Assembly (NCBI GenBank): GCA_017501355.1 | Contig: JAFVXA010000034.1 | Coordinates: 1 to 64,000, forward strand | DNA length: 64,000 nucleotides | DNA from: Oscillospiraceae bacterium | Lineage (GTDB): Bacteria; Bacillota; Clostridia; Oscillospirales; Oscillospiraceae | Reading direction: 5' to 3' | Shown: positions 1 to 64,000 of the stretch, piece by piece | How the letters are laid out: every line of letters starts with the position of its first letter | Numbering within the stretch: the first letter of the stretch is position 1 | Notes under the pieces: generated by a model | Seen by the model: only the letters and a program-made list of their open reading frames with translations | What the model was told of the DNA's origin: nothing | Databases searched by the model: none | Translations under genes and position numbers: made by a program

Positions 1-328
1 AGCCGCCCTTGAGGTCGGTGCCCAGCTTCACTGCGGTGGGGAAGCCTGCGCCGCCGAGACCGACAACGCCTGCTGCCTTGATCATGTCGAGCTTGTTCTC
101 GCTCTTGGCGATCTTGACATACTCAGCGGGCTGCTCAGCCGCGGGCTCGATGATGATGCGATCTTCGGTGATCTCAACGACCTTGCCGTAGACGCTGGAG
201 AAAATGTTTGCGCCGAGGCCGGTGGGCTCTGCAACGAGAGTACCCTTCTTGACTTCATCGCCAACCTTGACGACAGGAGCACAGGGTGCACCGACGTGCT
301 GGCGGAGAAGCAACTGAATGTTAGCCAT
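1..328 (-). CDS. prdC: PrdC, RnfC-like electron carrier of D-proline reductase (partial)
   Basis: The 109 visible N-terminal residues match the start of PrdC, an RnfC-like flavo/iron-sulfur protein thought to pass electrons from NADH to D-proline reductase in Stickland fermentation. Seen are the opening MANIQLLLRQHVG, a barrel-sandwich-like stretch (VKVGDEVKKGTLVAEPTG, about residues 22-39) and the glycine-rich GVVGLGGAGFPTAVK that opens the nucleotide-binding region. The gene runs off the left edge, so Fe-S cysteines and any selenocysteine cannot be checked. The ATG at 328 follows AGAGGGAG. The divergent proline racemase gene favours PrdC over a true RnfC subunit, which is the main alternative. 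Confidence 0.82.
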   Translation of the reverse strand, partial: MANIQLLLRQHVGAPCAPVVKVGDEVKKGTLVAEPTGLGANIFSSVYGKVVEITEDRIIIEPAAEQPAEYVKIAKSENKLDMIKAAGVVGLGGAGFPTAVKLGTDLKGG

Positions 329-426
329 GATAAACTCCCTCTTCCTTTGCCATATTTGTCTTTTCTATTGGCGGGTGACTTATCGACCTTTTCTATGAAA
401 GGTGCGCGCCATCCATAACCTAGTTT

Positions 427-455
427 AGTGTAACTGATTTCCCCAAATAAGTCAA
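427..455 (-). promoter_or_regulatory. Sigma-A promoter for prdC
   Basis: On the minus strand TTGACT (455-450), a 17-base spacer and TACACT (432-427) form a good housekeeping promoter about 100 bases upstream of the prdC start. Confidence 0.6.
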
Positions 456-629
456 CAGCAAAGTTTGAAAATTAACAATAAAATATGCTCAAAAACTATC
501 TCTGTTTTCCTCCTTGTTTTTGTCGTTAATTTCACACTCTTCGGATTTTCTTCTAAAAACCTTTGAAAATGGCACTTTTTCTCACAACAGAGCAAGTTTT
601 TCACTGCACTCAAGCTTTTGACAAATTCG

Positions 630-644
630 TGCAACGCCGTTGCA
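630..644. promoter_or_regulatory. 15-bp palindrome, candidate operator
   Basis: TGCAACGCCGTTGCA is a perfect 7-1-7 inverted repeat inside the divergent prd interval, with no T-run after it, so it looks like a protein-binding site and not a terminator. The bound protein is unknown. Confidence 0.4.
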
Positions 645-731
645 GCCGTCCTTCCCGATCGGCTGTCGGCGGCATTCGATTTATCACTGATATTCTCTGT
701 TTTGGCGATATAGAAATTCCCGATTTCGTCA

Positions 732-753
732 GCCGATAAAAACTTTTATCGGC
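732..753. promoter_or_regulatory. 10-2-10 perfect inverted repeat, candidate operator
   Basis: GCCGATAAAA (732-741) and TTTTATCGGC (744-753) are perfectly complementary around a 2-base centre. The repeat sits midway between the divergent promoters and is not followed by a U-run. A PrdR-type or global regulator site is possible but unproven. Confidence 0.45.
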
Positions 754-850
754 ACTCATTTATAGCATCCATCTATATATAGGCGCTATTCCCCCACCCT
801 TCTGCGACAGCTCAGATTGTGCCCTTTCCGCCCTGCCCTCTTTATTAATT

Positions 851-879
851 TGCGTGCGCGCACGCGCACGCGCGCGTAT
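851..879. repeat. Alternating purine-pyrimidine GC tract (possible Z-DNA)
   Basis: Twenty-nine bases alternate strictly between purine and pyrimidine, mostly CG/CA/GT steps, and include the palindrome GCGTGCGCGCACGC (852-865). Such tracts favour left-handed Z-DNA under negative supercoiling. It lies in otherwise AT-rich sequence about 130 bases upstream of the racemase promoter. Confidence 0.6.
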
Positions 880-1006
880 TTCATATAAGTATATCTCCGC
901 TAAAGGGCAGCCCAGCCCACTCGATTCCCCCCTTTGTTATTTTTTTATCAGCGCTTTGCACAAAAATTGCCGTCGTTTTTTATAAACAACAGAAAGCAAG
1001 TCAGGC

Positions 1007-1035
1007 TTGCATTTGGTGCAAAAAACCAGTATCAT
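1007..1035 (+). promoter_or_regulatory. Promoter for proline racemase with overlapping inverted repeat
   Basis: TTGCAT (1007-1012), a 17-base spacer and TATCAT (1030-1035) form a sigma-A-like promoter. The inverted repeat TTGCATTTGGTGCAA (1007-1021) covers the -35 box, as expected for an operator. Confidence 0.55.
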
Positions 1036-1112
1036 AATAAATGAGCAGTGACTGATTGTCACATGATTTTCTACGCTCATTTTAAAAATCTTACAAAGGC
1101 GGTGCGTTTCAT

Positions 1113-2156
1113 ATGAAGAGATTTGATCCCAAGCCCGTCCTGAACACCGAGCGTTTTGAAGCTTGCTTCAAGGCTATCGATGCTCACACCGAGGGCGAGT
1201 TCTGCCGTGTCGTTTACGCTGGTTTCCCCGAGGGCGTTGGCGATACCATTCTGGACCGTAAGTACTATCTGCAGAAGAATTACGATGAGTATCGTAAGGC
1301 TCTGATGCTCGAGCCCCGCGGTCACCACGATATGTTCGGTGCCATCCTGGGCGAGCCTGTCAATCCCGAGGCTGACTTTGCTGTGTACTTCATCGATACC
1401 GGCGGGTGGCTGAACATGTGCGGTCACTGCACCATCGGTGCTGTCACCGTGGCTCTGGAGACCGGCATGGTCGAGTGCAAGGAAGGCGTCAACTACGTCA
1501 ACATTGATGCACCCGCAGGCCTGGTCAAGACCGAAGCTGTCGTTGAGAACGGCAAGGTCAAGAGCGTCACTCTGACCAACGTCCCCGCTTTCCTGTACAA
1601 GGAAAACCTGGAAGTCGAAGTTGACGGCAAGAAGATCAAGTTCGACATCTCCTTCGGTGGCTCCTTCTTCGCTCTGGTCGATACCCGTCAGGAGAGCCTG
1701 AACATCGACATCAGCGCTAAGACCGTTCCCGAGCTGACCGATATCGGTATGAAGATGATGGAAATCATCAACAAGACCATCGAGATCAAGCATCCCGAGC
1801 TCGATATCACCACTGTCGACCTGGTTGAGTTCTATGGTCCCGCTAAGTCCGCTAACGCTAACAAGCAGAACGTCGTCATCTTCGGCGAGGCTCAGGCTGA
1901 CCGCAGCCCCTGCGGCACCGGTACCTCCGCTAAGCTGGCTACCCTGTATGCTCGCGGCGAGATCGGCATCGACGAGCCCTTCGTTTACGAGAGCTTCATG
2001 TGCACCCAGTTCATCGGCCGCGTGAAGGAAGAGACCACCATGGGTCCCTTCAAGGCTATCGTTCCTCAGGTTACCGGCGCTGCTTACCTGACCGGCGAAG
2101 CTACCTACGCTATCGATCCTCTGGACAAGCTGGGCAAGGGCTTCATCGTTGGCTAA
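1113..2156 (+). CDS. prdF: Proline racemase (proline reductase locus)
   Basis: This 347-residue cytosolic enzyme belongs to the PLP-independent proline racemase family, which interconverts L- and D-proline with two cysteines as general acid and base. Both catalytic cysteines are present: Cys103 in MCGHCTIGA and Cys267 in DRSPCGTGTSAK. The length fits the family (about 335). D-proline is the substrate of proline reductase, and the divergent prdC gene supports the role in Stickland fermentation over the alternative, 4-hydroxyproline epimerase, which has the same fold and both cysteines. AAAGGCGG at 1095 precedes the ATG. Codon use is strongly biased, as in a highly expressed gene. A terminator follows directly. 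Confidence 0.9.
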   Translation: MKRFDPKPVLNTERFEACFKAIDAHTEGEFCRVVYAGFPEGVGDTILDRKYYLQKNYDEYRKALMLEPRGHHDMFGAILGEPVNPEADFAVYFIDTGGWLNMCGHCTIGAVTVALETGMVECKEGVNYVNIDAPAGLVKTEAVVENGKVKSVTLTNVPAFLYKENLEVEVDGKKIKFDISFGGSFFALVDTRQESLNIDISAKTVPELTDIGMKMMEIINKTIEIKHPELDITTVDLVEFYGPAKSANANKQNVVIFGEAQADRSPCGTGTSAKLATLYARGEIGIDEPFVYESFMCTQFIGRVKEETTMGPFKAIVPQVTGAAYLTGEATYAIDPLDKLGKGFIVG

Positions 2157-2170
2157 TTGCTGACTACATA

Positions 2171-2204
2171 AAAGAGAGACTCGAATCGAGTCTCTCTTTT
2201 TTTA
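2171..2204 (+). terminator. Bidirectional intrinsic terminator
   Basis: AAAGAGAGACTCGA pairs with TCGAGTCTCTCTTT and is followed by a T-run. It lies between the convergent racemase and metallopeptidase genes. Confidence 0.85.
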
Positions 2205-2897
2205 TTTGCCCCGATTCAGTTTCTGCTTCCTCTCCCGCCAATCAGGATGAAAGCGATCCATCCATTCATAGAATTTCGCCGAATGATCTGCCTGCAAAAA
2301 GTGACAGAGCTCGTGGATCAGTATGTACTCTCCGCACTCCAAGGGGTGCGCCAACAGCTGCGTGTTCAGCGTCACCACGCCCTTACGCGGCATACAGCTG
2401 CCCCAGCGAGAGCGCATTGAGCGAAAGCGCAGCGTCGGCTTCGGCACGCCATAGGACACGAACGGGGGATAGACCCGCTCCAGCGCTGCCGTCATCACGC
2501 GGCGGCATTCTTCCTTTTCCCAGCGCTCCAGCGCCGCGAGCCTGCGCTCCTCCTCGTCTGCCCGGGGAAGGGTCAGATACAGTTCCCCCTCCGTTCTCTG
2601 CGCCCCATAGCGCCGCCCCTGCTCAAAATGCAGCCGCAGCGCAGCGCCAAGATAGGGGATCTCCTGCCCGTCTGCCGCCGCACGCGGCGCACGCTGCGTC
2701 TCCATCCTGCCTACAGCCTTCCAGATAAACTCCTGTTTCTGTTGCAGGAAACCCTCCACCTGCTCCATAGGCATCCGCGGCGGCGCAGACACCGCCACGC
2801 TGCCGTCGTCACGAATGCGGAGATTGCAATTTTTCACCCGCTTTCGGGTAAACTCATAGACAAGTACACGCCCGCCCAGACAAATTTCCTTCCGCAT
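2202..2897 (-). CDS. YgjP-like zinc metallopeptidase domain protein
   Basis: This 231-residue protein has the YgjP/SprT-like metallopeptidase architecture (DUF45, M48-related). The C-terminal half carries the zinc motif HELCH at about residues 195-199 and a downstream histidine in ADHSAKFYEWM. The family signature RSRWGSC lies upstream of it. The N-terminal 80 residues resemble the beta-rich segment of YgjP relatives. No signal peptide is seen, so it is probably cytosolic. The physiological substrate of this family is not established. The gene is monocistronic, between two terminators. Confidence 0.85.
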   Translation of the reverse strand: MRKEICLGGRVLVYEFTRKRVKNCNLRIRDDGSVAVSAPPRMPMEQVEGFLQQKQEFIWKAVGRMETQRAPRAAADGQEIPYLGAALRLHFEQGRRYGAQRTEGELYLTLPRADEEERRLAALERWEKEECRRVMTAALERVYPPFVSYGVPKPTLRFRSMRSRWGSCMPRKGVVTLNTQLLAHPLECGEYILIHELCHFLQADHSAKFYEWMDRFHPDWRERKQKLNRGK

Positions 2898-2944
2898 CCC
2901 ATCACCTCTGTCCCCATTGTATCCCTCCCCCGCTCTCGCGGCAA

Positions 2945-2973
2945 GGAAAATCGGCTCCCTGCGGGAGCCGATC
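2945..2973 (-). terminator. Intrinsic terminator of spoVT
   Basis: On the minus strand ATCGGCTCCC pairs with GGGAGCCGAT and is followed by TTTTCC just after the spoVT stop. Confidence 0.8.
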
Positions 2974-2975
2974 CG

Positions 2976-3518
2976 TTATCCTTCCATGTGCCGACCGAGG
3001 AGCGATGCCAGTGTCTGCACCAGCTTAAATTCCGTTTCACTGCTGCCCTGCTCCGGGTTTTCCGTTACCACCAGCACCAGCCCCATGGCATCACCGCCGG
3101 AGATCACAGGGGCTGCCAGCACCGCCAGCAGACGCTCGTTGTCCGCAGTCACCCGCACAGGATGCACATTGTCTCCACTGCGGAAAATGCGGCGATCCTC
3201 CATGATCTGCTCCAGTTCCTCGCTGATATGCTTCCCCAGCAGCTCCCGCTTGAAGCCGCCGGAGATGGCAATGATCGTATCGCGGTCTGCCACCGCCACC
3301 GTCTGCTCCACGCTTTTGCTCATGGTCTCGCAGATCTGCGCCGAAAAATCATCCAGATCGCCCAGCAGGGAATACTTTTTGAAGATGACTTCGCCCTCTT
3401 TGGAGGTATAAATTTCCAGCGGGTCGCCCTCGCGGATGCGCATGGTACGGCGAATCTCCTTGGGGATCACCACCCGCCCAAGATCGTCGATGCGGCGCAC
3501 AATTCCTGTTGCTTTCAT
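2976..3518 (-). CDS. spoVT: Stage V sporulation protein T
   Basis: This 180-residue protein matches SpoVT, the forespore transcription factor that tunes sigma-G genes. The N-terminal AbrB-type swapped-hairpin domain (about 1-50) starts MKATGIVRRIDDLGRVVIPK, and a GAF-like domain follows (about 55-178). Length and ends agree with the family. The ATG has AAGGAGAG in front of it. A sigma-G-like promoter sits upstream, in keeping with forespore expression in Bacillus subtilis. It shows that the host sporulates. Confidence 0.95.
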   Translation of the reverse strand: MKATGIVRRIDDLGRVVIPKEIRRTMRIREGDPLEIYTSKEGEVIFKKYSLLGDLDDFSAQICETMSKSVEQTVAVADRDTIIAISGGFKRELLGKHISEELEQIMEDRRIFRSGDNVHPVRVTADNERLLAVLAAPVISGGDAMGLVLVVTENPEQGSSETEFKLVQTLASLLGRHMEG

Positions 3519-3553
3519 ATATGAATCTCTCCTTATTTTACAAGCTGCATTGT

Positions 3554-3582
3554 TAGTATCTGTAAAGCGAAGAGATTTATAC
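3554..3582 (-). promoter_or_regulatory. Sigma-G-like promoter of spoVT
   Basis: On the minus strand GTATA (3582-3578), a 17-base spacer and GATACTA (3560-3554) resemble the sigma-G consensus with one mismatch in the -10. B. subtilis spoVT is sigma-G dependent. Confidence 0.4.
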
Positions 3583-3636
3583 TTTTATTTGAAATCGGCG
3601 CTGCGGACTCAGAATTTTGCAATTGCCCTGGACATA

Positions 3637-3672
3637 AAGAAGCGACCGTCCGTTTGGGCGGTCGCTTCTTTG
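3637..3672 (-). terminator. Intrinsic terminator of the symporter gene
   Basis: AGAAGCGACCG and CGGTCGCTTCT form an 11-bp stem after the stop of the leftward symporter gene, followed by a short T-run on the minus strand. Confidence 0.75.
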
Positions 3673-3689
3673 AACAAGGGAAAGAATAT

Positions 3690-4499
3690 TTACTTCACAG
3701 CTGCAGCCTTTGCCTTTTTCTTCTGCTCCATCTTGGAGATCCAGAGAGCACAGGTTGCGTCACCGGTGATGTTCAGCGTGGTACGACCCATGTCAAAGAT
3801 CTTGTCGACACCGGCGATGATAGCGATACCTTCCACAGGCAGACCAACGGTCTCCAGCACCATTGCCAGCATGATCATACCTGCGCCGGAAACACCGGCA
3901 GTACCGACGGATGCCAGGGTCGCAGTCAGCACGATCATAGCCATGTCCGCAATCGTCAGCGTGACATCATAGCAGCAGGCAATGAAGATGGCTGCGACAG
4001 CCTGATAGATCGCAGTACCATCCATGTTGATGGTCGCGCCAAGAGGCAGCACGAAGGAGCTGATCTCAGGCTCAGCACCCAATTTGTTGCAGCACTCCAT
4101 GTTGACAGGCAGCGTTGCATTGGAAGAGGTGGTGGTAAATGTGGTGATCATAGCGGGAGCGATGCCCTTGAAGAAGGCAAAGGGGTTCATACCGGAGAGG
4201 AATTTGACGCTCGCGCCATAGACGATCACAATGTGCAGGAAGTAGCCCAGATAAGCCACACCAATGACCAGCGCCAGTGTACCGACAATGGAAGCGCCGT
4301 TGACAGCGACCACGTTGGTCATCAGGCAGAACACGCCGATGGGAGTGAGCTTGATGATCATCATCATGATCTGCATGATGACTTCGGTCATGCTGTTGAT
4401 CGCCTTACCGATCATCACGCCCTTCTCACCGGCAGCCAGAACACCGGCGATCATACCAATGAAGATCCATGCCGGCAAAGAGAGTTTGCGTTTAGACAT
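3690..4499 (-). CDS. Dicarboxylate/amino acid:cation symporter with TM2-TM4 missing
   Basis: The protein belongs to the DAACS (GltP/DctA) family but has only 269 residues, while full members have about 400-420. The core transport domain is intact: HP1 serine-rich loop (TTTSSNATLPVN), TM7 NMDGT, HP2 (GTAGVSGAGM) and TM8 DMGRTTLN. The N-terminus (MSKRKLSLPAWIFIGMIAGV) is a normal TM1, but it joins directly to GEKG and TM5, so roughly 150 residues covering TM2-TM4 are absent in frame. The scaffold needed for trimerisation and elevator transport is therefore incomplete. It may be a decayed gene, a partner subunit or an assembly deletion. RBS GAGGAGG precedes the ATG. Confidence 0.8.
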   Translation of the reverse strand: MSKRKLSLPAWIFIGMIAGVLAAGEKGVMIGKAINSMTEVIMQIMMMIIKLTPIGVFCLMTNVVAVNGASIVGTLALVIGVAYLGYFLHIVIVYGASVKFLSGMNPFAFFKGIAPAMITTFTTTSSNATLPVNMECCNKLGAEPEISSFVLPLGATINMDGTAIYQAVAAIFIACCYDVTLTIADMAMIVLTATLASVGTAGVSGAGMIMLAMVLETVGLPVEGIAIIAGVDKIFDMGRTTLNITGDATCALWISKMEQKKKAKAAAVK

Positions 4500-4663
4500 A
4501 GAAACAACCTCCTCATATAGTTGATGGGCTTATTATAGCAAATCTGCATAAAACGCCAGATATGCGCCGGCAAATTAACGCAATCATTGTGCACCTTGAC
4601 GACATCTTTGCACTGTGCCCCCTCTTGCAGTTCCATCCAACTCCCCGTCCTGCCGCCTTTTGT

Positions 4664-4706
4664 CAAAAAGCGAAGCGCCCCGATGCGGAGCATCAGAGCG
4701 CTTCAA
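4664..4706 (-). terminator. Intrinsic terminator of the ECF sigma/ABC operon
   Basis: GAAGCGC/GCGCTTC outer stem with inner GATGC-GGA-GCATC, followed on the minus strand by CTTTTTG. Confidence 0.7.
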
Positions 4707-4732
4707 GAGATAGAGAAAATGAAAATGAACGC

Positions 4733-5152
4733 TTAGTCGGGGATCTGCCCTTCCTTGCCGCCAAGGAGGAGCGCAAGGGAGGTCACAAGGGTCACAGCAG
4801 CAACGCCCTTGCCCCAGAGTGCGGTGATCTGGCAGCGCATTTCTTCGCTGGCGCAGACACCGATGAGGCTGGTAAAGACCATAAACAGCAGCACCGCTGC
4901 CACTGCATTGACAACCGCAAACTTCTTATAATCCTTCTTGGCAAGGAGACCCATCACAGCGGTCACAACGATCAGCACACTCACAACAAGCGCTGCCTGC
5001 CCTGCCCAGTGGCACTTCATGGGCACCGAATTGCCGTTTGCCAGTTCCAGCATTTTGCCGCAGACGGGTGCCCAGAGCTTCACCGCGCCGATCAGAACAA
5101 GCCCTGCCACCGCCTGCACTGCGATCAGAATATTCGCCATCTTCGTTTTCAT
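4733..5152 (-). CDS. DUF4418 family membrane protein
   Basis: This short protein of about 139 residues has four predicted membrane helices and paired cysteines in the extracytoplasmic loops (PVCGKM, KCHWAG, GVCAS, RCQI). It matches DUF4418, a family often encoded beside MacB/FtsX-type ABC transporters. The ATG at 5152 is preferred because AAGGAGG sits 6 bases upstream; that RBS overlaps the stop codon of the ATPase gene, so translation is probably coupled. It is the last gene of the leftward sigma-factor operon. Its function is unknown; an accessory role in the transporter is inferred from position. Confidence 0.75.
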   Translation of the reverse strand: MKTKMANILIAVQAVAGLVLIGAVKLWAPVCGKMLELANGNSVPMKCHWAGQAALVVSVLIVVTAVMGLLAKKDYKKFAVVNAVAAVLLFMVFTSLIGVCASEEMRCQITALWGKGVAAVTLVTSLALLLGGKEGQIPD

Positions 5153-5165
5153 TGTCGCATCCTCC

Positions 5166-5831
5166 TTATTCCGCAATATCCACCAGTACGCCGTCTTCCA
5201 GTCGGCAGCGTCTGGTTGCTTCCTGTGCCCAGCGGCTGTTGTGGGTAACCATGACCACCGCCGTGCCCTTTTCCGTCTGCTCCTTCAGCACACGGATAAT
5301 TTCCTCAGACCAATGCTCATCCAGATCGTTGGTGGGCTCATCCGCGAGGATCAGCACCGGATCATGGATCAGCGCTCTTGCCGCCATGGCGCGGCGGCGC
5401 TGACCGCCGGACAGCTGATGAGGGAAGAAGTCCGCACGATCCTCGAGACCAAAGCGATACAGCAGCTCATCCACCATTTTGGGGTCTTTTTTGCCGCCCA
5501 CACCCTGGGTAAAGAGCAGATTTTCCCGCAGGGTCAGCGCCTGAATCATGGTGCTGTCCTGAAACAGGAAGCCGACCTTTTTTGCCCGTAGTTCGGATTT
5601 CTCATCGTCACCAAACTTCGCAACATCCCTGCCTTCAAAGGTATAGCTGCCCTCGTCACTCTGCAGCAGGGTACCCATGACATACAGCAGGGTACTCTTG
5701 CCGATACCGGAGGGACCCTCCACGGCGATAAAATCACCTTTGTTTACCACAAGAGACACGTCCTTCAGCGGGGTAACGACCTCACCCATGCGATAATCCT
5801 TGCGAATATGTTCCAGCTTGCAGATTTCCAT
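5166..5831 (-). CDS. ABC transporter ATP-binding protein (MacB/LolD type)
   Basis: This 221-residue ATPase has Walker A GPSGIGKSTLL, ABC signature LSGGQRRRAM, Walker B VLILADEPTNDLD and the switch histidine (VTHNSR). The size and sequence match the LolD/MacB/FtsE group that works with FtsX-like permeases. It starts 1 base after the stop of the permease gene, so the two form one transporter. The substrate is unknown; members of this group move peptides or lipoproteins or act as mechanotransmitters. Confidence 0.93.
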   Translation of the reverse strand: MEICKLEHIRKDYRMGEVVTPLKDVSLVVNKGDFIAVEGPSGIGKSTLLYVMGTLLQSDEGSYTFEGRDVAKFGDDEKSELRAKKVGFLFQDSTMIQALTLRENLLFTQGVGGKKDPKMVDELLYRFGLEDRADFFPHQLSGGQRRRAMAARALIHDPVLILADEPTNDLDEHWSEEIIRVLKEQTEKGTAVVMVTHNSRWAQEATRRCRLEDGVLVDIAE

Positions 5832-5832
5832 C

Positions 5833-7038
5833 TCAGTTCACCTCACCCTGTGTAATTGCCGCCTGGGGATCCATAGATGCACTCTTCAGCGCGGGAGCTA
5901 CCGCTGCCGCAAAGCCAAGCACCGCTGCCAGCACAATGCCCGCAAGACCGCACAGCAACGCTAGCGAGCTCGTCCAGACAGAAGGCGACAGTTTGAATGC
6001 ATCCTTCAGCATTTCGATGATGGGATTCATGGCAAGCAGCGCCAAAGCACTGCCCAGCACACCGCCCATGAGCGCCATGGTGCAGGTCTCGCCGATGATC
6101 AGGCCAAACACCTGCCCCTTCTTCAGACCGATGGCACGGAGCAGACCGATCTCCTTCTTGCGCTCCTTGGCAAGGGCATTGAAGCGACCCACCAGTGCCA
6201 GCACTGCAATCAGCAGAGATGCCAGCCACAGCGCAAACATGACCTTCATCGTCACTTCCAGCTGACTCTGCAGAGTGGAAATCGTGTCGCCGGTAAGCAG
6301 ACACTTGATCTCAAGACCGGAAGCCTCCACCTGTTTGGCAAATTCCTCCCCGTCTACACCGCTTTCAAACTTCACCATGATGACAGAAATGTAGTCGTGG
6401 GGATCTCTGGTCGTCCAGCTCTCTGCGAGAACCTCAGATTCCAGACACATATCCTGCGCCGTGCGGAAATCCATAAACAAGGTCCCGTCCATACCTGCAC
6501 CCGTAGGGGGCAGTGCCGTAACCACGTTAAACTTCTTGCTCAGCACCAGATAGTTGGAACCCACAAGATTGTCATCCTCAAAGTTGCGTCCGACAATCAG
6601 CTCGTCGGGACTGATGCCATTTTGGTACTTCTCATCGAGGTGGGGCTTCAAAATAAAGTCCGTGGCAGGATCATAACCGATGATGCGGGCTTCCTCACCG
6701 GGCTCGCAGCAGGACAGTGCCAGCGTCTGGCAATAGAACTGAGGAGTCATGGCAGCGATACCTTCAAACTGCTTCACTTCCTCCACCATTTCGATGGGCA
6801 TATAAATGTTTTCGGGAATCGCAGTAAAGAGCAGATCTTCCCCCTTTGCAGCGGCGTATTTCGGCACCAGCACCGCATCCGCGCCAAGGCGCTCCTCACT
6901 GAGCGCAAGGCCCTGATTCACCGTCTGAAACACACCCAGCACCATCACAAAGACCAGCACCGTCAGCATGGTAATGGTCACTGTCAACGTAGACTGCGTA
7001 CGACGACGGGAAATATTTTTCCAAATCAGCATCAGCAT
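5833..7038 (-). CDS. FtsX-like ABC transporter permease
   Basis: About 400 residues with an N-terminal membrane helix, a large extracytoplasmic MacB-like periplasmic core domain (about 40-270) and three C-terminal helices of the FtsX domain with the typical KERKKEIGLLRAIG motif. This is the permease of the downstream ATPase. The chosen ATG at 7038 lies 12 bases after AGGAGG; an ATG at 7050 directly abuts that RBS and is the other candidate. It follows the anti-sigma gene by about 20 bases in the same operon. Confidence 0.9.
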   Translation of the reverse strand: MLMLIWKNISRRRTQSTLTVTITMLTVLVFVMVLGVFQTVNQGLALSEERLGADAVLVPKYAAAKGEDLLFTAIPENIYMPIEMVEEVKQFEGIAAMTPQFYCQTLALSCCEPGEEARIIGYDPATDFILKPHLDEKYQNGISPDELIVGRNFEDDNLVGSNYLVLSKKFNVVTALPPTGAGMDGTLFMDFRTAQDMCLESEVLAESWTTRDPHDYISVIMVKFESGVDGEEFAKQVEASGLEIKCLLTGDTISTLQSQLEVTMKVMFALWLASLLIAVLALVGRFNALAKERKKEIGLLRAIGLKKGQVFGLIIGETCTMALMGGVLGSALALLAMNPIIEMLKDAFKLSPSVWTSSLALLCGLAGIVLAAVLGFAAAVAPALKSASMDPQAAITQGEVN

Positions 7039-7060
7039 TTTCTTCCACATCCTCCTTTGT

Positions 7061-7759
7061 TCATTCCCCGCAGGGATTTTCCAACTTTTCAAATTTTGCA
7101 AGAGCCATGACCTCCGCCTTCGGCATCAGCGCCACCGCTTCCACCGTGATGGAGGGGTCTTTCTCTTTCAGCTGCTGCCACACCTGATAGCGCAGCACAC
7201 ACAAGCCAACTCTTCTTGCCGCGCGGGCAGTCTCTGGGTCTGTCTGACAATAGAAAATATTGTCTTCCTCCGCGATAGCATAAGCACGACAGACCACGTT
7301 GCTCAACATCTGTTCCGCAAGGGATTCATCCTTGCCCACCACAGTGATGGAGATCAGGCTCCCATCCTCCAGATAGGGCTCCAGCGGCTCACTGATGAGG
7401 ATGCGCTGCATGGCATCGTCATAGCGCATACCTTTGACGTTCAAGCTGTCCACAAGGGCAAGTCCGTCTGCATTCATCCCTTTCAGTTCTGTCACCCTGC
7501 CAAAGGTGTTGACCCTGAGCTCCAGCGAGGGGTTGATGTCAAGGTCGATGCTGGTCACAGGCAGGAGCCACATTCCCGCACCCATAACCATCAGCATCAC
7601 CGCCGCAGCGCAGCTCACCATTCTCGTTTGCCGCTGCCTGCGCCGCTGCGTATCACGACCGTAGTCCAGCGTTGCCCTGCGCAAATACGCCTTGGTTCTT
7701 CGCTTCAAGCGCTCGTCTGCCTGCACCGCGTCAAAAGCTTTTTGCAGGTCATTCTTCAT
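7061..7759 (-). CDS. RsgI-like membrane anti-sigma factor
   Basis: About 232 residues: a cytosolic basic N-terminus (about 1-48), one membrane helix (about 49-65) and an extracytoplasmic region beginning SIDLDINPSLELRVNTFGRV, the hallmark of the RsgI N-terminal/periplasmic domain that follows the membrane helix in SigI-type anti-sigma factors. It overlaps the ECF sigma gene by 11 bases, the usual arrangement for a sigma factor and its inhibitor. ATG 7759 lies 8 bases after GGGAGG; an upstream GTG is less likely. It probably holds the sigma factor inactive until an envelope signal arrives. Confidence 0.8.
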   Translation of the reverse strand: MKNDLQKAFDAVQADERLKRRTKAYLRRATLDYGRDTQRRRQRQTRMVSCAAAVMLMVMGAGMWLLPVTSIDLDINPSLELRVNTFGRVTELKGMNADGLALVDSLNVKGMRYDDAMQRILISEPLEPYLEDGSLISITVVGKDESLAEQMLSNVVCRAYAIAEEDNIFYCQTDPETARAARRVGLCVLRYQVWQQLKEKDPSITVEAVALMPKAEVMALAKFEKLENPCGE

Positions 7760-8234
7760 CAGCAACACCTCCCAGTCGTTCTCTCAGCAGTTCCTTTGCC
7801 CTGCGCAAATGGGTATAGACCGTATTCGGGTTTTTCCGCAGGATGCCCGCGATCTCGGGGGCGGTGTAGCCTTCGTAAAAATGCAGATAGATCACCTCGC
7901 GGTAATCCTTCGGCAGCTCACGCACCGCCTGCCAGACACGGCTCTGCTCCTCGCTCATTTCCGTGACGCAGTCTGCCGCTTCCTCCAGCGGCACCGTACA
8001 TCTGCGAAACAGATTCTTCAGTGAATCCTTACAGGCATTGGCTGTCACGCGGATCAGCCACGCCTTTTCATGCTCTTCGCTTTCAAAGCTCTTGTCACTG
8101 AGGGTATATTTCAGAAATACCGACTGAAAAACATCCTCCGCATCCTGCGGATGCTTGAGGTACACCATACAAAGCCGCAAAACCATATCGGCATAGCATT
8201 CCACAGCCCGATTCACTTCCTGCTCGCTTCGCAT
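7749..8234 (-). CDS. ECF RNA polymerase sigma factor
   Basis: This 161-residue protein has sigma region 2 (LKHPQDAEDVFQSVFLKY, about residues 26-43) and region 4 (YREVIYLHFYEGYTAPEIAG then a recognition helix NPNTVYTHLRRAK). It is the first gene of a five-gene leftward operon with its RsgI-like anti-sigma, an FtsX-type ABC transporter and DUF4418. On the minus strand TGAATG, 17 bases and CGTATT upstream resemble ECF -35/-10 elements, so autoregulation is possible but untested. Confidence 0.92.
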   Translation of the reverse strand: MRSEQEVNRAVECYADMVLRLCMVYLKHPQDAEDVFQSVFLKYTLSDKSFESEEHEKAWLIRVTANACKDSLKNLFRRCTVPLEEAADCVTEMSEEQSRVWQAVRELPKDYREVIYLHFYEGYTAPEIAGILRKNPNTVYTHLRRAKELLRERLGGVADEE

Positions 8235-8359
8235 AGTCCTCCCTTCCGCCGATGGCGAAATCGACTTTTCTAATCATAATACGAACGACTTTGACAAAAC
8301 CATTCAAAGGTAACCATACCACAGCCACATTTTCCTGTCCACCTGCACATTTCTATGAG

Positions 8360-8398
8360 AAAGGGGGTATCATCGTCAGAAGCGATGATACCCCCTTT
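8360..8398 (-). terminator. Intrinsic terminator of the MerR-TipAS gene
   Basis: AAAGGGGGTATCATCG pairs with CGATGATACCCCCTTT around a 7-base loop; it sits just past the MerR-family stop. Confidence 0.85.
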
Positions 8399-8416
8399 GC
8401 TGTTTTCAGACAATAT

Positions 8417-9139
8417 TCAGTTTTCACAGTAAATGCGGATGGCTTCCGCGGCAAAATCCGCTGTGCCTGCGCCGCCGTAAGCGTCGATGTTATCCTTGAA
8501 CTCACCCTCTGCGGCATACATCTGCCCGAGTCCCGCAAGAATATAGCTGTGGCAGGTATAGTAGTGGGCGGTGATATAGTCCTGCAGCTTCTTCACCTGC
8601 GCCTGCACTGCACCGTCGGCGGGGTCTTTGTCCTTCATTTCGCCGAATTCACGGAAAAGCTCCATCATCTCCGCGCCGCAAGCCTTCTGCTGCTCACTGT
8701 CGAGAGACTTCGCCTCATATTCCTTGTAGGCTTCCGTCTCACCCCAGGTTTTCTTCGCCTGCTCAGCGTACTGCTCCAGTTTTTTGTTGTCAAATGCTTT
8801 AAAATCCATGTTGTGTCCTCCTTTCTTACGAATTTCCTTTGCAAAGGCAATCAAATTTTCGATCCGCTCCTTTTTCAGCTCCAACAGCTCGATCTGCTGC
8901 CGCAGCGCCTGCTCCCTGTCATAGGCAGGACTCGCAAGGATGCTTCGGATCTCTTTGAGGGGAAATTCCAGCTCACGAAACAGCATGATCTGCTGCAGGC
9001 GGGAACAATCCTCTTCTCCATAAAGTCGATACCCTGCCGCCGTCAGCTCCATCGGCGGCAAAAGGCCGATCTCATCATAATAATGCAATGTCCGCACGCT
9101 GACCCCCGTCAGCTTCGACACCTCATGCACCGTCATCAT
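8417..9139 (-). CDS. MerR family regulator with TipAS effector domain
   Basis: This 240-residue regulator has an N-terminal MerR winged helix (VHEVSKLTGVSVRTLHYYDE, then YRLYGEEDCSRL), a coiled-coil dimer helix (about 75-110) and a C-terminal TipAS-like globin-fold domain (about 120-240) that in TipAL/Mta/SkgA binds drugs or peptides. An internal Met near 110 resembles the internal TipAS start. The gene has the long-spacer promoter typical of MerR autoregulation. It stands alone and its target genes are not evident here; multidrug or peptide sensing is inferred from the family. Confidence 0.9.
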   Translation of the reverse strand: MMTVHEVSKLTGVSVRTLHYYDEIGLLPPMELTAAGYRLYGEEDCSRLQQIMLFRELEFPLKEIRSILASPAYDREQALRQQIELLELKKERIENLIAFAKEIRKKGGHNMDFKAFDNKKLEQYAEQAKKTWGETEAYKEYEAKSLDSEQQKACGAEMMELFREFGEMKDKDPADGAVQAQVKKLQDYITAHYYTCHSYILAGLGQMYAAEGEFKDNIDAYGGAGTADFAAEAIRIYCEN

Positions 9140-9162
9140 GCCGCATCCCTCCTCACGCTTAC

Positions 9163-9193
9163 AGCATATACTATCACGTTACGTCAGAGTCAA
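9163..9193 (-). promoter_or_regulatory. MerR-type 19-bp-spacer promoter and operator
   Basis: On the minus strand TTGACT (9193-9188) and TATGCT (9068 side, 9163-9168) are 19 bases apart, with the near-palindrome TGACGTAACGTGA in the spacer. This over-long spacer with a central dyad is the classic MerR-family arrangement and implies autoregulation. TATATG at a 17-base spacing is an alternative -10. Confidence 0.6.
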
Positions 9194-9202
9194 GAGTTTT
9201 TT

Positions 9203-9239
9203 AAAAAACGAGAGATCCGCTTTTGCAGATCTCTCGTTT
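9203..9239 (-). terminator. Intrinsic terminator of the hydrogenase operon
   Basis: AAACGAGAGATC pairs with GATCTCTCGTTT; on the minus strand it is followed by TTTTTT. Confidence 0.85.
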
Positions 9240-9257
9240 GGCTTTGATCGTCAGATA

Positions 9258-10970
9258 TCAGTCGTGGTGGGTATGCAGCAGGCGATGAGACCGCTCGCCC
9301 AGAGGTGCCTTCAGATACTGGCGGTAGAGCGCCTGCACATCGGGATTCTCATGGGAGAAGCGGATGGGTGCCTTGGCATCCAGCTTCCAGAGCTGATTGC
9401 CGCGGCTTGCCGCCAGCTCCTTGCCCTCATGGATGGGCTGTCCGCCGCCGCCGGCGCAGCCGCCGGGACAAGCCATGACTTCCACAAAGTCATAGTCCAC
9501 CGTGCCGCTGTCCACCGCTTCCATGAGCTTGCGGGTGTTGCCGAGACCGCTCACCACTGCCACGCGCACCTTGCCCGCGCCGGGGATCTCAAAGGTAGCT
9601 TCCCGCCAGGGTTTGTTGCCGCGAACCTCGGAGAAGGCATCGGGGTCAGGGTTCTTGCCGGTGACCAGATAGTACGCGCTGCGCAGCGCCGCATCCATCA
9701 CGCCGCCGGTGGCACCGAAGATCACAGCGGCACCTGTACCCGTGCCGAAGGGACTGTCAAATGTCTCATCCTCCAGCTCCGCAGGATCCACAAAGTCGCT
9801 GCGGAACAGGCGGCACATCTCGCGGGTGGTCAGCACCACATCCACATCGGGATCGCCGTTTGCCGCCTTCATGCTGGGCAGCTCGCACTCCGCTTTCTTG
9901 GCGGAGCAGGGCATGACGGAGACCACGCAGATCTTCGCAGGGTCAACGCCGATCTTCTCCGCAAAGAAGCTCTTCACCACAGCGCCAAACATCTGCTGAG
10001 GGGACTTGGCGGTGGAGAGATGCTCCTTATAGGCGGGATACTGACTCTTGAGGAAGCTGACCCAACCGGGGCAGCAGGAGGTAAACATGGGCCAGCGGTG
10101 CTTACCGCGGCGGGTAAAGCGCTCAAGGAACTCGCTGCCCTCCTCCATGATGGTAAGGTCGGCGGTAAAATTGGTGTCAAAGACATAGTTGAAGCCCATG
10201 CGCTTGAGGGCTGCCACCATGCGCCCCGTGGATGCCTTCGCACCCTCGAGACCGAACTCCTCTGCCCATGCCACACGCACAGCAGGTGCCACCTGCACCA
10301 CCGTGATGATCTCGGGATCGGCGATGGCGCGGAGCACACGGTTGGTGTCGTCGCGAACGGTGAGCGCACCGGTGGGACAATGGGTCACGCATTGACCGCA
10401 GAAGGTGCAGTCCGTATCCTTCAAAGAGCGCCCCACCTTCACATCCACCGTGGTGCGGGAACCTGTTCCCACCACGTCCCAGATGTTCATGCCCTGAATC
10501 TTGTCACAGACCTGCACACAGCGCATACACTTGATGCACTTGCCCGCCTCACGCACCACAGGAACGCTCAGATCCACACGGGAACGCTCGGGCTGCACAT
10601 CATAGGTCTGATAGTGAATGTTGAGATCCTGCGCCAGACGCTGCAGCTCGCAGTTGCCGCCGCGGATGCAGGTGGTGCAGTTGGAGTTGTGCTGGGAAAG
10701 AATGAGACGGAGGTTGGTGCGGCGGGCACGACTGACGCGGGGAGAGTTGGTGTGGATCACCATACCCTCGGTCACCTGCGTGTTGCAGGCGGGCACCAGA
10801 CGGTCCGTGCCCTCCACCTCCACCATGCACATACGGCAGGCGGCAATCTCGTTGATCTCCTTGAGATAGCACAGATGAGGAATGGGGATACCGGCTTTTT
10901 CGGCAGCTTCCAGAATGGTCGTGCCGGGCTTTACACTGAGTTCCCGATCATTGATCTTGAAATTTACCAT
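9258..10970 (-). CDS. hydA: [FeFe] hydrogenase catalytic subunit, NAD(P)-linked type
   Basis: This 570-residue protein has the full M3-type layout: a 2Fe-2S domain (Cys34, 45, 48, 62), a His/Cys 4Fe-4S site (His94, Cys98, 101, 107), two 4Fe-4S clusters (Cys145-155 and Cys188-198) and the H-cluster domain with TSCCP (297-301), MPCSAKKAE (353-361) and ACPGGCAGGGGQP (500-512). All H-cluster cysteines are intact. It catalyses reversible hydrogen production in the cytosol. Its start overlaps the upstream flavoprotein gene by 7 bases, so the two are translationally coupled and probably form one complex. The maturases HydEFG are not in the window. Confidence 0.96.
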   Translation of the reverse strand: MVNFKINDRELSVKPGTTILEAAEKAGIPIPHLCYLKEINEIAACRMCMVEVEGTDRLVPACNTQVTEGMVIHTNSPRVSRARRTNLRLILSQHNSNCTTCIRGGNCELQRLAQDLNIHYQTYDVQPERSRVDLSVPVVREAGKCIKCMRCVQVCDKIQGMNIWDVVGTGSRTTVDVKVGRSLKDTDCTFCGQCVTHCPTGALTVRDDTNRVLRAIADPEIITVVQVAPAVRVAWAEEFGLEGAKASTGRMVAALKRMGFNYVFDTNFTADLTIMEEGSEFLERFTRRGKHRWPMFTSCCPGWVSFLKSQYPAYKEHLSTAKSPQQMFGAVVKSFFAEKIGVDPAKICVVSVMPCSAKKAECELPSMKAANGDPDVDVVLTTREMCRLFRSDFVDPAELEDETFDSPFGTGTGAAVIFGATGGVMDAALRSAYYLVTGKNPDPDAFSEVRGNKPWREATFEIPGAGKVRVAVVSGLGNTRKLMEAVDSGTVDYDFVEVMACPGGCAGGGGQPIHEGKELAASRGNQLWKLDAKAPIRFSHENPDVQALYRQYLKAPLGERSHRLLHTHHD

Positions 10971-12802
10971 TTATCCACACGTCCTCCCTTGAAGTTTCCG
11001 AAACCGAAGCGGTCACAGCGCAGGCAGCGGGAAGATTCCTGTGCCGCTTCTTCGTCGGTCATGCTGCATTCGATGCAGGCAAAATCGCACTTTCTCTCGC
11101 TGGCATCGCGCTCGGTGGGGTTGACACGGCCGCGGGGACGCAGGTCCGTGCAGCTGGGAACAGGCACTTCCACACCGGAATGGATCTCGTGGTGGAAGCC
11201 CAGATATTCGTCGATATTGGCAGCTGCCGCCTTACCTGCCGCAATGGCGCGGATGACGGTAGCAGGACCGGTGACGCAGTCGCCGCCGGCAAACACACCC
11301 TCCATATCGGGCAGCTGGGTGCTGGCATTGGCAGAAAGGGTGCCGCCGCGCTGGATCTTGATGCCCGCCTCCTCAAAGCCGCGGGTCTCAATGCCCTGAC
11401 CGATGGCGACAATGACCACCTCCGCCGGGATGCGCAGGGGCTCCACCGCCGCGTTGCCGGGACGGGGACGACCTGCCTTGTCCACTTCGCCGATGATCTG
11501 AGGCTGGGTCCAGAGGGCAACGGTGTTGCCGTTCTCGTCCGCTTCGATGCGCAGCGGTGCCTGCAGGGGCATAACCTCAGCGCCCTCAGCGATAGCGCCT
11601 TCCACTTCCTCTGCCTGCGCAGTCATATCCTCGATGCGGCGGCGGTAGACGCAGGTCACCTTCTCCGCACCGAGACGGATGGCACTTCTCGTCACGTCCA
11701 TGGCGACGTTGCCGCCACCGATGACTGCCACGCGCTTGCCGGTGAAATCAGGCATATCTTCATCACCGATCTGACCGAGCATCTGCACCGCAGAGATCAC
11801 GCCCTTGCTGTCCTCGCCCTCAATGCCCACTTTCTTGTCGGTGTGCGCACCAATGGAGAGATACAGGCAGTCATACTTTGCCGTGAGTTCCTCGAAAGAG
11901 ATATCATTGCCCACCTTGACACCGGTATGTACCTCAATGCCAAGGGAGAGAATGGACGCGATCTCCGCATCCAGCTTTTCTCGCGGGAAGCGATAGCTGG
12001 GGATGCCATAGCGCATCATACCGCCAAGCTTCTGCCGCTTTTCATATACCGTGACCTTGTGACCCATGAGCGCCAGATAGTAGGCAGCAGAAAGACCGCC
12101 AGGACCGCCGCCGATAACCGCCACGGACTTGCCCGTAGCAGGTGCGACCTTCGGCTGGGGCACGTCCCCCGCCTGATCCACCGCATAGCGCTTGAGACCG
12201 CGGATGTTCACCGCGTCGTCCACCATGTTGCGGCGGCAGCGCGCCTCGCAGGGGTGCTCGCAGATGTAGGCGCAGGCAACAGGGAAGGGATTGTCCTTGC
12301 GGATGAGGCGCACTGCGTCGGCGCAGCGTCCCTCCTTCACCAGTGCCACATAGCCGGGGATATCCACACCGGCAGGGCAGAGTGCCGTGCAGGGCACGGG
12401 GTTCTTCAGCGAACCAAGGCAGCGATGATGGAGAATGTGCTCCTCATAGTCATCGCGGAAGCCCTTCAGTCCCATCAGCACCAGATTTGCCGCGTCAATG
12501 CCGATGGCGCAGTCCGCTGTGTCCACAATGGTCTGGGCGGTCACTTCCATGCGGTCGAGGATGGAGAGGTCGGGTTCGCCATCCAGCACCTCATGCAGCA
12601 TATTGGACAGCTGCGCCAGACCGATACGGCAGGGGGCGCACTTGCCGCAGGTCTGTGCGCGGCAAAGATCCAAAAAGTTCAGCGCCATGTCCACAGGGCA
12701 CAGTCCCGGAGGGCTGGCCGCAATGCGGCGCTCCATGTTTCGATACAGCTGTTCCACAGTCGCCTGGGCACGGCTGGGAGTCTTGACTTCAAGCCTGCTC
12801 AT
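10964..12802 (-). CDS. NuoF C-terminal domain fused to GltD-type NAD(P)H:FAD oxidoreductase
   Basis: This roughly 612-residue protein combines a NuoF-type 4Fe-4S domain (Cys52, 55, 58 in TCGKCAPCRIG and Cys98) with a glutamate-synthase small-subunit-like module: an N-terminal cysteine region (CTALCPAGVDIPGY, CEHPCEARCRR), an FAD Rossmann motif (VIGGGPGGLSAAYYLALMG), an NAD(P) Rossmann motif (VIGGGNVAMD) and a C-terminal cysteine motif (CIECSM, CLRCDRF). The FMN-binding part of NuoF is missing. It likely carries electrons between NAD(P)H and the hydrogenase encoded next. ATG 12802 is chosen over an in-frame TTG. This resembles glutamate-synthase-linked [FeFe] hydrogenase loci. Confidence 0.9.
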   Translation of the reverse strand: MSRLEVKTPSRAQATVEQLYRNMERRIAASPPGLCPVDMALNFLDLCRAQTCGKCAPCRIGLAQLSNMLHEVLDGEPDLSILDRMEVTAQTIVDTADCAIGIDAANLVLMGLKGFRDDYEEHILHHRCLGSLKNPVPCTALCPAGVDIPGYVALVKEGRCADAVRLIRKDNPFPVACAYICEHPCEARCRRNMVDDAVNIRGLKRYAVDQAGDVPQPKVAPATGKSVAVIGGGPGGLSAAYYLALMGHKVTVYEKRQKLGGMMRYGIPSYRFPREKLDAEIASILSLGIEVHTGVKVGNDISFEELTAKYDCLYLSIGAHTDKKVGIEGEDSKGVISAVQMLGQIGDEDMPDFTGKRVAVIGGGNVAMDVTRSAIRLGAEKVTCVYRRRIEDMTAQAEEVEGAIAEGAEVMPLQAPLRIEADENGNTVALWTQPQIIGEVDKAGRPRPGNAAVEPLRIPAEVVIVAIGQGIETRGFEEAGIKIQRGGTLSANASTQLPDMEGVFAGGDCVTGPATVIRAIAAGKAAAANIDEYLGFHHEIHSGVEVPVPSCTDLRPRGRVNPTERDASERKCDFACIECSMTDEEAAQESSRCLRCDRFGFGNFKGGRVDKW

Positions 12803-12838
12803 AATGCACAAAGTCCTTTCCTTATTAGAATTACCTTT

Positions 12839-12867
12839 ATTCTATCACGCTCTGTCCCCCTTGTCAC
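12839..12867 (-). promoter_or_regulatory. Promoter of the hydrogenase operon
   Basis: On the minus strand GTGACA (12867-12862), a 17-base spacer and TAGAAT (12844-12839); each box differs from consensus at one position. Confidence 0.65.
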
Positions 12868-13051
12868 GAAGATAAACAGTTTTTGCTTATCGGATTTTCT
12901 CGCAGCTCCCATGAGAAAATCTCAAGTATTATTTATGAATCAATTAAATTTTTCACAATCTTGCAACTTTTTCGGTCTGAACCGCACGCACTGCGGGTAC
13001 ACTTTCAACAGGCACAGCCGTGCCCTATCCTATATTGATAAGGAGTTTCCC

Positions 13052-13624
13052 ATGCCGCTGCATCGCCTGTTTCACCGCCTTGCCCAAGGCGGGATCTTCA
13101 CCGTTCCCAACGCCCTGTCCCTGCTCCGCCTGCTGCTGATCCCCGTGTTTATTCACTGTTTTTTCGCCCATCCCCATACCTATATTCCACTGCTTGTCCT
13201 CTCCCTCTCCGCTCTCAGCGACGTGCTGGACGGGGCTATCGCACGGCACTTTCAGATGATCTCGGATTTCGGCAAGTTCCTCGATCCCCTTGCCGACAAG
13301 CTGACACAGGGGGCGCTGCTGCTGTGTCTGTCCCTGCGGTATGAAGAAGTGGGCTTTCTGCTGGGGCTGCTCATCATCAAGGAGCTTGCCATGCTGAGCT
13401 TCGCATGGCTGACCCTGCAGCGCACCGACGCTGTCCACAGCGCCCGCTGGCACGGCAAGCTCAATTCTTCGGTGCTGGAGCTCTCCCTTGCCCTCATGCT
13501 GCTTCCCCGCTTTCCTCTGGCACTGCTGCCCGCGCTTCTGTCCCTCTGCACCGCCAGTATGTTTTTCTCTCTGCTGCTTTACACCGTGTTTTTCTCCCGC
13601 CTGCTGGCGCACTCCATGGAATAA
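13052..13624 (+). CDS. CDP-alcohol phosphatidyltransferase family protein
   Basis: A 190-residue integral membrane protein with the family signature D-x2-DG-x2-AR-x8-G-x3-D-x3-D (DVLDGAIARH then FGKFLDPLADK, about residues 58-84) and several predicted helices. It transfers a phosphatidyl group from CDP-diacylglycerol to an alcohol; phosphatidylglycerophosphate synthase (PgsA) is the likeliest activity, though cardiolipin or other head groups cannot be excluded. ATAAGGAG lies 8 bases before the ATG. Monocistronic, ending at a strong terminator. Genomes of this type often hold a second pgsA. Confidence 0.85.
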   Translation: MPLHRLFHRLAQGGIFTVPNALSLLRLLLIPVFIHCFFAHPHTYIPLLVLSLSALSDVLDGAIARHFQMISDFGKFLDPLADKLTQGALLLCLSLRYEEVGFLLGLLIIKELAMLSFAWLTLQRTDAVHSARWHGKLNSSVLELSLALMLLPRFPLALLPALLSLCTASMFFSLLLYTVFFSRLLAHSME

Positions 13625-13652
13625 ACGCTGCCGAAAGGCAGCGTTTATTCAT
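13620..13652 (+). terminator. Intrinsic terminator
   Basis: AATAAACGCTGCC-GAAA-GGCAGCGTTTATT; the left arm contains the stop codon of the phosphatidyltransferase gene. Confidence 0.8.
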
Positions 13653-13797
13653 ATTCCGCAAATATTCGCCTTCCATATTCTCAATCTCATGTAAATATTC
13701 ACTCCGCATTCACCACGCACCCGCCGCTTTCCGCTCAGTTTGTGTATTGCGCTGTAATCTGACTGCATTATTTTCTGTTTTGTGTGCTTTTTGACAG

Positions 13798-13826
13798 TTG
13801 ACTTTAGCGTGATATCGTATTATCAT
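13798..13826 (+). promoter_or_regulatory. Promoter of the amino acid ABC transporter operon
   Basis: TTGACT (13798-13803), a 17-base spacer and TATCAT (13821-13826). The AT-rich interval upstream has several ATTCA/AATATTC words that faintly recall ArgR half-sites, too weak to call. Confidence 0.65.
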
Positions 13827-13907
13827 GCATACATATTCAAGAACACCCACGCAAAACCGAATATCAAGTGAATTGCAGTGGATGAAAATTCATTTTTGGA
13901 GGATAAG

Positions 13908-14771
13908 ATGATGAAGAAGATGCTCGCTATGATTCTGGCTCTGGTCATGAGCCTGTCCCTGGTTGCTTGCGGCGGCGGCGAAGATGCTCCCGCAGACGAC
14001 GGCGCAGATGCCCCCGAGGTGGAGGAAGCAGTTCTCAAGACTGTGACCGACGGTGTTCTGACCGTTGCAACCTCTCCCGACTTCGCTCCCTATGAGTTCT
14101 ACGCAATTGATGCCAATGGCGAACCCCAGCTGGCCGGCTTCGACATGGCTCTGGCTCAGTACATCGCAGATTATCTGGGTCTGACTCTGGAAGTCGTTCC
14201 CATGGACTTCGACGGCACCATCATGGAGCTGGGCAACAAGAACGTTGACCTCGCTCTCGCAGGTTACTCTCCCGATCCCGAGCGTGAAGATCTGATGGAC
14301 TTCTCCGATGTGTATATCACCGGCGGTCAGTCCTTCGTCTGCACCCAGACTAACAAGGATCAGTTCCCCGATCTCGCAGCTGCTAACAACCCCGACTACT
14401 CCATCGGCGCTCAGATCGGTTCCATCCAGGCAGGTCTGGCTCAGGAGCACACCCCCGATGCTGACATCATCGAGATGAGCAAGGTCACCGATCTGGTGGC
14501 AGAGCTGGTCTCCGGCAAGATGGACGGCGCGTTCATCGAGACCATGGTCGCTGAGAGCTACGCTAAGAGCTATCCCGAGCTCTGCATCGCTCTGGAAGTC
14601 CCCTATGACGCAGAAGGCAGCGTGGTCGGCGTTTCCAAGGGCAACGCTGAACTGCTGGCAGGCGTGAACGAAGCAATCGCAGCAGCTCTCGCTGACGGTT
14701 CCATGGCTAAGTTCGTTGAAGAAGCAAACGAGCTGGCTAACGGCGAGATCATCGAAGGTCTGGTCGACTAA
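13908..14771 (+). CDS. Polar amino acid ABC transporter substrate-binding lipoprotein
   Basis: About 287 residues: a lipoprotein signal peptide ending in LVACGGG, then a family 3 periplasmic-binding domain (GVLTVATSPDFAPYEF, later GFDMALAQYIADYLG and VDLALAGYSPDPER). It should capture a polar amino acid outside the membrane and hand it to the permease and ATPase encoded next. GGAGG at 13898 precedes ATG 13908 (ATG 13911 also fits). Codon bias is strong, matching high expression. A stable hairpin separates it from the permease gene. Confidence 0.93.
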   Translation: MMKKMLAMILALVMSLSLVACGGGEDAPADDGADAPEVEEAVLKTVTDGVLTVATSPDFAPYEFYAIDANGEPQLAGFDMALAQYIADYLGLTLEVVPMDFDGTIMELGNKNVDLALAGYSPDPEREDLMDFSDVYITGGQSFVCTQTNKDQFPDLAAANNPDYSIGAQIGSIQAGLAQEHTPDADIIEMSKVTDLVAELVSGKMDGAFIETMVAESYAKSYPELCIALEVPYDAEGSVVGVSKGNAELLAGVNEAIAAALADGSMAKFVEEANELANGEIIEGLVD

Positions 14772-14832
14772 GCTTCCCCTGCACAAGTCTCTTGCATAAA
14801 CGTCTCTTGCAATATAAAATGTAAACAAAACA

Positions 14833-14866
14833 GAAGTTCCTCTCTGTTTCGGCAGAGAGGAACTTC
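14833..14866 (+). other. Perfect 14-bp stem-loop between binding-protein and permease genes
   Basis: GAAGTTCCTCTCTG and CAGAGAGGAACTTC pair fully around TTTCGG. No U-run follows on the plus strand, so it may block 3' decay or partly attenuate, giving more binding protein than permease, as in other ABC operons. Confidence 0.6.
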
Positions 14867-14922
14867 CGCTGTATCTCAGCACCCCAGCGTCCCTCACTTT
14901 TTGAACAAGGAGATTTTTGTCT

Positions 14923-15702
14923 ATGCTCTCTGCTGCCGGCTTCGCAAAAACATGGAAATACATTGAGCTTTTCAAAGAGGGTCTGGTCTGCACCGTATCC
15001 CTCTCCGCTCTCACCGTCCTTTTTGGCTTCTTTCTGGCACTGTTTCTGGCAGTGTTCCGCCTGTCCGACATCAACGTGTTCCGCTTTCTCTCCCGCGAAT
15101 CTCAGTGGAGACTGCGTGAAAAGGGCGGCTTTGTCTATGCTGCCAGCAGATTCAATCCCGTGAGCTTCCTTGCCACCGTCTATGTGGAAATCTTCCGCGC
15201 CACCCCCATGCTGGTGCAGCTGTTCTTTATCTACTATGTGCTCTTCGCAGGGGTGGAGCTGCCTTCCTTCAAGCTCTTCGGCTTCATCCGTTTCGACCGT
15301 TTCGTGCCCGGCGTGGTAGCTCTGGCACTGAACTCCGGCGCTTACCTCTGCGAGATCATCCGTGCCGGCATCCAGTCCATTGACGGCGGTCAGACGGAAG
15401 CTGCCCGCAGCCTTGGTCTTTCTCAGTGGCAGAATATGCGCTTCGTGGTGCTGCCTCAGGCAGTGAAGAACATTCTCCCTGCCATCGCCAACGAGTTCGT
15501 CACCATTATCAAGGAATCTTCTATCTGCTATACCATCGGTGTGCAGGAGATCATGTATGCCGTCGCATCCACCAAGGGCGCGACCTACCGCATTGCAGAA
15601 CCCCTCGTGATCGCCACTGTGATCTATTTCTGCCTGACCTTCCCCACCAGCAAGATCATTGCCTATTTTGAAAGGAGAATGAGCCGTGGCGACAAGAGAT
15701 AA
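14923..15702 (+). CDS. Amino acid ABC transporter permease
   Basis: A 259-residue membrane protein of the HisM/GlnP type. The EAA loop, which docks on the ATPase, is visible as [20 protein letters not shown] (about 161-180), preceded by several membrane helices. ATG 14923 follows AAGGAG by 9 bases; an in-frame TTG six bases earlier is less likely. A stretch between the first helices (about 50-75, [19 protein letters not shown]) is longer than in typical HisM proteins. Together with the flanking genes it forms a polar amino acid importer. Confidence 0.93.
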
Positions 15703-16462
15703 CATCATTCAGGTCAAGGATCTGAAGAAGCATTATAATCAGGGAAAGATCAAAGCCCTCGACGGTGTCACCGTGGACATCCAGCGGGGCGACGTGATGG
15801 TGGTCATCGGTCCTTCCGGCAGCGGCAAATCCACCTTCCTCAGAAGTCTGAACCTGCTGGAGGAGCCCACCGGCGGCAGCATCCATTTCGGCGGCATGGA
15901 TATCACCAAGAAGAAGTCCAAGGACGCCAACGGCAATCTGGTGAAGGTGAACATCAATCTGCACCGCCAGAAGATGGGTATGGTGTTCCAGCACTTCAAC
16001 CTCTTCCCCCACATGACCATTCTCGACAACATGACCCTCGCTCCCGTGCAGGTCAAGGGCATGAAGAAGGATGAGGCAGAGGAAAAGGCAAAGCATCTGC
16101 TGGAGCGCGTCGGTCTCGGCGACCGCGCCAATGCCTATCCCATTCAGCTCTCCGGCGGTCAGAAGCAGCGTATCGCCATCGTCCGGGCCCTCATGATGGA
16201 GCCTGAAGTCATGCTCTTTGACGAGCCCACCTCCGCCCTCGACCCCGAAATGGTGGGCGAAGTGCTGGAAGTCATGAAGGAGCTTGCCCGCGGCGGCATG
16301 ACCATGGTGGTGGTCACCCACGAAATGGGCTTTGCAAGAGAAGTGGGCAACCGTGTCCTTTTCATGGATCACGGTCAGCTCCTCGAGCAGGGCACGCCCG
16401 CAGAAATTTTTGACCATCCCCAGCACCCGAGACTGCACGATTTCCTCAGCAAGGTGCTGTAA
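15686..16462 (+). CDS. Amino acid ABC transporter ATP-binding protein (GlnQ-like)
   Basis: This 258-residue ATPase has Walker [13 protein letters not shown]-loop [10 protein letters not shown], signature [11 protein letters not shown], Walker [15 protein letters not shown] and VTHEMGFA, all typical of GlnQ/HisP. It starts at GTG 15686, seven bases after AGGAGA, and overlaps the permease gene by 17 bases, showing translational coupling. An insertion around residues 72-92 ([14 protein letters not shown]) is seen in a subgroup of clostridial homologues. Confidence 0.95.
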
Positions 16463-16476
16463 AGTTCAAATCACAA

Positions 16477-16510
16477 AAGATACCGCTCCGAAGGGAGCGG
16501 TATCTTATCA
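16477..16510 (+). terminator. Probable intrinsic terminator
   Basis: AAGATACCGCTCC-GAAG-GGAGCGGTATCTT; the U-run is weak (TATCTTATCA), so readthrough into the amidohydrolase gene is possible. Confidence 0.6.
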
Positions 16511-16537
16511 TAAGCGCGCTTGGCGCAGGAGGTTTCC

Positions 16538-17974
16538 ATGGATAAAAAAGAACTTCTTTCTCAAATCGAATCTCAGCACAGCATCTTCACCGCCCTCAGC
16601 GACAAGATCTGGGACACACCGGAACTGTCGCTGAAAGAGCATCAGTCCATGGCAGCATACGTGGAGCTGCTGACAAAGCTTGGCTTCACCGTGGAGACGG
16701 GGCTTGCGGGTGTGGAGACCGCTTTTTCCGGCAGCTATGGCTCCGGCAAGCCCGTTATCGGCTTTCTCGGCGAATTTGATGCCCTCAGCGGTCTGTCTCA
16801 GAAAAGCGGCGTGACCCATAAGGAAGCCCTCGCAAGCGGCGGCTGCGGTCACGGCTGCGGTCACAATCTCCTCGGCGCAGGTGCCCTCGCTGCAGCAAAT
16901 GCGGTGAAGGAGTATCTTGCAGAAAAAGGCGAGGGCAGCGGCACGGTGATTTTTTACGGCTGCCCCGGCGAAGAGGGCAACGCAGGCAAGGCATTCATGG
17001 CGCAGAAGGAACTCTTTTCCCATCTGGATGCTGCCGTCACATGGCACGGCAGCGACGTGAACGAGGTCGTCACCGGCAGCTGTCTTGCATCCTACCAGCT
17101 TCTCTATCAGTTCAGCGGCACCGCCGCTCACGCGGCTGGCTGCCCTCAGATGGGACGCAGCGCCCTCGATGCCATGGAGCTGATGAACGTGGGCGTACAG
17201 TTTCTGCGGGAACACATCGGTCCCCACGACGGTCTCCATTACGCCATCCTTGATAACGGCGGCGCATCTCCCAACGTGGTGCAACCCACCGCTTCCGTAC
17301 TCTATATGCTCCGCAGCGACAACGTGCCGAACATCCGCCGTCTCGCGGAGCGTGTTCACAAGGTGGCACAGGGCGCTGCCATGATGACAGAAACCGAGGT
17401 GAGCTGGAAGTTCATCGACGGCACAGCAGATGTGCTTCCGAATGCCACCCTCGAAAAACTGGCGTATGAAAACTTCGCCGCCACAGAGCTTCCCACTTAC
17501 AGCGAAGAGGAATTCGCTTTCGCCGCAGCACTCCGCAAGACCTACACTGTGGAACAACTCCCCGGCTTTGCCACGGAGTTTGACAGCGAGATCGAGGACT
17601 TTGTCCGCGAAAAGAGCGGCAACGGCAGCAAGGTCATCAACGATTTCCTTGTTCCTTACTACCATAGTCGTATGATCTCCGCAGGCTCTTCCGATGTAGG
17701 CGACGTGAGCCATCAGACTCCCACCGTGCAGGTTCACACTGTGACCCTTCCTGCGGGTACTCCCGGTCACAGCTGGCAGACGGTCAGCGCCGGCAAGAGC
17801 AGCATTGCCCACAAGGGTCTGCTGCTGGCAACCAAGGTCATGGCTGCTACTGCCTTTGACCTCTTTGAGCAGCCTGAGGTCCTTGCTGCCGCGAAGGCGG
17901 AGTTTGAAAAAGTCAACCGCCACGGCTATGTCTGTCCCATCGAAGAAGGCACCATCCCCACCCCCGTGGAATAA
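16538..17974 (+). CDS. M20 family amidohydrolase (AbgB-like)
   Basis: This 478-residue enzyme matches the AbgB/p-aminobenzoyl-glutamate hydrolase branch of the M20 metallopeptidases. Zinc-site elements are visible: GGCGHGCGHNLLGAG (about 105-119), CPGEEGNAGK with the Glu pair, and the C-terminal GHSWQTVSAGKSSIAHKG. A dimerisation domain lies in the middle. It hydrolyses an amide of an N-acylated amino acid or peptide in the cytosol; the exact substrate is not predictable. ATG 16538 sits 6 bases after AGGAGG. Its position after the importer suggests it processes the imported compound, an inference. Confidence 0.88.
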   Translation: MDKKELLSQIESQHSIFTALSDKIWDTPELSLKEHQSMAAYVELLTKLGFTVETGLAGVETAFSGSYGSGKPVIGFLGEFDALSGLSQKSGVTHKEALASGGCGHGCGHNLLGAGALAAANAVKEYLAEKGEGSGTVIFYGCPGEEGNAGKAFMAQKELFSHLDAAVTWHGSDVNEVVTGSCLASYQLLYQFSGTAAHAAGCPQMGRSALDAMELMNVGVQFLREHIGPHDGLHYAILDNGGASPNVVQPTASVLYMLRSDNVPNIRRLAERVHKVAQGAAMMTETEVSWKFIDGTADVLPNATLEKLAYENFAATELPTYSEEEFAFAAALRKTYTVEQLPGFATEFDSEIEDFVREKSGNGSKVINDFLVPYYHSRMISAGSSDVGDVSHQTPTVQVHTVTLPAGTPGHSWQTVSAGKSSIAHKGLLLATKVMAATAFDLFEQPEVLAAAKAEFEKVNRHGYVCPIEEGTIPTPVE

Positions 17975-17976
17975 AC

Positions 17977-18012
17977 AGGAGCCGCCCCGCAAGGGCGGCT
18001 CTTACCATTTTT
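17977..18012 (+). terminator. Intrinsic terminator of the amidohydrolase gene
   Basis: GAGCCGCCCC-GCAA-GGGCGGCTC followed by a T-rich stretch that runs into the CIRCE element. Confidence 0.8.
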
Positions 18013-18037
18013 AGCACTCGGCGCAAGAGAGTGCTAA
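18011..18037. promoter_or_regulatory. CIRCE element (HrcA operator)
   Basis: TTAGCACTC (18011-18019), nine bases, GAGTGCTAA (18029-18037): a perfect match to CIRCE, the HrcA repressor operator of class I heat-shock genes. It lies about 135 bases upstream of the Hsp20 start. Confidence 0.97.
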
Positions 18038-18172
18038 GGTTTACAATCCGTTCACAGAATAGCGAAGCTTTGTTCATAAACTTTCTGTATGATGAGTACA
18101 ACGAAACAAACAAGAGCGGCGCAGCAGATGGAAAAGCGCTGCACCGCAACACATCTTCAGGAGGATATGATT

Positions 18173-18595
18173 ATGATGATGAACACTTCCCTTCGTCCCT
18201 TTTCCATGAGCACCTATGATCCTTTCCGTCTCTTTGACGAGAAGGCACACCGAATGATGTACGGCAGCGCCCCTGCTTTCCGCACTGATATCCTCGAGGA
18301 AAATGACCGCTATGTGCTGCAGGCAGATCTGCCCGGCTTCCGCAAGGAGGACATCCGCATCGACCTCGAAGAGGATACCATGACCATCACTGCGGAGCGC
18401 CGCAGCGAACAGAGCGAGGAAAACGCCAACTACATTCGCCGCGAGCGCAGCTATGGTTCCTTCACTCGCCGCTTCGGCACCGAGGGCATCGACACCGAGC
18501 GCATGGAGGCAAGCTTCACCGACGGTGTGCTGACTCTCTCCATGCCCAAGCTCCCCGAGCAGGTCCCCGTTTCCCGCCGCATCGAAATCCGCTGA
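18173..18595 (+). CDS. Hsp20/alpha-crystallin small heat-shock protein
   Basis: About 140 residues with an alpha-crystallin domain (about 35-130: FRTDILEENDRYVLQADLPG, later TITAERRSE and GVLTLSMPK) and a C-terminal I-x-I motif (RRIEIR). It acts as an ATP-independent holdase. The AGGAGG at 18159-18164 best fits ATG 18173; ATGs at 18167, 18176 and 18179 are possible. The CIRCE element upstream puts it under HrcA, which is less common for Hsp20 than for groESL or dnaK. Confidence 0.93.
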   Translation: MMMNTSLRPFSMSTYDPFRLFDEKAHRMMYGSAPAFRTDILEENDRYVLQADLPGFRKEDIRIDLEEDTMTITAERRSEQSEENANYIRRERSYGSFTRRFGTEGIDTERMEASFTDGVLTLSMPKLPEQVPVSRRIEIR

Positions 18596-18637
18596 ACCCC
18601 AAGCTTTCTCAACAAAGTTTTCCTCTATATTCCCATA

Positions 18638-18669
18638 CGAAAAGCCCCGACCGTGGTCGGGGCTTTTTG
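18638..18669 (+). terminator. Bidirectional intrinsic terminator
   Basis: AAAGCCCCGACC pairs with GGTCGGGGCTTT and has A- and T-runs on both sides, between convergent hsp20 and rlmA-like genes. Confidence 0.9.
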
Positions 18670-18673
18670 TCGT

Positions 18674-19495
18674 TCAGTTTTTGCGCAGCACATGGATGCG
18701 GAAGGAGAGCGTCACACCCAGACGCTCCATCGCCAGCAGACGTTCCCGCCCTGCGCGGGGCGTTTTCCACGCATAGGGGGTCATGCCGAAAAGCGCTGCA
18801 ATGTCGGCGTTTTCATTCAGCTCCGCAAAGCTCTCCACTTCCCGCACCTCGCAATAGGTGAAGCCCTCATAGGGGGTCAGCTTTTCCTCGTTTTCGTAGG
18901 GCTCGTCGTAGAGCACTTCCTTCATCTCCATCAGATGCCGCGCAGCGGGCACCACATAGAGCATCACGCCGCCGCTTTTCAGCACGCGGGTAAACTCCTC
19001 CAGTGCCAGGGGAGAAAAGCAGTTCACCAGCAGGTCGCAGCTCTCATCCCCAAGGGGCAGCCGATAGGCAGATGCCACCGCACACTCCACCTGCTTTGCC
19101 TGCTTGGCACAGCGGCGCACGGCGAACTTGGAAATGTCGATCGCCGCCATGCGGGGTTCTTTTCCCCCCTCCGCAAGGGCGCGGTAAATGCCGGCGGTGT
19201 AATAGCCCTCACCCGCGCCGCAGTCGAGCACAGAGGCATGCTGCGGTGCATAGGCAAGTGCTGCCTCGCAGAGGGCATTTCGCAGGGGCGCATAATAGCC
19301 CTTTGCAAGGAAGTTCGCCCGCGCCGCCACCATCGCCTTGTCATCGCCGGGCATTTTGGAATTTTTCTGATTGGCAGGCAGCAGATGGACATAGCCCTCT
19401 GCCGCAATGTCATGCACATGCCCTCTCGCACAGCGGTACTGTCTCTCCTCCCGCGTGAGGGGTGCGCCGCAGTTGGGGCAGCGAAACAAACTCAT
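18674..19495 (-). CDS. rlmA: RlmA-like 23S rRNA guanine-N1 methyltransferase
   Basis: This 273-residue protein starts with the RlmA zinc finger (FRCPNCGAPL then YRCARGHVHDIAAEGYVHLL), followed by the RlmA linker with PGDDKAMVAARANFL and a class I SAM-dependent methyltransferase domain (motif I VLDCGAGEGYY, about residues 90-100). RlmA enzymes methylate G745 or G748 of 23S rRNA; which of the two cannot be told here. It lies 10 bases after the cysteine desulfurase gene and is probably cotranscribed. Confidence 0.85.
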   Translation of the reverse strand: MSLFRCPNCGAPLTREERQYRCARGHVHDIAAEGYVHLLPANQKNSKMPGDDKAMVAARANFLAKGYYAPLRNALCEAALAYAPQHASVLDCGAGEGYYTAGIYRALAEGGKEPRMAAIDISKFAVRRCAKQAKQVECAVASAYRLPLGDESCDLLVNCFSPLALEEFTRVLKSGGVMLYVVPAARHLMEMKEVLYDEPYENEEKLTPYEGFTYCEVREVESFAELNENADIAALFGMTPYAWKTPRAGRERLLAMERLGVTLSFRIHVLRKN

Positions 19496-19505
19496 CTTGT
19501 CCTCC

Positions 19506-20639
19506 TTACAGCATGGGGAAGCGGCTCTTGCGATGCTCCTTCAACGCCTCCAGCAGAGCATCCACGTCCGCCTTGCTGCTGTCCGGTCCAAAGCTCACAC
19601 GGAGTGCACCCGCCGCCACCTTTTTCGGCAGACGCAACGCCTCGATCACATGGCTTGCCTTGCCCTGATGGCAGGCAGAGCCCGCAGAGATATAGATCCC
19701 CTTTTCGCTGAGATCTGTCACCACGTTCTGACTGGGATAGCCCACGAGAGAGAAGGGCAGGATGTGGGGCGTTGCGCCGGTCGCCAGCAGCTCCACACCT
19801 TCCATTTCCTCCATCTGCTCCATGGCATAGCCCTTGAGGGAATGCATCTGCAGCATATCCCGCTGCAAATCCGCGCTGCGGAGCTCTACCGCCTTCGCAA
19901 AGCCCGCGATCTGCGCCGTTGCTTCCGTGCCGGGGCGCAGCCCCTTTTCCTGTCCGCCGCCATAGAGCAGCGCCTGCGGATTCTTGATGCGGCTGCCCAT
20001 GTAGAGGGCACCGATGCCCTTGGGCGCACCGATCTTGTGGGCGGAGACCGCCACAAGGTCAGCCCCCAGCTCTTCCACCGAGAAGGGGATCTCCATAAAC
20101 GCCTGCACCGCGTCGGTGTGCAGCAGTGCCGCGCTGCGGCGCTCCTTCAGCAGTGCCGCCACCTCTTCCACAGGCTGAATGGTACCCAGTTCATTGTTCA
20201 CCAACATCATGCTGACGAGCGCCGTATCCTCCCGCAGGGCTTCCGCCACCTGCTCAGCGGTAATGACACCGTCCTTATCAGGCGCAAGCATCGTCACCTC
20301 ATAACCGCTGCCCTGCAGCTCTTTACAAAGGGCACGGACAGCGCTGTGCTCGATGGCGGTGGTGATGATGTGCTTGCCCACGCGGCGGTTCTGATGCAGC
20401 GCCAGACGGATCGCCCAGTTGTCGCTCTCCGTACCGCAGGAGGTGAAGTACAGCCGCTCCGCCTTGCCGCCAAGGGCTTTTGCAATGGTCGCGCGGTAGG
20501 ATGCAACTCGCTCTGCCGCTTCCCGTCCGATGGCATACTGACTGGAGGGATTGCCCCAGCCGTTCATCAATTCCTGCTTGACCGCCTCTGCCACCTCTTC
20601 GCGCACAGGCGCAGTGGCTGCATGATCCAGATAATGCAT
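19506..20639 (-). CDS. Cysteine desulfurase (NifS/IscS-like)
   Basis: About 377 residues of a class V, PLP-dependent aminotransferase fold. It begins MHYLDHAATAP, has the PLP lysine in VSAHKIGAPKG and the active cysteine loop SAGSACHQGKASH. It takes sulfur from L-cysteine for Fe-S clusters or thio-modification of tRNA. The short active-site loop suggests an IscS/NifS-type. ATG 20639 (after AGGGG) is preferred to an earlier in-frame Met. It is divergent from mtaB, whose product needs sulfur and Fe-S clusters. Confidence 0.92.
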   Translation of the reverse strand: MHYLDHAATAPVREEVAEAVKQELMNGWGNPSSQYAIGREAAERVASYRATIAKALGGKAERLYFTSCGTESDNWAIRLALHQNRRVGKHIITTAIEHSAVRALCKELQGSGYEVTMLAPDKDGVITAEQVAEALREDTALVSMMLVNNELGTIQPVEEVAALLKERRSAALLHTDAVQAFMEIPFSVEELGADLVAVSAHKIGAPKGIGALYMGSRIKNPQALLYGGGQEKGLRPGTEATAQIAGFAKAVELRSADLQRDMLQMHSLKGYAMEQMEEMEGVELLATGATPHILPFSLVGYPSQNVVTDLSEKGIYISAGSACHQGKASHVIEALRLPKKVAAGALRVSFGPDSSKADVDALLEALKEHRKSRFPML

Positions 20640-20783
20640 GGAAAATATCCCCTCTTCCGAAAAAGTCAATCACAGCCCTTGCCGCGGACGGCAAAGACCG
20701 TTATAATAATAGTTCGATCAATATTGGGCATTTACCCAATGGTATTATACGAGGAACACCGAAAAAGTGCAAGGAGAACCACT

Positions 20784-22082
20784 ATGCGAGTCGCAATCTG
20801 CACCCTTGGGTGCAAGGTCAATCAATATGAAACACAAGCCATGGAGCAGGAACTGCTGCGCCGCGGTCACACGCTTGTAGAGTTTGAAGCAGAGGCGGAT
20901 GCGTATGTGGTCAACACCTGCTCCGTCACCGCGGTGAGTGACAAGAAGTCCCGCCAGATGCTGCGCCGCGCGAAGAAGCAGAACCCCGCCGCCGTGGTTG
21001 CCGCCTGCGGCTGCTATTCCCAGACCCACAGTGAGGAAGCGGCAGGGCTTGGCATCGACATCGTGGCAGGCAGCGGCGACCGCATGGCATTTCTCGACCT
21101 GCTGGAGCGCTCAGCGCAGGAAAAGCGCTGCATCGTGCAGGTGGACGAGGCGCTGAAGCGCCGTGAGTTTGAAATCCTCCCCGCAGGCGGCATGGCTGAG
21201 CGCACCCGCGCCATGCTGAAGGTGGAGGACGGCTGTGTGAATTTCTGCAGCTATTGCATCATCCCCTACGCCCGCGGTCCCATCCGTTCTCTCCCCATGG
21301 CAGAAGCCAAGCGTCAGCTGCTGCAGCTGCAAAGCGAAGGCTACCGCGAGGTGGTCATTACGGGCATTGAGATCTGCGGCTACGGCAAGGATCTCAAGGA
21401 CGGCACAGACATTGTGGATCTGGTGGAAATGGCAGCGCAAACGGTTCCCGAGATGCGCATCCGCCTCGGCAGCCTCGAGCCGCGAACGGTGACAGAGGAG
21501 TTCTGCCGCCGTCTCGCCCCCTACCGCAACCTCTGCCCCCAGTTCCATCTCTCCCTGCAAAGCGGCTCGGACGCAACGCTGAAGCGCATGAACCGCAAGT
21601 ATGACACCGCCCGCTTCATGGAGTCCGTGCGTCTGCTGCGCGCGCATTTTGAAAACGTCGCCATCACCACCGACCTCATCACCGGCTTCCCTCAGGAGAC
21701 GGAGGAGGAGTTCTGTGAGACCCTCGCCTTCATCCGCGCAGTAGGCTTTGCGGATATGCACATCTTCCCCTACTCCATCCGCCCCGGCACCCCCGCCGCC
21801 GGGATGGAGCAGATCGAAAAGTCTGTCAAGGAAGAGCGGGCAGCACGCGCCGCCGCCGTTGCCGCAGAAATGCACAGGGAGTACCTGCTCTCCTGCGTGG
21901 GGCAGCGTTTCGAGGTGCTGTTTGAACAGGAAAAGAACGGGCACTTCCTCGGTCACGCCCCCAACTATATGCCCGTTTCCGTGGAGGGCACCGACCTTCA
22001 CAACAAGGTCCTCGCCGTGGAGATCACAGGGCTCCATGGGGACGGTCTCAGCGGAATCATTGTGGAAGGAGCAAACGCATGA
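20784..22082 (+). CDS. mtaB: tRNA t6A37 methylthiotransferase MtaB
   Basis: This 432-residue radical-SAM enzyme adds a methylthio group to t6A37 of ANN-decoding tRNAs. Seen are the N-terminal UPF0004 domain (CTLGCKVNQYE, NTCSVT, ACGCYSQ: three cluster cysteines), the radical-SAM motif CVNFCSYC (about 150-157) and a C-terminal TRAM domain. CTLGCKVNQ and length separate MtaB from MiaB. AAGGAG lies 7 bases before ATG 20784. It overlaps the next gene by 4 bases (ATGA). Confidence 0.95.
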   Translation: MRVAICTLGCKVNQYETQAMEQELLRRGHTLVEFEAEADAYVVNTCSVTAVSDKKSRQMLRRAKKQNPAAVVAACGCYSQTHSEEAAGLGIDIVAGSGDRMAFLDLLERSAQEKRCIVQVDEALKRREFEILPAGGMAERTRAMLKVEDGCVNFCSYCIIPYARGPIRSLPMAEAKRQLLQLQSEGYREVVITGIEICGYGKDLKDGTDIVDLVEMAAQTVPEMRIRLGSLEPRTVTEEFCRRLAPYRNLCPQFHLSLQSGSDATLKRMNRKYDTARFMESVRLLRAHFENVAITTDLITGFPQETEEEFCETLAFIRAVGFADMHIFPYSIRPGTPAAGMEQIEKSVKEERAARAAAVAAEMHREYLLSCVGQRFEVLFEQEKNGHFLGHAPNYMPVSVEGTDLHNKVLAVEITGLHGDGLSGIIVEGANA

Positions 22083-22651
22083 ACGCTTTCTTTGCCTATA
22101 TCTCCCGCATGAAGCACATCAAGCGCTGGGCGCTGATGCGCAACAGCATGGAGGAAAACATTCAGGAGCACAGCCACATGGTGGCAGTCCTTGCCCACGC
22201 CCTTGCCACCATCCGCAACCACTATTTCGACGGCTGCGTGGACGCAGGCAAGGTTGCCGCCGCCGCCCTCTATCACGATGCCTCGGAGATCCTCACGGGC
22301 GATCTGCCTACCCCCATCAAGTATTTCAACCCCGAGATCCGGGACTCCTACAAGCAGATCGAACACATCGCAGAGAAGAAGCTGCTGCACATGCTGCCCG
22401 AGGAGCTCCGGGCGGATTTCGATACCCTGCTGACCCCCGTGGATGAGGATGTGCTGCAGATCGTCAAGGCTGCGGACAAGCTTGCCGCCCACATCAAGTG
22501 TCTGGAGGAGCTGAAGGCAGGCAACCACGAATTTTCCCGCGCAGCGGAGCAGACCCTCGCGGCATTGCAGGAGTGCGACCTCCCCGAGCTTCGCTATTTC
22601 CTCGCGCATTTTCTCCCCGCCTTCTCCCTCACGCTGGACGAACTGGAATAA
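22079..22651 (+). CDS. yfbR: 5'-deoxynucleotidase, YfbR-like HD protein
   Basis: A 190-residue HD-domain phosphohydrolase. The metal motifs are present: EHSHMVAVLAHAL, the HD pair in ALYHDASEILTGDLPTPIKYF, and a downstream Asp in VKAADKLAAHIK. This pattern is close to E. coli YfbR, which dephosphorylates deoxyribonucleoside 5'-monophosphates. The ATGA overlap with mtaB indicates coupled translation. Role: nucleotide pool cleaning in the cytosol. Confidence 0.9.
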   Translation: MNAFFAYISRMKHIKRWALMRNSMEENIQEHSHMVAVLAHALATIRNHYFDGCVDAGKVAAAALYHDASEILTGDLPTPIKYFNPEIRDSYKQIEHIAEKKLLHMLPEELRADFDTLLTPVDEDVLQIVKAADKLAAHIKCLEELKAGNHEFSRAAEQTLAALQECDLPELRYFLAHFLPAFSLTLDELE

Positions 22652-22669
22652 AACAACGACCGCCAAAAC

Positions 22670-22698
22670 AAAACGCCGTGGAGTCCACGGCGTTTTTT
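22670..22698 (+). terminator. Intrinsic terminator of mtaB-yfbR
   Basis: AACGCCGTGGA pairs with TCCACGGCGTT, followed by TTTT. Confidence 0.85.
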
Positions 22699-22717
22699 CT
22701 ATGCACTTTTTTGTCAT

Positions 22718-23407
22718 TCACATCTCCTGCACCCCAAGGCGTTTCGATCGATGCTTTTCCAATCTTGCCGCCGCGATATGCAGCAGCATGGTCACTGCCG
22801 AGAACAGCACCACGACCATACAGAGGGCAGGGACGGTATCCATCAGCGCCGACCAATCCCCCGCGTCCACCCGCAGCTTGATCTCGAAAAACTGCAGGGT
22901 AAGGGAGAGGAGTGCAAGTGAAAAGCTCACAAGATACCCCCCTGCACTGCCGCCTATCCGCACGCGGGCAAGCCGCGTCAGCGGGATCGTCCACGCCCCC
23001 AGTCCCAGCAGAATACTGCCGACATTGCACATCGCTACACTTCCATACCGAAACAGCATGGGCAGCAACGGCAGCGCCAGCACCGCAAAGACCGCCAGCA
23101 GCCCACGGGCAAGCCAGGCTGTCGCGGGGCGCTCCGAAAGATGCAGCGCCTCTGTCAGCAGTTCCTCTGCCTCCGCGCGGCTGATATGGGGCTGCTCTAT
23201 GCGCTCTGCACACATCAGCTCCACAAGGTCCACTTCCAAAGCCTGCGCCAGTGCTTCCATACTGCCGATGTCGGGCAGCCCCACCGCCCGCTCCCAGCGG
23301 GAAACAGCCTTATCCGTCACGTTCAGCTTCTCCGCAAGAGTTGCCTGTGTCAGTCCCAACTCCTTGCGCCGCTGCGCGATAAATTGTCCAAGCTTCCCTG
23401 CGTCCAT
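22718..23407 (-). CDS. XRE-family regulator with C-terminal membrane domain
   Basis: About 229 residues: an N-terminal Cro/CI helix-turn-helix (FIAQRRKELGLTQATLAEKL, then TDKAVSRWERAVGLPDIGSM, about 8-60) and four to five predicted membrane helices (about 98-220). Membrane-anchored XRE proteins of this build are common in Clostridia, but their signals are unknown. ATG 23407, seven bases after AAGGAGG, is preferred over an adjacent GTG. It is monocistronic and no target is apparent. Confidence 0.85.
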   Translation of the reverse strand: MDAGKLGQFIAQRRKELGLTQATLAEKLNVTDKAVSRWERAVGLPDIGSMEALAQALEVDLVELMCAERIEQPHISRAEAEELLTEALHLSERPATAWLARGLLAVFAVLALPLLPMLFRYGSVAMCNVGSILLGLGAWTIPLTRLARVRIGGSAGGYLVSFSLALLSLTLQFFEIKLRVDAGDWSALMDTVPALCMVVVLFSAVTMLLHIAAARLEKHRSKRLGVQEM

Positions 23408-23487
23408 CACGCACCTCCTTTTTCCGCTATGCTATCACGCAGTCCCCCCGTTTGGCAAGAAACGCTCCGTTTACCTCTCGGAAAGCG

Positions 23488-23516
23488 CAAAAAAGAGGGG
23501 CATTTCGCCCCTCTTT
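23488..23516 (-). terminator. Intrinsic terminator of the FMN dehydrogenase gene
   Basis: AAAGAGGGGC pairs with GCCCCTCTTT and is followed by TTTTTTG on the minus strand. Confidence 0.85.
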
Positions 23517-23526
23517 CCCTTTACTG

Positions 23527-24552
23527 TTACTTCAGCTTCCGCACCATGTCGCGGGAGATCTCCGCGATGCTGTGTGCGCCGCACATACGCATGGTATCTG
23601 CCAGTTCTGCCTTGAGCTTTTCGGTATAGACCTTCACGCCCTCTTCGCCGCCGCCATAGACTGCGGTGACATAGGGGCGGGCGATAATGACACCCTTCGC
23701 GCCGAGGGCAAGTGCTTTGAACACGTCCACACCCGTGCGGATGCCGCCGTCCACAAGAACGGTCATGCGGTCGCCGACAGCTGCCACGATCTCCTCCAGC
23801 ACGTCCGCGGTGGCGGGGCACTGATCCAGCACACGACCACCGTGGTTGGAAACGAGAATGGCAGACGCGCCTGCTTCTGCCGCCTTCAGCGCACCCTTCA
23901 CGGTCATAATACCCTTGAGAATGAAAGGCTTAGAGCCGCAGCGCTTCACGATCTCCTTCAGCTCCTCCACGGTCTTGCTGCCTGCGGGAGGAGTCAGACC
24001 CTGCAGGAAGGGAAGCCCTGCCGCGTCGATGTCCATGGCGATGGCAATGGGGTCAGCCGCAAGGGACTGCTCCAGCTTCTCCGCAACCGTGCCCATATCC
24101 CAGGGCTTCACGGTGGGGATGCCTGCGCCGCCATTGCTGCGGATCGCATCCAGCGCACCCGCAAACACCACGGGGTTGGTACCGTCACCGGTGAAGGCGG
24201 CAATGCCCGCATTCTTTGCACCCGCAACAAGGATATTGTTGTAGGCAAGGTCATCGTACTTCTCACCGTAGTGCATCTTCAGTGCGCCCACGGGACCTGC
24301 AAACACAGGCAGGTCGAAGTGCTGACCGAACAGCTCCACGCCGAGATCCAGTGCGCCGTTTTCATAGATGGTGTCCATGTTCAGCGCAATGTCCTGCCAC
24401 GCCTGATAGTTCCGCATGGCACCCACACCGAGACCCTTGGCACCGGGACCGGGGATGGTGTTCTTGCAGGCAACACCGTTGCAGACGGGGCAAGCCTTGC
24501 AGAAGGGACCGCTGCACGCACGGGCAGCGGCAAGTACTTCCTGATAAGTCAT
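23527..24552 (-). CDS. FMN-dependent alpha-hydroxy acid dehydrogenase with N-terminal cysteine cluster
   Basis: This 341-residue protein has the FMN-dependent hydroxy-acid dehydrogenase TIM barrel: substrate/FMN motifs MDIDAAGLP, FILKGIMT, ILVSNHGGRVLD and the phosphate site VLVDGGIRTGVDVFKALALGA. The active-site histidine of the family is in SNHGGR. Five cysteines lie within residues 13-29 (C13, C18, C21, C24, C29), a feature of a clostridial subgroup that may bind an Fe-S cluster. Lactate or another 2-hydroxy acid is a plausible substrate; isopentenyl-diphosphate isomerase type 2 is a related alternative. It is monocistronic. Confidence 0.85.
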   Translation of the reverse strand: MTYQEVLAAARACSGPFCKACPVCNGVACKNTIPGPGAKGLGVGAMRNYQAWQDIALNMDTIYENGALDLGVELFGQHFDLPVFAGPVGALKMHYGEKYDDLAYNNILVAGAKNAGIAAFTGDGTNPVVFAGALDAIRSNGGAGIPTVKPWDMGTVAEKLEQSLAADPIAIAMDIDAAGLPFLQGLTPPAGSKTVEELKEIVKRCGSKPFILKGIMTVKGALKAAEAGASAILVSNHGGRVLDQCPATADVLEEIVAAVGDRMTVLVDGGIRTGVDVFKALALGAKGVIIARPYVTAVYGGGEEGVKVYTEKLKAELADTMRMCGAHSIAEISRDMVRKLK

Positions 24553-24637
24553 AAGGGATAACCTCCTTGTTTTTCTTTTCTGTCAATTATTGTAATCTCC
24601 CTGCCGCAAAAACGCAAGCCTTCCTCTATCGTATCTC

Positions 24638-24666
24638 TTGCGCCCCACGCAGAAGTTTCCTATAAT
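24638..24666 (+). promoter_or_regulatory. Promoter of the MBL-fold hydrolase gene
   Basis: TTGCGC (24638-24643), a 17-base spacer and a perfect TATAAT (24661-24666). Confidence 0.7.
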
Positions 24667-24725
24667 AAATCCATCGAAACCGTCTGCCGCGCAAGCAAGC
24701 ACGGCATATAAAGGAGGAATATTCC

Positions 24726-25349
24726 ATGAGGATCACCTGGCTCGGACACGCCTGCTTCGCCCTCGAAAGCGGCGGCTATCGAATCATCACCGACCCGTGG
24801 CGGGATGTGCCGGGCTTCGGCACCATGAACGCCGAGGCTCACGCACTCTATTGCTCCCACGGTCACTATGACCACGCCGCATCGGAGACCGTCACCCTGC
24901 TTGCCGCTCCCCCCTCTCCCTTTTCCGTCGCGGAGATCCCCTCCTTCCATGACGAGGTCTGCGGCGCAAAGCGGGGAGAAAACACCATCCGCATCTTTGA
25001 AGCAGAGGCTCTGCGTATTGCCCATCTGGGCGACCTGGGACATCTGCTCATTGAGGCACAGCTCGAAGCCCTGCATCGTGTGGACGTGCTGCTGATTCCC
25101 GTGGGAGGTATTTACACCCTTGACCCCCGCGAGGCAAAGCAGACAGCCGATGCCATCGGCGCAAAGCTCATCGTGCCCATGCACTATCGCCGCGGCGATC
25201 TGGGCTTTGACAACATCGCAGATGTGGAGGAGTTCCTCTCCCTATTCGATGACAAATGCGTCGTTCGCATTGATTCAAATGCCTTCTGCCCCACGGAGTA
25301 TGAGCAAGGTACTGTCTTGCTGCCAAGCTATCTGAAACAGCAAAAGTGA
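24726..25349 (+). CDS. MBL-fold metal-dependent hydrolase
   Basis: A 207-residue metallo-beta-lactamase-fold protein of the UlaG/UPF0173-like group. The metal motif is SHGHYDHA (about residues 45-52), with later ligands in HLGDLGH and MHYR. No signal peptide. AAAGGAGG sits 8 bases before the ATG. The substrate cannot be predicted. It is flanked by its own promoter and terminator. Confidence 0.88.
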   Translation: MRITWLGHACFALESGGYRIITDPWRDVPGFGTMNAEAHALYCSHGHYDHAASETVTLLAAPPSPFSVAEIPSFHDEVCGAKRGENTIRIFEAEALRIAHLGDLGHLLIEAQLEALHRVDVLLIPVGGIYTLDPREAKQTADAIGAKLIVPMHYRRGDLGFDNIADVEEFLSLFDDKCVVRIDSNAFCPTEYEQGTVLLPSYLKQQK

Positions 25350-25370
25350 CGGAGCCTCCGTCACTTTTGT
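25342..25370 (+). terminator. Intrinsic terminator
   Basis: AAAAGTGACGGA-GCC-TCCGTCACTTTT; the left arm overlaps the stop of the hydrolase gene. Confidence 0.8.
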
Positions 25371-25460
25371 CACTCTCTGTTTCCCTGCCGCCCCGTATGT
25401 TTTCTGCTTCTGCGCATATACTATCTGCGAAATTTTCTCTGCAGGACAGGAGGATGGGAC

Positions 25461-25997
25461 GTGCGGAAACGACTGTTTTATTGGGAAATCATCGGCTTCG
25501 GCGTGGTGTGTCTGCTGGGCACAGTGGGGCATTTCCTCTATGACTGGACAGGAGAAAACCGCACCGTTGGCGCATTCTTCGCAGTCAACGAATCCACATG
25601 GGAACACATGAAGCTGCTCTATGTCCCCTATTTTCTCTATATCCTTGTCGAGTGTTTTTCCCTCGCCCGGGAGATGGAGAACTTCCTCTCTGCCAAGGCG
25701 GCAGGGGCAGTCAGCGGCATCCTCGCCATTCCGCTGCTCTACTATTTTCTCAGCGGCGTGTTCGGCAAGCTCCCCGAATGGGCGGGCATTACCATTTTCT
25801 TTGTCTCCGTCGCCATCGCCTTCACCGTCAGCCACCGCGTCATGAAGCGGGATCTGCTGCGGGGCGGGCTATGGCAGGGAGCAGGCTTTCTTCTGCTGTG
25901 GGCACTGCTGATCCTCTTCATCTGGTGTACCTTCCACCCGCCTGCTCTGCCTATTTTCCGCGACCCTGTCACAGGTCTGTACGGTATGGCGCAGTAA
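25461..25997 (+). CDS. DUF6512-like small membrane protein
   Basis: A 178-residue protein with five or six predicted membrane helices and a conserved loop NESTWEHMKLLYVPYFLY after helix 1-2, characteristic of a Bacillota membrane family (DUF6512-like). The GTG at 25461, seven bases after AGGAGG, is the only start with a good RBS. Function unknown; no clear operon partner. Confidence 0.75.
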   Translation: MRKRLFYWEIIGFGVVCLLGTVGHFLYDWTGENRTVGAFFAVNESTWEHMKLLYVPYFLYILVECFSLAREMENFLSAKAAGAVSGILAIPLLYYFLSGVFGKLPEWAGITIFFVSVAIAFTVSHRVMKRDLLRGGLWQGAGFLLLWALLILFIWCTFHPPALPIFRDPVTGLYGMAQ

Positions 25998-26022
25998 ATC
26001 GAAATCCCCTCCGCGGCAGTGC

Positions 26023-26051
26023 TTGACGAAGCACTTTACCGGGTGTATGAT
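26023..26051 (+). promoter_or_regulatory. Promoter of the HD-domain gene
   Basis: TTGACG (26023-26028), a 17-base spacer and TATGAT (26046-26051). Confidence 0.65.
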
Positions 26052-26084
26052 GAATTTAATTCAACACACCTGGAGGAACACAGC

Positions 26085-26654
26085 ATGAGCATCACAAGAG
26101 AACAGGCACATGAGATCCTGATGAAATACATGGAAGGCGAGCGCTATATCCAGCACTCCTATGCTGTGGAGTGCATCATGCGCGGTCTTGCCAAGCGTCT
26201 TGACCCCGAGCGCGTGGAGTTCTGGGGCATCGTGGGTCTGCTGCACGATTTGGATGAGGAGCATTGCGACTGGGAACACGATCTTTCTGTTCACGGTCCC
26301 ACCTCTGTGGAGATTTTGAAAAAGGAAGGCGTGGAGGATCAGGAGCTGTTTGATGCCATCTGCTCCCACAACCCCAAGAGCGGCGTGAAGGCAAAGACCA
26401 AGCTGCAGTACGCCGTCCTTGCCGCCGACCCCATGAGCGGCTTCTGCAAGGCAGTGGCGCAGATTTATCCTGACAAACGCATTGCTTCCGTCAAGGCAAA
26501 GTCTGTCCGCAAACGCTTCACCGAGGCGCGCTTTGCCGCAGGTGCCAACCGCGAATATATGTCCATGATCACCCATACAGGTCTCACTCTGGACGATCTG
26601 ATCGACATCGCCCTGGAGGAGATGAATGCCATCTCCGACCAGCTGGGTCTGTAA
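26085..26654 (+). CDS. HD-domain protein
   Basis: A 189-residue HD-type hydrolase-like protein. Metal-site motifs are IQHSYAVE, GLLHDLDEEH (HD pair at about residues 50-51) and AICSHNPKSG, as in a small cytosolic HD family found widely in Clostridia that acts near nucleotides. ATG 26085 lies 8 bases after GGAGG and 34 bases downstream of a good promoter, which excludes a longer in-frame start. The substrate is unknown. Confidence 0.85.
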   Translation: MSITREQAHEILMKYMEGERYIQHSYAVECIMRGLAKRLDPERVEFWGIVGLLHDLDEEHCDWEHDLSVHGPTSVEILKKEGVEDQELFDAICSHNPKSGVKAKTKLQYAVLAADPMSGFCKAVAQIYPDKRIASVKAKSVRKRFTEARFAAGANREYMSMITHTGLTLDDLIDIALEEMNAISDQLGL

Positions 26655-26668
26655 TCATTTGCACCAAC

Positions 26669-26707
26669 GAAAGAGCCACTTCCGTCCACAGACGGAAGTG
26701 GCTCTTT
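26669..26707 (+). terminator. Intrinsic terminator
   Basis: AAAGAGCCACTTCCGTC pairs with GACGGAAGTGGCTCTTT-like right arm, a 16-17 bp stem followed by TTTT. Confidence 0.9.
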
Positions 26708-26797
26708 TCATGTCGGAAACTCTGTGCAAAAAGAAAACTCCCTTTTAAGCTATTTGTTGCTAAGGTATAAATCCAACAGTTCTTCGTCGAAATGACA

Positions 26798-26832
26798 GAA
26801 AAAGGACTCTGCTCTCTTCATCCGGAGTCCGT
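26798..26832 (-). terminator. Probable intrinsic terminator
   Basis: On the minus strand GGACTC and GAGTCC pair around a long loop and are followed by TTTTTCT, just past the helical-repeat gene. Confidence 0.55.
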
Positions 26833-26855
26833 TTAAGAGATTTACAAATTGGAAT

Positions 26856-27290
26856 TTACTCAGTTAGTAATCTTTCAGTTTCTTCCATGTCCTTTTCAAT
26901 CAGGGGTCGCATACTGTCTTTGTACTTCGATAAATCAGCACCATGAAAACAGGATAGTATCCTTGGAATGTATTGTGGTTTTGCCATACCTACTTGGACA
27001 AGTGCCTTAATGCATTGTCTGGCAGTAATCGGTTTTTCATCCGTAATATGTGAAAGATACTCTGATAGAATAGTATCAAAGCGGTTATTATCATCCCACT
27101 GAGCATTGGCGGCAAGAATATTCAGCGCACGGTTTCTTACCAATGACTTTGGATGGTTAAGCAAAGATGCAAACGCATCGAAGTATTCATACCACTCATC
27201 AGTGTGGTGACTCTCGGAGATGATTTTATCAGCAATGGCACAAGCATATTTGTCATCTTTTGCTGTCAACTTTGCAACTATTTCCTGCAC
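26856..27290 (-). CDS. Small alpha-helical HEAT-repeat-like protein
   Basis: A 144-residue all-helical protein with HEAT-like phrases (LLNHPKSLVRNRALNILAANA and ITARQCIKALVQVGMAKPQYI). Similar short proteins occur in many gut Firmicutes and are often labelled 'SufBD protein', a name without functional support. The start is GTG 27290, nine bases after GGAGG. Base composition is clearly more AT-rich than the neighbours and codon use differs (many AAT, ATA, GAT), which suggests recent transfer. Function unknown; a scaffold or adaptor role would be a guess. Confidence 0.7.
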   Translation of the reverse strand: MQEIVAKLTAKDDKYACAIADKIISESHHTDEWYEYFDAFASLLNHPKSLVRNRALNILAANAQWDDNNRFDTILSEYLSHITDEKPITARQCIKALVQVGMAKPQYIPRILSCFHGADLSKYKDSMRPLIEKDMEETERLLTE

Positions 27291-27412
27291 GGTAACTCAC
27301 CTCCAAATTCTTATTTATCGTTCAGTTCACTTTATCATATTTTCCTGTTCGCATCAATGCTTGGTTAAACTGCCGAAGATCTATTCAGCAACACTTATCT
27401 TGAAAAGGGACA

Positions 27413-27452
27413 AAGAAAAAGCACGAGGAACATTCATTCCTCGCGCTTTACG
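27413..27452 (-). terminator. Intrinsic terminator of the PepSY-like lipoprotein gene
   Basis: On the minus strand AAAGCGCGAGGA pairs with TCCTCGTGCTTT (one mismatch), followed by TTCTTT. Confidence 0.75.
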
Positions 27453-27463
27453 GTTTCTGTTTT

Positions 27464-27769
27464 TTACTTTGCGGAAGAGTCGTACACCGTGCCGTTGATG
27501 GCGTTGACCTTGCACTTGTATTCTGCGACACCGTCAGAGAAAACGATGTCGAAATAAGCGGTCTCATCGCCGCCGGCGCTGTCGCCTTCAAACTTGGTCT
27601 CGCCGAAAGCCACATCCTCTGCCGTATAGCCAACACTCTGTGCCGCAACGGACTCAGCGGCATCTTCCGTGAGATAGCCCTTGCTGTCCCGCTTGAAATC
27701 CTTGCTGCCGCAGGCAGTCATAGCCAGCACCAGAACCAGCGCAAGCACCAGAGTGATCATCTTCTTCAT
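27464..27769 (-). CDS. PepSY-type lipoprotein
   Basis: About 101 residues. A lipoprotein signal peptide (MKKMITLVLALVLVLAMTACGS) is followed by a single PepSY-like domain (about 35-100: LTEDAAESVAAQSVGYTAED then AYFDIVFSDGVAEYKCKVNA). PepSY domains bind or inhibit peptidases at the outer face of the membrane. The Met chosen is the one after AGGAGAATACCT. Monocistronic with its own terminator. Confidence 0.8.
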   Translation of the reverse strand: MKKMITLVLALVLVLAMTACGSKDFKRDSKGYLTEDAAESVAAQSVGYTAEDVAFGETKFEGDSAGGDETAYFDIVFSDGVAEYKCKVNAINGTVYDSSAK

Positions 27770-27853
27770 AGGTATTCTCCTTCTCCTGTTTCTATTCTCG
27801 CCCAAGTACTATAACAGATTTGTCTTGAAAATGCAAGCCCTGCTTGCATTTCT

Positions 27854-28279
27854 TTAACTTTTCCCTCGAATTTCCCTGCCGCACTTGGGGCAGGTGATGA
27901 TAATTTTTCCTCTTCCGCGGGGCACACGGCAGACCGCAGAGCAGTTCTTGCAGGTAAAATACTTATGCTCCTTGTCCTGCTGACGCATCTTGTGATTGCG
28001 AAGCGCCTGCGTTGCGGGACCGATCTTGGACAGAAACCACGCATTTTCCCCGCGGCGGCGCTCAATATTGCGGGAAAGCATACGCAACAGCACCACAAAC
28101 CACAAAAAGGTATTCAAAAAGCGCAGCACAGACCCCACCATGGGGATCAGACTCAGGGGCAGCGAGATCAGATACAGCGCCAGAATCAGCACACACAGCG
28201 CTCGATTGAGCTGGTCGTTGCCATAGCGTCCATACATAAAGCGCATCAGCGCATTTCTCACTCTGTCCAAAAATCTCAC
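27854..28279 (-). CDS. Membrane protein with C-terminal zinc ribbon
   Basis: A 141-residue protein with an amphipathic N-terminus (MRFLDRVRNALMRFMYGRYG), two membrane helices (about 27-70), a charged linker and a C-terminal zinc ribbon (CKNCSAVCRVPRG then CPKCGREIRG, about 109-139). This architecture is common in Clostridia, without known function. Confidence 0.75.
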   Translation of the reverse strand: MRFLDRVRNALMRFMYGRYGNDQLNRALCVLILALYLISLPLSLIPMVGSVLRFLNTFLWFVVLLRMLSRNIERRRGENAWFLSKIGPATQALRNHKMRQQDKEHKYFTCKNCSAVCRVPRGRGKIIITCPKCGREIRGKS

Positions 28280-28649
28280 AGTATATTCCTCTTTCTCTTC
28301 ATCCTGCGTTCTTGCGCCGCAGGCGTTGTCGATCTTTACAAACGGTATGATAGCGAACTTTTCCCCGGGAGTAAACAGAGAATTTGTAAACTTTTTGCAT
28401 CCGGTCCCCTCTTTGCCGAGGGCTCGTCCTTGTAATCAATGCGCAGCTTTGCTATAATTATAAAAGTGCTTATTGAGCGCCGGAGAAATTCCCCGGCGCC
28501 CTATCTCAAAAAGCGGCGCTCCGCCGTTCTCAGCGGGGTCGCACGCCGCGCGGTACTGTGCCTGTCGCAGCGGAGCGGCTTCGCTTCACGCCAGTATATG
28601 TCAGCCACGCTGCCGCTGTGCGGCACGAAAGAAAAGGAAGGTTTTTGCC
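28280..28649. other. Intergenic region with structured rpe leader
   Basis: No gene is visible. It holds the rpe promoter (28430-28458) and then a leader of about 185 bases that is GC-rich and full of short inverted repeats, for example GCGCCGG/CCCGGCGC (28477-28500) and GCGGCG/CGCCG motifs from 28512. No known riboswitch class was recognised. Confidence 0.55.
28430..28458 (+). promoter_or_regulatory. Promoter of rpe-recR
   Basis: TTGTAA (28430-28435), a 17-base spacer and a perfect TATAAT (28453-28458). Confidence 0.75.
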
Positions 28650-29294
28650 ATGATCAAGATCGCTCCCTCTATTCTCTCCGCAGATTTCGCCAATCTTCAG
28701 CGCGACATCGAAAAAATCTCTGCCGCAGACTATGTCCATGTAGATGTGATGGACGGCATCTTTGTCCCCAACATCACCATCGGCATTCCCGTGGTACAGT
28801 CCATCCGACCCACCACCGATTTGCCCCTCGACGTGCATCTGATGATCGACCGTCCTGTGCGCTATGTGGAACAGTTCTGCGACGCAGGTGCTGACATCGT
28901 CACCTGCCACGTGGAAGCTGACAGCGAGGAAAACATTCACGAAGCTCTGCGCCTGATCCATGCCAAGGGCAAGAAGGCGGGCGTGGTGGTGAAGCCCAAG
29001 ACCCCCGCAGAGGCAGTGCTGCCCTTCATCCACGAGGTAGAGCTGATCCTCGTCATGACAGTGGAGCCCGGCTTCGGCGGTCAGAGCTTCATGGCGGACA
29101 TGATGCCCAAGGTCAGCGCCATTCGCGGCTACATCAACGAAATGAACCCCGCCTGCGAGCTGGAGGTGGATGGCGGTGTCGGTCCCAAGACCTATCGCAC
29201 CTGCATTGAAGCGGGCGCAGATGTCCTTGTGGCAGGCAGTGCCGTTTACGGTGCAGCGGATATCCCCGCCCGCATTGCAGAGCTGCGCGGATAA
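28650..29294 (+). CDS. rpe: Ribulose-phosphate 3-epimerase
   Basis: This 214-residue TIM-barrel enzyme interconverts D-ribulose 5-phosphate and D-xylulose 5-phosphate in the pentose phosphate pathway. Seen are IAPSILSADFANL, the metal/catalytic motifs VHVDVMDGIFVPNI and LDVHLMID, MTVEPGFGGQSF and the second catalytic Asp in ELEVDGGVGP. Length is normal. AAGGAAGG precedes ATG 28650. It is followed 13 bases later by recR and probably cotranscribed. Confidence 0.95.
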   Translation: MIKIAPSILSADFANLQRDIEKISAADYVHVDVMDGIFVPNITIGIPVVQSIRPTTDLPLDVHLMIDRPVRYVEQFCDAGADIVTCHVEADSEENIHEALRLIHAKGKKAGVVVKPKTPAEAVLPFIHEVELILVMTVEPGFGGQSFMADMMPKVSAIRGYINEMNPACELEVDGGVGPKTYRTCIEAGADVLVAGSAVYGAADIPARIAELRG

Positions 29295-29307
29295 GGAGAC
29301 GCTGCCT

Positions 29308-29907
29308 ATGCAATACTTCCCCGCCCCTTTGGAAAATCTTGTGGAGCAGTTTGCCCAGCTGCCCGGCATCGGCGGCAAATCCGCCCAGCGCCTTGCCTTT
29401 TATGTGCTGGGTCTGAGTGAAGCGGAGGCGCAGGCATTTGCCGATGCCATTGTGAGTGCCAAGCGCAGTGTCACCTGCTGCCCTGTGTGCCAGAATCTGA
29501 CCGCAGGGGGACTCTGCCCCATCTGCGCATCGGAGAAGCGCGACGCAGGTCTCATCTGCGTGGTGGCTGATCCCCGCGATGTCATCGCCATGGAGCGGAC
29601 GCGGGAATACCGCGGGCGCTACCATGTGCTTCACGGCGTGATCTCCCCCATGAACCATGTGGGACCCGACGATCTGCAGATCAAGTCCCTTGTCGAGCGC
29701 GTCGCCGCAGGCGATATCCGCGAGGTCATTATGGCAACCAATCCCGACACCGAGGGCGAAGCCACCGCGATGTATCTCGCGCGGCTGCTCAAGCCCTTCA
29801 ACGTCCGCGTCACCCGCCTTGCCTACGGCATCCCCGTGGGCGGGCATCTGGAGTTCGCGGACGATGCCACCCTCCTGCGGGCACTGGAGGGACGGCGGGA
29901 TCTGTAA
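29308..29907 (+). CDS. recR: Recombination protein RecR
   Basis: This 199-residue DNA-binding protein of RecFOR gap repair has the N-terminal helix-hairpin-helix (LPGIGGKSAQRLAFYVL), the zinc finger (CCPVCQNLT then CPIC, about 56-72), the Toprim domain (ICVVADPRDVIAMERT) and the conserved C-terminal ATNPDTEGEATAMYLARLL. Usually recR follows dnaX and yaaK; here it follows rpe. AAGGAG lies before ATG 29308. Confidence 0.95.
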   Translation: MQYFPAPLENLVEQFAQLPGIGGKSAQRLAFYVLGLSEAEAQAFADAIVSAKRSVTCCPVCQNLTAGGLCPICASEKRDAGLICVVADPRDVIAMERTREYRGRYHVLHGVISPMNHVGPDDLQIKSLVERVAAGDIREVIMATNPDTEGEATAMYLARLLKPFNVRVTRLAYGIPVGGHLEFADDATLLRALEGRRDL

Positions 29908-29920
29908 TCCCCCGAAACGT

Positions 29921-29959
29921 GAAAACAGGCGAACCGCACGGTTCGCCTGTTTCTTTTTT
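29921..29959 (+). terminator. Intrinsic terminator of rpe-recR
   Basis: AAACAGGCGAACC-GCAC-GGTTCGCCTGTTT followed by CTTTTTT. Confidence 0.9.
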
Positions 29960-29999
29960 CGCTCGAGGTTCCTATTATGATCCCCTGCGGCACAGCGGT

Positions 30000-31112
30000 T
30001 CACGACAGGCTCTGCCGCGCTGCATCACGGTAATAAACCGTCAGCAGATCCACCACCATGCCGTAGCTCTTCACGCCGTCACTCTCGCCGTAGTTCTTGA
30101 GATAGCCGTCATAGAGATTCTGATAGCCCTCGGAAATGCCATTCTCCCGATAGGGCTTCCAGTAGGCGTTGTTCACCGCAAGATCCCGCTTCACCTCTTG
30201 CGCAAGAGACTCTCTGATCTCCTGCCACGCTGCCTTGTCCGCAGCGTAGAGGGCGTTGCCGAGGTGGATGTAGGCAAAGAGCCAGCCCGAGTAGCGGTAC
30301 GCCGCATCCTCTGCCGTGGTGGCAGCAAGGACGGCTGCGAAGTTACACTCCTTTTCCGACGCAAAGCCCCGCTGATGCGCCAGCTCATGGGCGACCGTCG
30401 CAGGCAGGAGACAGGCGGGGCAGTCCATGTTCACATTGGCTTCTCCCGTGTAGGAAAAATACACGCCCGTCAGCCGCAGATGGCTCATCACCTTGGAAAA
30501 GCGCACAGGCTTCGGCGGACGGTCATCGTAGGCAAGGCAGGGGATTTCCTCTGCGATCGTCTCGTAAGCCGCATCTGCCTGCGCGAGAATTTCTTCCCGC
30601 GAAACGGCGAAATCACCATCCCCATCCCGCGGCACTTCCGCCGCCGCTTCATTGAGATTCGCTGCGGCATAGCGTGTCACAGCGGCGAGATCCTCCAACG
30701 ACACATCCTCGGCATACATGCCGCTTTTTTCCTGCAGACCATCCGCATAGTAGGCAACGCCCCAGAGCCAGTCCGCCGCCGCCATCACCGTCAGTACTGC
30801 CGCAAGCCCCCACAGGACAGCACGCAGCAGGATCTCCCTGCGGCGGGATGGGTTCCTATATAATTGAATGCCCGTCCAAAGCAAAAAAGAAACCACAGCC
30901 AGCACTGCGAGGGCGATGACCAGCTCCATCATCGACCATGGCACCCTATAGCTGACGCTCGAAAGCGCCCTGCCCGCAGGCGCGGCAAAGCGATCCGCCG
31001 CAGCGTTCATAAACGCGCGGTCTCTCCGCTTCAGCCGAAACAGCAGCATCAGCGCCGCCGCAAAACTGATCCAGAGCAGCTGCACAAGAGTGCTTTTCGA
31101 CATCTTCTTCAC
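30000..31112 (-). CDS. DUF3810 membrane metallopeptidase-like protein
   Basis: About 370 residues: three N-terminal membrane helices (about 8-28, 63-85, 100-122) followed by a soluble domain with a zinc-metallopeptidase motif VAHELAHQRGFASEKECNF (HExxH plus a downstream Glu). This matches DUF3810, a gluzincin-like family of unknown substrate. The GTG at 31112, six bases after GGAGGG, is the likely start; ATG 31103 and 31127 are alternatives. The terminator of the permease gene lies just upstream. Confidence 0.8.
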   Translation of the reverse strand: MKKMSKSTLVQLLWISFAAALMLLFRLKRRDRAFMNAAADRFAAPAGRALSSVSYRVPWSMMELVIALAVLAVVSFLLWTGIQLYRNPSRRREILLRAVLWGLAAVLTVMAAADWLWGVAYYADGLQEKSGMYAEDVSLEDLAAVTRYAAANLNEAAAEVPRDGDGDFAVSREEILAQADAAYETIAEEIPCLAYDDRPPKPVRFSKVMSHLRLTGVYFSYTGEANVNMDCPACLLPATVAHELAHQRGFASEKECNFAAVLAATTAEDAAYRYSGWLFAYIHLGNALYAADKAAWQEIRESLAQEVKRDLAVNNAYWKPYRENGISEGYQNLYDGYLKNYGESDGVKSYGMVVDLLTVYYRDAARQSLS

Positions 31113-31139
31113 CGCTGTCCCTCCCATTCAAAATAATTA

Positions 31140-31167
31140 CAAAAAGGGGGCGCCGAAGCGCCCCCGC
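31140..31167 (-). terminator. Intrinsic terminator of the AI-2E-family gene
   Basis: On the minus strand GGGGGCGC-TTC-GGCGCCCCC followed by TTTTTTG. Confidence 0.9.
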
Positions 31168-31178
31168 AGCGGATCTGT

Positions 31179-32417
31179 TTACTCCTGCGTTTTGTTTTCC
31201 TCTGCAGGGCGCTCCTCTCCCGAGAGAAGCTTTTCCCCGTAATCCTCCAACTCGGTGGAAAACCCCTTTTTCTCCAGCGAGGTCCGCACAAGGGTGGTGT
31301 AGAGACTGTAGATGCAGGCAAAGACAGGCACACCGAAGAACATACCTGCCACGCCGAAGAAGCTGCCGCCCACAAGGATCGCCGCAATGACCCAGAAGCT
31401 GGAAAGACCCGTGGAGTCGCCCAGAATCTTGGGACCGAGAATGTTGCCGTCAAACTGCTGCAGCACCAGGATCATCGCAATGAAGCTCAGACACTTCAGC
31501 GGGTCTACCAGCAGGATCAGCAGCGCACAGGGGATCGCACCGAGGAAGGGACCGAAGAAGGGGATCACGTTCGTCACGCCCACGATCACCGCCACCAACG
31601 GTGCATAGGGCATTTTCAACAGCAGACAAGCGCCGAGACACAGTACGCCGATGATGGCGGAGTCCAGAAGCTTGCCGCGGATGAAGCCGCTGAAAATATG
31701 ATCCGCGCGGCGCACAGCGGCAAGGATGGCAGTCTCCCGCTCCTGCGCGAAAAACGCCTTCAGCGCGCGGCGACCGCCTGCGCTCCAGCTCTCCTTGGAA
31801 AAGAGCAGATACACCGACACGATCACGCCCACGATCAGATCCATGGCGAAGCTGGCAACGCTCCAGACACCACCCGCAGCGGCAGCCACAAGGCTCTGCG
31901 CCCCGGGAAGCAGGGTATCCTTTACCCAGCCTTCAAACATGGCGTAATAGTTCTGAATATTCTCCTCCACCGCGGCGGCAACGCCGGGGTTGTTTTCCAG
32001 CAGGTGCACGATCCAGCCGTAGATCTTGTTATAATAGCTTTCCAGATTGGATGCCAGCTGGATCACGCTGGCAACCACCTGCGGCAGGATCATGCTGATG
32101 AGCACATAGCAAACTGCCGCCACGATCAGCCATGTCAGCAGCAGGCTCATCCCGCGGATGGCAGCACCGCTGCGAACCTTTCCGCCGCTGCGCTTGATGC
32201 TCAGGCGAAGCCCTGCATCAATACCGCTGACAATGGGCAGCAACAGATAGGCGATGAAGCAGCCGATAAGCACGGGCTGCAGCGCAGCGCAGAGACGCCC
32301 GAACAGCTCGATCAGGGTTCGACTGGCAAAAAACGTATCATAAAACACCAGAAATGCTGCCGCCGCAAAGAACAGCGAAAGGCTCATCACCACAGAGTCC
32401 TTCAGCACCTTTTTCAT
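31179..32417 (-). CDS. AI-2E family transporter (PerM/YtvI-like)
   Basis: A 412-residue protein with about eight membrane helices and the family's GVTNVIPFFGPFLGAIP motif (about 285-301). The family includes TqsA exporters and Na+/H+ antiporters, so AI-2 export should not be assumed. ATG 32417 follows GAAGGAGGG. The C-terminal tail is charged and cytosolic. Monocistronic and divergent from the lipid kinase gene. Confidence 0.88.
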   Translation of the reverse strand: MKKVLKDSVVMSLSLFFAAAAFLVFYDTFFASRTLIELFGRLCAALQPVLIGCFIAYLLLPIVSGIDAGLRLSIKRSGGKVRSGAAIRGMSLLLTWLIVAAVCYVLISMILPQVVASVIQLASNLESYYNKIYGWIVHLLENNPGVAAAVEENIQNYYAMFEGWVKDTLLPGAQSLVAAAAGGVWSVASFAMDLIVGVIVSVYLLFSKESWSAGGRRALKAFFAQERETAILAAVRRADHIFSGFIRGKLLDSAIIGVLCLGACLLLKMPYAPLVAVIVGVTNVIPFFGPFLGAIPCALLILLVDPLKCLSFIAMILVLQQFDGNILGPKILGDSTGLSSFWVIAAILVGGSFFGVAGMFFGVPVFACIYSLYTTLVRTSLEKKGFSTELEDYGEKLLSGEERPAEENKTQE

Positions 32418-32504
32418 ACGCAGCCCTCCTTCACACCGATTCTCTATCCATGCACACGGGCAATCGTCTCTCCCGCGCAAACATCCACGTTTATCTTAAC
32501 CGAC

Positions 32505-32533
32505 TTGCGGGCGAAATGCAAGTGTGCTATAAT
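32505..32533 (+). promoter_or_regulatory. Promoter of the lipid kinase gene
   Basis: TTGCGG (32505-32510), a 17-base spacer and a perfect TATAAT (32528-32533). Confidence 0.7.
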
Positions 32534-32608
32534 CGTCGCGGATATTCCCCCATAGAACAGGATATCCGTTTATGCATATTTCCACCCCCGACGAAAGGAG
32601 TCTTTCTC

Positions 32609-33517
32609 ATGGAGAAAAAATTGCTGCTGATCGCAAACCCCAGAGCCGGACGCGGCAAGCACTCTGCCGCTCTCTTTGATGCCGTCTGGGCATTTTCCAA
32701 AGCGGGCTATCTGGTTTCCGTCCGCAAGCCCGAGCATTACGGGGACATCACCCGCATCGCCGCGGAATTTGGCGACAGGTTCGATCTCATCGTCTGCTGC
32801 GGCGGCGACGGCACCCTCAGCAGCACCATCAGCGGTGTCATGCAGCTGCCCTCTCCCCGTCCTCCCATCGGCTATCTCCCCGGCGGCAGCACCAATGATT
32901 TCGCGCTGAGTCTGGGACTCCCGCTGGAGATCGAGGATGCTGCGCAGCAGGTGCTCACGGGAACGCCTCACTCGCTGGATCTCGGTCAGTTCAACGACCG
33001 TCAGTTCGTATATGTCGCCTCCTTCGGCGCGTTCACCCGCGCCTCTTACGCCGCCCCTCAGGAGATCAAAAACGCTCTCGGCTATTTCGCCTACATTCTG
33101 GAGGGGGCAAAGGATCTCGACACCCTGCGCCCCTATCACATGCAGATCGAAGCCGACGGTGAGATGTTTGAGGGGGACTATCTCTTCGGCGCGGTCAGCA
33201 ACAGCACCAGCATCGGCGGCAAAATGAAGATCTCCCAAAGCATCGTCGCCATGGATGACGGCGAGTTCGAGCTTGTCCTTGTCCCCTACATCCGCTCTCT
33301 GGAGGAGCTGCCGGGTCTGCTGATCTCTCTGCTGCATCAGGAGTTCGACCCCAACTACGTCATCGTTCGCCATGTAAAAAAGATCACCTTCCGCACCGAG
33401 GATGATATTCCATGGTCTCTGGACGGCGAATACGCCCCCTCCGCGCCCGAGGTCAACATCGAGATCCTGCACCACGCTTACGATCTCGTCCTGCCGGAGC
33501 ACGGCGAAAATGAATAA
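32609..33517 (+). CDS. Diacylglycerol kinase family lipid kinase (YegS/DgkB-like)
   Basis: A 302-residue soluble lipid kinase. The nucleotide motif CCGGDGTLSS (about 64-73), LPGGSTNDFALSLGLP and a C-terminal SLDGEYAP are characteristic of the DagK catalytic family. It phosphorylates diacylglycerol or a related lipid at the membrane, recycling it into phospholipid synthesis. AAAGGAG precedes ATG 32609. Confidence 0.9.
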   Translation: MEKKLLLIANPRAGRGKHSAALFDAVWAFSKAGYLVSVRKPEHYGDITRIAAEFGDRFDLIVCCGGDGTLSSTISGVMQLPSPRPPIGYLPGGSTNDFALSLGLPLEIEDAAQQVLTGTPHSLDLGQFNDRQFVYVASFGAFTRASYAAPQEIKNALGYFAYILEGAKDLDTLRPYHMQIEADGEMFEGDYLFGAVSNSTSIGGKMKISQSIVAMDDGEFELVLVPYIRSLEELPGLLISLLHQEFDPNYVIVRHVKKITFRTEDDIPWSLDGEYAPSAPEVNIEILHHAYDLVLPEHGENE

Positions 33518-33528
33518 AGTTTTCCGCA

Positions 33529-33563
33529 AAAAGAGGTCTGCCGCAACGGCAGACCTCTTTCAT
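33529..33563 (+). terminator. Bidirectional intrinsic terminator
   Basis: AAAAGAGGTCTGCCG-CAA-CGGCAGACCTCTTT between convergent genes. Confidence 0.9.
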
Positions 33564-33570
33564 CTTGTAT

Positions 33571-34584
33571 TCAATTCTGCTGTTCGGGTGCTTCTGCCGC
33601 AGCTTCCTCTGCCGCAGGCAGCTCCTCCTTCTTTTCGGGCAGGGCTGCATGGTTTGCCATGAAGCTCAGCATATCCACGCCGCACTCCTCCGCAGACCAC
33701 AGGCACACACCGTGCTCCGCGCCGGGAACGGCGATCAGCTTCTTTTCGCCACCGCAGGCTTCATAGTTCGCCTCTGCCATGGCAAAGGGTGCCATACTGT
33801 CGTCCTTGCCGTGGATCAGCAGCACGGGCAGCCCGGTCTCACGCAGGGCTGCCTGTGTGGACGCGCCCTTGAGCTTGTAGCCTGCCATGCCACGGCACCA
33901 GAAGTCGAAGAAACCCAGCAGGAACTTGCCGGGGGCGTGCGCCTTCTTCATCAGCTTCTTCACCACTGCGTAGGGAGAGGTGAACGCACCCTCGGCGATC
34001 ACGCCCACCACGTTGCGGGGCAGCTTCAAGCCTGCGGTCATCAGCACGGCAGTGCCGCCCATGCCAACGCCGTGGAGATAGGTGGGGACATCCTCTCCGT
34101 GGAGTTTGTTCATGCACTCCACCCAGAGCTTGCAGTCATAGCGCTCCCGGGCGCCAAAGCAGATGTACTTACCCATACTGTCGCCATGGGCGCGCTGATC
34201 TGCCAGCAGCACATCGAAGCCCTGCTCATGGTATTTCCGCAGTACCCCCGCGAAGCTCACAACGCCGGGAACGCGGTAATCGTGCATCAGCACCACGCGT
34301 CCCTTGCTCTCGCCGCAAGCCGGGAGATACCAGCCGTTGAGACGGATCTTGTCACGGGTGAGAATGTAAAGCTGCTCCTTCTCCTGCGCGTCAAACCACG
34401 CGATCTCTTCCTTCACGCGGTCTGCATAGGGCTGCCACTTCTCTTCCTTCAGAACGTTTTCCACCGTACCCTTGCTGTTTTTGTATGCCAGACGGAAAAA
34501 CAGCACATAGGTGATCACGCAGAAAAACACGATGACATACATCACCCAAAGGAAGATGCCGAAAAACATCTCAAAATTGCTCAT
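33571..34584 (-). CDS. Membrane-anchored alpha/beta hydrolase lacking the nucleophile serine
   Basis: About 337 residues: an N-terminal membrane helix (about 5-28) and an alpha/beta-hydrolase domain of the YqkD/BAAT-like clostridial group. The nucleophile elbow, normally G-x-S-x-G, reads G-V-G-M-G (LHGVGMGG), with Gly174 where Ser is expected. The acid (HGKDDSMAP) and histidine (PGAEHGV) positions remain. It may be inactive, a binding protein or use another chemistry. A Glu/Ala-rich tail follows. ATG 34584, seven bases after GGAGG, overlaps the stop of the lipoprotein gene by 4 bases, so the two are coupled. Confidence 0.85.
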   Translation of the reverse strand: MSNFEMFFGIFLWVMYVIVFFCVITYVLFFRLAYKNSKGTVENVLKEEKWQPYADRVKEEIAWFDAQEKEQLYILTRDKIRLNGWYLPACGESKGRVVLMHDYRVPGVVSFAGVLRKYHEQGFDVLLADQRAHGDSMGKYICFGARERYDCKLWVECMNKLHGEDVPTYLHGVGMGGTAVLMTAGLKLPRNVVGVIAEGAFTSPYAVVKKLMKKAHAPGKFLLGFFDFWCRGMAGYKLKGASTQAALRETGLPVLLIHGKDDSMAPFAMAEANYEACGGEKKLIAVPGAEHGVCLWSAEECGVDMLSFMANHAALPEKKEELPAAEEAAAEAPEQQN

Positions 34585-35486
34585 CCCAATTCCTCCCACA
34601 TGGCGAGATCTCTCATCGCCGCAATTTCTTCTTCGCTCACTGCCGCAAAGCTGCCGCAGCTATATTGCTTCAGCAGTTCCCTGCCTGCGTCGGTCTCTGC
34701 CGCCGCCCAAAAGGCACGGCGCAGCGCGTCACGCCCCCGCTCACTTTGCAGTGCCTGTGCTGCCGGGGACAGCACCACCGTTCCCTCATACAGCGCCGCG
34801 TTTTCCGTCAGCGCCCAGAAGTCCTCTGCATTCTCCGCATCCTCCGCGCGGATGATCGCCGCGTCCACTTCGCCCAGCTGCGCCGCTGCAAGCAGCTCTT
34901 CCGCTGCTGCGTAGCCGCGGTATTCCTCTATGGTACAGCCCGCGCTTTCGTGGAGCAGCTGCCGCGCCGCCGCGAGGGCAACGCTGTCACCCTCCACCGC
35001 GCCGATGCGCGCACGGCTCCATTCCTCTGCCGTCAGCGGCGTGGTCTTTGTGCGCCACGCCAGCTGCTTTCCGTATTCGCTTCCCCCTGCGATCAGCAGT
35101 GCACAGGAGGGCTCCTCCTCGTTTCGGCTGAGCGCCAGCAGCACCTCGCCCTGTTCCACCAGAGCGCCGCCGAGCCCCAGCATACCCAGTGTCACGCCGC
35201 CGCTGCCCAGTGCGTCTATTGTCGCGGCATCCACGCGGCTGAATGTCACCTGCACGGCGCCGACCTCTACGCCCTCTGCCGCGAGCGTCTGCTGCAGCGC
35301 CGCGCCGAAGGCGTTTGCCGCCGCAGGGAATCCGCTGCCGCTGCCCGCAGGGGCGCTGCACTCCAGCGTCAGGCTTTCCAATATGATCGGTTCATTCTGC
35401 GGCAGCGGCGCGTCGGGGCTTTCTTCCCCGCCGCAGGCACAAAGCAGCAGTATCATCGCAAGCAGCCACGCCGAAAGTCGTTTCAT
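34581..35486 (-). CDS. PhnD-like substrate-binding lipoprotein
   Basis: A 301-residue lipoprotein: signal peptide with lipobox LLLCACGG (Cys18) and a type 2 periplasmic-binding fold resembling PhnD/PF12974 proteins (ARIGAVEGDSVALAAARQLL, then GEVDAAIIRAEDAEN). No permease or ATPase is adjacent, and instead the gene is coupled to the defective hydrolase gene by a 4-base overlap. This orphan pairing is unusual. The protein is very alanine-rich. The ligand is unknown; phosphonate binding is not implied. Confidence 0.75.
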   Translation of the reverse strand: MKRLSAWLLAMILLLCACGGEESPDAPLPQNEPIILESLTLECSAPAGSGSGFPAAANAFGAALQQTLAAEGVEVGAVQVTFSRVDAATIDALGSGGVTLGMLGLGGALVEQGEVLLALSRNEEEPSCALLIAGGSEYGKQLAWRTKTTPLTAEEWSRARIGAVEGDSVALAAARQLLHESAGCTIEEYRGYAAAEELLAAAQLGEVDAAIIRAEDAENAEDFWALTENAALYEGTVVLSPAAQALQSERGRDALRRAFWAAAETDAGRELLKQYSCGSFAAVSEEEIAAMRDLAMWEELG

Positions 35487-35530
35487 GCCGATCCTCCCGT
35501 GATTTTTCGGTGGACAATTCTGCCCCCGTT

Positions 35531-35569
35531 TGGTACACTTTTTGTAGAAAAACTATTGCAAGTGTACCA
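35531..35569. promoter_or_regulatory. Long-spaced inverted repeat between divergent genes
   Basis: TGGTACACTT (35531-35540) and AAGTGTACCA (35560-35569) are perfectly complementary, 19 bases apart, in the short gap between the PhnD-like and cupin genes. The right arm overlaps the cupin -10. A dimeric repressor controlling both directions is plausible. Confidence 0.5.
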
Positions 35570-35570
35570 T
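35542..35570 (+). promoter_or_regulatory. Promoter of the cupin/aldo-keto reductase run
   Basis: TTGTAG (35542-35547), a 17-base spacer and TACCAT (35565-35570). Confidence 0.55.
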
Positions 35571-35624
35571 TATTCCACGGGGCACGCAAGCGTTTCCTTT
35601 TTGTCAATCAACGGAGGTAGCAAA

Positions 35625-35972
35625 ATGATCAAAAAAGCCACGGATATCGAAGCTGTCGTCAAAGCCGAAATGCTCGGCGGCAAGGGCGAGGTGGTATTCC
35701 ATCACCTTGCAGACAAGGAACAGCTCCTTGACCACGCCCGCCTGTTCAGCATTCTCACGCTGGAAAAGGGCTGCGGCATCGGTTATCACACCCATACGGG
35801 CGAGCGCGAGTTCTTCTATGTTCTGCAGGGCACGCCCACGGTCAATGACAACGGCACGGAGTATGTGCTCCACCCCGGTGACAGCGCCATGACGGAGATC
35901 GGCGGCGGTCACAGCATCGAAAACCACGCGGAGGAAACCGCCAAAGTGCTGGCACTGATCATGCTGCAGTAA
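35625..35972 (+). CDS. Cupin-domain protein
   Basis: A 115-residue single-domain cupin. The metal-binding motif 1 is visible as GYHTHTGEREFFYVLQG (two His and a Glu) and motif 2 as PGDSAMTEIGGGHSIEN. It may be a small isomerase, dioxygenase-like or sensor protein; the activity is unknown. GGAGG lies 7 bases before ATG 35625. It is 14 bases upstream of the aldo/keto reductase gene. Confidence 0.88.
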   Translation: MIKKATDIEAVVKAEMLGGKGEVVFHHLADKEQLLDHARLFSILTLEKGCGIGYHTHTGEREFFYVLQGTPTVNDNGTEYVLHPGDSAMTEIGGGHSIENHAEETAKVLALIMLQ

Positions 35973-35986
35973 GCGGAGGACAAGCA

Positions 35987-37117
35987 ATGCTGTATCACGA
36001 TTTTCAGGAATGCAAGCTCTCCGCCCTCGGTCTTGGCTGTATGCGCCTGCCTGTGGTGAACGGAGAGGATAACCGCATCGACCAGAACAGGCTGAATGAA
36101 ATGGTGGATGAAGCCCTTTCCCTTGGCATCAATTATTTTGACACCGCTTATCTCTATCACGGCGGCAGCTCCGAGCCCGCCGTGGGCGAAGCGCTGCGCC
36201 GCCACCCGAGAGAGAGTTACTTCCTTGCCACCAAGTTCCCCAGCTTCAAGCCCGAGTTCTTTGAGACGAAGGAAGAGATCTTCGAGGAGCAGCTTCGCCG
36301 CTGCGGGGTGGATTACTTTGATTTCTATCTCTGCCACAATGTTGCGGAGAAGAATGTGGACGATTTCCTCAGCGAGGAACATGGTTTGATCCCCTATTTG
36401 CTGGAGCAGAAGCGTCTCGGGCGCATCCGTCATCTGGGCTTTTCCACCCACGGCAGTCTTGACATGATGCGCCGTTTCCTGCGGGAAACCGAAGGGCAGA
36501 TGGAGTTCTGCCAGATCCAGCTGAACTGGCTGGACTGGAGCTATCAGAACGCATGGGAAAAGGTGGATATTCTGAACGAATTTGGTCTGCCCATCTGGGT
36601 GATGGAGCCCGTTCGCGGCGGCAGACTGGCAAAGCTCAGCGATGCCCACAGCGCTGCCCTTGCCGCGCTCCGTCCCGATGAGAGTATCCCCGGCTGGTGC
36701 TTCCGCTTCCTGCAGTCTGTCCCCGGCGTGACCATGGTGCTCTCGGGTATGTCCAATATGGAGCAGCTGCAGGAAAATGCACGCATCTGGTCCGACACCA
36801 GACCCCTCAGCGCCGAAGAGAACGCTGCGCTCCTTGCCATCGGTGCGGAGATGGAGCAGAGCATGGAAGCCCCCTGCACCGCCTGCCGCTACTGCGTGGA
36901 GGGCTGCCCCAAGGGCTTGGATATTCCGGCGCTGCTGAAGCTCTACAACGAAAACTGTCTCAGCGGTGAACGGGTCAGCGACGGGGCAAGAAACGAGATC
37001 CCCGCCTTCCGCGGTCCGCAGGACTGCATTGCCTGCCGCCACTGCGAAGCCGTCTGTCCCCAGCAGATCCGCATTGCGGGCGTGATGGCTGATTTTGCGA
37101 AAAAGCTGCACGGATAA
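35987..37117 (+). CDS. Aldo/keto reductase with C-terminal 4Fe-4S domain
   Basis: A 376-residue protein: an aldo/keto reductase TIM barrel (about 1-280; catalytic Asp and Tyr in YFDTAYLYHGG, His in DFYLCHN) and a C-terminal ferredoxin-like region with CTACRYCVEGCPKGLDIP and CIACRHCEAVCPQQI, enough for one or two 4Fe-4S clusters. Such fusions are common in anaerobes and probably couple NAD(P)H or ferredoxin to carbonyl reduction; the substrate is unknown. GGAGG precedes the ATG. It belongs to the run starting with the cupin. Confidence 0.93.
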   Translation: MLYHDFQECKLSALGLGCMRLPVVNGEDNRIDQNRLNEMVDEALSLGINYFDTAYLYHGGSSEPAVGEALRRHPRESYFLATKFPSFKPEFFETKEEIFEEQLRRCGVDYFDFYLCHNVAEKNVDDFLSEEHGLIPYLLEQKRLGRIRHLGFSTHGSLDMMRRFLRETEGQMEFCQIQLNWLDWSYQNAWEKVDILNEFGLPIWVMEPVRGGRLAKLSDAHSAALAALRPDESIPGWCFRFLQSVPGVTMVLSGMSNMEQLQENARIWSDTRPLSAEENAALLAIGAEMEQSMEAPCTACRYCVEGCPKGLDIPALLKLYNENCLSGERVSDGARNEIPAFRGPQDCIACRHCEAVCPQQIRIAGVMADFAKKLHG

Positions 37118-37154
37118 GCCCCTCTGCATACTATAAGAAAGAAGGAGAATTGTC

Positions 37155-37862
37155 ATGCAGGAACTGCTCCACGGCGCGGCAAGCGTTTGCCTCTACATAC
37201 TGCCCGCCGCCGCTGTGATGCTCACGGCGCGTTGGCTTCTGAAAATCCCGGATGAGCTGTTCCGCAAGATCCTCCACTTCATCCTGCTGGGCATTTACAT
37301 CCCCTTCCTGTTTGCCTTTGAGACCTGGTGGATCTCCGCCGCCTTCGCCGCCGCACTGATGCTCGTCATTTACCCCTGTCTTGCGCTGGCAGGACGACTG
37401 CCCGCCTTTTCCTCCTTCGTCAACGAACGCAAAACGGGCGAGTTCAAGAACAGCATGGTGCTGGCGCTGTCCATGATCGTGATCAGTATCTGCATCTGCT
37501 GGGGCTGGCTGGGCGACCGCTGGCTGGTGCTTGCCGCCGTCTACGCATGGGGCGTGGGCGATGCCTTTGCCGCCCTTGTGGGCAAGCGCTTCGGCAAGCA
37601 CAAAATTCATCTGCGCTTTGCCGATCACCACAAGAGCGTGGAGGGCTCTGCCGCCATGTTCCTCTGCTCGGTGGCATCCGTTTTCACGGTGCTGCTCCTG
37701 CGCGGCGGGCTCGGCACGGGGAGTGCCCTGCTCATCGCCACGACTGCGGCAGCGGTGACCACCGCAGTGGAGCTTTGTACCACCGGCGGCTACGACACCG
37801 TCACCTGCCCCACCGCAGCCATGCTGGTCATTCTGCCGCTGGTGCAGCTTTTGGGGAGGTAA
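37155..37862 (+). CDS. CTP-dependent diacylglycerol/polyprenol kinase-like membrane protein
   Basis: A 235-residue membrane protein with about seven helices. The motifs AWGVGDAFAALVGKRFGKHK and KSVEGSAAMF match the dolichol/phytol/diacylglycerol kinase group of the CdsA superfamily, which uses CTP to phosphorylate lipid alcohols. It lies 37 bases after the aldo/keto reductase gene and 4 bases before the next membrane-protein gene. Confidence 0.82.
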   Translation: MQELLHGAASVCLYILPAAAVMLTARWLLKIPDELFRKILHFILLGIYIPFLFAFETWWISAAFAAALMLVIYPCLALAGRLPAFSSFVNERKTGEFKNSMVLALSMIVISICICWGWLGDRWLVLAAVYAWGVGDAFAALVGKRFGKHKIHLRFADHHKSVEGSAAMFLCSVASVFTVLLLRGGLGTGSALLIATTAAAVTTAVELCTTGGYDTVTCPTAAMLVILPLVQLLGR

Positions 37863-37866
37863 CGTT

Positions 37867-38493
37867 ATGTCCAACAAAAAATCCGGCTCCCGCACGCTGC
37901 TGCTGTCCGTGCTGATGAGCGCCCCCGGTCCTCTTGTGATGGGGCTTGCGCTGATCGGCGGACGCAGCTCTACCCAAATCGCGGATTTTGTCCGCAGAAG
38001 CGCGGAGCTGCTGGGCATCATCCTGTCCTATCTCGTCTATCGCATTACAGCACAGGATGAATACTGCAGTGAGGAACGACGCGTGCGTCTTGAGCGCCGC
38101 TCCAACGCCTTTGTGGGCGCAATGATGTGTCTCGGCGGCACTTTGATGGTGATCCTGTCCCTTGCAGGCGGTGCGGAGAATAAGGGCAACGTGATCCCCG
38201 CCCTCGCCATCGCGGTAATGGGCGTGATCGCAAACACCCTCTTCTGGCGAAAATATGCCCATTTGAACCGCGCAGAGCCCAACGCCATTCTGGCGGTGCA
38301 GGCAAGACTCTACCGTGCCAAAAGCCTTGTGGATGGCTGCGTCACGGCGGCGCTGCTCGCCGTGGTCATTGCTCCCGCCTCTCCGATTTCGGCATGGCTG
38401 GATCTGATCGGCTCCATCATCGTGGCACTGTATCTCGTCCGCTGCGGCTGGCACACCGTTCAGGAAAACACGAACCATCCCCGCAAAGCGTAA
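37867..38493 (+). CDS. Cation-diffusion-facilitator-like membrane protein with degenerate metal site
   Basis: A 208-residue protein with six predicted helices that resembles the transmembrane half of CDF transporters: STQIADFVRRSAELLGIILS aligns with TM2 and RAKSLVDGCVTAALLAVVI with TM5. In active CDF proteins these helices carry H/D-x3-D metal ligands; here the first site reads ADFVRRSAE and the second AKSLVD, so the tetrahedral site looks incomplete. The cytosolic C-terminal domain is absent. It may be a non-transporting relative. It starts 4 bases after the previous stop. Confidence 0.65.
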   Translation: MSNKKSGSRTLLLSVLMSAPGPLVMGLALIGGRSSTQIADFVRRSAELLGIILSYLVYRITAQDEYCSEERRVRLERRSNAFVGAMMCLGGTLMVILSLAGGAENKGNVIPALAIAVMGVIANTLFWRKYAHLNRAEPNAILAVQARLYRAKSLVDGCVTAALLAVVIAPASPISAWLDLIGSIIVALYLVRCGWHTVQENTNHPRKA

Positions 38494-38520
38494 AACAGAA
38501 TATTGCTGTCAATAAATAAA

Positions 38521-38566
38521 GAGCTGTTGCAGAACCTTTCCTTCTGCAACAGCTCTCTTTCTTTTT
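38521..38566 (+). terminator. Bidirectional intrinsic terminator
   Basis: GAGCTGTTGCAGA and TCTGCAACAGCTC form a 13-bp stem between convergent genes, followed by a T-rich tail. Confidence 0.88.
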
Positions 38567-38579
38567 GTTATATTGCACT

Positions 38580-39215
38580 TTAGTTCCACTTGTCGGAAGC
38601 GCCGGTCATTTCCAGCTTACCGCGCACCATAGCGCCGCTCGCCATAGACATGGTACCGGTCTTGATGTTACCCTCAAACTGAGCAGTCTTTTCCAAAGTC
38701 AGATCGTTTTTGATCTCCACATCGCCCTTCACAGCGCCTGCGCAAACCATGCGGCTTGCGAAGATATTGCCGTTGACAGCAGAACCCTCTCCGATCTCCA
38801 CGCGGTCAGTCGCGTGCACATCGCCGCAAAGCATACTGTTGTAGATCTTGAGGCTAACAGCCGTGATGTTGCCGTTGCTGCCGGAATGCAGGATCACATT
38901 GCCGCCGGAGACCACATCGCCGGTAAATTCGCCCGCGATCTCCAGATCACCCTCGGTCTTGATGGTACCGACGATGCAGGTGCCTGCTGCGAGGTAAGTC
39001 TTTTCATAGGATTTCTTGGGGGGATAGGGATCGTCCAGCACAACGGCGGGAGCCACTTCTTCCTTCTTTTCCTCCGCAAGCACATCCAGCTTGTTGAGCG
39101 TTTCTTCCGCTGCCGCAACAGGCTCCGCTGCCTTAACAGGCTCGGACTCGGCGGTGGGTTCCTTGCCTACACCGAACATCTCATACATCGCCTGATTCAA
39201 GTTGTTCATTCCCAT
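38580..39215 (-). CDS. Bactofilin (polymer-forming cytoskeletal protein)
   Basis: A 211-residue protein: a charged, disordered N-terminus (about 1-70) and a bactofilin right-handed beta-helix (about 74-195; repeats such as GTIKTEGDLEIAGEFTGDV and AVKGDVEIKNDLTLEKTAQF). Bactofilins self-assemble into filaments that localise wall-modifying enzymes. The gene lies 17 bases downstream of a polysaccharide deacetylase gene, which fits a role in placing that enzyme. The start has CGGAGG upstream. Confidence 0.9.
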   Translation of the reverse strand: MGMNNLNQAMYEMFGVGKEPTAESEPVKAAEPVAAAEETLNKLDVLAEEKKEEVAPAVVLDDPYPPKKSYEKTYLAAGTCIVGTIKTEGDLEIAGEFTGDVVSGGNVILHSGSNGNITAVSLKIYNSMLCGDVHATDRVEIGEGSAVNGNIFASRMVCAGAVKGDVEIKNDLTLEKTAQFEGNIKTGTMSMASGAMVRGKLEMTGASDKWN

Positions 39216-39232
39216 TTTCTATTTCCTCCGAT

Positions 39233-40177
39233 TTATTTGTCATCACGATAGCCGAACAAGATAGGTTTGGTCTGCGGTGTCAGCGCTTCGAGTTGGAAGC
39301 CCTTCGCCTGCAGTCGGTCAATGATCTGCGAAAGGGCATTTGCGGTGGAGCTTTTCCCTGCACCGTCATGCATCAGCACTATGCTGCGGGATCTCCCCGA
39401 TGCGCCGCCTACAACGCAATCAATGATGTGGCTCGTTGGCACGCTGCTGCCGGACGCATCCTCACTGGACACATTCCAGTCGTGGGGCACAAACCCTCGG
39501 CGCACCATTTCCGCGATCATTTCCTGATAAAGGGCACTGTTATAGCCGTTGATACTGCCGCCGGGGAAGCGGAACAGCGTCGGGGTCACGCCGGTCACTT
39601 CCTTGATCTGGCAGAAGACCGCATACATATCGCTGAGATATGATTCCACCGAGTCGTAGATCATGGAATACTCATGGGTGAAGCTATGCATACCGATGGC
39701 GTGTCCTTCCTCCACAATGCGGCGCATCCGCCGGAGGTTCTCCTCCCTGCTCTGTCCCACCACGAAGAAAGTCGCCTTCGCGCCCTTTTTCTCAAGAATA
39801 TCCAATATTTCGTCTGTGCAGTAGGACGGTCCATCATCAAAGGTGAGGTAGACCACATTTTCCTTGCGCTCAGTGGCGGCAAGGGGCTGCGGCGCATAGA
39901 AGTCAGGATAGAGCTTCTGATAGTCAGGCGCTTCCGCTTCCAGCCTGATCCGCTCCTCCTCTTTTTCCTCGATCGCCAGCTCCAGCGCTGCATTTTCCGC
40001 TTCCAGCTGCTGCAAAAGCGCCGACTGCTCCTGCAGTCCGCTGATTTCCCCTTTCATCTCCCTGATGGTGCCGCGATAGCCGATGGCAAAACCGGTCGGC
40101 ACCAAAATGGCGATGATGAAGAACAGCAGGATCATGTTTTTATAGAAGCGCACGCTTCCGATATAACCACTTTTCAT
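39233..40177 (-). CDS. Membrane-anchored polysaccharide deacetylase
   Basis: A 314-residue protein: an N-terminal membrane anchor (about 14-35), a coiled coil (about 36-80, rich in Glu and Leu) and a NodB domain (about 105-300). NodB motifs are TFDDGPS (metal Asp pair), HSFTHEYS (metal histidines), RFPGGS and a C-terminal VLMHDG. It probably deacetylates peptidoglycan or a wall glycan outside the membrane. The anchor-coil-enzyme plan recalls M23 enzymes paired with bactofilins. Confidence 0.92.
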   Translation of the reverse strand: MKSGYIGSVRFYKNMILLFFIIAILVPTGFAIGYRGTIREMKGEISGLQEQSALLQQLEAENAALELAIEEKEEERIRLEAEAPDYQKLYPDFYAPQPLAATERKENVVYLTFDDGPSYCTDEILDILEKKGAKATFFVVGQSREENLRRMRRIVEEGHAIGMHSFTHEYSMIYDSVESYLSDMYAVFCQIKEVTGVTPTLFRFPGGSINGYNSALYQEMIAEMVRRGFVPHDWNVSSEDASGSSVPTSHIIDCVVGGASGRSRSIVLMHDGAGKSSTANALSQIIDRLQAKGFQLEALTPQTKPILFGYRDDK

Positions 40178-40349
40178 GTTTCTTCCCAGTCTCTCTTTAT
40201 ATCATGGGCATACATTTACAAAAAGCCCAGACTACACTGAGGTATTATAACACACGCATCTTGTGTTTGGCGATACTTTTTTTACATATTTTGCACTTTT
40301 TCCCGCTTTTTCTCTTTCCTTTCCCCCGCACCTTACCCATCCGGGGCAA

Positions 40350-40387
40350 AAAAGCCGCCGCAGAAGCAAGTTCTGCAGCGGCTTTCT
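40350..40387 (-). terminator. Intrinsic terminator
   Basis: On the minus strand GAAAGCCGCTGCAGAA pairs with TTCTGCGGCGGCTTT, followed by TTT, just past the SLH-transglutaminase gene. Confidence 0.85.
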
Positions 40388-40392
40388 TACTT

Positions 40393-41979
40393 TTAAGCGG
40401 CTCTTGTGCGGGCGATCTCCAACGAGAGATTGGAGTACCGCAGCCAGTTGTAAGACATTTCCAGAGGCATGATGGGCAGGCGGTTATACCAGTCGCAGAT
40501 ATATTCCTGATCCCCCACCACGAAACGGTTGAGCACATGGTGTTCATTGTCGGGAGAAAAGACAAAGCGGCAGTGGACAGTCTGCACATCAATTCCTTCC
40601 AGATTCAGCAGCATGGTGTAGGCAGCGGCTCTGCCAAGGCAGTTGGCACGCTTATTGATCAGGCAGGCATACGCCGTGTCATTTCGCATGGTCTCCTGAC
40701 GGCTGATGTCCTGATAGTTGTCACCCACGGTGTAACCACCGGTCTGCATGAAATTATAATAGATGCGGGCAATGCGGATGGGATCCATGCCGGAGCCGAT
40801 TTGATCACCGGAGACGATTTCCTCGCTCGCATGCATGGTGTTGTAGATGCGCTGCACTTCTGCCACCGCCGCCTGCTGTTGCTGATAAAGCTCTGCATTG
40901 CTCAGGGGCGCATCGGGTGCACTCAGGTAGTACTGGGTGCATTGGTAGCCCCGCAGCTCATCCCGCAGGGTATAGGTCAGCCACTTCACCTCAGGGTTCA
41001 CAAAGGCACCCATCAGCTCAGCAAAGCTGCTGAAAAGCTCCATGCGGCTGTCTTTCACATAATGGTACATCTCATCGGCAAACGCGGCATCCCGCACTGT
41101 CAGATTTTCCAGCGCATAGTCACCCACCAGAAAACAGCCTAGCATATTGTTGACAAACTCCTCCTTGGTATCGGGGTCAGTCACCCAGCCCATGTCCTCA
41201 TCGAAGCCATAGAACTTTCCCTGCGCCTTCACCATGTCACGAACGCGCTTGTCCATGTACTGATCGTGGAAAATGTGCCAGCCTTCGTAGTCCAGCTGCG
41301 CAGAATAGGCAGGCTGCGCCTCGGTGATGGCGGTGGCAGCAACAGCCGCTTCTTCCACTGCCCCCTCCTCCTGCAGCACCTGCACCAGCATCTGCGCTTC
41401 ACCCTTGGGCTCGGTGAGCAGGGCGTTGTAGGCGATCTGCGCGCAGGCATCACGGTAAAGGGTTGCAGAACCGTTCACATACTCACCACGGGTGATCAGC
41501 TCCAGCTTTTCCGCCAGCAGAATCGCCGAGCTGTAAGAAAAATCTCCTGCGTGGTCATCATAGCCGAGGGCGCGCAGCACAAAGGTCAAAAAGGCATTGC
41601 TCTTCAGCGCGCCGTTGCCAAAGGTGGTGGCACTGGTGCCGCTGGTATAGCCCTTGCTGTACGCATACGCCGCGTATTTCGCAGAGTTGCCGCTGACATC
41701 GGTAAAGGGGCAGGGTCCCTCATAGGCAAGGGCGTCTTCCTCCTCGCCCAGCAGGCGGATCAGCATGATCAAGCCCTGCATACGGGTGGCAGGCTTTTCC
41801 AGTGCAAAATCAGGGGAACCATCCGCATTCGTACCCGTTCCGCGGAAGAGACCCAGATCGTACAAAATCTCCGCCTCATCGGTAAACTGCGGCTCATACA
41901 CTGCCGCGGAAGCGCTGACGGTAAAAACAGCCAGCACCAGCGCCAGCGTCATCGCCAGCAGGGAAAGACGCTTTTTCAT
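40393..41979 (-). CDS. Secreted SLH-domain protein with transglutaminase-like C-terminus
   Basis: About 528 residues. A signal peptide (MKKRLSLLAMTLALVLAVFTVSASA, written here as start and end only: MKKRLSLL to SASA) is followed by S-layer homology repeats (about 28-200: YDLGLFRGTGTN, ATRMQGLIMLIRLLG, CPFTDV, ALKSNAFLTFVLRALGYD). The C-terminal part (about 370-525) holds a transglutaminase-like triad: Cys in RANCLGRAAAYTML, His in NEHHVLNRF and Asp in YICDWYN. It is likely attached to secondary wall polymers. ATG 41979 lies 8 bases after AAGGAG. The catalytic activity, protease or crosslinker, is unproven. Confidence 0.82.
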   Translation of the reverse strand: MKKRLSLLAMTLALVLAVFTVSASAAVYEPQFTDEAEILYDLGLFRGTGTNADGSPDFALEKPATRMQGLIMLIRLLGEEEDALAYEGPCPFTDVSGNSAKYAAYAYSKGYTSGTSATTFGNGALKSNAFLTFVLRALGYDDHAGDFSYSSAILLAEKLELITRGEYVNGSATLYRDACAQIAYNALLTEPKGEAQMLVQVLQEEGAVEEAAVAATAITEAQPAYSAQLDYEGWHIFHDQYMDKRVRDMVKAQGKFYGFDEDMGWVTDPDTKEEFVNNMLGCFLVGDYALENLTVRDAAFADEMYHYVKDSRMELFSSFAELMGAFVNPEVKWLTYTLRDELRGYQCTQYYLSAPDAPLSNAELYQQQQAAVAEVQRIYNTMHASEEIVSGDQIGSGMDPIRIARIYYNFMQTGGYTVGDNYQDISRQETMRNDTAYACLINKRANCLGRAAAYTMLLNLEGIDVQTVHCRFVFSPDNEHHVLNRFVVGDQEYICDWYNRLPIMPLEMSYNWLRYSNLSLEIARTRAA

Positions 41980-42089
41980 GTCTGTCACTCCTTGATTTCC
42001 AAATTACTTTATTAAAAAATAGATGAAAGTATAATAGACCCTGAGCAGAAAAATGTCAACGAAAGAGTAGCTCCCACGTCGCCCCCCGT

Positions 42090-42118
42090 TCATATCCCAC
42101 CGTCTCTCTGCATAGGAT
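42090..42118 (+). promoter_or_regulatory. Sigma-E-like promoter of spoIIID
   Basis: TCATATC (42090-42096), 14 bases, CATAGGAT (42111-42118) resemble the mother-cell sigma-E consensus. B. subtilis spoIIID is sigma-E dependent. Confidence 0.5.
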
Positions 42119-42148
42119 GGAGCAACCTGATGCGAGGAGTGAAGCGTT

Positions 42149-42400
42149 TTGAAAGGAAACATGGAGGAGCGGGCGGAACGACTGGCGCTTTACATCATCG
42201 AAAACCGAACTACCGTCCGCGCCGCCGCGCAGAAATTTGGCATCTCCAAAAGCACCGTACATAAGGATCTCAGCGAGCGGCTGCCCCAATACAACCGTTC
42301 GCTTTATCTGCAGGCAAAGGAAGTCCTTGAGCAAAACAAGGCAGAGCGGCACATCCGCGGCGGGATCGCCACACGGAAAAAATACAAGGGCAATGATTGA
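42149..42400 (+). CDS. spoIIID: Sporulation transcriptional regulator SpoIIID
   Basis: An 83-residue helix-turn-helix protein that controls mother-cell genes during sporulation. The family core RAAAQKFGISKSTVHKDLSE and the basic C-terminus AERHIRGGIATRKKYKG are intact. TTG at 42149, nine bases after AGGAG, gives the N-terminus MKGNMEERAE conserved in clostridial SpoIIID; ATG 42161 would drop four residues. A sigma-E-like promoter sits upstream. In B. subtilis the gene has its own promoter, as here. Confidence 0.94.
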   Translation: MKGNMEERAERLALYIIENRTTVRAAAQKFGISKSTVHKDLSERLPQYNRSLYLQAKEVLEQNKAERHIRGGIATRKKYKGND

Positions 42401-42413
42401 CAGAAAACTTTAG

Positions 42414-42442
42414 TTGCATCTTTTGTCGGAATAGGTCATAAT
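42414..42442 (+). promoter_or_regulatory. Promoter of the LCP gene
   Basis: TTGCAT (42414-42419), a 17-base spacer and CATAAT (42437-42442). Confidence 0.55.
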
Positions 42443-42495
42443 AAAAGGTGCGCATGCTTTCTCATGCAGCCCCAATGGATTAGGACGTTCTGATT

Positions 42496-43509
42496 ATGAG
42501 CAAACGATACAAAGGCACCTCTACCCCACAGAAGATCACTGCGCTGCTGCTGTCACTGCTGTTTGTCGGCACAGGCGCATTTGCCGGCATGAAGCTGGTA
42601 TTCAAGGAACCGGAGCTGCCCGCCGACACGACTCCTGAAGACAACAGCGAGGTCACCAATCAGGTGCAGCAGCCAAGCGGTCCTGTCCGCAAGGACGGCT
42701 TCTACAACATCCTCGTCTGCGGCGTGGATGACGGCAACGGCGGCAGCGACACCATGATCCTCGTCTCCATAGACTCCTCCAAGCCCGCAGTCAACTGCAT
42801 CAGCATCCCCCGCGACACGTTGATCGACGTGGACTGGAAGGTGAAAAAGATCAACAACGCCTACAACAAGGGCGGCATCTCCATGGTCTCGGAAAAGGTG
42901 TCCGAAATGATGGGCGTGCCCATTGACTATGTGGTGAAGGTCGATCTGCAGGCATTCATCGCGTTGGTGGACTCCATCGGCGGCGTGGAGTTCGACGTGC
43001 CGCTGAACATGGACTACGACGACCCCTATCAGGATCTGCACATCCATGTGAGCAAGGGTCTGCAGAAGCTGGACGGCAAGACCGCCATGGGTGTGGTGCG
43101 CTTCCGCCACAACAACGACGGCAGCGGCTACGGCACGGAGGATATCGGTCGTATCGGCACCCAACAGGCATTCCTCAAGGCAGTTGCCAAGAAAATGATC
43201 TCCACCATCAGCCCCGACGACTTCGGTAAATACGCCAAGATTTTCAAGGAATATGTGGAAACCAGTCTGAGTGTCAACAACCTCCTCTGGTGCGGTCAGC
43301 AGGCGCTGGCAGCAGGTCTGGACAACATTCATTTCCACACCCTGCCCGGTGACGGCACCGGCTATTACAACGGCGGCAGCTACTATATTCTCTATGACGA
43401 TCAGGTGCTGAGCCTCGTCAATGATTACTTCAATCCCTTCACCGAAGCGAGAACCCTTGCGGATCTGCACGTGTTCGTGCCCGAGGGTTATACTCGCCCC
43501 AACGCATAA
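42496..43509 (+). CDS. LytR-CpsA-Psr family wall-polymer ligase
   Basis: A 337-residue protein with an N-terminal membrane anchor (about 12-32) and an extracellular LCP domain (about 68-225). Motifs include GSDTMILVSID, SIPRDTLIDV, KINNAYNKGG, LVDSIGGVEFDVP and VRFRHNNDGSGYGTEDIGRIGTQQAFL. LCP enzymes transfer lipid-linked polymers to peptidoglycan. The RBS in front of ATG 42496 is weak (TTAGGA). A terminator follows. Confidence 0.93.
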   Translation: MSKRYKGTSTPQKITALLLSLLFVGTGAFAGMKLVFKEPELPADTTPEDNSEVTNQVQQPSGPVRKDGFYNILVCGVDDGNGGSDTMILVSIDSSKPAVNCISIPRDTLIDVDWKVKKINNAYNKGGISMVSEKVSEMMGVPIDYVVKVDLQAFIALVDSIGGVEFDVPLNMDYDDPYQDLHIHVSKGLQKLDGKTAMGVVRFRHNNDGSGYGTEDIGRIGTQQAFLKAVAKKMISTISPDDFGKYAKIFKEYVETSLSVNNLLWCGQQALAAGLDNIHFHTLPGDGTGYYNGGSYYILYDDQVLSLVNDYFNPFTEARTLADLHVFVPEGYTRPNA

Positions 43510-43513
43510 ACGA

Positions 43514-43545
43514 CTAAACGCCGACGCGCTGCGTCGGCGTTTTTC
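43514..43545 (+). terminator. Intrinsic terminator
   Basis: AAACGCCGACGC-GCT-GCGTCGGCGTTT followed by TTCTT; placed between convergent genes. Confidence 0.88.
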
Positions 43546-44805
43546 TTATTTCTGCGTCTCTCCCCGCTCAGCACCGGAATGGCGGCGGTACTGCGCCGGG
43601 GTGACCCCTGTTTTCTTTTTGAACAGGCGTACAAAATAGTTCGGATCCTGAAAGCCGCAGCGCTGGGCGATCGTCTGCACCTGCAGGCGGGTAGTCTGCA
43701 GCAGATGAATGGCGTGATGGATACGCTTTTCATTGACATAATCCGTGAGCGTCTGCCCCGTTTCCTTTTTAAACTGGGCAGAGAGATAGGATGCTGTCAC
43801 CTTCTGCGCCGCCGCCACCGTTCGCAGGGACAGATCGCCCGCAGGGTCTGCGTCGATATAGGTCACCGTTTTCTGCACCAATCCCGAATACCCGGCGGTA
43901 GCGTGCTTACGGACAAGGCGGCTGTATGTCCGTATCATATCGCCCATGAGGCTTTCTCCTTCGCCGACGGCGCGGAGACTCTCGATCTTCCACGCAAAAT
44001 CGGAGGACATCCGGTCCAGATACAGCGGGTGCACGCCGCCCTGCTCCGCCGCCTTGCGCAGCAGGGTGTTGCAGACAATGCAGTAGTGCTTGAAGCTGTA
44101 GAGGGGATCACCGGAGCGCTGCGCAAAATGGAAGTCGGAAAAATGGAACATCATCTGATCTGCCTGCATGACCAAACCGTTGGAAACAATGCGCATGAGC
44201 TCATTTTCGTTGGCATATCTTGTCTCCATCAGCTGCATATTCAGCAGCAGCTGCTCATCCGCCGTCGCGCCGATCTTCTCTTCGGCAAAGGAAAACACGC
44301 CCTCAAACTCCCGGTCAATGTCCAGGATCCGAATCATTTCCGTTTCGCCCCAGACTGTTTCGCCCAGCGCCTGCAGCGCACGGGTCAAAATCCCCTCGCC
44401 CGCAAGAACGGGCACCTCTGCCATGAGATGGCGCAGCTGGGCGGCACGCTCTGCGGAGAGGGAGAATCGGGCGGACAGCGCCGCCACATCCTGCTCCCTC
44501 AGCACCTCGGTATAATACGGTCCGATCATCAGCAGTCCGTCATCGGCAGGGAGCTTCATAAAGGCATAGCGGCAACGTACTCCATCGGAGACCAGATAGA
44601 TCACCTGCTCCTCCGCGCGGCTCGCAACGGCAAGGAACAGCCTGTCATATTCGCTGTCCCGACCAAAGAATTTTCTGAAGGCAGGACTGAACTCCTCCGG
44701 CAGAGCTTCCCCGGGGGCAAGAACAAAGGATTGTAATCGGAATTTTTTGAACATTTTCCGCAAAAAGTCCAGTTCAGCACGGTAAATCATTCTATTTTTC
44801 ACCAT
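43546..44805 (-). CDS. AraC-family regulator of the hexuronide operon
   Basis: A 419-residue regulator with a large N-terminal sensory region (about 1-310, with PocR-like features) and a C-terminal AraC double helix-turn-helix (about 315-410: LSLRTVAAAQKVTASYLSAQ and QTIAQRCGFQDPNYFVRLFK then TGVTPAQYRR). It is transcribed away from the GPH symporter operon, with direct-repeat sites in between, so it most likely activates that operon in response to a uronide or sugar. The start is uncertain: the ATG at 44805 lacks a clear RBS and ATG 44790 is an alternative. Confidence 0.9.
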   Translation of the reverse strand: MVKNRMIYRAELDFLRKMFKKFRLQSFVLAPGEALPEEFSPAFRKFFGRDSEYDRLFLAVASRAEEQVIYLVSDGVRCRYAFMKLPADDGLLMIGPYYTEVLREQDVAALSARFSLSAERAAQLRHLMAEVPVLAGEGILTRALQALGETVWGETEMIRILDIDREFEGVFSFAEEKIGATADEQLLLNMQLMETRYANENELMRIVSNGLVMQADQMMFHFSDFHFAQRSGDPLYSFKHYCIVCNTLLRKAAEQGGVHPLYLDRMSSDFAWKIESLRAVGEGESLMGDMIRTYSRLVRKHATAGYSGLVQKTVTYIDADPAGDLSLRTVAAAQKVTASYLSAQFKKETGQTLTDYVNEKRIHHAIHLLQTTRLQVQTIAQRCGFQDPNYFVRLFKKKTGVTPAQYRRHSGAERGETQK

Positions 44806-44887
44806 CTTTTATTGTGTAATGCGCACTAAAGAAAGGGCTTGTAATTGCATTATCTCACAAAAACGTTCTCTTTTCAACACAACTCAA

Positions 44888-44920
44888 AAAATAGTGCTAT
44901 TTGAGCTGAAAATAGTACTA
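44888..44920. promoter_or_regulatory. Direct-repeat AraC-type binding sites
   Basis: AAAATAGTGCTA (44888-44899) and AAAATAGTACTA (44909-44920) are nearly identical and exactly 21 bases apart, two helical turns, just upstream of a TATCAT (44942-44947) that could be the operon -10. This is the usual layout for AraC-family activation. CTCAAA/TTTGAG words around the first copy add a local dyad. Confidence 0.65.
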
Positions 44921-45011
44921 CCAAAACTGTTGTTTTTTTGTTATCATACTATTAAATATCGCCGTGTCACCCTCTGTGTGCGGCGAGCATGAAAGAAAAG
45001 AGGATGAAAAA

Positions 45012-46430
45012 ATGGCAAAGAAACCTGTCAAGCTGGACGAAAACGGCTTCCGCAAGTTTGGTATGCGGGACTGCCTGGCTTACGCCGCCGGCGACCTTGG
45101 CTGCAACATGAGCTTCGCGCTCAAGAGCACCATGGCAATCTTCTGGACGCAGTTCATGGGTCTGGATCTGATCTACTCCGCACTGCTGATCGTGGTGCAG
45201 GTGTGGGACGCAATCAACGACCCCCTGATCGGCTCCATCGTGGACTCCGACAGACATCAGTACAAGCGCAATAAGTTCCTGCAGTACATCTGGGCAGGCT
45301 CCATCGGTCTGATCATCGGCGGCGCTTGCTGCTTCCTGCCCTTCCCCGATGCTCCCATGGTAGCAAAGTGCATCATCTTCATCGCAGGCTATGTGGTCTG
45401 GGATGCATTCTACACTGTGGCAAACGTGCCCTACGGCTCCCTGCTGTCCCTGATCTCCGACAAGCCTGCTGACCGCGCATCCCTCTCCGCATGGCGCTCT
45501 GTCGGTTCCATCGGCGGCAACATGCTGCCCATGGTCATCCTGCCCTTCATCATCTTTGATGAGAACAACAACCTCATCGGTGAGCGCGTGTTCATCGCCG
45601 CTCTCATCATGGGCTTCTTCGGCTTCCTCTGCTTCCAGTTCATGATCAAGAACACCGAGATCCGCGTGGACACCGAGATCAAGCTGGATGATCAGCCCAA
45701 GTTCAACGTCATCAAGGCAATGGGCAACTTCCTGAAGAACCGCCCCGCAGTGGGCGCTACCATCGCCGCTATGGGTATGTTCATCGGTATGCAGGGCGCA
45801 ACCACCGCTGTCACCGTCCTCTTCCAGTCCTACTTCCACAACGTGAAGGCATCCGGTGTCGTGCAGATGTTCGCCATGATCCCTGTTATGGTGTTCACTC
45901 CCCTTGCCCGTAAGATGGTCACCAAGTACGGCAAGAAGGAGCTGGCTTCCGTCGGCGCTATCTGCAGCCTCATCGCCAGCATTCTGATGTTCGTCATGCC
46001 CATCAGCGGCGACAACAAGGGTATGCTGCTGTACATCATCTGCCAGCTCATCAACTCCCTCGGTATGGGTATCTACTCCACCGTTTCCTGGGCAATGATG
46101 GGCGATGCCATCGACTACAACGAGTGGAAGTTCGGCGTCCGCGAGGAAGGTACCGTGTACGCACTGCACTCCTTCTTCCGTAAGCTCGCACAGGGTGTCG
46201 GTCCCGCCATCGTCCTCGCTATCATGGTGGCACTGGGCTATGTGGGTGCCAACGAAGGCAACCAGACCGCAGAGGTCGCTCTGCGTATGCGTTACCTCGT
46301 TCCCGGAACCTATGCATTCAGCGCTGTGATGCAGTTCATCGGTCTGGGCATGATCTATAACCTCGACAAAAAGACCACCGCCAAGATGACCGAGGAGCTG
46401 AACGCTCGTCACGCTGCACACGCAGAATAA
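45012..46430 (+). CDS. GPH-family glycoside:cation symporter
   Basis: A 472-residue membrane protein with twelve predicted helices, of the glycoside-pentoside-hexuronide family. Visible motifs: the N-terminal AYAAGDLGCNMSF, DAINDPLIGSIVD, VPYGSLLSLISD and the family's MMGDAIDYNEWKFGVREEG. It should import a glucuronide, galacturonide or related glycoside with Na+ or H+. ATG 45012, eight bases after GAGG, fits the leader behind the AraC-type sites. Very strong codon bias indicates high expression. First gene of the hexuronide operon. Confidence 0.92.
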   Translation: MAKKPVKLDENGFRKFGMRDCLAYAAGDLGCNMSFALKSTMAIFWTQFMGLDLIYSALLIVVQVWDAINDPLIGSIVDSDRHQYKRNKFLQYIWAGSIGLIIGGACCFLPFPDAPMVAKCIIFIAGYVVWDAFYTVANVPYGSLLSLISDKPADRASLSAWRSVGSIGGNMLPMVILPFIIFDENNNLIGERVFIAALIMGFFGFLCFQFMIKNTEIRVDTEIKLDDQPKFNVIKAMGNFLKNRPAVGATIAAMGMFIGMQGATTAVTVLFQSYFHNVKASGVVQMFAMIPVMVFTPLARKMVTKYGKKELASVGAICSLIASILMFVMPISGDNKGMLLYIICQLINSLGMGIYSTVSWAMMGDAIDYNEWKFGVREEGTVYALHSFFRKLAQGVGPAIVLAIMVALGYVGANEGNQTAEVALRMRYLVPGTYAFSAVMQFIGLGMIYNLDKKTTAKMTEELNARHAAHAE

Positions 46431-46460
46431 TCCGCCATACCATCATACGCAAATGCTTTG

Positions 46461-46494
46461 ACGGCAGGCAGAGTTCTGCCTGCCGTCTTTTCTG
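46461..46494 (+). terminator. Intra-operon terminator or attenuator
   Basis: ACGGCAGGCAGA-GT-TCTGCCTGCCGT followed by CTTTTCT between the symporter and glycosidase genes. It may lower downstream expression. Confidence 0.7.
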
Positions 46495-46525
46495 ATCTTC
46501 AAATTTATACAAGGAGGAACTACCA

Positions 46526-48763
46526 TTGAGAACTGTTGTTAACTTTAACGCCAAGTGGGCATTCACCAAGCAGGCGGATGCCGTCCCCTCCACCCTGCCC
46601 ATGAACTGGAACTGGGTGAACCTGCCCCACAGCTGGAATGCCATCGACGGTCAGGACGGCGATAACGACTACTATCGCGGCACCTGCTACTACGCAAAGA
46701 CTCTGAACAAGATGGATCTGCCTGAGGCAGACCGTTACTATCTGGAGCTGCAGGGTGCCAACTCCTCCGCAACCGTCTATGTCAACGGCAAGGAGCTGGC
46801 ACAGCACCACGGCGGCTACTCCACCTGGCGCGTGGACATCACCGAGGCGCTGGAGGCGAACAATCTGGTGGTTGTCGCAGTGGACAACACCGCTAACCAG
46901 ACCGTTTATCCCCAGATGGCTGACTTTACCTTCTACGGCGGTCTGTACCGTGACGTGAACATCATCTGCGTGAAGGAGTCCCACTTTGATCTGGACTACT
47001 TCGGCGGCAAGGGCATTGCTGTGACTCCCGTGGTGGAGGGCAAGGATGCCAAGGTGGATGTGCAGGTCTGGGTCAGCAATCTCAAGGAGGGTCAGAAGAT
47101 CCGCTACGCCATCTACGACGCAGAGGAAAACGAGCTGCAGAGCGTGGTCAGCGACGGCACCAACGCATCCTTCACCCTTGAAAACGCACACCTCTGGCAC
47201 GGTCGCAAGGATCCCTATCTCTACTGCTGCGAGGCAGAGCTGATGGAGGGTGACGAGGTCATCGACAGCGTCTGCACCCGCTTCGGATGCCGCAGCTTCC
47301 AGATCGATCCCGACCGCGGCTTCATCCTCAACGGTGAAGAGTATCCCCTGCGCGGCGTGAGCCGTCATCAGGACCGCTGGGGCAAGGGCAATGCCCTCAG
47401 CCACGAGGATCACATCGAGGATATGGATCTGATCTGCGAGGTGGGCGCTACCACCATCCGCCTTGCGCACTATCAGCACGACCAGTTCTTCTATGATCTC
47501 TGCGATGAGCGCGGCATGGTGATCTGGGCAGAGATCCCCTACATCTCCAAGCACATGCCCACCGGTCGTGAGAACACCATCTCCCAGATGAAGGAACTGA
47601 TCGTTCAGAACTATAACCACCCCTCCATCGTCGTCTGGGGCCTCTCCAACGAGATCGGCATCGGCGGCGGCGCTGAGGATATGATGGAAAACCACAACAT
47701 CCTCAACGATATGTGCCACGAGATGGACAAGACCCGTCTGACCACCATCGCGGCTGTCTCCATGTGCAAGATGGACGATCCCTATCTGCAGATCCCCGAT
47801 GTGGTGTCCTATAACCACTACTTCGGCTGGTACGGCGGTGACACCGCTATGAACGGTCCCTGGTTCGACCAGTTCCATGCGATGCATCCCACCATTCCCA
47901 TCGGCTGCTCCGAGTATGGCTGCGAGGCACTGAACTGGCACACTTCTGATCCCAGACAGGGCGACTATACCGAGGAGTATCAGGCATACTACCACGAGGA
48001 GCTGATCAAGCAGTTCTTCTGCCGCAAGTATCTCTGGGCGACCCATGTGTGGAATATGTTCGACTTCGGTGCCGATGCCCGCAACGAGGGCGGCGAGGAT
48101 GGTCAGAACCACAAGGGTCTCGTAACCTTCGACCGCAAGTATAAGAAGGACTCCTTCTATGCTTACAAGGCATGGCTGAGCGATGATCCCTTCGTCCATC
48201 TCTGCGGCAAGCGCTATGTGGACCGCGTGGAGGATGTCACCCGTGTCACCGTCTACTCCAACCTGCCCGAGGTGGAGCTGTTCGCCAACGGCGTGAGCCT
48301 TGGCAAGAAGGCTGCTGCCGATCACTTCTTCTACTTCGATGTGCCCAACGCCGGCGAGACCAAGCTGGTGGCTGTCGCAGGCGAGCACAAGGATGAGAGC
48401 GTGATCCGCAAGGTCGAGGTGTTCAACGAGGCGTACCGTCTGAAGGAAAAGGGCGCGATCCTCAACTGGTTCGACGTGGAAGCTCCTGAGGGCTACCTGT
48501 CTCTGAACGACAAGATGGGCGATGTCCTCAAGACTGAGGGCGGTCGCATGATGTTCACCCAGCTGATGGGCAAGATGATGGGCGGCGACGGCAAGATGGA
48601 AGCCATGGGCTTTGAGGTCAGCGCCGACATGATGTCCATGATGAACGGCTTCACCGTGCTGCGCCTGTTCACACTGATGGGCGGCATGATGGATGTGAAG
48701 TTCACCAAAGAGCAGCTGCTGGGTCTGAACGCACAGCTCAACCAGATCAAGAAGCCCGACTGA
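46526..48763 (+). CDS. Glycoside hydrolase family 2 (probable beta-glucuronidase/galacturonidase)
   Basis: A 745-residue GH2 enzyme: sugar-binding domain (about 15-165), immunoglobulin-like domain (about 166-270) and TIM barrel (about 271-570) with acid/base Glu376 in LSNEIG and nucleophile Glu463 in CSEYGCEA. N528-H-K530 matches the N-x-K motif that binds the uronate carboxylate in beta-glucuronidases, although some galactosidase-type GH2 enzymes share it. With uxaC downstream a uronide substrate is likely. No signal peptide. The start is TTG 46526, eight bases after AAGGAGG. A Met-rich C-terminal extension (about 655-745) matches no domain I recognise. Confidence 0.88.
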   Translation: MRTVVNFNAKWAFTKQADAVPSTLPMNWNWVNLPHSWNAIDGQDGDNDYYRGTCYYAKTLNKMDLPEADRYYLELQGANSSATVYVNGKELAQHHGGYSTWRVDITEALEANNLVVVAVDNTANQTVYPQMADFTFYGGLYRDVNIICVKESHFDLDYFGGKGIAVTPVVEGKDAKVDVQVWVSNLKEGQKIRYAIYDAEENELQSVVSDGTNASFTLENAHLWHGRKDPYLYCCEAELMEGDEVIDSVCTRFGCRSFQIDPDRGFILNGEEYPLRGVSRHQDRWGKGNALSHEDHIEDMDLICEVGATTIRLAHYQHDQFFYDLCDERGMVIWAEIPYISKHMPTGRENTISQMKELIVQNYNHPSIVVWGLSNEIGIGGGAEDMMENHNILNDMCHEMDKTRLTTIAAVSMCKMDDPYLQIPDVVSYNHYFGWYGGDTAMNGPWFDQFHAMHPTIPIGCSEYGCEALNWHTSDPRQGDYTEEYQAYYHEELIKQFFCRKYLWATHVWNMFDFGADARNEGGEDGQNHKGLVTFDRKYKKDSFYAYKAWLSDDPFVHLCGKRYVDRVEDVTRVTVYSNLPEVELFANGVSLGKKAAADHFFYFDVPNAGETKLVAVAGEHKDESVIRKVEVFNEAYRLKEKGAILNWFDVEAPEGYLSLNDKMGDVLKTEGGRMMFTQLMGKMMGGDGKMEAMGFEVSADMMSMMNGFTVLRLFTLMGGMMDVKFTKEQLLGLNAQLNQIKKPD

Positions 48764-48775
48764 TTTTGAAATGCG

Positions 48776-48805
48776 AAAAGAGCCTGCCGCGGCAGGCTCT
48801 TTTCT
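48776..48805 (+). terminator. Intra-operon terminator or attenuator
   Basis: AAAAGAGCCTGCC-GC-GGCAGGCTCTTTT between the GH2 and uxaC genes. A strong stem with a T-run; uxaC lies 39 bases downstream with no obvious own promoter. Confidence 0.75.
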
Positions 48806-48843
48806 TCCCGCATCTTTATATCACCGTTTCCGGAGGAATTGCC

Positions 48844-50253
48844 GTGAACTATTTTAAGACTGACCGTTTTGTTCTGAACGGGGAAAGCGCCCGCGAGCTC
48901 TACGCCTTCGCCCGTGACATTCCCGTTTTCGACTTCCATAACCATCTCTCCCCCGAGCTGCTCTACCATAACCGCAACTTCCGCGACATGGCAGAGTTCT
49001 GGCTCAGCGGCGACCATTACATCTGGCGCGCCATGCGCCTTGCCGGTGTGGAGGAGCGCTGCATCACAGGCGATGCCAACGGCGAGGAGAAGTTCCTCGC
49101 ATGGGCAAAGACGCTGGAGGGTCTCTGCGGCTGCCAGCTCTACGCATGGACGCAGCAGCAGCTGGCAGTGCTCTTTGACGAGGAAGAACCTCTCTGCCTT
49201 GCCAACGCCAGGGAAATCTATGCCCGCTGCAACGAAAAACTGCAGGGTGAGGATTTCCGCCCCCGCGCACTGCTGGGGCGCTTCGGTGTGACCGCGCTCT
49301 GTACCACCGACGAGCCTTCCGATACCCTCGAGTGGCATGAAAAGCTCCAGCAGGAGGAGACCGACATCCTGTGCCTGCCCGCCTTCCGTCCCGACAAGCT
49401 CCTTGCCGCATCCAAGGATACCTGGATCGGTGCCATCCGCAAGCTGGAGCAGAGCGAGGGTATGTCTATTGCTACTCTTGATGACCTCAAGGCTGCGCTT
49501 GCCCACTCCATGGATCGCTTTGCAGCCCTTGGCTGCCGCACCGCCGATCACGGCTATGAGGGGCTGAAGTATATCGACCCCACGGGCGCGGAGGAGGATT
49601 TCACCGCTGCCCTTGCCGCCGGCATTGCAACCCAGCAGCAGGCTGACCGCATCAGCTCTGCCCTGCTGCAGTGGCTGGGCGAGCGCTACGCTGAGCGCGA
49701 CTGGGTCATGCAGCTCCATAGCGGCGCCCTTCGCAACGGCAGCACCCGCCGTTACCGCGCCCTCGGCGCAGACTGCGGCGGTGACAGCGTGGATATTGCA
49801 CCCGGTGTCCGCTCCGTGTCGGGTCTGCTGGACATCCTCGATCAGGCAGATAAGCTTCCCCGCACCATTCTCTACTGCCTCGACGACGGCGAGTATCCCT
49901 CCCTTGCCACCCTCTGCGCCACCTTTGCTGCCGGCGGCATCCGCAACAAGGTGCAGCTCGGTGCGGCATGGTGGTTCAACGACCATGAGCGCGGCATGCG
50001 AAAGCACCTCGCCTACCTCATGGAGAATGCCCTGCTTGCAGGCTTTGTGGGTATGCTCACCGACTCCCGCAGCATCGGCACCTTTGTTCGTCACGACTAC
50101 TTCCGCCGCATCCTCTGCGATGGCATCGGCGCGTATGTGGACCGCGGCGAATTTCCCATGGAGCTTGCGAAGAAGATCGTGAGCGATGTCTGCTATGGCA
50201 ACGCGGTGCATTATTTCGGCGGCGAGAAGCTGCTGCAGCACTGCGGTAAATAA
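48844..50253 (+). CDS. uxaC: Glucuronate isomerase (uronate isomerase)
   Basis: A 469-residue amidohydrolase-superfamily enzyme that converts D-glucuronate to D-fructuronate or D-galacturonate to D-tagaturonate. The metal motif VFDFHNHLSPE (about 30-40) and the conserved FNDHERGMRKHLAYLMENALLAGFVGMLTDSR region (FNDHERGM to LTDSRS, about 378-410) match UxaC; length is normal (about 470). It starts at GTG 48844, seven bases after GGAGG. It processes the uronate released by the GH2 enzyme. Confidence 0.95.
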   Translation: MNYFKTDRFVLNGESARELYAFARDIPVFDFHNHLSPELLYHNRNFRDMAEFWLSGDHYIWRAMRLAGVEERCITGDANGEEKFLAWAKTLEGLCGCQLYAWTQQQLAVLFDEEEPLCLANAREIYARCNEKLQGEDFRPRALLGRFGVTALCTTDEPSDTLEWHEKLQQEETDILCLPAFRPDKLLAASKDTWIGAIRKLEQSEGMSIATLDDLKAALAHSMDRFAALGCRTADHGYEGLKYIDPTGAEEDFTAALAAGIATQQQADRISSALLQWLGERYAERDWVMQLHSGALRNGSTRRYRALGADCGGDSVDIAPGVRSVSGLLDILDQADKLPRTILYCLDDGEYPSLATLCATFAAGGIRNKVQLGAAWWFNDHERGMRKHLAYLMENALLAGFVGMLTDSRSIGTFVRHDYFRRILCDGIGAYVDRGEFPMELAKKIVSDVCYGNAVHYFGGEKLLQHCGK

Positions 50254-50272
50254 TTATACGGAGGTATGGCAA

Positions 50273-51118
50273 ATGAAACTTCCTTTTCAGATTGATCTCA
50301 GCGGCAAGGTCGCCGTGGTGACCGGTGCAGGCGGCGTGCTCTGCAGTGAAATGGCAAAGGCACTTGCTGCCTGCGGCGCCAAGGTGGCACTGGTGGGTCG
50401 CACGCTGGAAAATGTGCAGCGCGTGGCAGATGAGATCACCGCAGACGGCGGCGTTGCCCGCGCGTATCAGGGCAATGTCCTTGACCGCGCAGGTATGGAA
50501 GCCGTTGCTGAGCAGGTGAAGAATGAGCTGGGTCTGACCGACATTCTCATCAACGGCGCAGGCGGCAACAATCCCAAGGCAACCACCGACAAGGAGTATT
50601 ACGAGCCCGGTGACATCGATGCCGAGACCAAGAGCTTCTTCGATCTCGATACCGAGAGTGTAAAGATGGTCTTTGATCTGAACTTCACCGGCACACTCAT
50701 CCCCACCCAGGTCTTTGCGGCACAGATGGTGGAGCGCGGCGGCAACATCATCAACGTGAGCTCCATGAACGCCTTCACCCCTCTGACCAAGATCCCCGCT
50801 TACTCCGGCGCGAAGGCAGCCATCAGCAACTTCACTCAGTGGCTGGCTGTCCACTTTAGCCGTGTGGGCATCCGTGTCAACGCCATCGCCCCCGGCTTCT
50901 TCTCCACCAAGCAGAATGCGAAGCTTCTCTGGAACGAGGACGGTACTCCCACCGCCCGCACTGCCAAGATCCTCGCAGCAACGCCCATGGGTCGCTTCGG
51001 CACTGCCGACGAGCTGACCGGCGCACTGCTGTACCTCGTCAGCAATGAGGCAGCAGGCTTCGTCACCGGCGTGGTGATCCCCGTGGACGGCGGCTTCAAT
51101 GCCTACTCCGGCGTATAA
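50273..51118 (+). CDS. SDR oxidoreductase, probable D-mannonate oxidoreductase
   Basis: A 281-residue short-chain dehydrogenase: Rossmann motif VTGAGGVLCSEMAKAL, NAG-type motif LINGAGGNNPK and the catalytic Ser-Tyr-Lys set in VSSMNAF and AYSGAK. The insertion EYYEPGDIDAETKSFFDLD and the AVHFSRVGIRVNAIAPGFFSTKQN segment resemble SDR-type fructuronate reductases of Firmicutes, which make D-mannonate from D-fructuronate. GGAGG precedes ATG 50273, 20 bases after uxaC. Mannonate dehydratase (uxuA) is not in the window. Confidence 0.88.
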   Translation: MKLPFQIDLSGKVAVVTGAGGVLCSEMAKALAACGAKVALVGRTLENVQRVADEITADGGVARAYQGNVLDRAGMEAVAEQVKNELGLTDILINGAGGNNPKATTDKEYYEPGDIDAETKSFFDLDTESVKMVFDLNFTGTLIPTQVFAAQMVERGGNIINVSSMNAFTPLTKIPAYSGAKAAISNFTQWLAVHFSRVGIRVNAIAPGFFSTKQNAKLLWNEDGTPTARTAKILAATPMGRFGTADELTGALLYLVSNEAAGFVTGVVIPVDGGFNAYSGV

Positions 51119-51124
51119 CTGATG

Positions 51125-51161
51125 AAAAACTCGCCTGTGGAGCTCCACAGGCGAGTTTTTT
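51125..51161 (+). terminator. Intrinsic terminator of the hexuronide operon
   Basis: AAAACTCGCCTGTGG-AGCT-CCACAGGCGAGTTTT followed by TT; long perfect stem. Confidence 0.92.
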
Positions 51162-51196
51162 GCATAAAACAGCAAGGGCAGCAGCCCTTGCTGTTC

Positions 51197-52558
51197 TTAT
51201 TCTTCTGCAGTTTGCAGCAGTGCCGCCGCGTCGGGCAGCAGCTTTGCCACGATGCCGCCTGCAACAGCGCTGCCGCTGCCGCCGTTTTCCACAATGACGG
51301 AAAAGGCAAGGGGGCAATTCTCATCATCCACGAAGCCCACGAACCACGAATGAGGACGCTTTCCCTCGCCCACCTCCGCTGTGCCGGACTTGGCACAGAC
51401 ATTCAGCTGCCCGAACTTCTCTGCGCCGTACTCCACCACCACAGTGTTGCGCATGAGCGCCTTGAGCTTCTCGCAGGTCTCCGCTTTCCACAGTCGTTCA
51501 CTGTCCGAGCGCCCGCTTGCCACCGTGCGTCCGCTCTCCACCGTTTCTTTCAGCAGCAGCTGGGGCGTTACGCCTACGCCGTCGTTCGCAATGGCACCCA
51601 TGAGCCGCAGCATGGCGGCAGGGTTCACCATGGTCTGATACTGACCCACGCCCGACCAGCCAAGATCTCCCTCGTTCTCCGCGACGGTATAGCTGCCCGC
51701 GGCGGTCTTGATGCCGCTGACGTCCATACGTTCCTGCAGTCCCGCGCTCTCGGCATATTTCTGCAGGGTCTCGCCGCCGAGCTCCACCGCAAGCTGCGCA
51801 TAGACACAGTTGCAGGACTTTGCAAGCGCGCGGGCAAAATCCATCTCGCCGTGGGCTTTCGGGCAGGTAATGGTATGCTCGCCCAGCTCCAGACTGCCGC
51901 TACAGCTGAAGCTGCGGCTCTCGATATCGGGGATCTGCTCCAGCGCTGCGGCGGTGGTCACGATCTTGAATACCGAACCGGGGGCATAGAGACCCACAAA
52001 GACACGGTTGAGATACACGCCCTCGTACTTACTGTTGCCCTCAATTTCTTTCGGAGGCTTTTCGGGGTCAAAGGTAGGGGTGGAAACGGAGCAGAGCAGC
52101 TCCCCCGTCTTGTAGTTGTAGATCGCCACCGCGCCCTTTCTGCCGTCCAGCGCCTGATAGGCGGCGGCGTTGAGGGACGCTTCCACCGTCAGGAAAATAT
52201 CGTGCCCACCCATGGCTGTACCCATAATGGGGTTGAAGCCCACAAGGCGGTCTGCCATCAGCTTCGTAGCAGAGGCGGAGATGTTGCCGGCGCGGTCACC
52301 GATGAGATGGAGCGTTGCCTTGCGGACAGCGCCGCTGTCGGCATAACTGCCGCCGACCGCATCAAACAGCACATCGCCGTCACGGTCATAGATCGTTCCC
52401 CGGCGCAGCTTGCCGTCTTCATAGACACCGCTGTTGACTCTGGATGCCGCCCAGTCGCTGCCGTCGCCGAGATAGCGGGCGCAGAACAGCGCCGTACCGC
52501 CTGCGAGCAGCGCAATAAAGCACAGCACCATGATGGCGCGATAGCCCAGCTGTTTCAT
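51197..52558 (-). CDS. Class B penicillin-binding protein (PbpA/FtsI-like transpeptidase)
   Basis: A 453-residue D,D-transpeptidase: an N-terminal membrane anchor (about 8-28), a short dimerisation/pedestal region and a transpeptidase domain with S-x-x-K in APGSVFKI, S-x-N in KSCNCVY and K-S-G in AKSGTAE. It crosslinks peptidoglycan outside the membrane. It is shorter than typical PBP2/PBP3 and resembles the PbpA group of Actinobacteria and Clostridia. The gene lies 24 bases after the FHA-FtsW gene, the expected glycosyltransferase partner. GGAGGAG precedes the ATG. Confidence 0.93.
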   Translation of the reverse strand: MKQLGYRAIMVLCFIALLAGGTALFCARYLGDGSDWAASRVNSGVYEDGKLRRGTIYDRDGDVLFDAVGGSYADSGAVRKATLHLIGDRAGNISASATKLMADRLVGFNPIMGTAMGGHDIFLTVEASLNAAAYQALDGRKGAVAIYNYKTGELLCSVSTPTFDPEKPPKEIEGNSKYEGVYLNRVFVGLYAPGSVFKIVTTAAALEQIPDIESRSFSCSGSLELGEHTITCPKAHGEMDFARALAKSCNCVYAQLAVELGGETLQKYAESAGLQERMDVSGIKTAAGSYTVAENEGDLGWSGVGQYQTMVNPAAMLRLMGAIANDGVGVTPQLLLKETVESGRTVASGRSDSERLWKAETCEKLKALMRNTVVVEYGAEKFGQLNVCAKSGTAEVGEGKRPHSWFVGFVDDENCPLAFSVIVENGGSGSAVAGGIVAKLLPDAAALLQTAEE

Positions 52559-52582
52559 GCCGTCTCCTCCTTTCCCGCTCCG

Positions 52583-54532
52583 TTATTCTTCCTCATCATC
52601 CTCCGCTTCCCACTCCCACGTGGGCTCGCGGTCAAAGCTTCTTTCGCTCGTTCTCCCGTTCTCCGACGCGCCCCAGTCGATGGTAAACTCGTCGATGCGC
52701 TGCTGCTGTTGCGCGCTGCGGCGTTCTTCCTCTTCCTTGAACTTTCCCTTGCGGAAGCTGGGCCGCTTGAGGACGAAGCTTGCATTCTTGCGGGTGTCCG
52801 CCGCCTTGAGGAAGGCGAGCAGCGCCCAGCAGGACATCATACTGCTGCCGCCCATGGAGACAAAGGGCAACGTCACGCCTGTGAGAGGGAGCAGATCCGT
52901 CGCGCCGAAAATGTTCAGGCAGGACTGGAAGGTGAGCATGGTGGCTGTGGCGCAGGCGGCAATGACATAAAAGCTGGAACGGGCATTTTTGATGGCATAG
53001 ACTGCAAAAAATACCATGGCAAGAATGGCGGTCACGGCGGCAAGCGCCATGAGCAGACCAAACTCCTCCGACACCACACCGAACACAAGGTCAGTGTTTG
53101 CCGCGCCCACATATTTCAGCCACGCATCATCGGGTCCCTTGCCGAACAAGCCGCCGTCAGCAATGGCAGCCATGGTGCGGCTCTGCTGATAGCCCCCCGC
53201 GTCCGTGTGCTCCCACACGTGTCGCCAAACGGCGAAGCGGCGGGCGATATAGGGTTTGAACTTCAGGATCACCCAACCGCCCACGCCTGCTGCCGCTGTC
53301 AGCAGCACAACAGAGGGCAGATCGCCGCTGCGGAGGAAGGCGATGGTGAGAAAGGCGATGAAGAAGATCAACGCCGTACCGAAGTCACTCATCAGCGCAA
53401 GACAACCCACACAGAAGCAGGAAAATGCCGCGGTGAAAATGAGATTTCGTTTGGAAAACAGACGGTCAAGGGTCGCCGCCCCCGCAAAGACGAAGGCGAC
53501 CTTCACCAGCTCCGAGGGCTGGAAGCTGAAGGGACCCACGGAGATCCAGTTCTTGGCGCCGAAGAGCTTTTGACCGAAGAGCACATTGAACGTCAGCAGG
53601 GCGCAGGCAGCAGCAGCCAAGGGCCAGCGGCACTGCACTGCCACTTTGAGACTCCGCATGGCGACACTCAGCAGTAAAAACAGCACCAGACCGATGCCAA
53701 GGGCGATAGACTGCGTGAGGAGACTGCTCGGGGCATAAGCCGAGATCACCGAAAAGCCCACCGTGCAGAGGAAAAACGCCAGTGTCTCCAGTTCAAACGC
53801 CGCGCGGTGGAACAGGCGGTAGACAAAATACAGCCCCCACATGACCGCAGACAGCAGCGTAAAGGCAGGCAGGATCTTGACGAGACGCTCCGCCTCCGTC
53901 ACGATGATAAAGTGCAGCAGGGTCAGGGCTTGCAGCACCGTCAGAAGCCACAGCGTTTTTCGCTGGCTCACGCCGCCGCCGGGGCGCACACGGCGCTTCT
54001 CCTGCTCCTGAATCTCCTGCGCCGAGGCAGGAAAGAAGAACATTTCAATGCCGTTGAAGCTCAGCGTGTCACCGAAGAGGATCTCCGTCGGCTCATGGAT
54101 GCGCTCACCGTTGACATTGGTGCGGCTGCTCTCGGAAATGGGATAGAGCAGCCAGTGCCCCTTGTCATCCCGCTGCAGCGTCGCATGGCTGCGGGAGACG
54201 CAGGAGAAGTTCAGCCGGATATCCGCATAGCGGGCACGCCCGATGATATTCTCCCAGTGGTGCAGCTCATAGCGCGCACCATTGACAAGAGTCATCACGC
54301 CCCAGAGTTCCTGATCCTTGCCATCGGAGTAGAGGGAGCGGATGCAGCGCAGCACAATGCACCACGCCAGGGCGATCATCGCCACGCGCAGCAGCAGGCA
54401 CACCACGCCCTCAGCCGAGACGGCAAAGACCTGGATCTGCTCGCCAACACCTGCGAACCAATCCGTTCCGCCACCGAGCTGCGCTGCGATGGATTCTTTT
54501 ATGGAATTAAACACTTGCTGCAGCAGCTCCAT
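52583..54532 (-). CDS. FHA domain-FtsW/RodA fusion
   Basis: About 649 residues: an N-terminal helix pair (about 40-62), an FHA phosphothreonine-binding domain (about 78-168; G98-R99, S115-x-H116 shifted as VSRSHA, and N139-V-N141-G142), a SEDS glycosyltransferase domain (about 195-600; NWISVGPFSFQPSELVKVAF, GVTLPFVSMGGSSMM) and an acidic C-terminal tail. SEDS proteins polymerise peptidoglycan glycans with a class B PBP, here the next gene. The FHA part suggests control by a Ser/Thr kinase. ATG 54532 follows AAAGGTG. Confidence 0.93.
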   Translation of the reverse strand: MELLQQVFNSIKESIAAQLGGGTDWFAGVGEQIQVFAVSAEGVVCLLLRVAMIALAWCIVLRCIRSLYSDGKDQELWGVMTLVNGARYELHHWENIIGRARYADIRLNFSCVSRSHATLQRDDKGHWLLYPISESSRTNVNGERIHEPTEILFGDTLSFNGIEMFFFPASAQEIQEQEKRRVRPGGGVSQRKTLWLLTVLQALTLLHFIIVTEAERLVKILPAFTLLSAVMWGLYFVYRLFHRAAFELETLAFFLCTVGFSVISAYAPSSLLTQSIALGIGLVLFLLLSVAMRSLKVAVQCRWPLAAAACALLTFNVLFGQKLFGAKNWISVGPFSFQPSELVKVAFVFAGAATLDRLFSKRNLIFTAAFSCFCVGCLALMSDFGTALIFFIAFLTIAFLRSGDLPSVVLLTAAAGVGGWVILKFKPYIARRFAVWRHVWEHTDAGGYQQSRTMAAIADGGLFGKGPDDAWLKYVGAANTDLVFGVVSEEFGLLMALAAVTAILAMVFFAVYAIKNARSSFYVIAACATATMLTFQSCLNIFGATDLLPLTGVTLPFVSMGGSSMMSCWALLAFLKAADTRKNASFVLKRPSFRKGKFKEEEERRSAQQQQRIDEFTIDWGASENGRTSERSFDREPTWEWEAEDDEEE

Positions 54533-54577
54533 GGCGCACCTTTCCGGGGAACACTCCCCCATGTTAATCGTAATAAT

Positions 54578-54606
54578 AGTATATCACAGTCTGCCCCATT
54601 GCACAA
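54578..54606 (-). promoter_or_regulatory. Promoter of the FHA-FtsW/PBP operon
   Basis: On the minus strand TTGTGC (54606-54601), a 17-base spacer and TATACT (54583-54578). Confidence 0.65.
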
Positions 54607-54776
54607 GTTTTCCCCCCCTCGCCGCTTTCATGTCTTCCCAAAACGGCTGACTGTTCGTAACCGCCTCCGCACCAGATGGATCTCAAACGGAACGGTCCAA
54701 AACAAATCTCAACTCCGACTGTACTGCACGCATTGACAATCCCCCAAAAATTTTTGAATAATTTTCAAAAACGGTA

Positions 54777-54805
54777 TTGACAAATCAAGGAACATCGGCT
54801 ATACT
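54777..54805 (+). promoter_or_regulatory. Promoter of tRNA-Gly
   Basis: TTGACA (54777-54782), a 17-base spacer and TATACT (54800-54805), close to consensus and 12 bases before the tRNA. Confidence 0.85.
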
Positions 54806-54817
54806 CAATATTGTTCT

Positions 54818-54893
54818 GCGGGCGTAGCTCATCTGGTAGAGCGCCACCTTGCCAAGGTGGAGGTAGCGAGTTCGAGCCTCGTCGCCCGCTCCA
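54818..54893 (+). tRNA. tRNA-Gly (GCC)
   Basis: A 76-base cloverleaf with acceptor GCGGGCG/CGCCCGC, discriminator T, encoded CCA, D-arm with GTAGAGC, anticodon stem-loop CCACC-TTGCCAA-GGTGG giving anticodon GCC, and TTCGAGC T-arm. Followed by a terminator. Confidence 0.97.
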
Positions 54894-54894
54894 T

Positions 54895-54934
54895 AAACGA
54901 TCAAGTCGAAAGACTTGGTCGTTTTTCTTTTTTG
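54895..54934 (+). terminator. Intrinsic terminator of tRNA-Gly
   Basis: AAACGATCAAGTC-GAAA-GACTTGGTCGTTT followed by TTCTTTTTT (one G-T pair). Confidence 0.85.
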
Positions 54935-55209
54935 TTCCACGCAAAGTCCTGCAGTACCCACTGCAGCAGCGGCAGCGGAAAGAGGAGCAGGTCAAATCGA
55001 CGAGCAGCTGCACTTGCACGAGCACAGTAGTTGGTCTGCCGGTCAAGCTACCGATGCGCACGGCGGCGTTTTCTTTTTCTTTTCCACCGCCAGCGGCGCA
55101 TTTTCTTTTTCTTTGACAAGCCAAAGAAAAAGAAAATGGGGGGCTGAAACAGACTGCACCCGCAAGGGTGCGACTTCTTCTACGGGATGAAAAATTTTTC
55201 GATACACAA
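54935..55209. repeat. Gene-free interval with C/T-rich repeats and a 17-bp hairpin
   Basis: No gene is visible. A GCGGCGTTTTCTTTTTCTTT-like word occurs twice (near 55057-55081 and 55093-55114). The second copy forms a perfect inverted repeat: CATTTTCTTTTTCTTTG (55099-55115) and CAAAGAAAAAGAAAATG (55122-55138), loop ACAAGC. A further small stem, GCACCC-GCAA-GGGTGC, lies near 55157-55172. It looks like an intergenic repeat element. Confidence 0.6.
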
Positions 55210-55246
55210 CGAAAAACCCTGACAGGCATTGTGCCGGTCAGGGTTC
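55210..55246 (-). terminator. Intrinsic terminator of the TraX gene
   Basis: On the minus strand AACCCTGACC and GGTCAGGGTT-type arms form a stem followed by TTTTTC. Confidence 0.8.
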
Positions 55247-55251
55247 AATTG

Positions 55252-55980
55252 TTACAGGATGAATTTCAGCAATCCCAATATCAGCAGATGGGCAGGATAG
55301 AACGCATAGCAGAAATACTGGAAGGGCTTGCTCTTGTAGCCCTGTCGTCCGCGATAGAGCCAGATGGGTATGAGCGCCAGCAGGGCGAAGCTCTGGCGGT
55401 GCAGGAAGAAGGACTCGCCGAACAGGGTCAACTCATAGCCGAAGCCGCCTAGCACCTCCGTGTTGATATACCAGAGAAAGACAAGCTGCGCCGCCCGCTG
55501 CCACCAGGCATTGCCGCGGAAGAAGTAGAACACCAGCACCGTGAGAATGCCTGCGTGATAGAAATCCACAAAGGTCAAAAGTCCTGCGGCGCAAGCGATC
55601 ACAATGCTTGCCACGCACACGGCGATCTGCTTCCAGAGCACGCCTTTTGCCTTCGTCCGCTCGTTCCAGTGGATGAGGGCAATGGAAATGAGAAAGCTCC
55701 AGAGCACGTTCTGATGAATGGGATAGATCCAGCGGCTGCCGAGGGCAAGGTTGAAGGGCAGCTCGGAAATGATGGCAAAAAGAAGCAGACGCTTCACATA
55801 TTTTTTGAGATCCTTTGTGTGGAAATAGCCCTCCACCAGCATAAAAGCAAAGATAGGAAAGGCGATGCGTCCGATGCAGGTCAGCCAGTCGTTTCCCGGC
55901 ACAATGGTGCCCCAGAGATGGTCGCACAGCATAAACGCCATTGCCATGATGTGGAGCATGGCGGATGTGGTTTCGAACAT
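55252..55980 (-). CDS. TraX family membrane protein
   Basis: A 242-residue membrane protein with about eight helices of the TraX/acyltransferase 3-like family (LHIMAMAFMLCDHLWG, IGRIAFPIFAFMLVEGYFHT, HQNVLWSFLISI, YAFYPAHLLILGLL). F-plasmid TraX acetylates pilin, but chromosomal clostridial members have no known substrate and are not tied to conjugation; no transfer genes lie nearby. ATG 55980 follows GGGAGG by six bases. It has its own promoter. Confidence 0.88.
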   Translation of the reverse strand: MFETTSAMLHIMAMAFMLCDHLWGTIVPGNDWLTCIGRIAFPIFAFMLVEGYFHTKDLKKYVKRLLLFAIISELPFNLALGSRWIYPIHQNVLWSFLISIALIHWNERTKAKGVLWKQIAVCVASIVIACAAGLLTFVDFYHAGILTVLVFYFFRGNAWWQRAAQLVFLWYINTEVLGGFGYELTLFGESFFLHRQSFALLALIPIWLYRGRQGYKSKPFQYFCYAFYPAHLLILGLLKFIL

Positions 55981-56009
55981 GGAGCACCTCCCCAAAATGA
56001 TAATGCTTG

Positions 56010-56038
56010 ATTATACCATGTCCCTTTGACGGCGACAA
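56010..56038 (-). promoter_or_regulatory. Promoter of the TraX gene
   Basis: On the minus strand TTGTCG (56038-56033), a 17-base spacer and TATAAT (56015-56010). Confidence 0.65.
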
Positions 56039-56060
56039 GAGCGAAAAGGTGACAGTGATA

Positions 56061-56089
56061 TTGTTCCGCTGTCCTTCCTATGCTATAAT
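56061..56089 (+). promoter_or_regulatory. Sigma-A promoter leading into a gene remnant
   Basis: TTGTTC (56061-56066), a 17-base spacer and TATAAT (56084-56089). The next sequence is a reading frame without a start codon or RBS, so the promoter looks orphaned. Confidence 0.5.
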
Positions 56090-56098
56090 CACTTCCAA

Positions 56099-56194
56099 CC
56101 AATTCTTGCCGCAGGCTTTGAGGAAGTGCGGTGGCTGTTCCCCGAGGAAACGGACTTCCATCAGCCCATCGTTATCGCAAAGAAATGGATCTGA
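56099..56194 (+). pseudogene. 3' remnant of a methyltransferase-like gene
   Basis: An open frame of 31 codons ends at TGA 56194 and reads AGFEEVRWLFPEETDFHQPI... then VIAKKWI. This looks like the last strand-helix-strand of a class I SAM-dependent methyltransferase (AGF-x-EV...P-E-x-T...QPIVIAKK). No start codon or RBS precedes it, and a promoter sits 10 bases upstream, as if the rest of the gene had been deleted. The match is by eye over a short stretch, so confidence is low. Confidence 0.4.
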
Positions 56195-56205
56195 CGCAAA
56201 AGAGA

Positions 56206-56240
56206 AACGCCATGCTGTACGTTTGATACAGCATGGCGTT
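56206..56240 (-). terminator. Intrinsic terminator of the YitT-family gene
   Basis: AAACGCCATGCTGTA pairs with TACAGCATGGCGTTT; on the minus strand it is followed by CTCTTTT. Confidence 0.82.
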
Positions 56241-56243
56241 TGT

Positions 56244-57125
56244 TCAGTTCAGTTTTCTCAGGTAGTTGCCGTAGATCTGCACACCCTCCTGCACGGTGAT
56301 GAAGGCGTGGGGGTCCACTTCGTAGACAGTCTGGCGCAGAGCGTCCAGCTCAAACTTGGAGGTGCAAATGCAAAACACATGGAGCGGGTCGCCCGTGTAA
56401 GCACCCTTGCCATCCCAGCAGGTACAGCCGCGCCCCAGCTTCTCCGTGAGGCGATGAGGCACCTCGGGGTCGCTTGCCTTGGTGAAAATCAGCACCTGCA
56501 AATTGATGTTCTGCTGATGGAAACGATCCACCACAAGGCAGAAAGCTGCGGTATAGATGATGGAGTAGATCACGGTCTCCAGCGAGAACAGGAAGAAGCA
56601 GCTGAGATACAGCAGCACATTTGCCACCATGCCGAAGCGTCCCACGGTGATCCAGCGCACCTTCTTGGAGATGGCAAGCCCCACAATGTCGATACCGCCG
56701 AGAGAGCCGCCGCAGGTCAGCGTGAAGCCAAAGCCCGCGCCGCAGATCAGCGCACCGAGAAGGGTGCAGGTAATGGCATCATCCAGCAGGGGTTCGGCGG
56801 GGATGGGGATGATCATGGACACACCCGAATAGACCGAGAGATACAAGATCGTGCAGACCACAAAATGCTTGCCAAGGGTCTTGAATGCCAGATAGAAAAT
56901 GGGGATATTCAGCACATAGTAAATGATGTTGGCGATATCCACCTGAAAGGTCATGCCAAGCGCGTTTTCCACCAGTGTGCGTGCCACCTGGGCATAACCC
57001 AGCAGACCCGCGGTATAGAGATCCAGCGGAACGATCAGCGTGTTCATGCCAAAGGCGAAGATCACCGCGCCGATACAGCCGGTCAACATCCGATAGCCGG
57101 AACGATGGAATGAATTGTGCAGCAA
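56244..57125 (-). CDS. YitT family membrane protein
   Basis: A 293-residue protein with five N-terminal membrane helices (DUF161 repeats, about 10-205: IVPLDLYTAGLLGYAQV and TCGGSLGGIDIVGLAISKK) and a C-terminal cytosolic DUF2179 domain (about 210-290). YitT proteins are widespread in Bacillota with no proven transport substrate. The likely start is TTG 57125, six bases after GGGAGGG. The gene has a near-consensus promoter. Confidence 0.9.
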   Translation of the reverse strand: MLHNSFHRSGYRMLTGCIGAVIFAFGMNTLIVPLDLYTAGLLGYAQVARTLVENALGMTFQVDIANIIYYVLNIPIFYLAFKTLGKHFVVCTILYLSVYSGVSMIIPIPAEPLLDDAITCTLLGALICGAGFGFTLTCGGSLGGIDIVGLAISKKVRWITVGRFGMVANVLLYLSCFFLFSLETVIYSIIYTAAFCLVVDRFHQQNINLQVLIFTKASDPEVPHRLTEKLGRGCTCWDGKGAYTGDPLHVFCICTSKFELDALRQTVYEVDPHAFITVQEGVQIYGNYLRKLN

Positions 57126-57173
57126 GTGAATCCCTCCCCAAAGGAAAAATCTTTCATGCCATAGGCAATCTCT

Positions 57174-57201
57174 ATTATAGGATGCCTTTCGACAAAGTCA
57201 A
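57174..57201 (-). promoter_or_regulatory. Promoter of the YitT-family gene
   Basis: On the minus strand TTGACT (57201-57196), a 16-base spacer and TATAAT (57179-57174). It abuts the 3' end of the next upstream gene. Confidence 0.7.
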
Positions 57202-57210
57202 GCAGGGCAG

Positions 57211-57504
57211 TCAAAAACCATACCGCAGACAGCGCCTCAACCGATCTTCCGCCCGGGCGATGGTGCGGGAAACGGTAGAGGGCGCAACCCCCTGTTCTCG
57301 GGCGATCTGCCGCATGGTTTTCCCCTCTCCAAAGTGGAGCTCCAGCAGTTCTGCCTGCCTCGGTGTCAGTTCGCGGATGCGGGCACGGTAAAGATTGCGC
57401 TGCATACGATCTATGGTCTCATCATTGTCCATTTGCCGAACCTGCACCCGAACGATCATCTCATTATAGATCTTATCAAGACTGTTACAGGGTGTATTTG
57501 TCAT
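57211..57504 (-). CDS. Sigma-70 region 4-like helix-turn-helix protein
   Basis: A 97-residue protein whose second half is a sigma region 4/LuxR-like helix-turn-helix (ELTPRQAELLELHFGEGKTM then RQIAREQGVAPSTVSRTIAR, about 45-90). Region 2 is absent, so it is not a complete sigma factor; similar small proteins occur in phages and mobile elements as transcription regulators. It overlaps the preceding coiled-coil gene by 20 bases and ends the three-gene operon. AAGGAG lies 11 bases before the ATG. Confidence 0.8.
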   Translation of the reverse strand: MTNTPCNSLDKIYNEMIVRVQVRQMDNDETIDRMQRNLYRARIRELTPRQAELLELHFGEGKTMRQIAREQGVAPSTVSRTIARAEDRLRRCLRYGF

Positions 57505-57718
57505 TCTTGTGATAGCTCCTTTCGTAGTAGTGGCGCGAAAGCGCGGTCAGTTCCCGCATTTCCCGCAGCAGGGGCTCCAACGCCGCCATGCGCTGATGAA
57601 GAAGGCGGCGCTCACGGGAATCGGTGGTACACCGCTCTGCCTGCTGCAGCTCCCGTATTCGCCGGCGCAGCAGATCAGCGCTTTGCTCGTATGTAAAGGA
57701 CAGTTCATAGAGGGTCAT
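57485..57718 (-). CDS. Small coiled-coil protein of unknown function
   Basis: A 77-residue, Arg/Glu/Leu-rich, probably all-helical protein (heptad-like SADLLRRRIRELQQAERC and RMAALEPLLREMRELTAL) ending in a Tyr-rich tail (HYYERSY). The ATG follows AAGGAG by ten bases; the preceding gene stops 6 bases upstream. It sits between a zinc-ribbon gene and a sigma-4-like gene in one tight operon. I do not recognise a family with known function. Confidence 0.65.
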   Translation of the reverse strand: MTLYELSFTYEQSADLLRRRIRELQQAERCTTDSRERRLLHQRMAALEPLLREMRELTALSRHYYERSYHKNDKYTL

Positions 57719-57723
57719 GTCGA

Positions 57724-57873
57724 TCAGTCTCCTTCCTCGCAGAGTGAATGGTAGGGAGCCAGCTCCCGTTCTGCGAAGGCGGGAAAACAGGCGCGGCAGA
57801 CCACATATCCATTGAGCTGCCAGGAATCATCCCCGGGATACAGGGGACTGTCACAGAAGGAACAGCAGTGCAC
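57724..57873 (-). CDS. 49-residue zinc-ribbon protein
   Basis: A small protein with a clear zinc-ribbon pattern: CCSFCDSPLYPGD then VVCRACFPAFAE (Cys pairs about 30 residues apart). The GTG at 57873 is chosen because AGGAGG lies 8 bases upstream; a longer frame from TTG 57957 has no RBS and would overlap the tRNA promoter on the other strand. First gene of the three-gene leftward mini-operon. Function unknown. Confidence 0.65.
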   Translation of the reverse strand: MHCCSFCDSPLYPGDDSWQLNGYVVCRACFPAFAERELAPYHSLCEEGD

Positions 57874-57950
57874 AGGCTTGTCCTCCTGCGGGGTAAAAAG
57901 AGAGTCAAAATAATGCGTAAAAAAACCTCCAAAAAATCTCGAAAAAAGTG

Positions 57951-57979
57951 TTGACAAAAGCGGGTAATGCTGATATACT
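57951..57979 (+). promoter_or_regulatory. Promoter of the tRNA-Thr/tRNA-Tyr operon
   Basis: TTGACA (57951-57956), a 17-base spacer and TATACT (57974-57979); the same boxes as the tRNA-Gly promoter. Confidence 0.88.
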
Positions 57980-58007
57980 TAATTCTGCTGTGGATGACGC
58001 GGGACAC

Positions 58008-58083
58008 GCTGGTGTAGCTCAGTTGGTAGAGCAGCTGATTTGTAATCAGCAGGTCGGGGGTTCGAGTCCGTCCACCAGCTCCA
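58008..58083 (+). tRNA. tRNA-Thr (TGT)
   Basis: A 76-base cloverleaf with acceptor GCTGGTG/CACCAGC, discriminator T, encoded CCA, anticodon stem-loop CTGAT-TTGTAAT-type loop giving anticodon TGT, and TTCGAGT T-arm. Confidence 0.96.
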
Positions 58084-58092
58084 ATTAAACAT

Positions 58093-58177
58093 GGGGGAAT
58101 TCCCGAGTGGCCAAAGGGGACAGACTGTAAATCTGCTGGCTATGCCTTCGGTGGTTCGAATCCACCTTCCCCCACCA
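58093..58177 (+). tRNA. tRNA-Tyr (GTA)
   Basis: An 85-base class II tRNA with acceptor GGGGGAA/TTCCCCC, discriminator A, encoded CCA, anticodon stem-loop CAGA-CTGTAAA-TCTG giving anticodon GTA, a long variable arm and TTCGAAT T-arm. It lies 9 bases after tRNA-Thr. Confidence 0.97.
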
Positions 58178-58413
58178 ACGACCGTCCGAAAGGGCGGTCG
58201 TTTTGTTTTTTGATGACGGTGGATGAGAACCACCGAAACAAATATAATCAGAAGTTAGACGCCCGCCCGCAGGCGGGTGTGCAGAACGCAACCGCGCGCA
58301 GCGCGGCACTTGGCGTTCTGAAATCCACCTTCCCCCACCAACAACCGTCCTTTTGGGCGGTTGTTTTTGTTTTGTAGCAATGGTGGATGAGAACCACCGT
58401 TATAATATAATCA
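58159..58413 (+). repeat. Tandem duplication of the tRNA-Tyr 3' end and its terminator
   Basis: Positions 58159-58250 recur at 58322-58413 (163-base offset): both begin AATCCACCTTCCCCCACCAA, continue with an ACCGTCC/GGGCGGT terminator, then GTGGATGAGAACCACCG and end in ATAATCA. The second copy is a tRNA-Tyr fragment with T-arm half, acceptor strand and CCA. Differences sit in the terminator loop and as short substitutions. The 71 bases between copies are GC-rich inverted repeats, and diverged related sequence follows copy 2. Confidence 0.8.
58177..58215 (+). terminator. Intrinsic terminator of the tRNA operon
   Basis: AACGACCGTCC-GAAA-GGGCGGTCGTT followed by TTGTTTTTT. A diverged copy occurs at about 58340-58375 (CAACCGTCC-TTTT-GGGCGGTTG). 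Confidence 0.88.
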
Positions 58414-58535
58414 AGAGTAGGCGTCCGAAAGGACGCTTATTTTTCTGCACAGCGACGGTCGGTGGCAAGCGTTGCTTGCGTGGTGCGGAAAAACTGTGGT
58501 ATCATGGAGAAAACGTTTGCAAAGGATGGATGTCC

Positions 58536-59246
58536 ATGAAGAAAACCGTGTTGTTCGACTTGGACGGCACGCTCCTGCCCATGGATCAGGAGTTGTTTGT
58601 CAAGGCATATTTCGGTCGACTTGCCAGAAAGCTGGCACCCCACGGCTACGAGAGCGATCCCCTCATTCAGGCGATCTGGGCGGGCACCGCTGCCATGGTA
58701 AAGAACAACGGCAGCCGCACCAACGAGGAAGTCTTTTGGGAGACCTTCTGCGCCCTGATGGGCGAGGACTGCCGAACGGACGAGCCCCTGTTTGCGGAGT
58801 ACTATGAGAAGGAGTTTCAGCAGGTGGAGGAGGTCTGCGGCAAGAACGCTGCAGCAGCAGAAACCATTGCGCTGTGCAAAGACCTCGGCGCGGAGCTTGT
58901 CCTTGCCACGAACCCGATCTTCCCTGCCATTGCCACGGAAAGCCGTATTCGCTGGGCGGGACTGCGGAGAGAGGATTTCCGTCTTGTCACCACTTACGAA
59001 AACAGCCGATACTGCAAGCCCAATCCTGCCTATTACCGTGAGATCTTGCAGACCGTGGGACTGCGGGCGGAGGACTGTCTCATGGTGGGCAACGATGCGG
59101 TGGAGGATCTTGCGGCGGCAGAGCTGGGGATGCCTGTGTTTCTGCTGACTGATTGCCTCATCAACAAGAGCGGCAGAGAACTGGATGGCTGCCCCCACGG
59201 CGGCTTTCCCGCCCTGCAGGCATGGCTCAGAGAATGCTTGGTATAA
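58536..59246 (+). CDS. HAD-family hydrolase
   Basis: A 236-residue HAD phosphatase-like enzyme: motif I FDLDGTLLP (about 6-14) with the nucleophile Asp, motif II ATNP, the Lys region in CKPNPAYY and motif IV MVGNDAVEDLAAAELG. The cap is C1-type helical. The substrate is unknown. ATG 58536 is preferred; ATG 58530 lies very close to AAAGG. It sits downstream of the tRNA-Tyr duplication. Confidence 0.9.
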   Translation: MKKTVLFDLDGTLLPMDQELFVKAYFGRLARKLAPHGYESDPLIQAIWAGTAAMVKNNGSRTNEEVFWETFCALMGEDCRTDEPLFAEYYEKEFQQVEEVCGKNAAAAETIALCKDLGAELVLATNPIFPAIATESRIRWAGLRREDFRLVTTYENSRYCKPNPAYYREILQTVGLRAEDCLMVGNDAVEDLAAAELGMPVFLLTDCLINKSGRELDGCPHGGFPALQAWLRECLV

Positions 59247-59253
59247 AAGCAGA

Positions 59254-59292
59254 CAGAAGTGGACGGCTTTCGCCGTCCGCTTCTTTGTTTTT
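59254..59292 (+). terminator. Intrinsic terminator of the HAD gene
   Basis: AGAAGTGGACGGC-TTTC-GCCGTCCGCTTCT followed by TTGTTTTT. Confidence 0.9.
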
Positions 59293-59369
59293 CAAGGGGC
59301 AGCGCTGCCAGTATTCTTGTTGATGGGCATATAATATCACAGTATATTTGTTATGTCAAGTCAACTTTA

Positions 59370-59382
59370 ACAAGTTTCTTGT
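59370..59382. promoter_or_regulatory. Operator 1 of the LexA/CI-like repressor
   Basis: ACAAG-TTT-CTTGT is a perfect 5-3-5 inverted repeat just upstream of the -35 box. Confidence 0.6.
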
Positions 59383-59390
59383 GAAATCCG

Positions 59391-59419
59391 TTGACAATGA
59401 CGCTCTAATGCGCTAAAAT
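59391..59419 (+). promoter_or_regulatory. Promoter of the LexA/CI-like repressor gene
   Basis: TTGACA (59391-59396), a 17-base spacer and TAAAAT (59414-59419), flanked on both sides by ACAAG-N3-CTTG operators. Confidence 0.75.
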
Positions 59420-59431
59420 AATGTCGAAAAA

Positions 59432-59444
59432 ACAAGAATCTTGG
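59432..59444. promoter_or_regulatory. Operator 2 of the LexA/CI-like repressor
   Basis: ACAAG-AAT-CTTGG repeats operator 1 with one mismatch, 62 bases downstream of it and about 13 bases after the -10, which suggests autorepression. Confidence 0.55.
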
Positions 59445-59462
59445 CAAAGGAGGTTTCCAGCG

Positions 59463-60209
59463 ATGAGTATGGGTGAACGAATCCGTGAGCGCCGTGAGGC
59501 GCTGGGCATGACCCGTGCGGATCTGGCGGATGCGCTGGGTGTTTCCCGCAGCGCGGTGGGCAATTATGAGCTGGATATCAGCGCTCCCAAAGAAGAGGTG
59601 CTGCTGCGATTGTTCCGTGTGCTGGATATGGAGCCGAACTTTCTCTTTCAGGACAGCTTCCCCATTCCCACCGCTTCCCCCGAGGAGCGAAAGCTGATGG
59701 AGAGATACCGCAGTCTTTCCCGCGCGGGGCGGGAGACTGCCCACACCATGCTGGGGGCGCTCTGCGCCATGCAGGATGCCCTGCTGGAGGAAGAACCCGC
59801 AAGCGAGAGCCGCGTGATCCCCCTCTACACCTCTCCTGCAGCGGCAGGCTATGCCTCCCCCGTTGTGGGCGAGGATTTCACCCCCATCGTGGTTACGGCG
59901 GAGGTGCCCGCGGCGGCAGAATTTGCCGTGCGGATTCGCGGCGATTCCATGGAGCCTCACATTGCCGACGGCAGCATTGTTTATGTCAACCACGACCGTG
60001 TCAGCAACGGCGACGTGGGCATCTTCTGCGTGGACGGCGAAATGCTCTGCAAGCAGTATTATCGCGACAAAATGGGAATTGTGTATCTTTTTTCCCTGAA
60101 CCGTAGACGTGCAGACGCAGATGTGGTATTCTATAAAGACAGCGGTCGAAATTTGTTCTGTTTTGGTCGCGTGCTCCTTCCCCTGCGCCCGCCGCTGCCG
60201 AAGGAGTAA
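59463..60209 (+). CDS. XRE-S24 self-cleaving repressor (LexA/CI-like)
   Basis: A 248-residue protein: a Cro/CI helix-turn-helix (about 4-60; RIRERREALGMTRADLADAL then SRSAVGNYE) and a peptidase S24 domain (about 115-240) with cleavage-type bond Ala128-Gly129 in SPAAAGYASP, Ser162 in GDSMEPH and Lys197 in CKQYY. RecA-stimulated self-cleavage would release its operators after DNA damage. ATG 59463, nine bases after AGGAGG, is chosen. Twin ACAAG-N3-CTTG sites flank its promoter. It could be a chromosomal regulator or a prophage relic; no phage genes follow. Confidence 0.9.
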   Translation: MSMGERIRERREALGMTRADLADALGVSRSAVGNYELDISAPKEEVLLRLFRVLDMEPNFLFQDSFPIPTASPEERKLMERYRSLSRAGRETAHTMLGALCAMQDALLEEEPASESRVIPLYTSPAAAGYASPVVGEDFTPIVVTAEVPAAAEFAVRIRGDSMEPHIADGSIVYVNHDRVSNGDVGIFCVDGEMLCKQYYRDKMGIVYLFSLNRRRADADVVFYKDSGRNLFCFGRVLLPLRPPLPKE

Positions 60210-60227
60210 AATTCAGGAGGAATGATG

Positions 60228-60767
60228 ATGTTTCAGGTAAAATACTTTATGGATATGAACCGCTACCGCAGCTGGACCTGCCCCCCTGCCCACAAGACCA
60301 GGGGCTTCTGGTTCTGGCTGATCCTGCTGGTGGTGGCAGTGCCCTGCTTTGTGATCTTCCGCATGAAGAACTTTGACCTGCGGATGCAGTCCATGGCAGG
60401 TATGCTGGGTCTGGTAGGTCTGTACCGCGGCTTCCTGTTCCGCCCCATGTATGCCAACAAGCAGTTCCGTATCATGTGCATCAACTACCATAAGGAGAAG
60501 CGCAACGGCTGGGACAGCCGTGTGGACGTGACGGAAGAGGGCATCCACACCTACATGGACGAGGAGTCCCGCGGCATGATCACCTGGGATCAGGTAAAGA
60601 GCTACACCGTCACCAGCAAGTATGTGGACTTCAACGTGATGCTGGACTTTATCCGCCTGCCGAAGGATTGCTTCACCGTCGGCACGGCTGAGGAGATCGT
60701 CACATGGATGGAAGAACATCATCCCGAGATCGAGCGCCAGAAGGAAACCAGCGAATTTGATAACTGA
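60228..60767 (+). CDS. YcxB-like membrane protein
   Basis: About 179 residues: two membrane helices (about 27-45 and 55-73) and a C-terminal soluble region that resembles YcxB (VTEEGIHTYMDEESRGMITW then VTSKYVDFNVMLDFIRLPKD). Function unknown. Three consecutive ATGs follow AGGAGG; the one at 60228 has the best spacing (7). It starts 18 bases after the repressor gene and may be cotranscribed with it. Confidence 0.75.
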   Translation: MFQVKYFMDMNRYRSWTCPPAHKTRGFWFWLILLVVAVPCFVIFRMKNFDLRMQSMAGMLGLVGLYRGFLFRPMYANKQFRIMCINYHKEKRNGWDSRVDVTEEGIHTYMDEESRGMITWDQVKSYTVTSKYVDFNVMLDFIRLPKDCFTVGTAEEIVTWMEEHHPEIERQKETSEFDN

Positions 60768-60773
60768 ACGCAA

Positions 60774-60806
60774 AAATCCCGCGCCTGTCGGCGCGGGATT
60801 TTTTTG
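60774..60806 (+). terminator. Bidirectional intrinsic terminator
   Basis: AAATCCCGCGCC-TGTC-GGCGCGGGATTT followed by TTTT, between convergent genes. Confidence 0.92.
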
Positions 60807-60815
60807 TTGAATCGC

Positions 60816-62633
60816 TTATCCGCCAAACTGCATGGCATCAATGTAGAGATCCTGAAACACAGGGTGGATGGAGAGCTCCACATGGCGAACCATGCGGGAA
60901 AGGCGATCCGCCCGCTGCCGCTGAGGCAGGGACAGCAGTGCCATGGATGCACCCGCACCTGCGGCGTTGCCGATGGGGATGATTTTTTCCACGGGAACTG
61001 TGGGGAGCAAACCGATGGCAAGGGCGCTCTCGCGGCGGATATAGTTGCCGAATGCACCCGCAAGGAGAACAGAGTCCAGCTCGTCCTCGGAGATTCCCAG
61101 CTCATGCAGCAGCGTCCGAATCCCTGCAAGAATGGCACCTTTCGCAAGCTGCACCTCGCGGATGTCCTGCTGGGTCAGCAGGATGGGGACACCGTCTGCC
61201 CCCTCTGCCAAGCGGAAGGCGGGAGCGCTGTCGGCTTCCGTGATACGGGCGGCGATACAGGGAGGAAGGTCTGCCGCTTCTTCCTTTGTCAGCAGTCTGC
61301 CTGAGGGCAGCAGTGCGCCGCACTGCAGCAGCGCGGCAATGGCATCGATCAGACCCGAGCCGCAAAGTCCGAGAGGGGCAGCATCGTCGATCACAGCGAT
61401 GGTAATATCACCGTCCGCCATATCCACCCGCTCGATGGCACCGGGCGCGGCACGCATACCGCTGCGGATGCACGCGCCCTCGAAGGCGGGACCTGCGGCG
61501 GTGGAGCAGCAGACAAGCTCACCATTGCGCACAGCCACAACCTCTCCGTTGGTGCCGATGTCGATGGCAACATGGTTACCACTGCGCTTTTCGATCCCTG
61601 CTGCCAGCATCATTGCCGTGATATCCGAGCCCACATGCCCCGCGATGTTCGGCAGCAGATGCACCGCCGCGCGGGGGTGAACGGAGAGCCCCAGTTCCGC
61701 GGCAGAGAGCGTCTGCGCCTCGGTGAAGGCGGGGGCAAAGGGGGTGCGGGACATGGGCTTGGGAGAAACGCCGAGGAAGAGATGGCTCATGGTTGTATTT
61801 CCCACCACAGTCACATCGTAAATGCTGCGGGGGGACAGGTCTGCCGCAAGGCAAAGCTCCGTGAGGATGCTGTTGAGGGTAAAGAGCACCTTTTTCTGCA
61901 GCAGGGTGAGATTTCCTGCCTCTGCCAGCGAAAACTGGATGCGGGAGATCACGTCTGCGCCGAACACGCTCTGGTCGTTGGTTCTTGCGGCGCTGGCAAG
62001 GGCTTTGCCGTCCGTGAGATCCCAGAGCGTACCCACCACCGTGGTGGTGCCGATGTCAAAGGACACGCCATAGCAGGCGCGCTCCTCGCCGCTGAGCAGG
62101 GTGAGCAGCTCCTCGCCCCGCAGCACCGCCGTGACCTTGCCCCGCTTGGCATCCAGCGCCTGCTGCAGATCGGGAAGGACGGCAGGGGCGACCGTCAGCT
62201 GTGGCAGCTCCAGCGTCGCGCGGAGACGGTTCAGCGAATCCACCTGATGCTCCATGGTAGCGCGAGGCACAGTAACGCTGCGGAGGTTCACCGCGGGGGC
62301 AAACACCAGATCTTCAGGAAGCTGCGCCATGCTCTTTTTGCGGGTGGAGCCACCGTGACTGTCGGGGACAACGATCTCCAGATCCCCCTCCGCAGTGGTG
62401 CAGCAGGCAAGGCGAAAGCCCAGTTCGATCTCGGTGGGGGTGAGCAGCTGACGCTCTGCGTCCGTGAGGGGGCTGCAGCTTCCCGCGAAAATGCGGACCT
62501 TACACTTGCCGCATTTCAGCGCACCGCCACAGGCGGCATCAATGAGCACCCCCGCACGCTCGGCAGCACGGAGCAGAGTTTCGTGGGACGAAACCTCGGT
62601 CTGTACACCCGAGGGCAAAAATGTGATGGTCAT
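60816..62633 (-). CDS. ASKHA-domain corrinoid protein reactivator (RACo/RamA-like, DUF4445)
   Basis: A 605-residue protein: an N-terminal 2Fe-2S ferredoxin domain (Cys35, 41, 44 and a Cys near 77), a linker (about 90-190) and a C-terminal ASKHA ATPase-type domain (about 195-605; SFDIGTTTVVGTLWDL, VAIDIGTNGEVV, GLCGSGLIDAIAAL, LLAGAFGNYI). RACo proteins use ATP to re-reduce inactive Co(II) corrinoid proteins. The next gene encodes a MetH-activation-like protein, and both likely serve a corrinoid methyltransferase encoded elsewhere. Confidence 0.92.
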   Translation of the reverse strand: MTITFLPSGVQTEVSSHETLLRAAERAGVLIDAACGGALKCGKCKVRIFAGSCSPLTDAERQLLTPTEIELGFRLACCTTAEGDLEIVVPDSHGGSTRKKSMAQLPEDLVFAPAVNLRSVTVPRATMEHQVDSLNRLRATLELPQLTVAPAVLPDLQQALDAKRGKVTAVLRGEELLTLLSGEERACYGVSFDIGTTTVVGTLWDLTDGKALASAARTNDQSVFGADVISRIQFSLAEAGNLTLLQKKVLFTLNSILTELCLAADLSPRSIYDVTVVGNTTMSHLFLGVSPKPMSRTPFAPAFTEAQTLSAAELGLSVHPRAAVHLLPNIAGHVGSDITAMMLAAGIEKRSGNHVAIDIGTNGEVVAVRNGELVCCSTAAGPAFEGACIRSGMRAAPGAIERVDMADGDITIAVIDDAAPLGLCGSGLIDAIAALLQCGALLPSGRLLTKEEAADLPPCIAARITEADSAPAFRLAEGADGVPILLTQQDIREVQLAKGAILAGIRTLLHELGISEDELDSVLLAGAFGNYIRRESALAIGLLPTVPVEKIIPIGNAAGAGASMALLSLPQRQRADRLSRMVRHVELSIHPVFQDLYIDAMQFGG

Positions 62634-62644
62634 AAAGAACCTCC

Positions 62645-63328
62645 TTACAGCGCCGCGCAGTGCTGCCGCGAGGGGCAGGCGGGGCGGAAGCGGCAGAAAT
62701 CACAGGGAAGGAGCAGCTCCTCTGTTCCCGTGGGGACAATACCCATGATGCCGGAGACGGATTTGGTGGGCACCATCATCAGCCGCTTGGTCAGCGTGCA
62801 GCCCACATCCTCGGGAGAGAGCAGCTGAAACAGCGCCCGCTGGTTGATCAGTTCAAACTGATGCTGACCGGGGCACCAGAGGTGGGTGCGCATCCTGCCC
62901 TCTTTCGCAAGGGCTGTTTGCACTTCCGCTGCGAGCCACGCCTGTGCCGCTTCGATGTAGGCGCTGCCCCAGGTGTCGATGAAATACTCCCTCATCATGT
63001 CGTCACTCTCATTGGAAAAGCCGACGAGGGTCGCCACAAAGCAGATTAGCTCCTCTGCCTGCCGCAGCACCTTCGGCGGCATTTCGCCGCTGAGGGAAAC
63101 ACCCTCCGCGAGGTGGATCTCTCCCTCGCTTCGGCTGAGGATGGGGAGACGGCGAACCAGCAGGGCGGCTTCTGCACGGTCTAAAAGGGCAGCGTGAGCA
63201 AGGCTCACGCTGTTTCCGTATTTTTCGGGAACGGCAGTGGGGTCAATGCCGGAAAGACGCTGAAAAAACGCGTTGGCGTTCGGGATGAAGCTAAGCTTCT
63301 TTCGGATCAGAATGCGATCGGTGTTCAT
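62645..63328 (-). CDS. Vitamin B12-dependent methionine synthase activation domain-like protein
   Basis: A 227-residue protein resembling the stand-alone cobalamin methionine-synthase activation domain (FVATLVGFSN..., IEAAQAWLAAEVQ, RTHLWCPGQHQFELINQRAL, KSVSGIMGIVP). A C-terminal cysteine motif, PCDFCRFRPACPSRQHC, is seen in the subgroup found with RACo genes and corrinoid methyltransferases. It probably presents SAM or electrons to a corrinoid protein. ATG 63328 follows GGAGG by 6 bases, 34 bases after the preceding XRE gene; RACo starts 12 bases downstream. Confidence 0.82.
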   Translation of the reverse strand: MNTDRILIRKKLSFIPNANAFFQRLSGIDPTAVPEKYGNSVSLAHAALLDRAEAALLVRRLPILSRSEGEIHLAEGVSLSGEMPPKVLRQAEELICFVATLVGFSNESDDMMREYFIDTWGSAYIEAAQAWLAAEVQTALAKEGRMRTHLWCPGQHQFELINQRALFQLLSPEDVGCTLTKRLMMVPTKSVSGIMGIVPTGTEELLLPCDFCRFRPACPSRQHCAAL

Positions 63329-63362
63329 GTTATTCCTCCACAAACACGGATGCTCCGAACAA

Positions 63363-64000
63363 TCAAGGCTCCTGCGTGTTCAGAAGCATCATGTTGAGAT
63401 TTTTGATCATCTTCAGCTCACTTTTCGTGAGTGTCAGATCCTCCGCGCTCAGCGTCTGCTCGTCCACAGGATTGGACGAGAGCAGGAACTTCAGCGCGAA
63501 GGGCGTAATGGGATTATAGGAGATGCCGAACATGAAGCCCCAGGTGTCACGATTGCGGTGGAAGGGGTTGAGAATGCAGAGACCGATCTGCTCCATGGGG
63601 TTAGAGTGGTTCAGCAATGTCACATAGCTCACAAGCTCAAAGTGGGTCATCAAACCTGTGTAATAATACTTGCAGCGCTCCTTCTCCTCGAAAGAGGGCA
63701 GGTCCATATAGCAGCGGCAGGGGATGGTGTTCTTCTCCGCCTGCTGCAGCTGCAGCTCCAGAGAGGTTTTCACGATGCGCTTGGTGCGCCCGTCATAATA
63801 ATAGAGAAACAGGGTGCCGCCGAAGGGACTTGCGGGAAGGGCGGCAGTGCGCTCGGACGCAGGAATGGGACAGTCCACGAACTGACTGACCTCCACACCG
63901 AGCACGGTAGCAATGGTATAGAGCGTGTCGATATCCACAGGGATCTGCCCACTCTCGTATTTGGAGAGGGCAGATTTGCTTTTATGGATGGCTGCGGCAA
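63363..64000 (-). CDS. XRE-family regulator (5' end beyond window)
   Basis: At least 212 residues. The visible N-terminal part AAIHKSKSALSKYESGQIPV then DIDTLYTIATVLGVEVSQFV is the second half of a Cro/CI helix-turn-helix. A C-terminal sensory-like region (about 70-212; TLFLYYYDGRTKRIVKTSLE, YYTGLMTHFELVSYVTLLNH) is shared by a clostridial XRE subgroup with no known ligand. It lies just upstream of the corrinoid-reactivation genes in the same direction and may regulate them. The start codon lies past the right edge. Confidence 0.85.
   Translation of the reverse strand, partial: AAAIHKSKSALSKYESGQIPVDIDTLYTIATVLGVEVSQFVDCPIPASERTAALPASPFGGTLFLYYYDGRTKRIVKTSLELQLQQAEKNTIPCRCYMDLPSFEEKERCKYYYTGLMTHFELVSYVTLLNHSNPMEQIGLCILNPFHRNRDTWGFMFGISYNPITPFALKFLLSSNPVDEQTLSAEDLTLTKSELKMIKNLNMMLLNTQEP

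Follow-up and report, generated by a model that had tools for sequence, protein, structure and literature searches.

An in-frame internally deleted dicarboxylate/amino acid symporter gene in an Oscillospiraceae genome

A gene near the start of the window (the 64,000-nt stretch of Oscillospiraceae bacterium contig JAFVXA010000034.1 that was analysed) encodes a 269-aa protein of the SDF family. The open reading frame begins with ATG and contains no internal stops over its 269 codons, and the whole assembly (G000) has it in an identical position, on contig C32 of 86,931 bp. The features of the locus are as follows:

3690..4499, minus strand: internally deleted SDF-family ORF of 269 aa (dicarboxylate/amino acid:cation symporter), from the ORF list and Pfam
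4449..4499, minus strand: retained N-terminus and first part of TM1, MSKRKLSLPAWIFIGMI, with 90% identity to the TM1 start of relative L036
4436..4448, minus strand: deletion junction zone GCCGGTGTTCTGG, encoding AGVL, where 426 bp are missing, from sequence and alignment to relatives
3693..4435, minus strand: retained TM4 end, TM5, TM6, HP1, TM7 (NMDGT), HP2 and TM8, with 88-89% identity to relative L034
4014..4028, minus strand: TM7 NMDGT motif, residues 158-162, from translation and alignment
4508..4513, minus strand: ribosome-binding site AGGAGG, 5' of the ATG, read from the sequence
4532..4537, minus strand: promoter-like -10 element TATAAT preceded by TGC (extended -10 type), read from the sequence

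No good -35 element accompanies the TATAAT at 4532-4537, and the promoter scanner did not list this site. With its ribosome-binding site and start codon kept, the short gene is probably expressed. A gene for a SpoVT/AbrB-type regulator (2976-3518, minus strand; Pfam) lies directly downstream, and a strong terminator-like hairpin of 16 pairs (4705-4671) lies between the symporter and the genes upstream of it. Those genes (4733-7101 and 7061-8234, minus strand) probably form one or two operons and encode, in order, an ECF-type sigma factor, an anti-sigma-like protein, an FtsX/MacB-type permease, an ABC ATPase and a DUF4418 membrane protein; the sigma and anti-sigma assignments were made by eye from translations, and the others are Pfam matches. 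Translations read by eye also point to a proline racemase-like ORF at 1113-2156 (plus strand, opposite to its neighbours) and to two overlapping ORFs at 9258-12811 (minus strand) for [FeFe]-hydrogenase-type and NADPH-glutamate-synthase-like/NuoF-type subunits.

The protein matches the Pfam SDF profile (PF00375) with an E-value of 7.8e-83 and 279 bits, against a cut-off of 27.9, and is a member of the SDF/DAACS family by descent. Residues 12-256 of the protein correspond to profile positions 139-386 of 387; because the match begins only at position 139, the first third of the domain is absent, and the protein does not contain the whole SDF domain (TM1-TM8, HP1 and HP2). The open frame, the partial Pfam match and the alignments thus bear out the proposal, made from the sequence alone, of an SDF symporter with an in-frame internal loss.

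Alignment to full-length relatives on both sides of the junction showed that 142 codons (426 bp) are lost relative to most of the close ones, with a range of 138-145 codons over all relatives aligned. The segment comprises the last part of TM1, all of TM2 and TM3, and most of TM4, so that the beginning of TM1 now runs directly into the TM4 end. When full-length L036 is aligned with the archaeal transporter GltPh, this segment is equivalent to GltPh residues ~24 to 164. The sequence-only reading had placed the loss at TM2-TM4 with the frame kept, which agrees with these alignments; its estimate of about 150 removed residues was right about the loss and somewhat too large. The parts that it named as present, the TM1 start MSKRKLSLPAWIFIGMIAG, HP1, NMDGT, HP2 and TM8, are all found in the window protein. 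These last four elements are shared with full-length SDF/DAACS (SLC1-like) proteins of Clostridia (L036, L034/L083, L042 and L045), from which the window protein differs in lacking the 142 codons from the end of TM1 to most of TM4.

Two further SDF genes are present in the genome, and neither is shortened: a 441-codon frame on contig C40, 55% identical to the short form, and a 424-codon gene on contig C38, 26% identical. A search of the same genome for the lost segment found only its counterparts in these paralogues (51% identical in the C40 gene, distant in the C38 gene), so the segment has not simply moved. We likewise looked for a full-length copy of the window gene elsewhere in the genome and found none.

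A protein search identified L034 (89% identity), L036 (81%) and L035 and L037 (80-81%) as the closest relatives. Over the retained ~245 residues, identity to the closest relatives is 75-89%. Full-length relatives up to 81% identical have 142 codons more than the window gene. In the genome of L034 the gene is split over two contigs, one ending with ...SVMSVITGIF and the next starting with PDSFLKPMVDANMLP...; the pieces together span TM1 to TM8, and the protein match suggests that the contigs meet inside the gene. Contigs of L034, L035 and L037 all start within this same gene, between TM2 and TM4, and these breaks may reflect paralogue repeats or low coverage. Synteny with L034 is weak, as the downstream SpoVT/AbrB-type gene is only 44% identical and another ORF lies between; we therefore regard L034 as the nearest relative of the gene and not as a sister strain. 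L036, from a water buffalo caecum MAG, carries two tandem full-length SDF genes (930-2162 and 2326-3609) with 83% identity to each other, and G426 likewise has two close SDF copies, on different contigs.

We used the short protein to search for homologues in 400 genomes of the family, 394 of the order and 291 of the class. At about 170 homologue places the frames are ~395 codons or longer, contig-end cases aside; the shorter frames, in G153, G226 (contig C74), G423, G424 and G426, lie at or near a contig end. Two of these were considered as further short forms and rejected: the 312-codon frame of G153 keeps TM4 and starts in unrelated sequence near a contig end, and the 152-aa fragment of G226 belongs to a 3,333-bp contig that ends at the match. 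Among the about 170 places in the family, order and class searches, the window copy alone carries this deletion. The many independent short homologues that the sequence-only reading had named as evidence for an established short family were thus absent from these searches, and we reject such a family.

To the left of position 4448 the window gene has TM1-like sequence, ATTGGTATGATC, encoding IGMI; to the right of 4436 it has TM4-end-like sequence, CTGCCGGTGAGAAG, within LAAGEKG. Between them, at 4448-4436, lies a single 13-bp word, GCCGGTGTTCTGG, that resembles both sides of the deletion in relatives. A deletion between direct repeats leaves one copy behind. Relatives carry imperfect forms of this word in TM1 and in TM4, encoding AG(I/V)L in the same frame: GCAGGTATTCTGG (TM1) and GCCGGCGTTCTGG (TM4) in the closest relative, and GCCGGTATTCTGGCC and GCCGGCATTCTGGCC in L045. 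Because the two words are in the same phase, a deletion between them must be in frame. In L042 and L045 the AGxL pair is the best 15-bp direct repeat in the gene at a spacing of 330-510 bp; in several other relatives it is not the strongest repeat of the gene. Deletion between short direct repeats had been suggested earlier, with two copies of GCCGGTG as the repeat pair. The mechanism is plausible, but that pair is not the right one: its copies, at 4448-4442 and 4433-4427, both lie in TM4-end sequence, which is intact in relatives as GAGVLAAGE, and they are therefore not the two sides of the deletion. The single GCCGGTGTTCTGG word at the junction is a better candidate.

In GltPh, the trimerization scaffold consists of TM1, TM2, TM4 and TM5, and the transport domain of TM3, TM6-TM8 and the hairpins (PMC4900748). 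TM3 forms part of the third sodium site, Na3 (PMC7682989), to which Thr92, Ser93 and the Tyr89 backbone contribute (PMC4900748). The short form aligns with GltPh positions ~185-418 and has nothing that corresponds to positions ~24-164; scaffold helices TM2 and TM4 and the Na3 ligands of TM3 fall within the missing part. Three of the four trimerization helices are thus lost in whole or in part, and TM5 and the start of TM1 are kept. The earlier description of a core without its trimer scaffold is apt for TM2, most of TM4 and the end of TM1, but TM5 and the start of TM1 stay, and TM3, which belongs to the transport domain, is also gone. Based on the alignment, the lost residues include the equivalents of Tyr89, Thr92 and Ser93, where full-length relatives keep YYxxTT. 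The substrate, Na1 and Na2 motifs of HP1, TM7, HP2 and TM8 are conserved (TTTSSNATLP, NMDGT, SVGTAG and DMGRTTLNITGD).

Three spans, an odd number, are lost; if the fused TM1/TM4 piece and all other remaining spans insert, the positively charged N-terminus (MSKRK) and the lysine-rich C-terminus (KMEQKKKAK) would face opposite sides of the membrane. AlphaFold2, run with the same 8 sequences for both proteins, gave a pLDDT of 82.4 and a pTM of 0.84 for a full-length relative versus 47.5 and 0.36 for the short form. The model of the full-length relative matched GltPh structures with TM-scores up to 0.91 (6x13), and it shares the fold of the archaeal aspartate transporters GltPh and GltTk (7ug0, 6x13, 6xwn and others). 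With this control the contrast carries meaning, but as the alignment is so shallow it is a weak hint, and not proof, that the short form misfolds. Because most of the scaffold, the Na3 ligands of TM3 and an odd number of spans are lost, the 269-aa protein is probably not a working transporter.

The retained codons give no clear sign of decay in stops, dN/dS or relative-rate counts. Compared with L034, they have an NG86 dN of 0.068 and a dS of 0.79. In the maximum-likelihood protein tree the window branch measures 0.082 versus 0.036 for L034. Relative-rate counts were inconsistent between outgroups, with one of ten nominally significant, and did not consistently show more replacements in the window lineage than in that of L034. 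These values suggest either a recent deletion or continuing constraint on the copy. The low dN/dS ratio integrates the time before the deletion and is therefore compatible with a recent event without demonstrating function.

We consider it likely that the short gene arose by deletion from a full-length DAACS/SDF gene, through short-repeat recombination, and is now a young, pseudogene-like, probably non-functional allele. The ancestor would have been an ordinary gene for an SDF-family symporter of ~410 aa that couples dicarboxylate/amino acid transport to sodium or protons. Slippage, or some other event independent of RecA, may then have removed 426 bp between two short, imperfect direct repeats, one in TM1 and one at the TM4 end, both encoding AG(I/V)L; as they specify this tetrapeptide in a common frame, the outcome would be in frame. 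The product, without TM2, TM3 and most of TM4, would most likely be a non-functional, misassembled transporter. In-frame deletion alleles that arose through illegitimate recombination at short homologies have been described as small variable segments (PMC2884548); the repeats of <30 bp and the preserved frame are alike here, and the mechanism proposed for the window gene differs in being deduced from relatives' sequences rather than from a pair of strains.

The true gene might instead be full length, with the assembler, or a minority of chimeric reads, having joined the imperfect repeats and dropped 426 bp. The assembly consists of 62 contigs, all tree neighbours are full length, and the contig breaks within this gene in L034, L035 and L037 may mean that it is hard to assemble. 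However, the inferred repeat, as seen in relatives, matches at no more than about 10-14 of 15 bp, usual assembly k-mers are longer than this repeat, and the junction is internal to an 87-kb contig, with some 4.4 kb to the contig end and a reading frame that is clean. We judge such an artefact unlikely, although it deserves some weight. A population with both full-length and deleted forms, of which the assembly shows one, would fit the observation that short-repeat deletions are a common source of differences between strains (PMC2884548). This assembly contains no second form, and a simple deletion cannot be reversed when the lost segment has no copy elsewhere; we give a polymorphic state hardly any credence.

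The short form might also be kept because it has a function, for example by associating with the full-length C40 paralogue and modulating it, or as a reduced binding or channel core. The open frame, the intact ribosome-binding site, the low dN/dS over the retained part and the presence of that paralogue in the same genome are all consistent with such a role, and truncated human isoforms, which purely computational work proposed to disturb the assembly of trimers (PMC11599315), offer a parallel; a literature search for human exon-skipping variants returned no matching paper. However, no other sampled species has the short form, low dN/dS is expected anyway if the deletion is young, the parts that contact partners or form the Na3 site (TM2, TM3 and most of TM4) are gone, and the charged ends would face opposite sides if every remaining span inserts. 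A functional miniature is therefore improbable in our view, and it is very improbable that a reduced five-span SDF protein folds and works, whether its topology is altered or dual or it pairs with the full-length paralogue.

The window gene thus appears to be an otherwise ordinary transporter gene with a real-looking, lone in-frame deletion. It is most likely a loss-of-function allele of recent origin, a single damaged copy rather than a novel type of transporter. Should the short protein work, for which nothing in this analysis provides support, it would be a test case for the role of the scaffold, and a working five-span form would mean that an elevator core does not depend on TM3 and most of the scaffold. 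The AGxL words illustrate how in-frame deletions can become likely where short repeats specify one and the same transmembrane tetrapeptide. For annotation, the case is a matter of hygiene, as a pipeline could call the short form a dicarboxylate/amino acid symporter on its high profile score, even though a third of the domain is missing.
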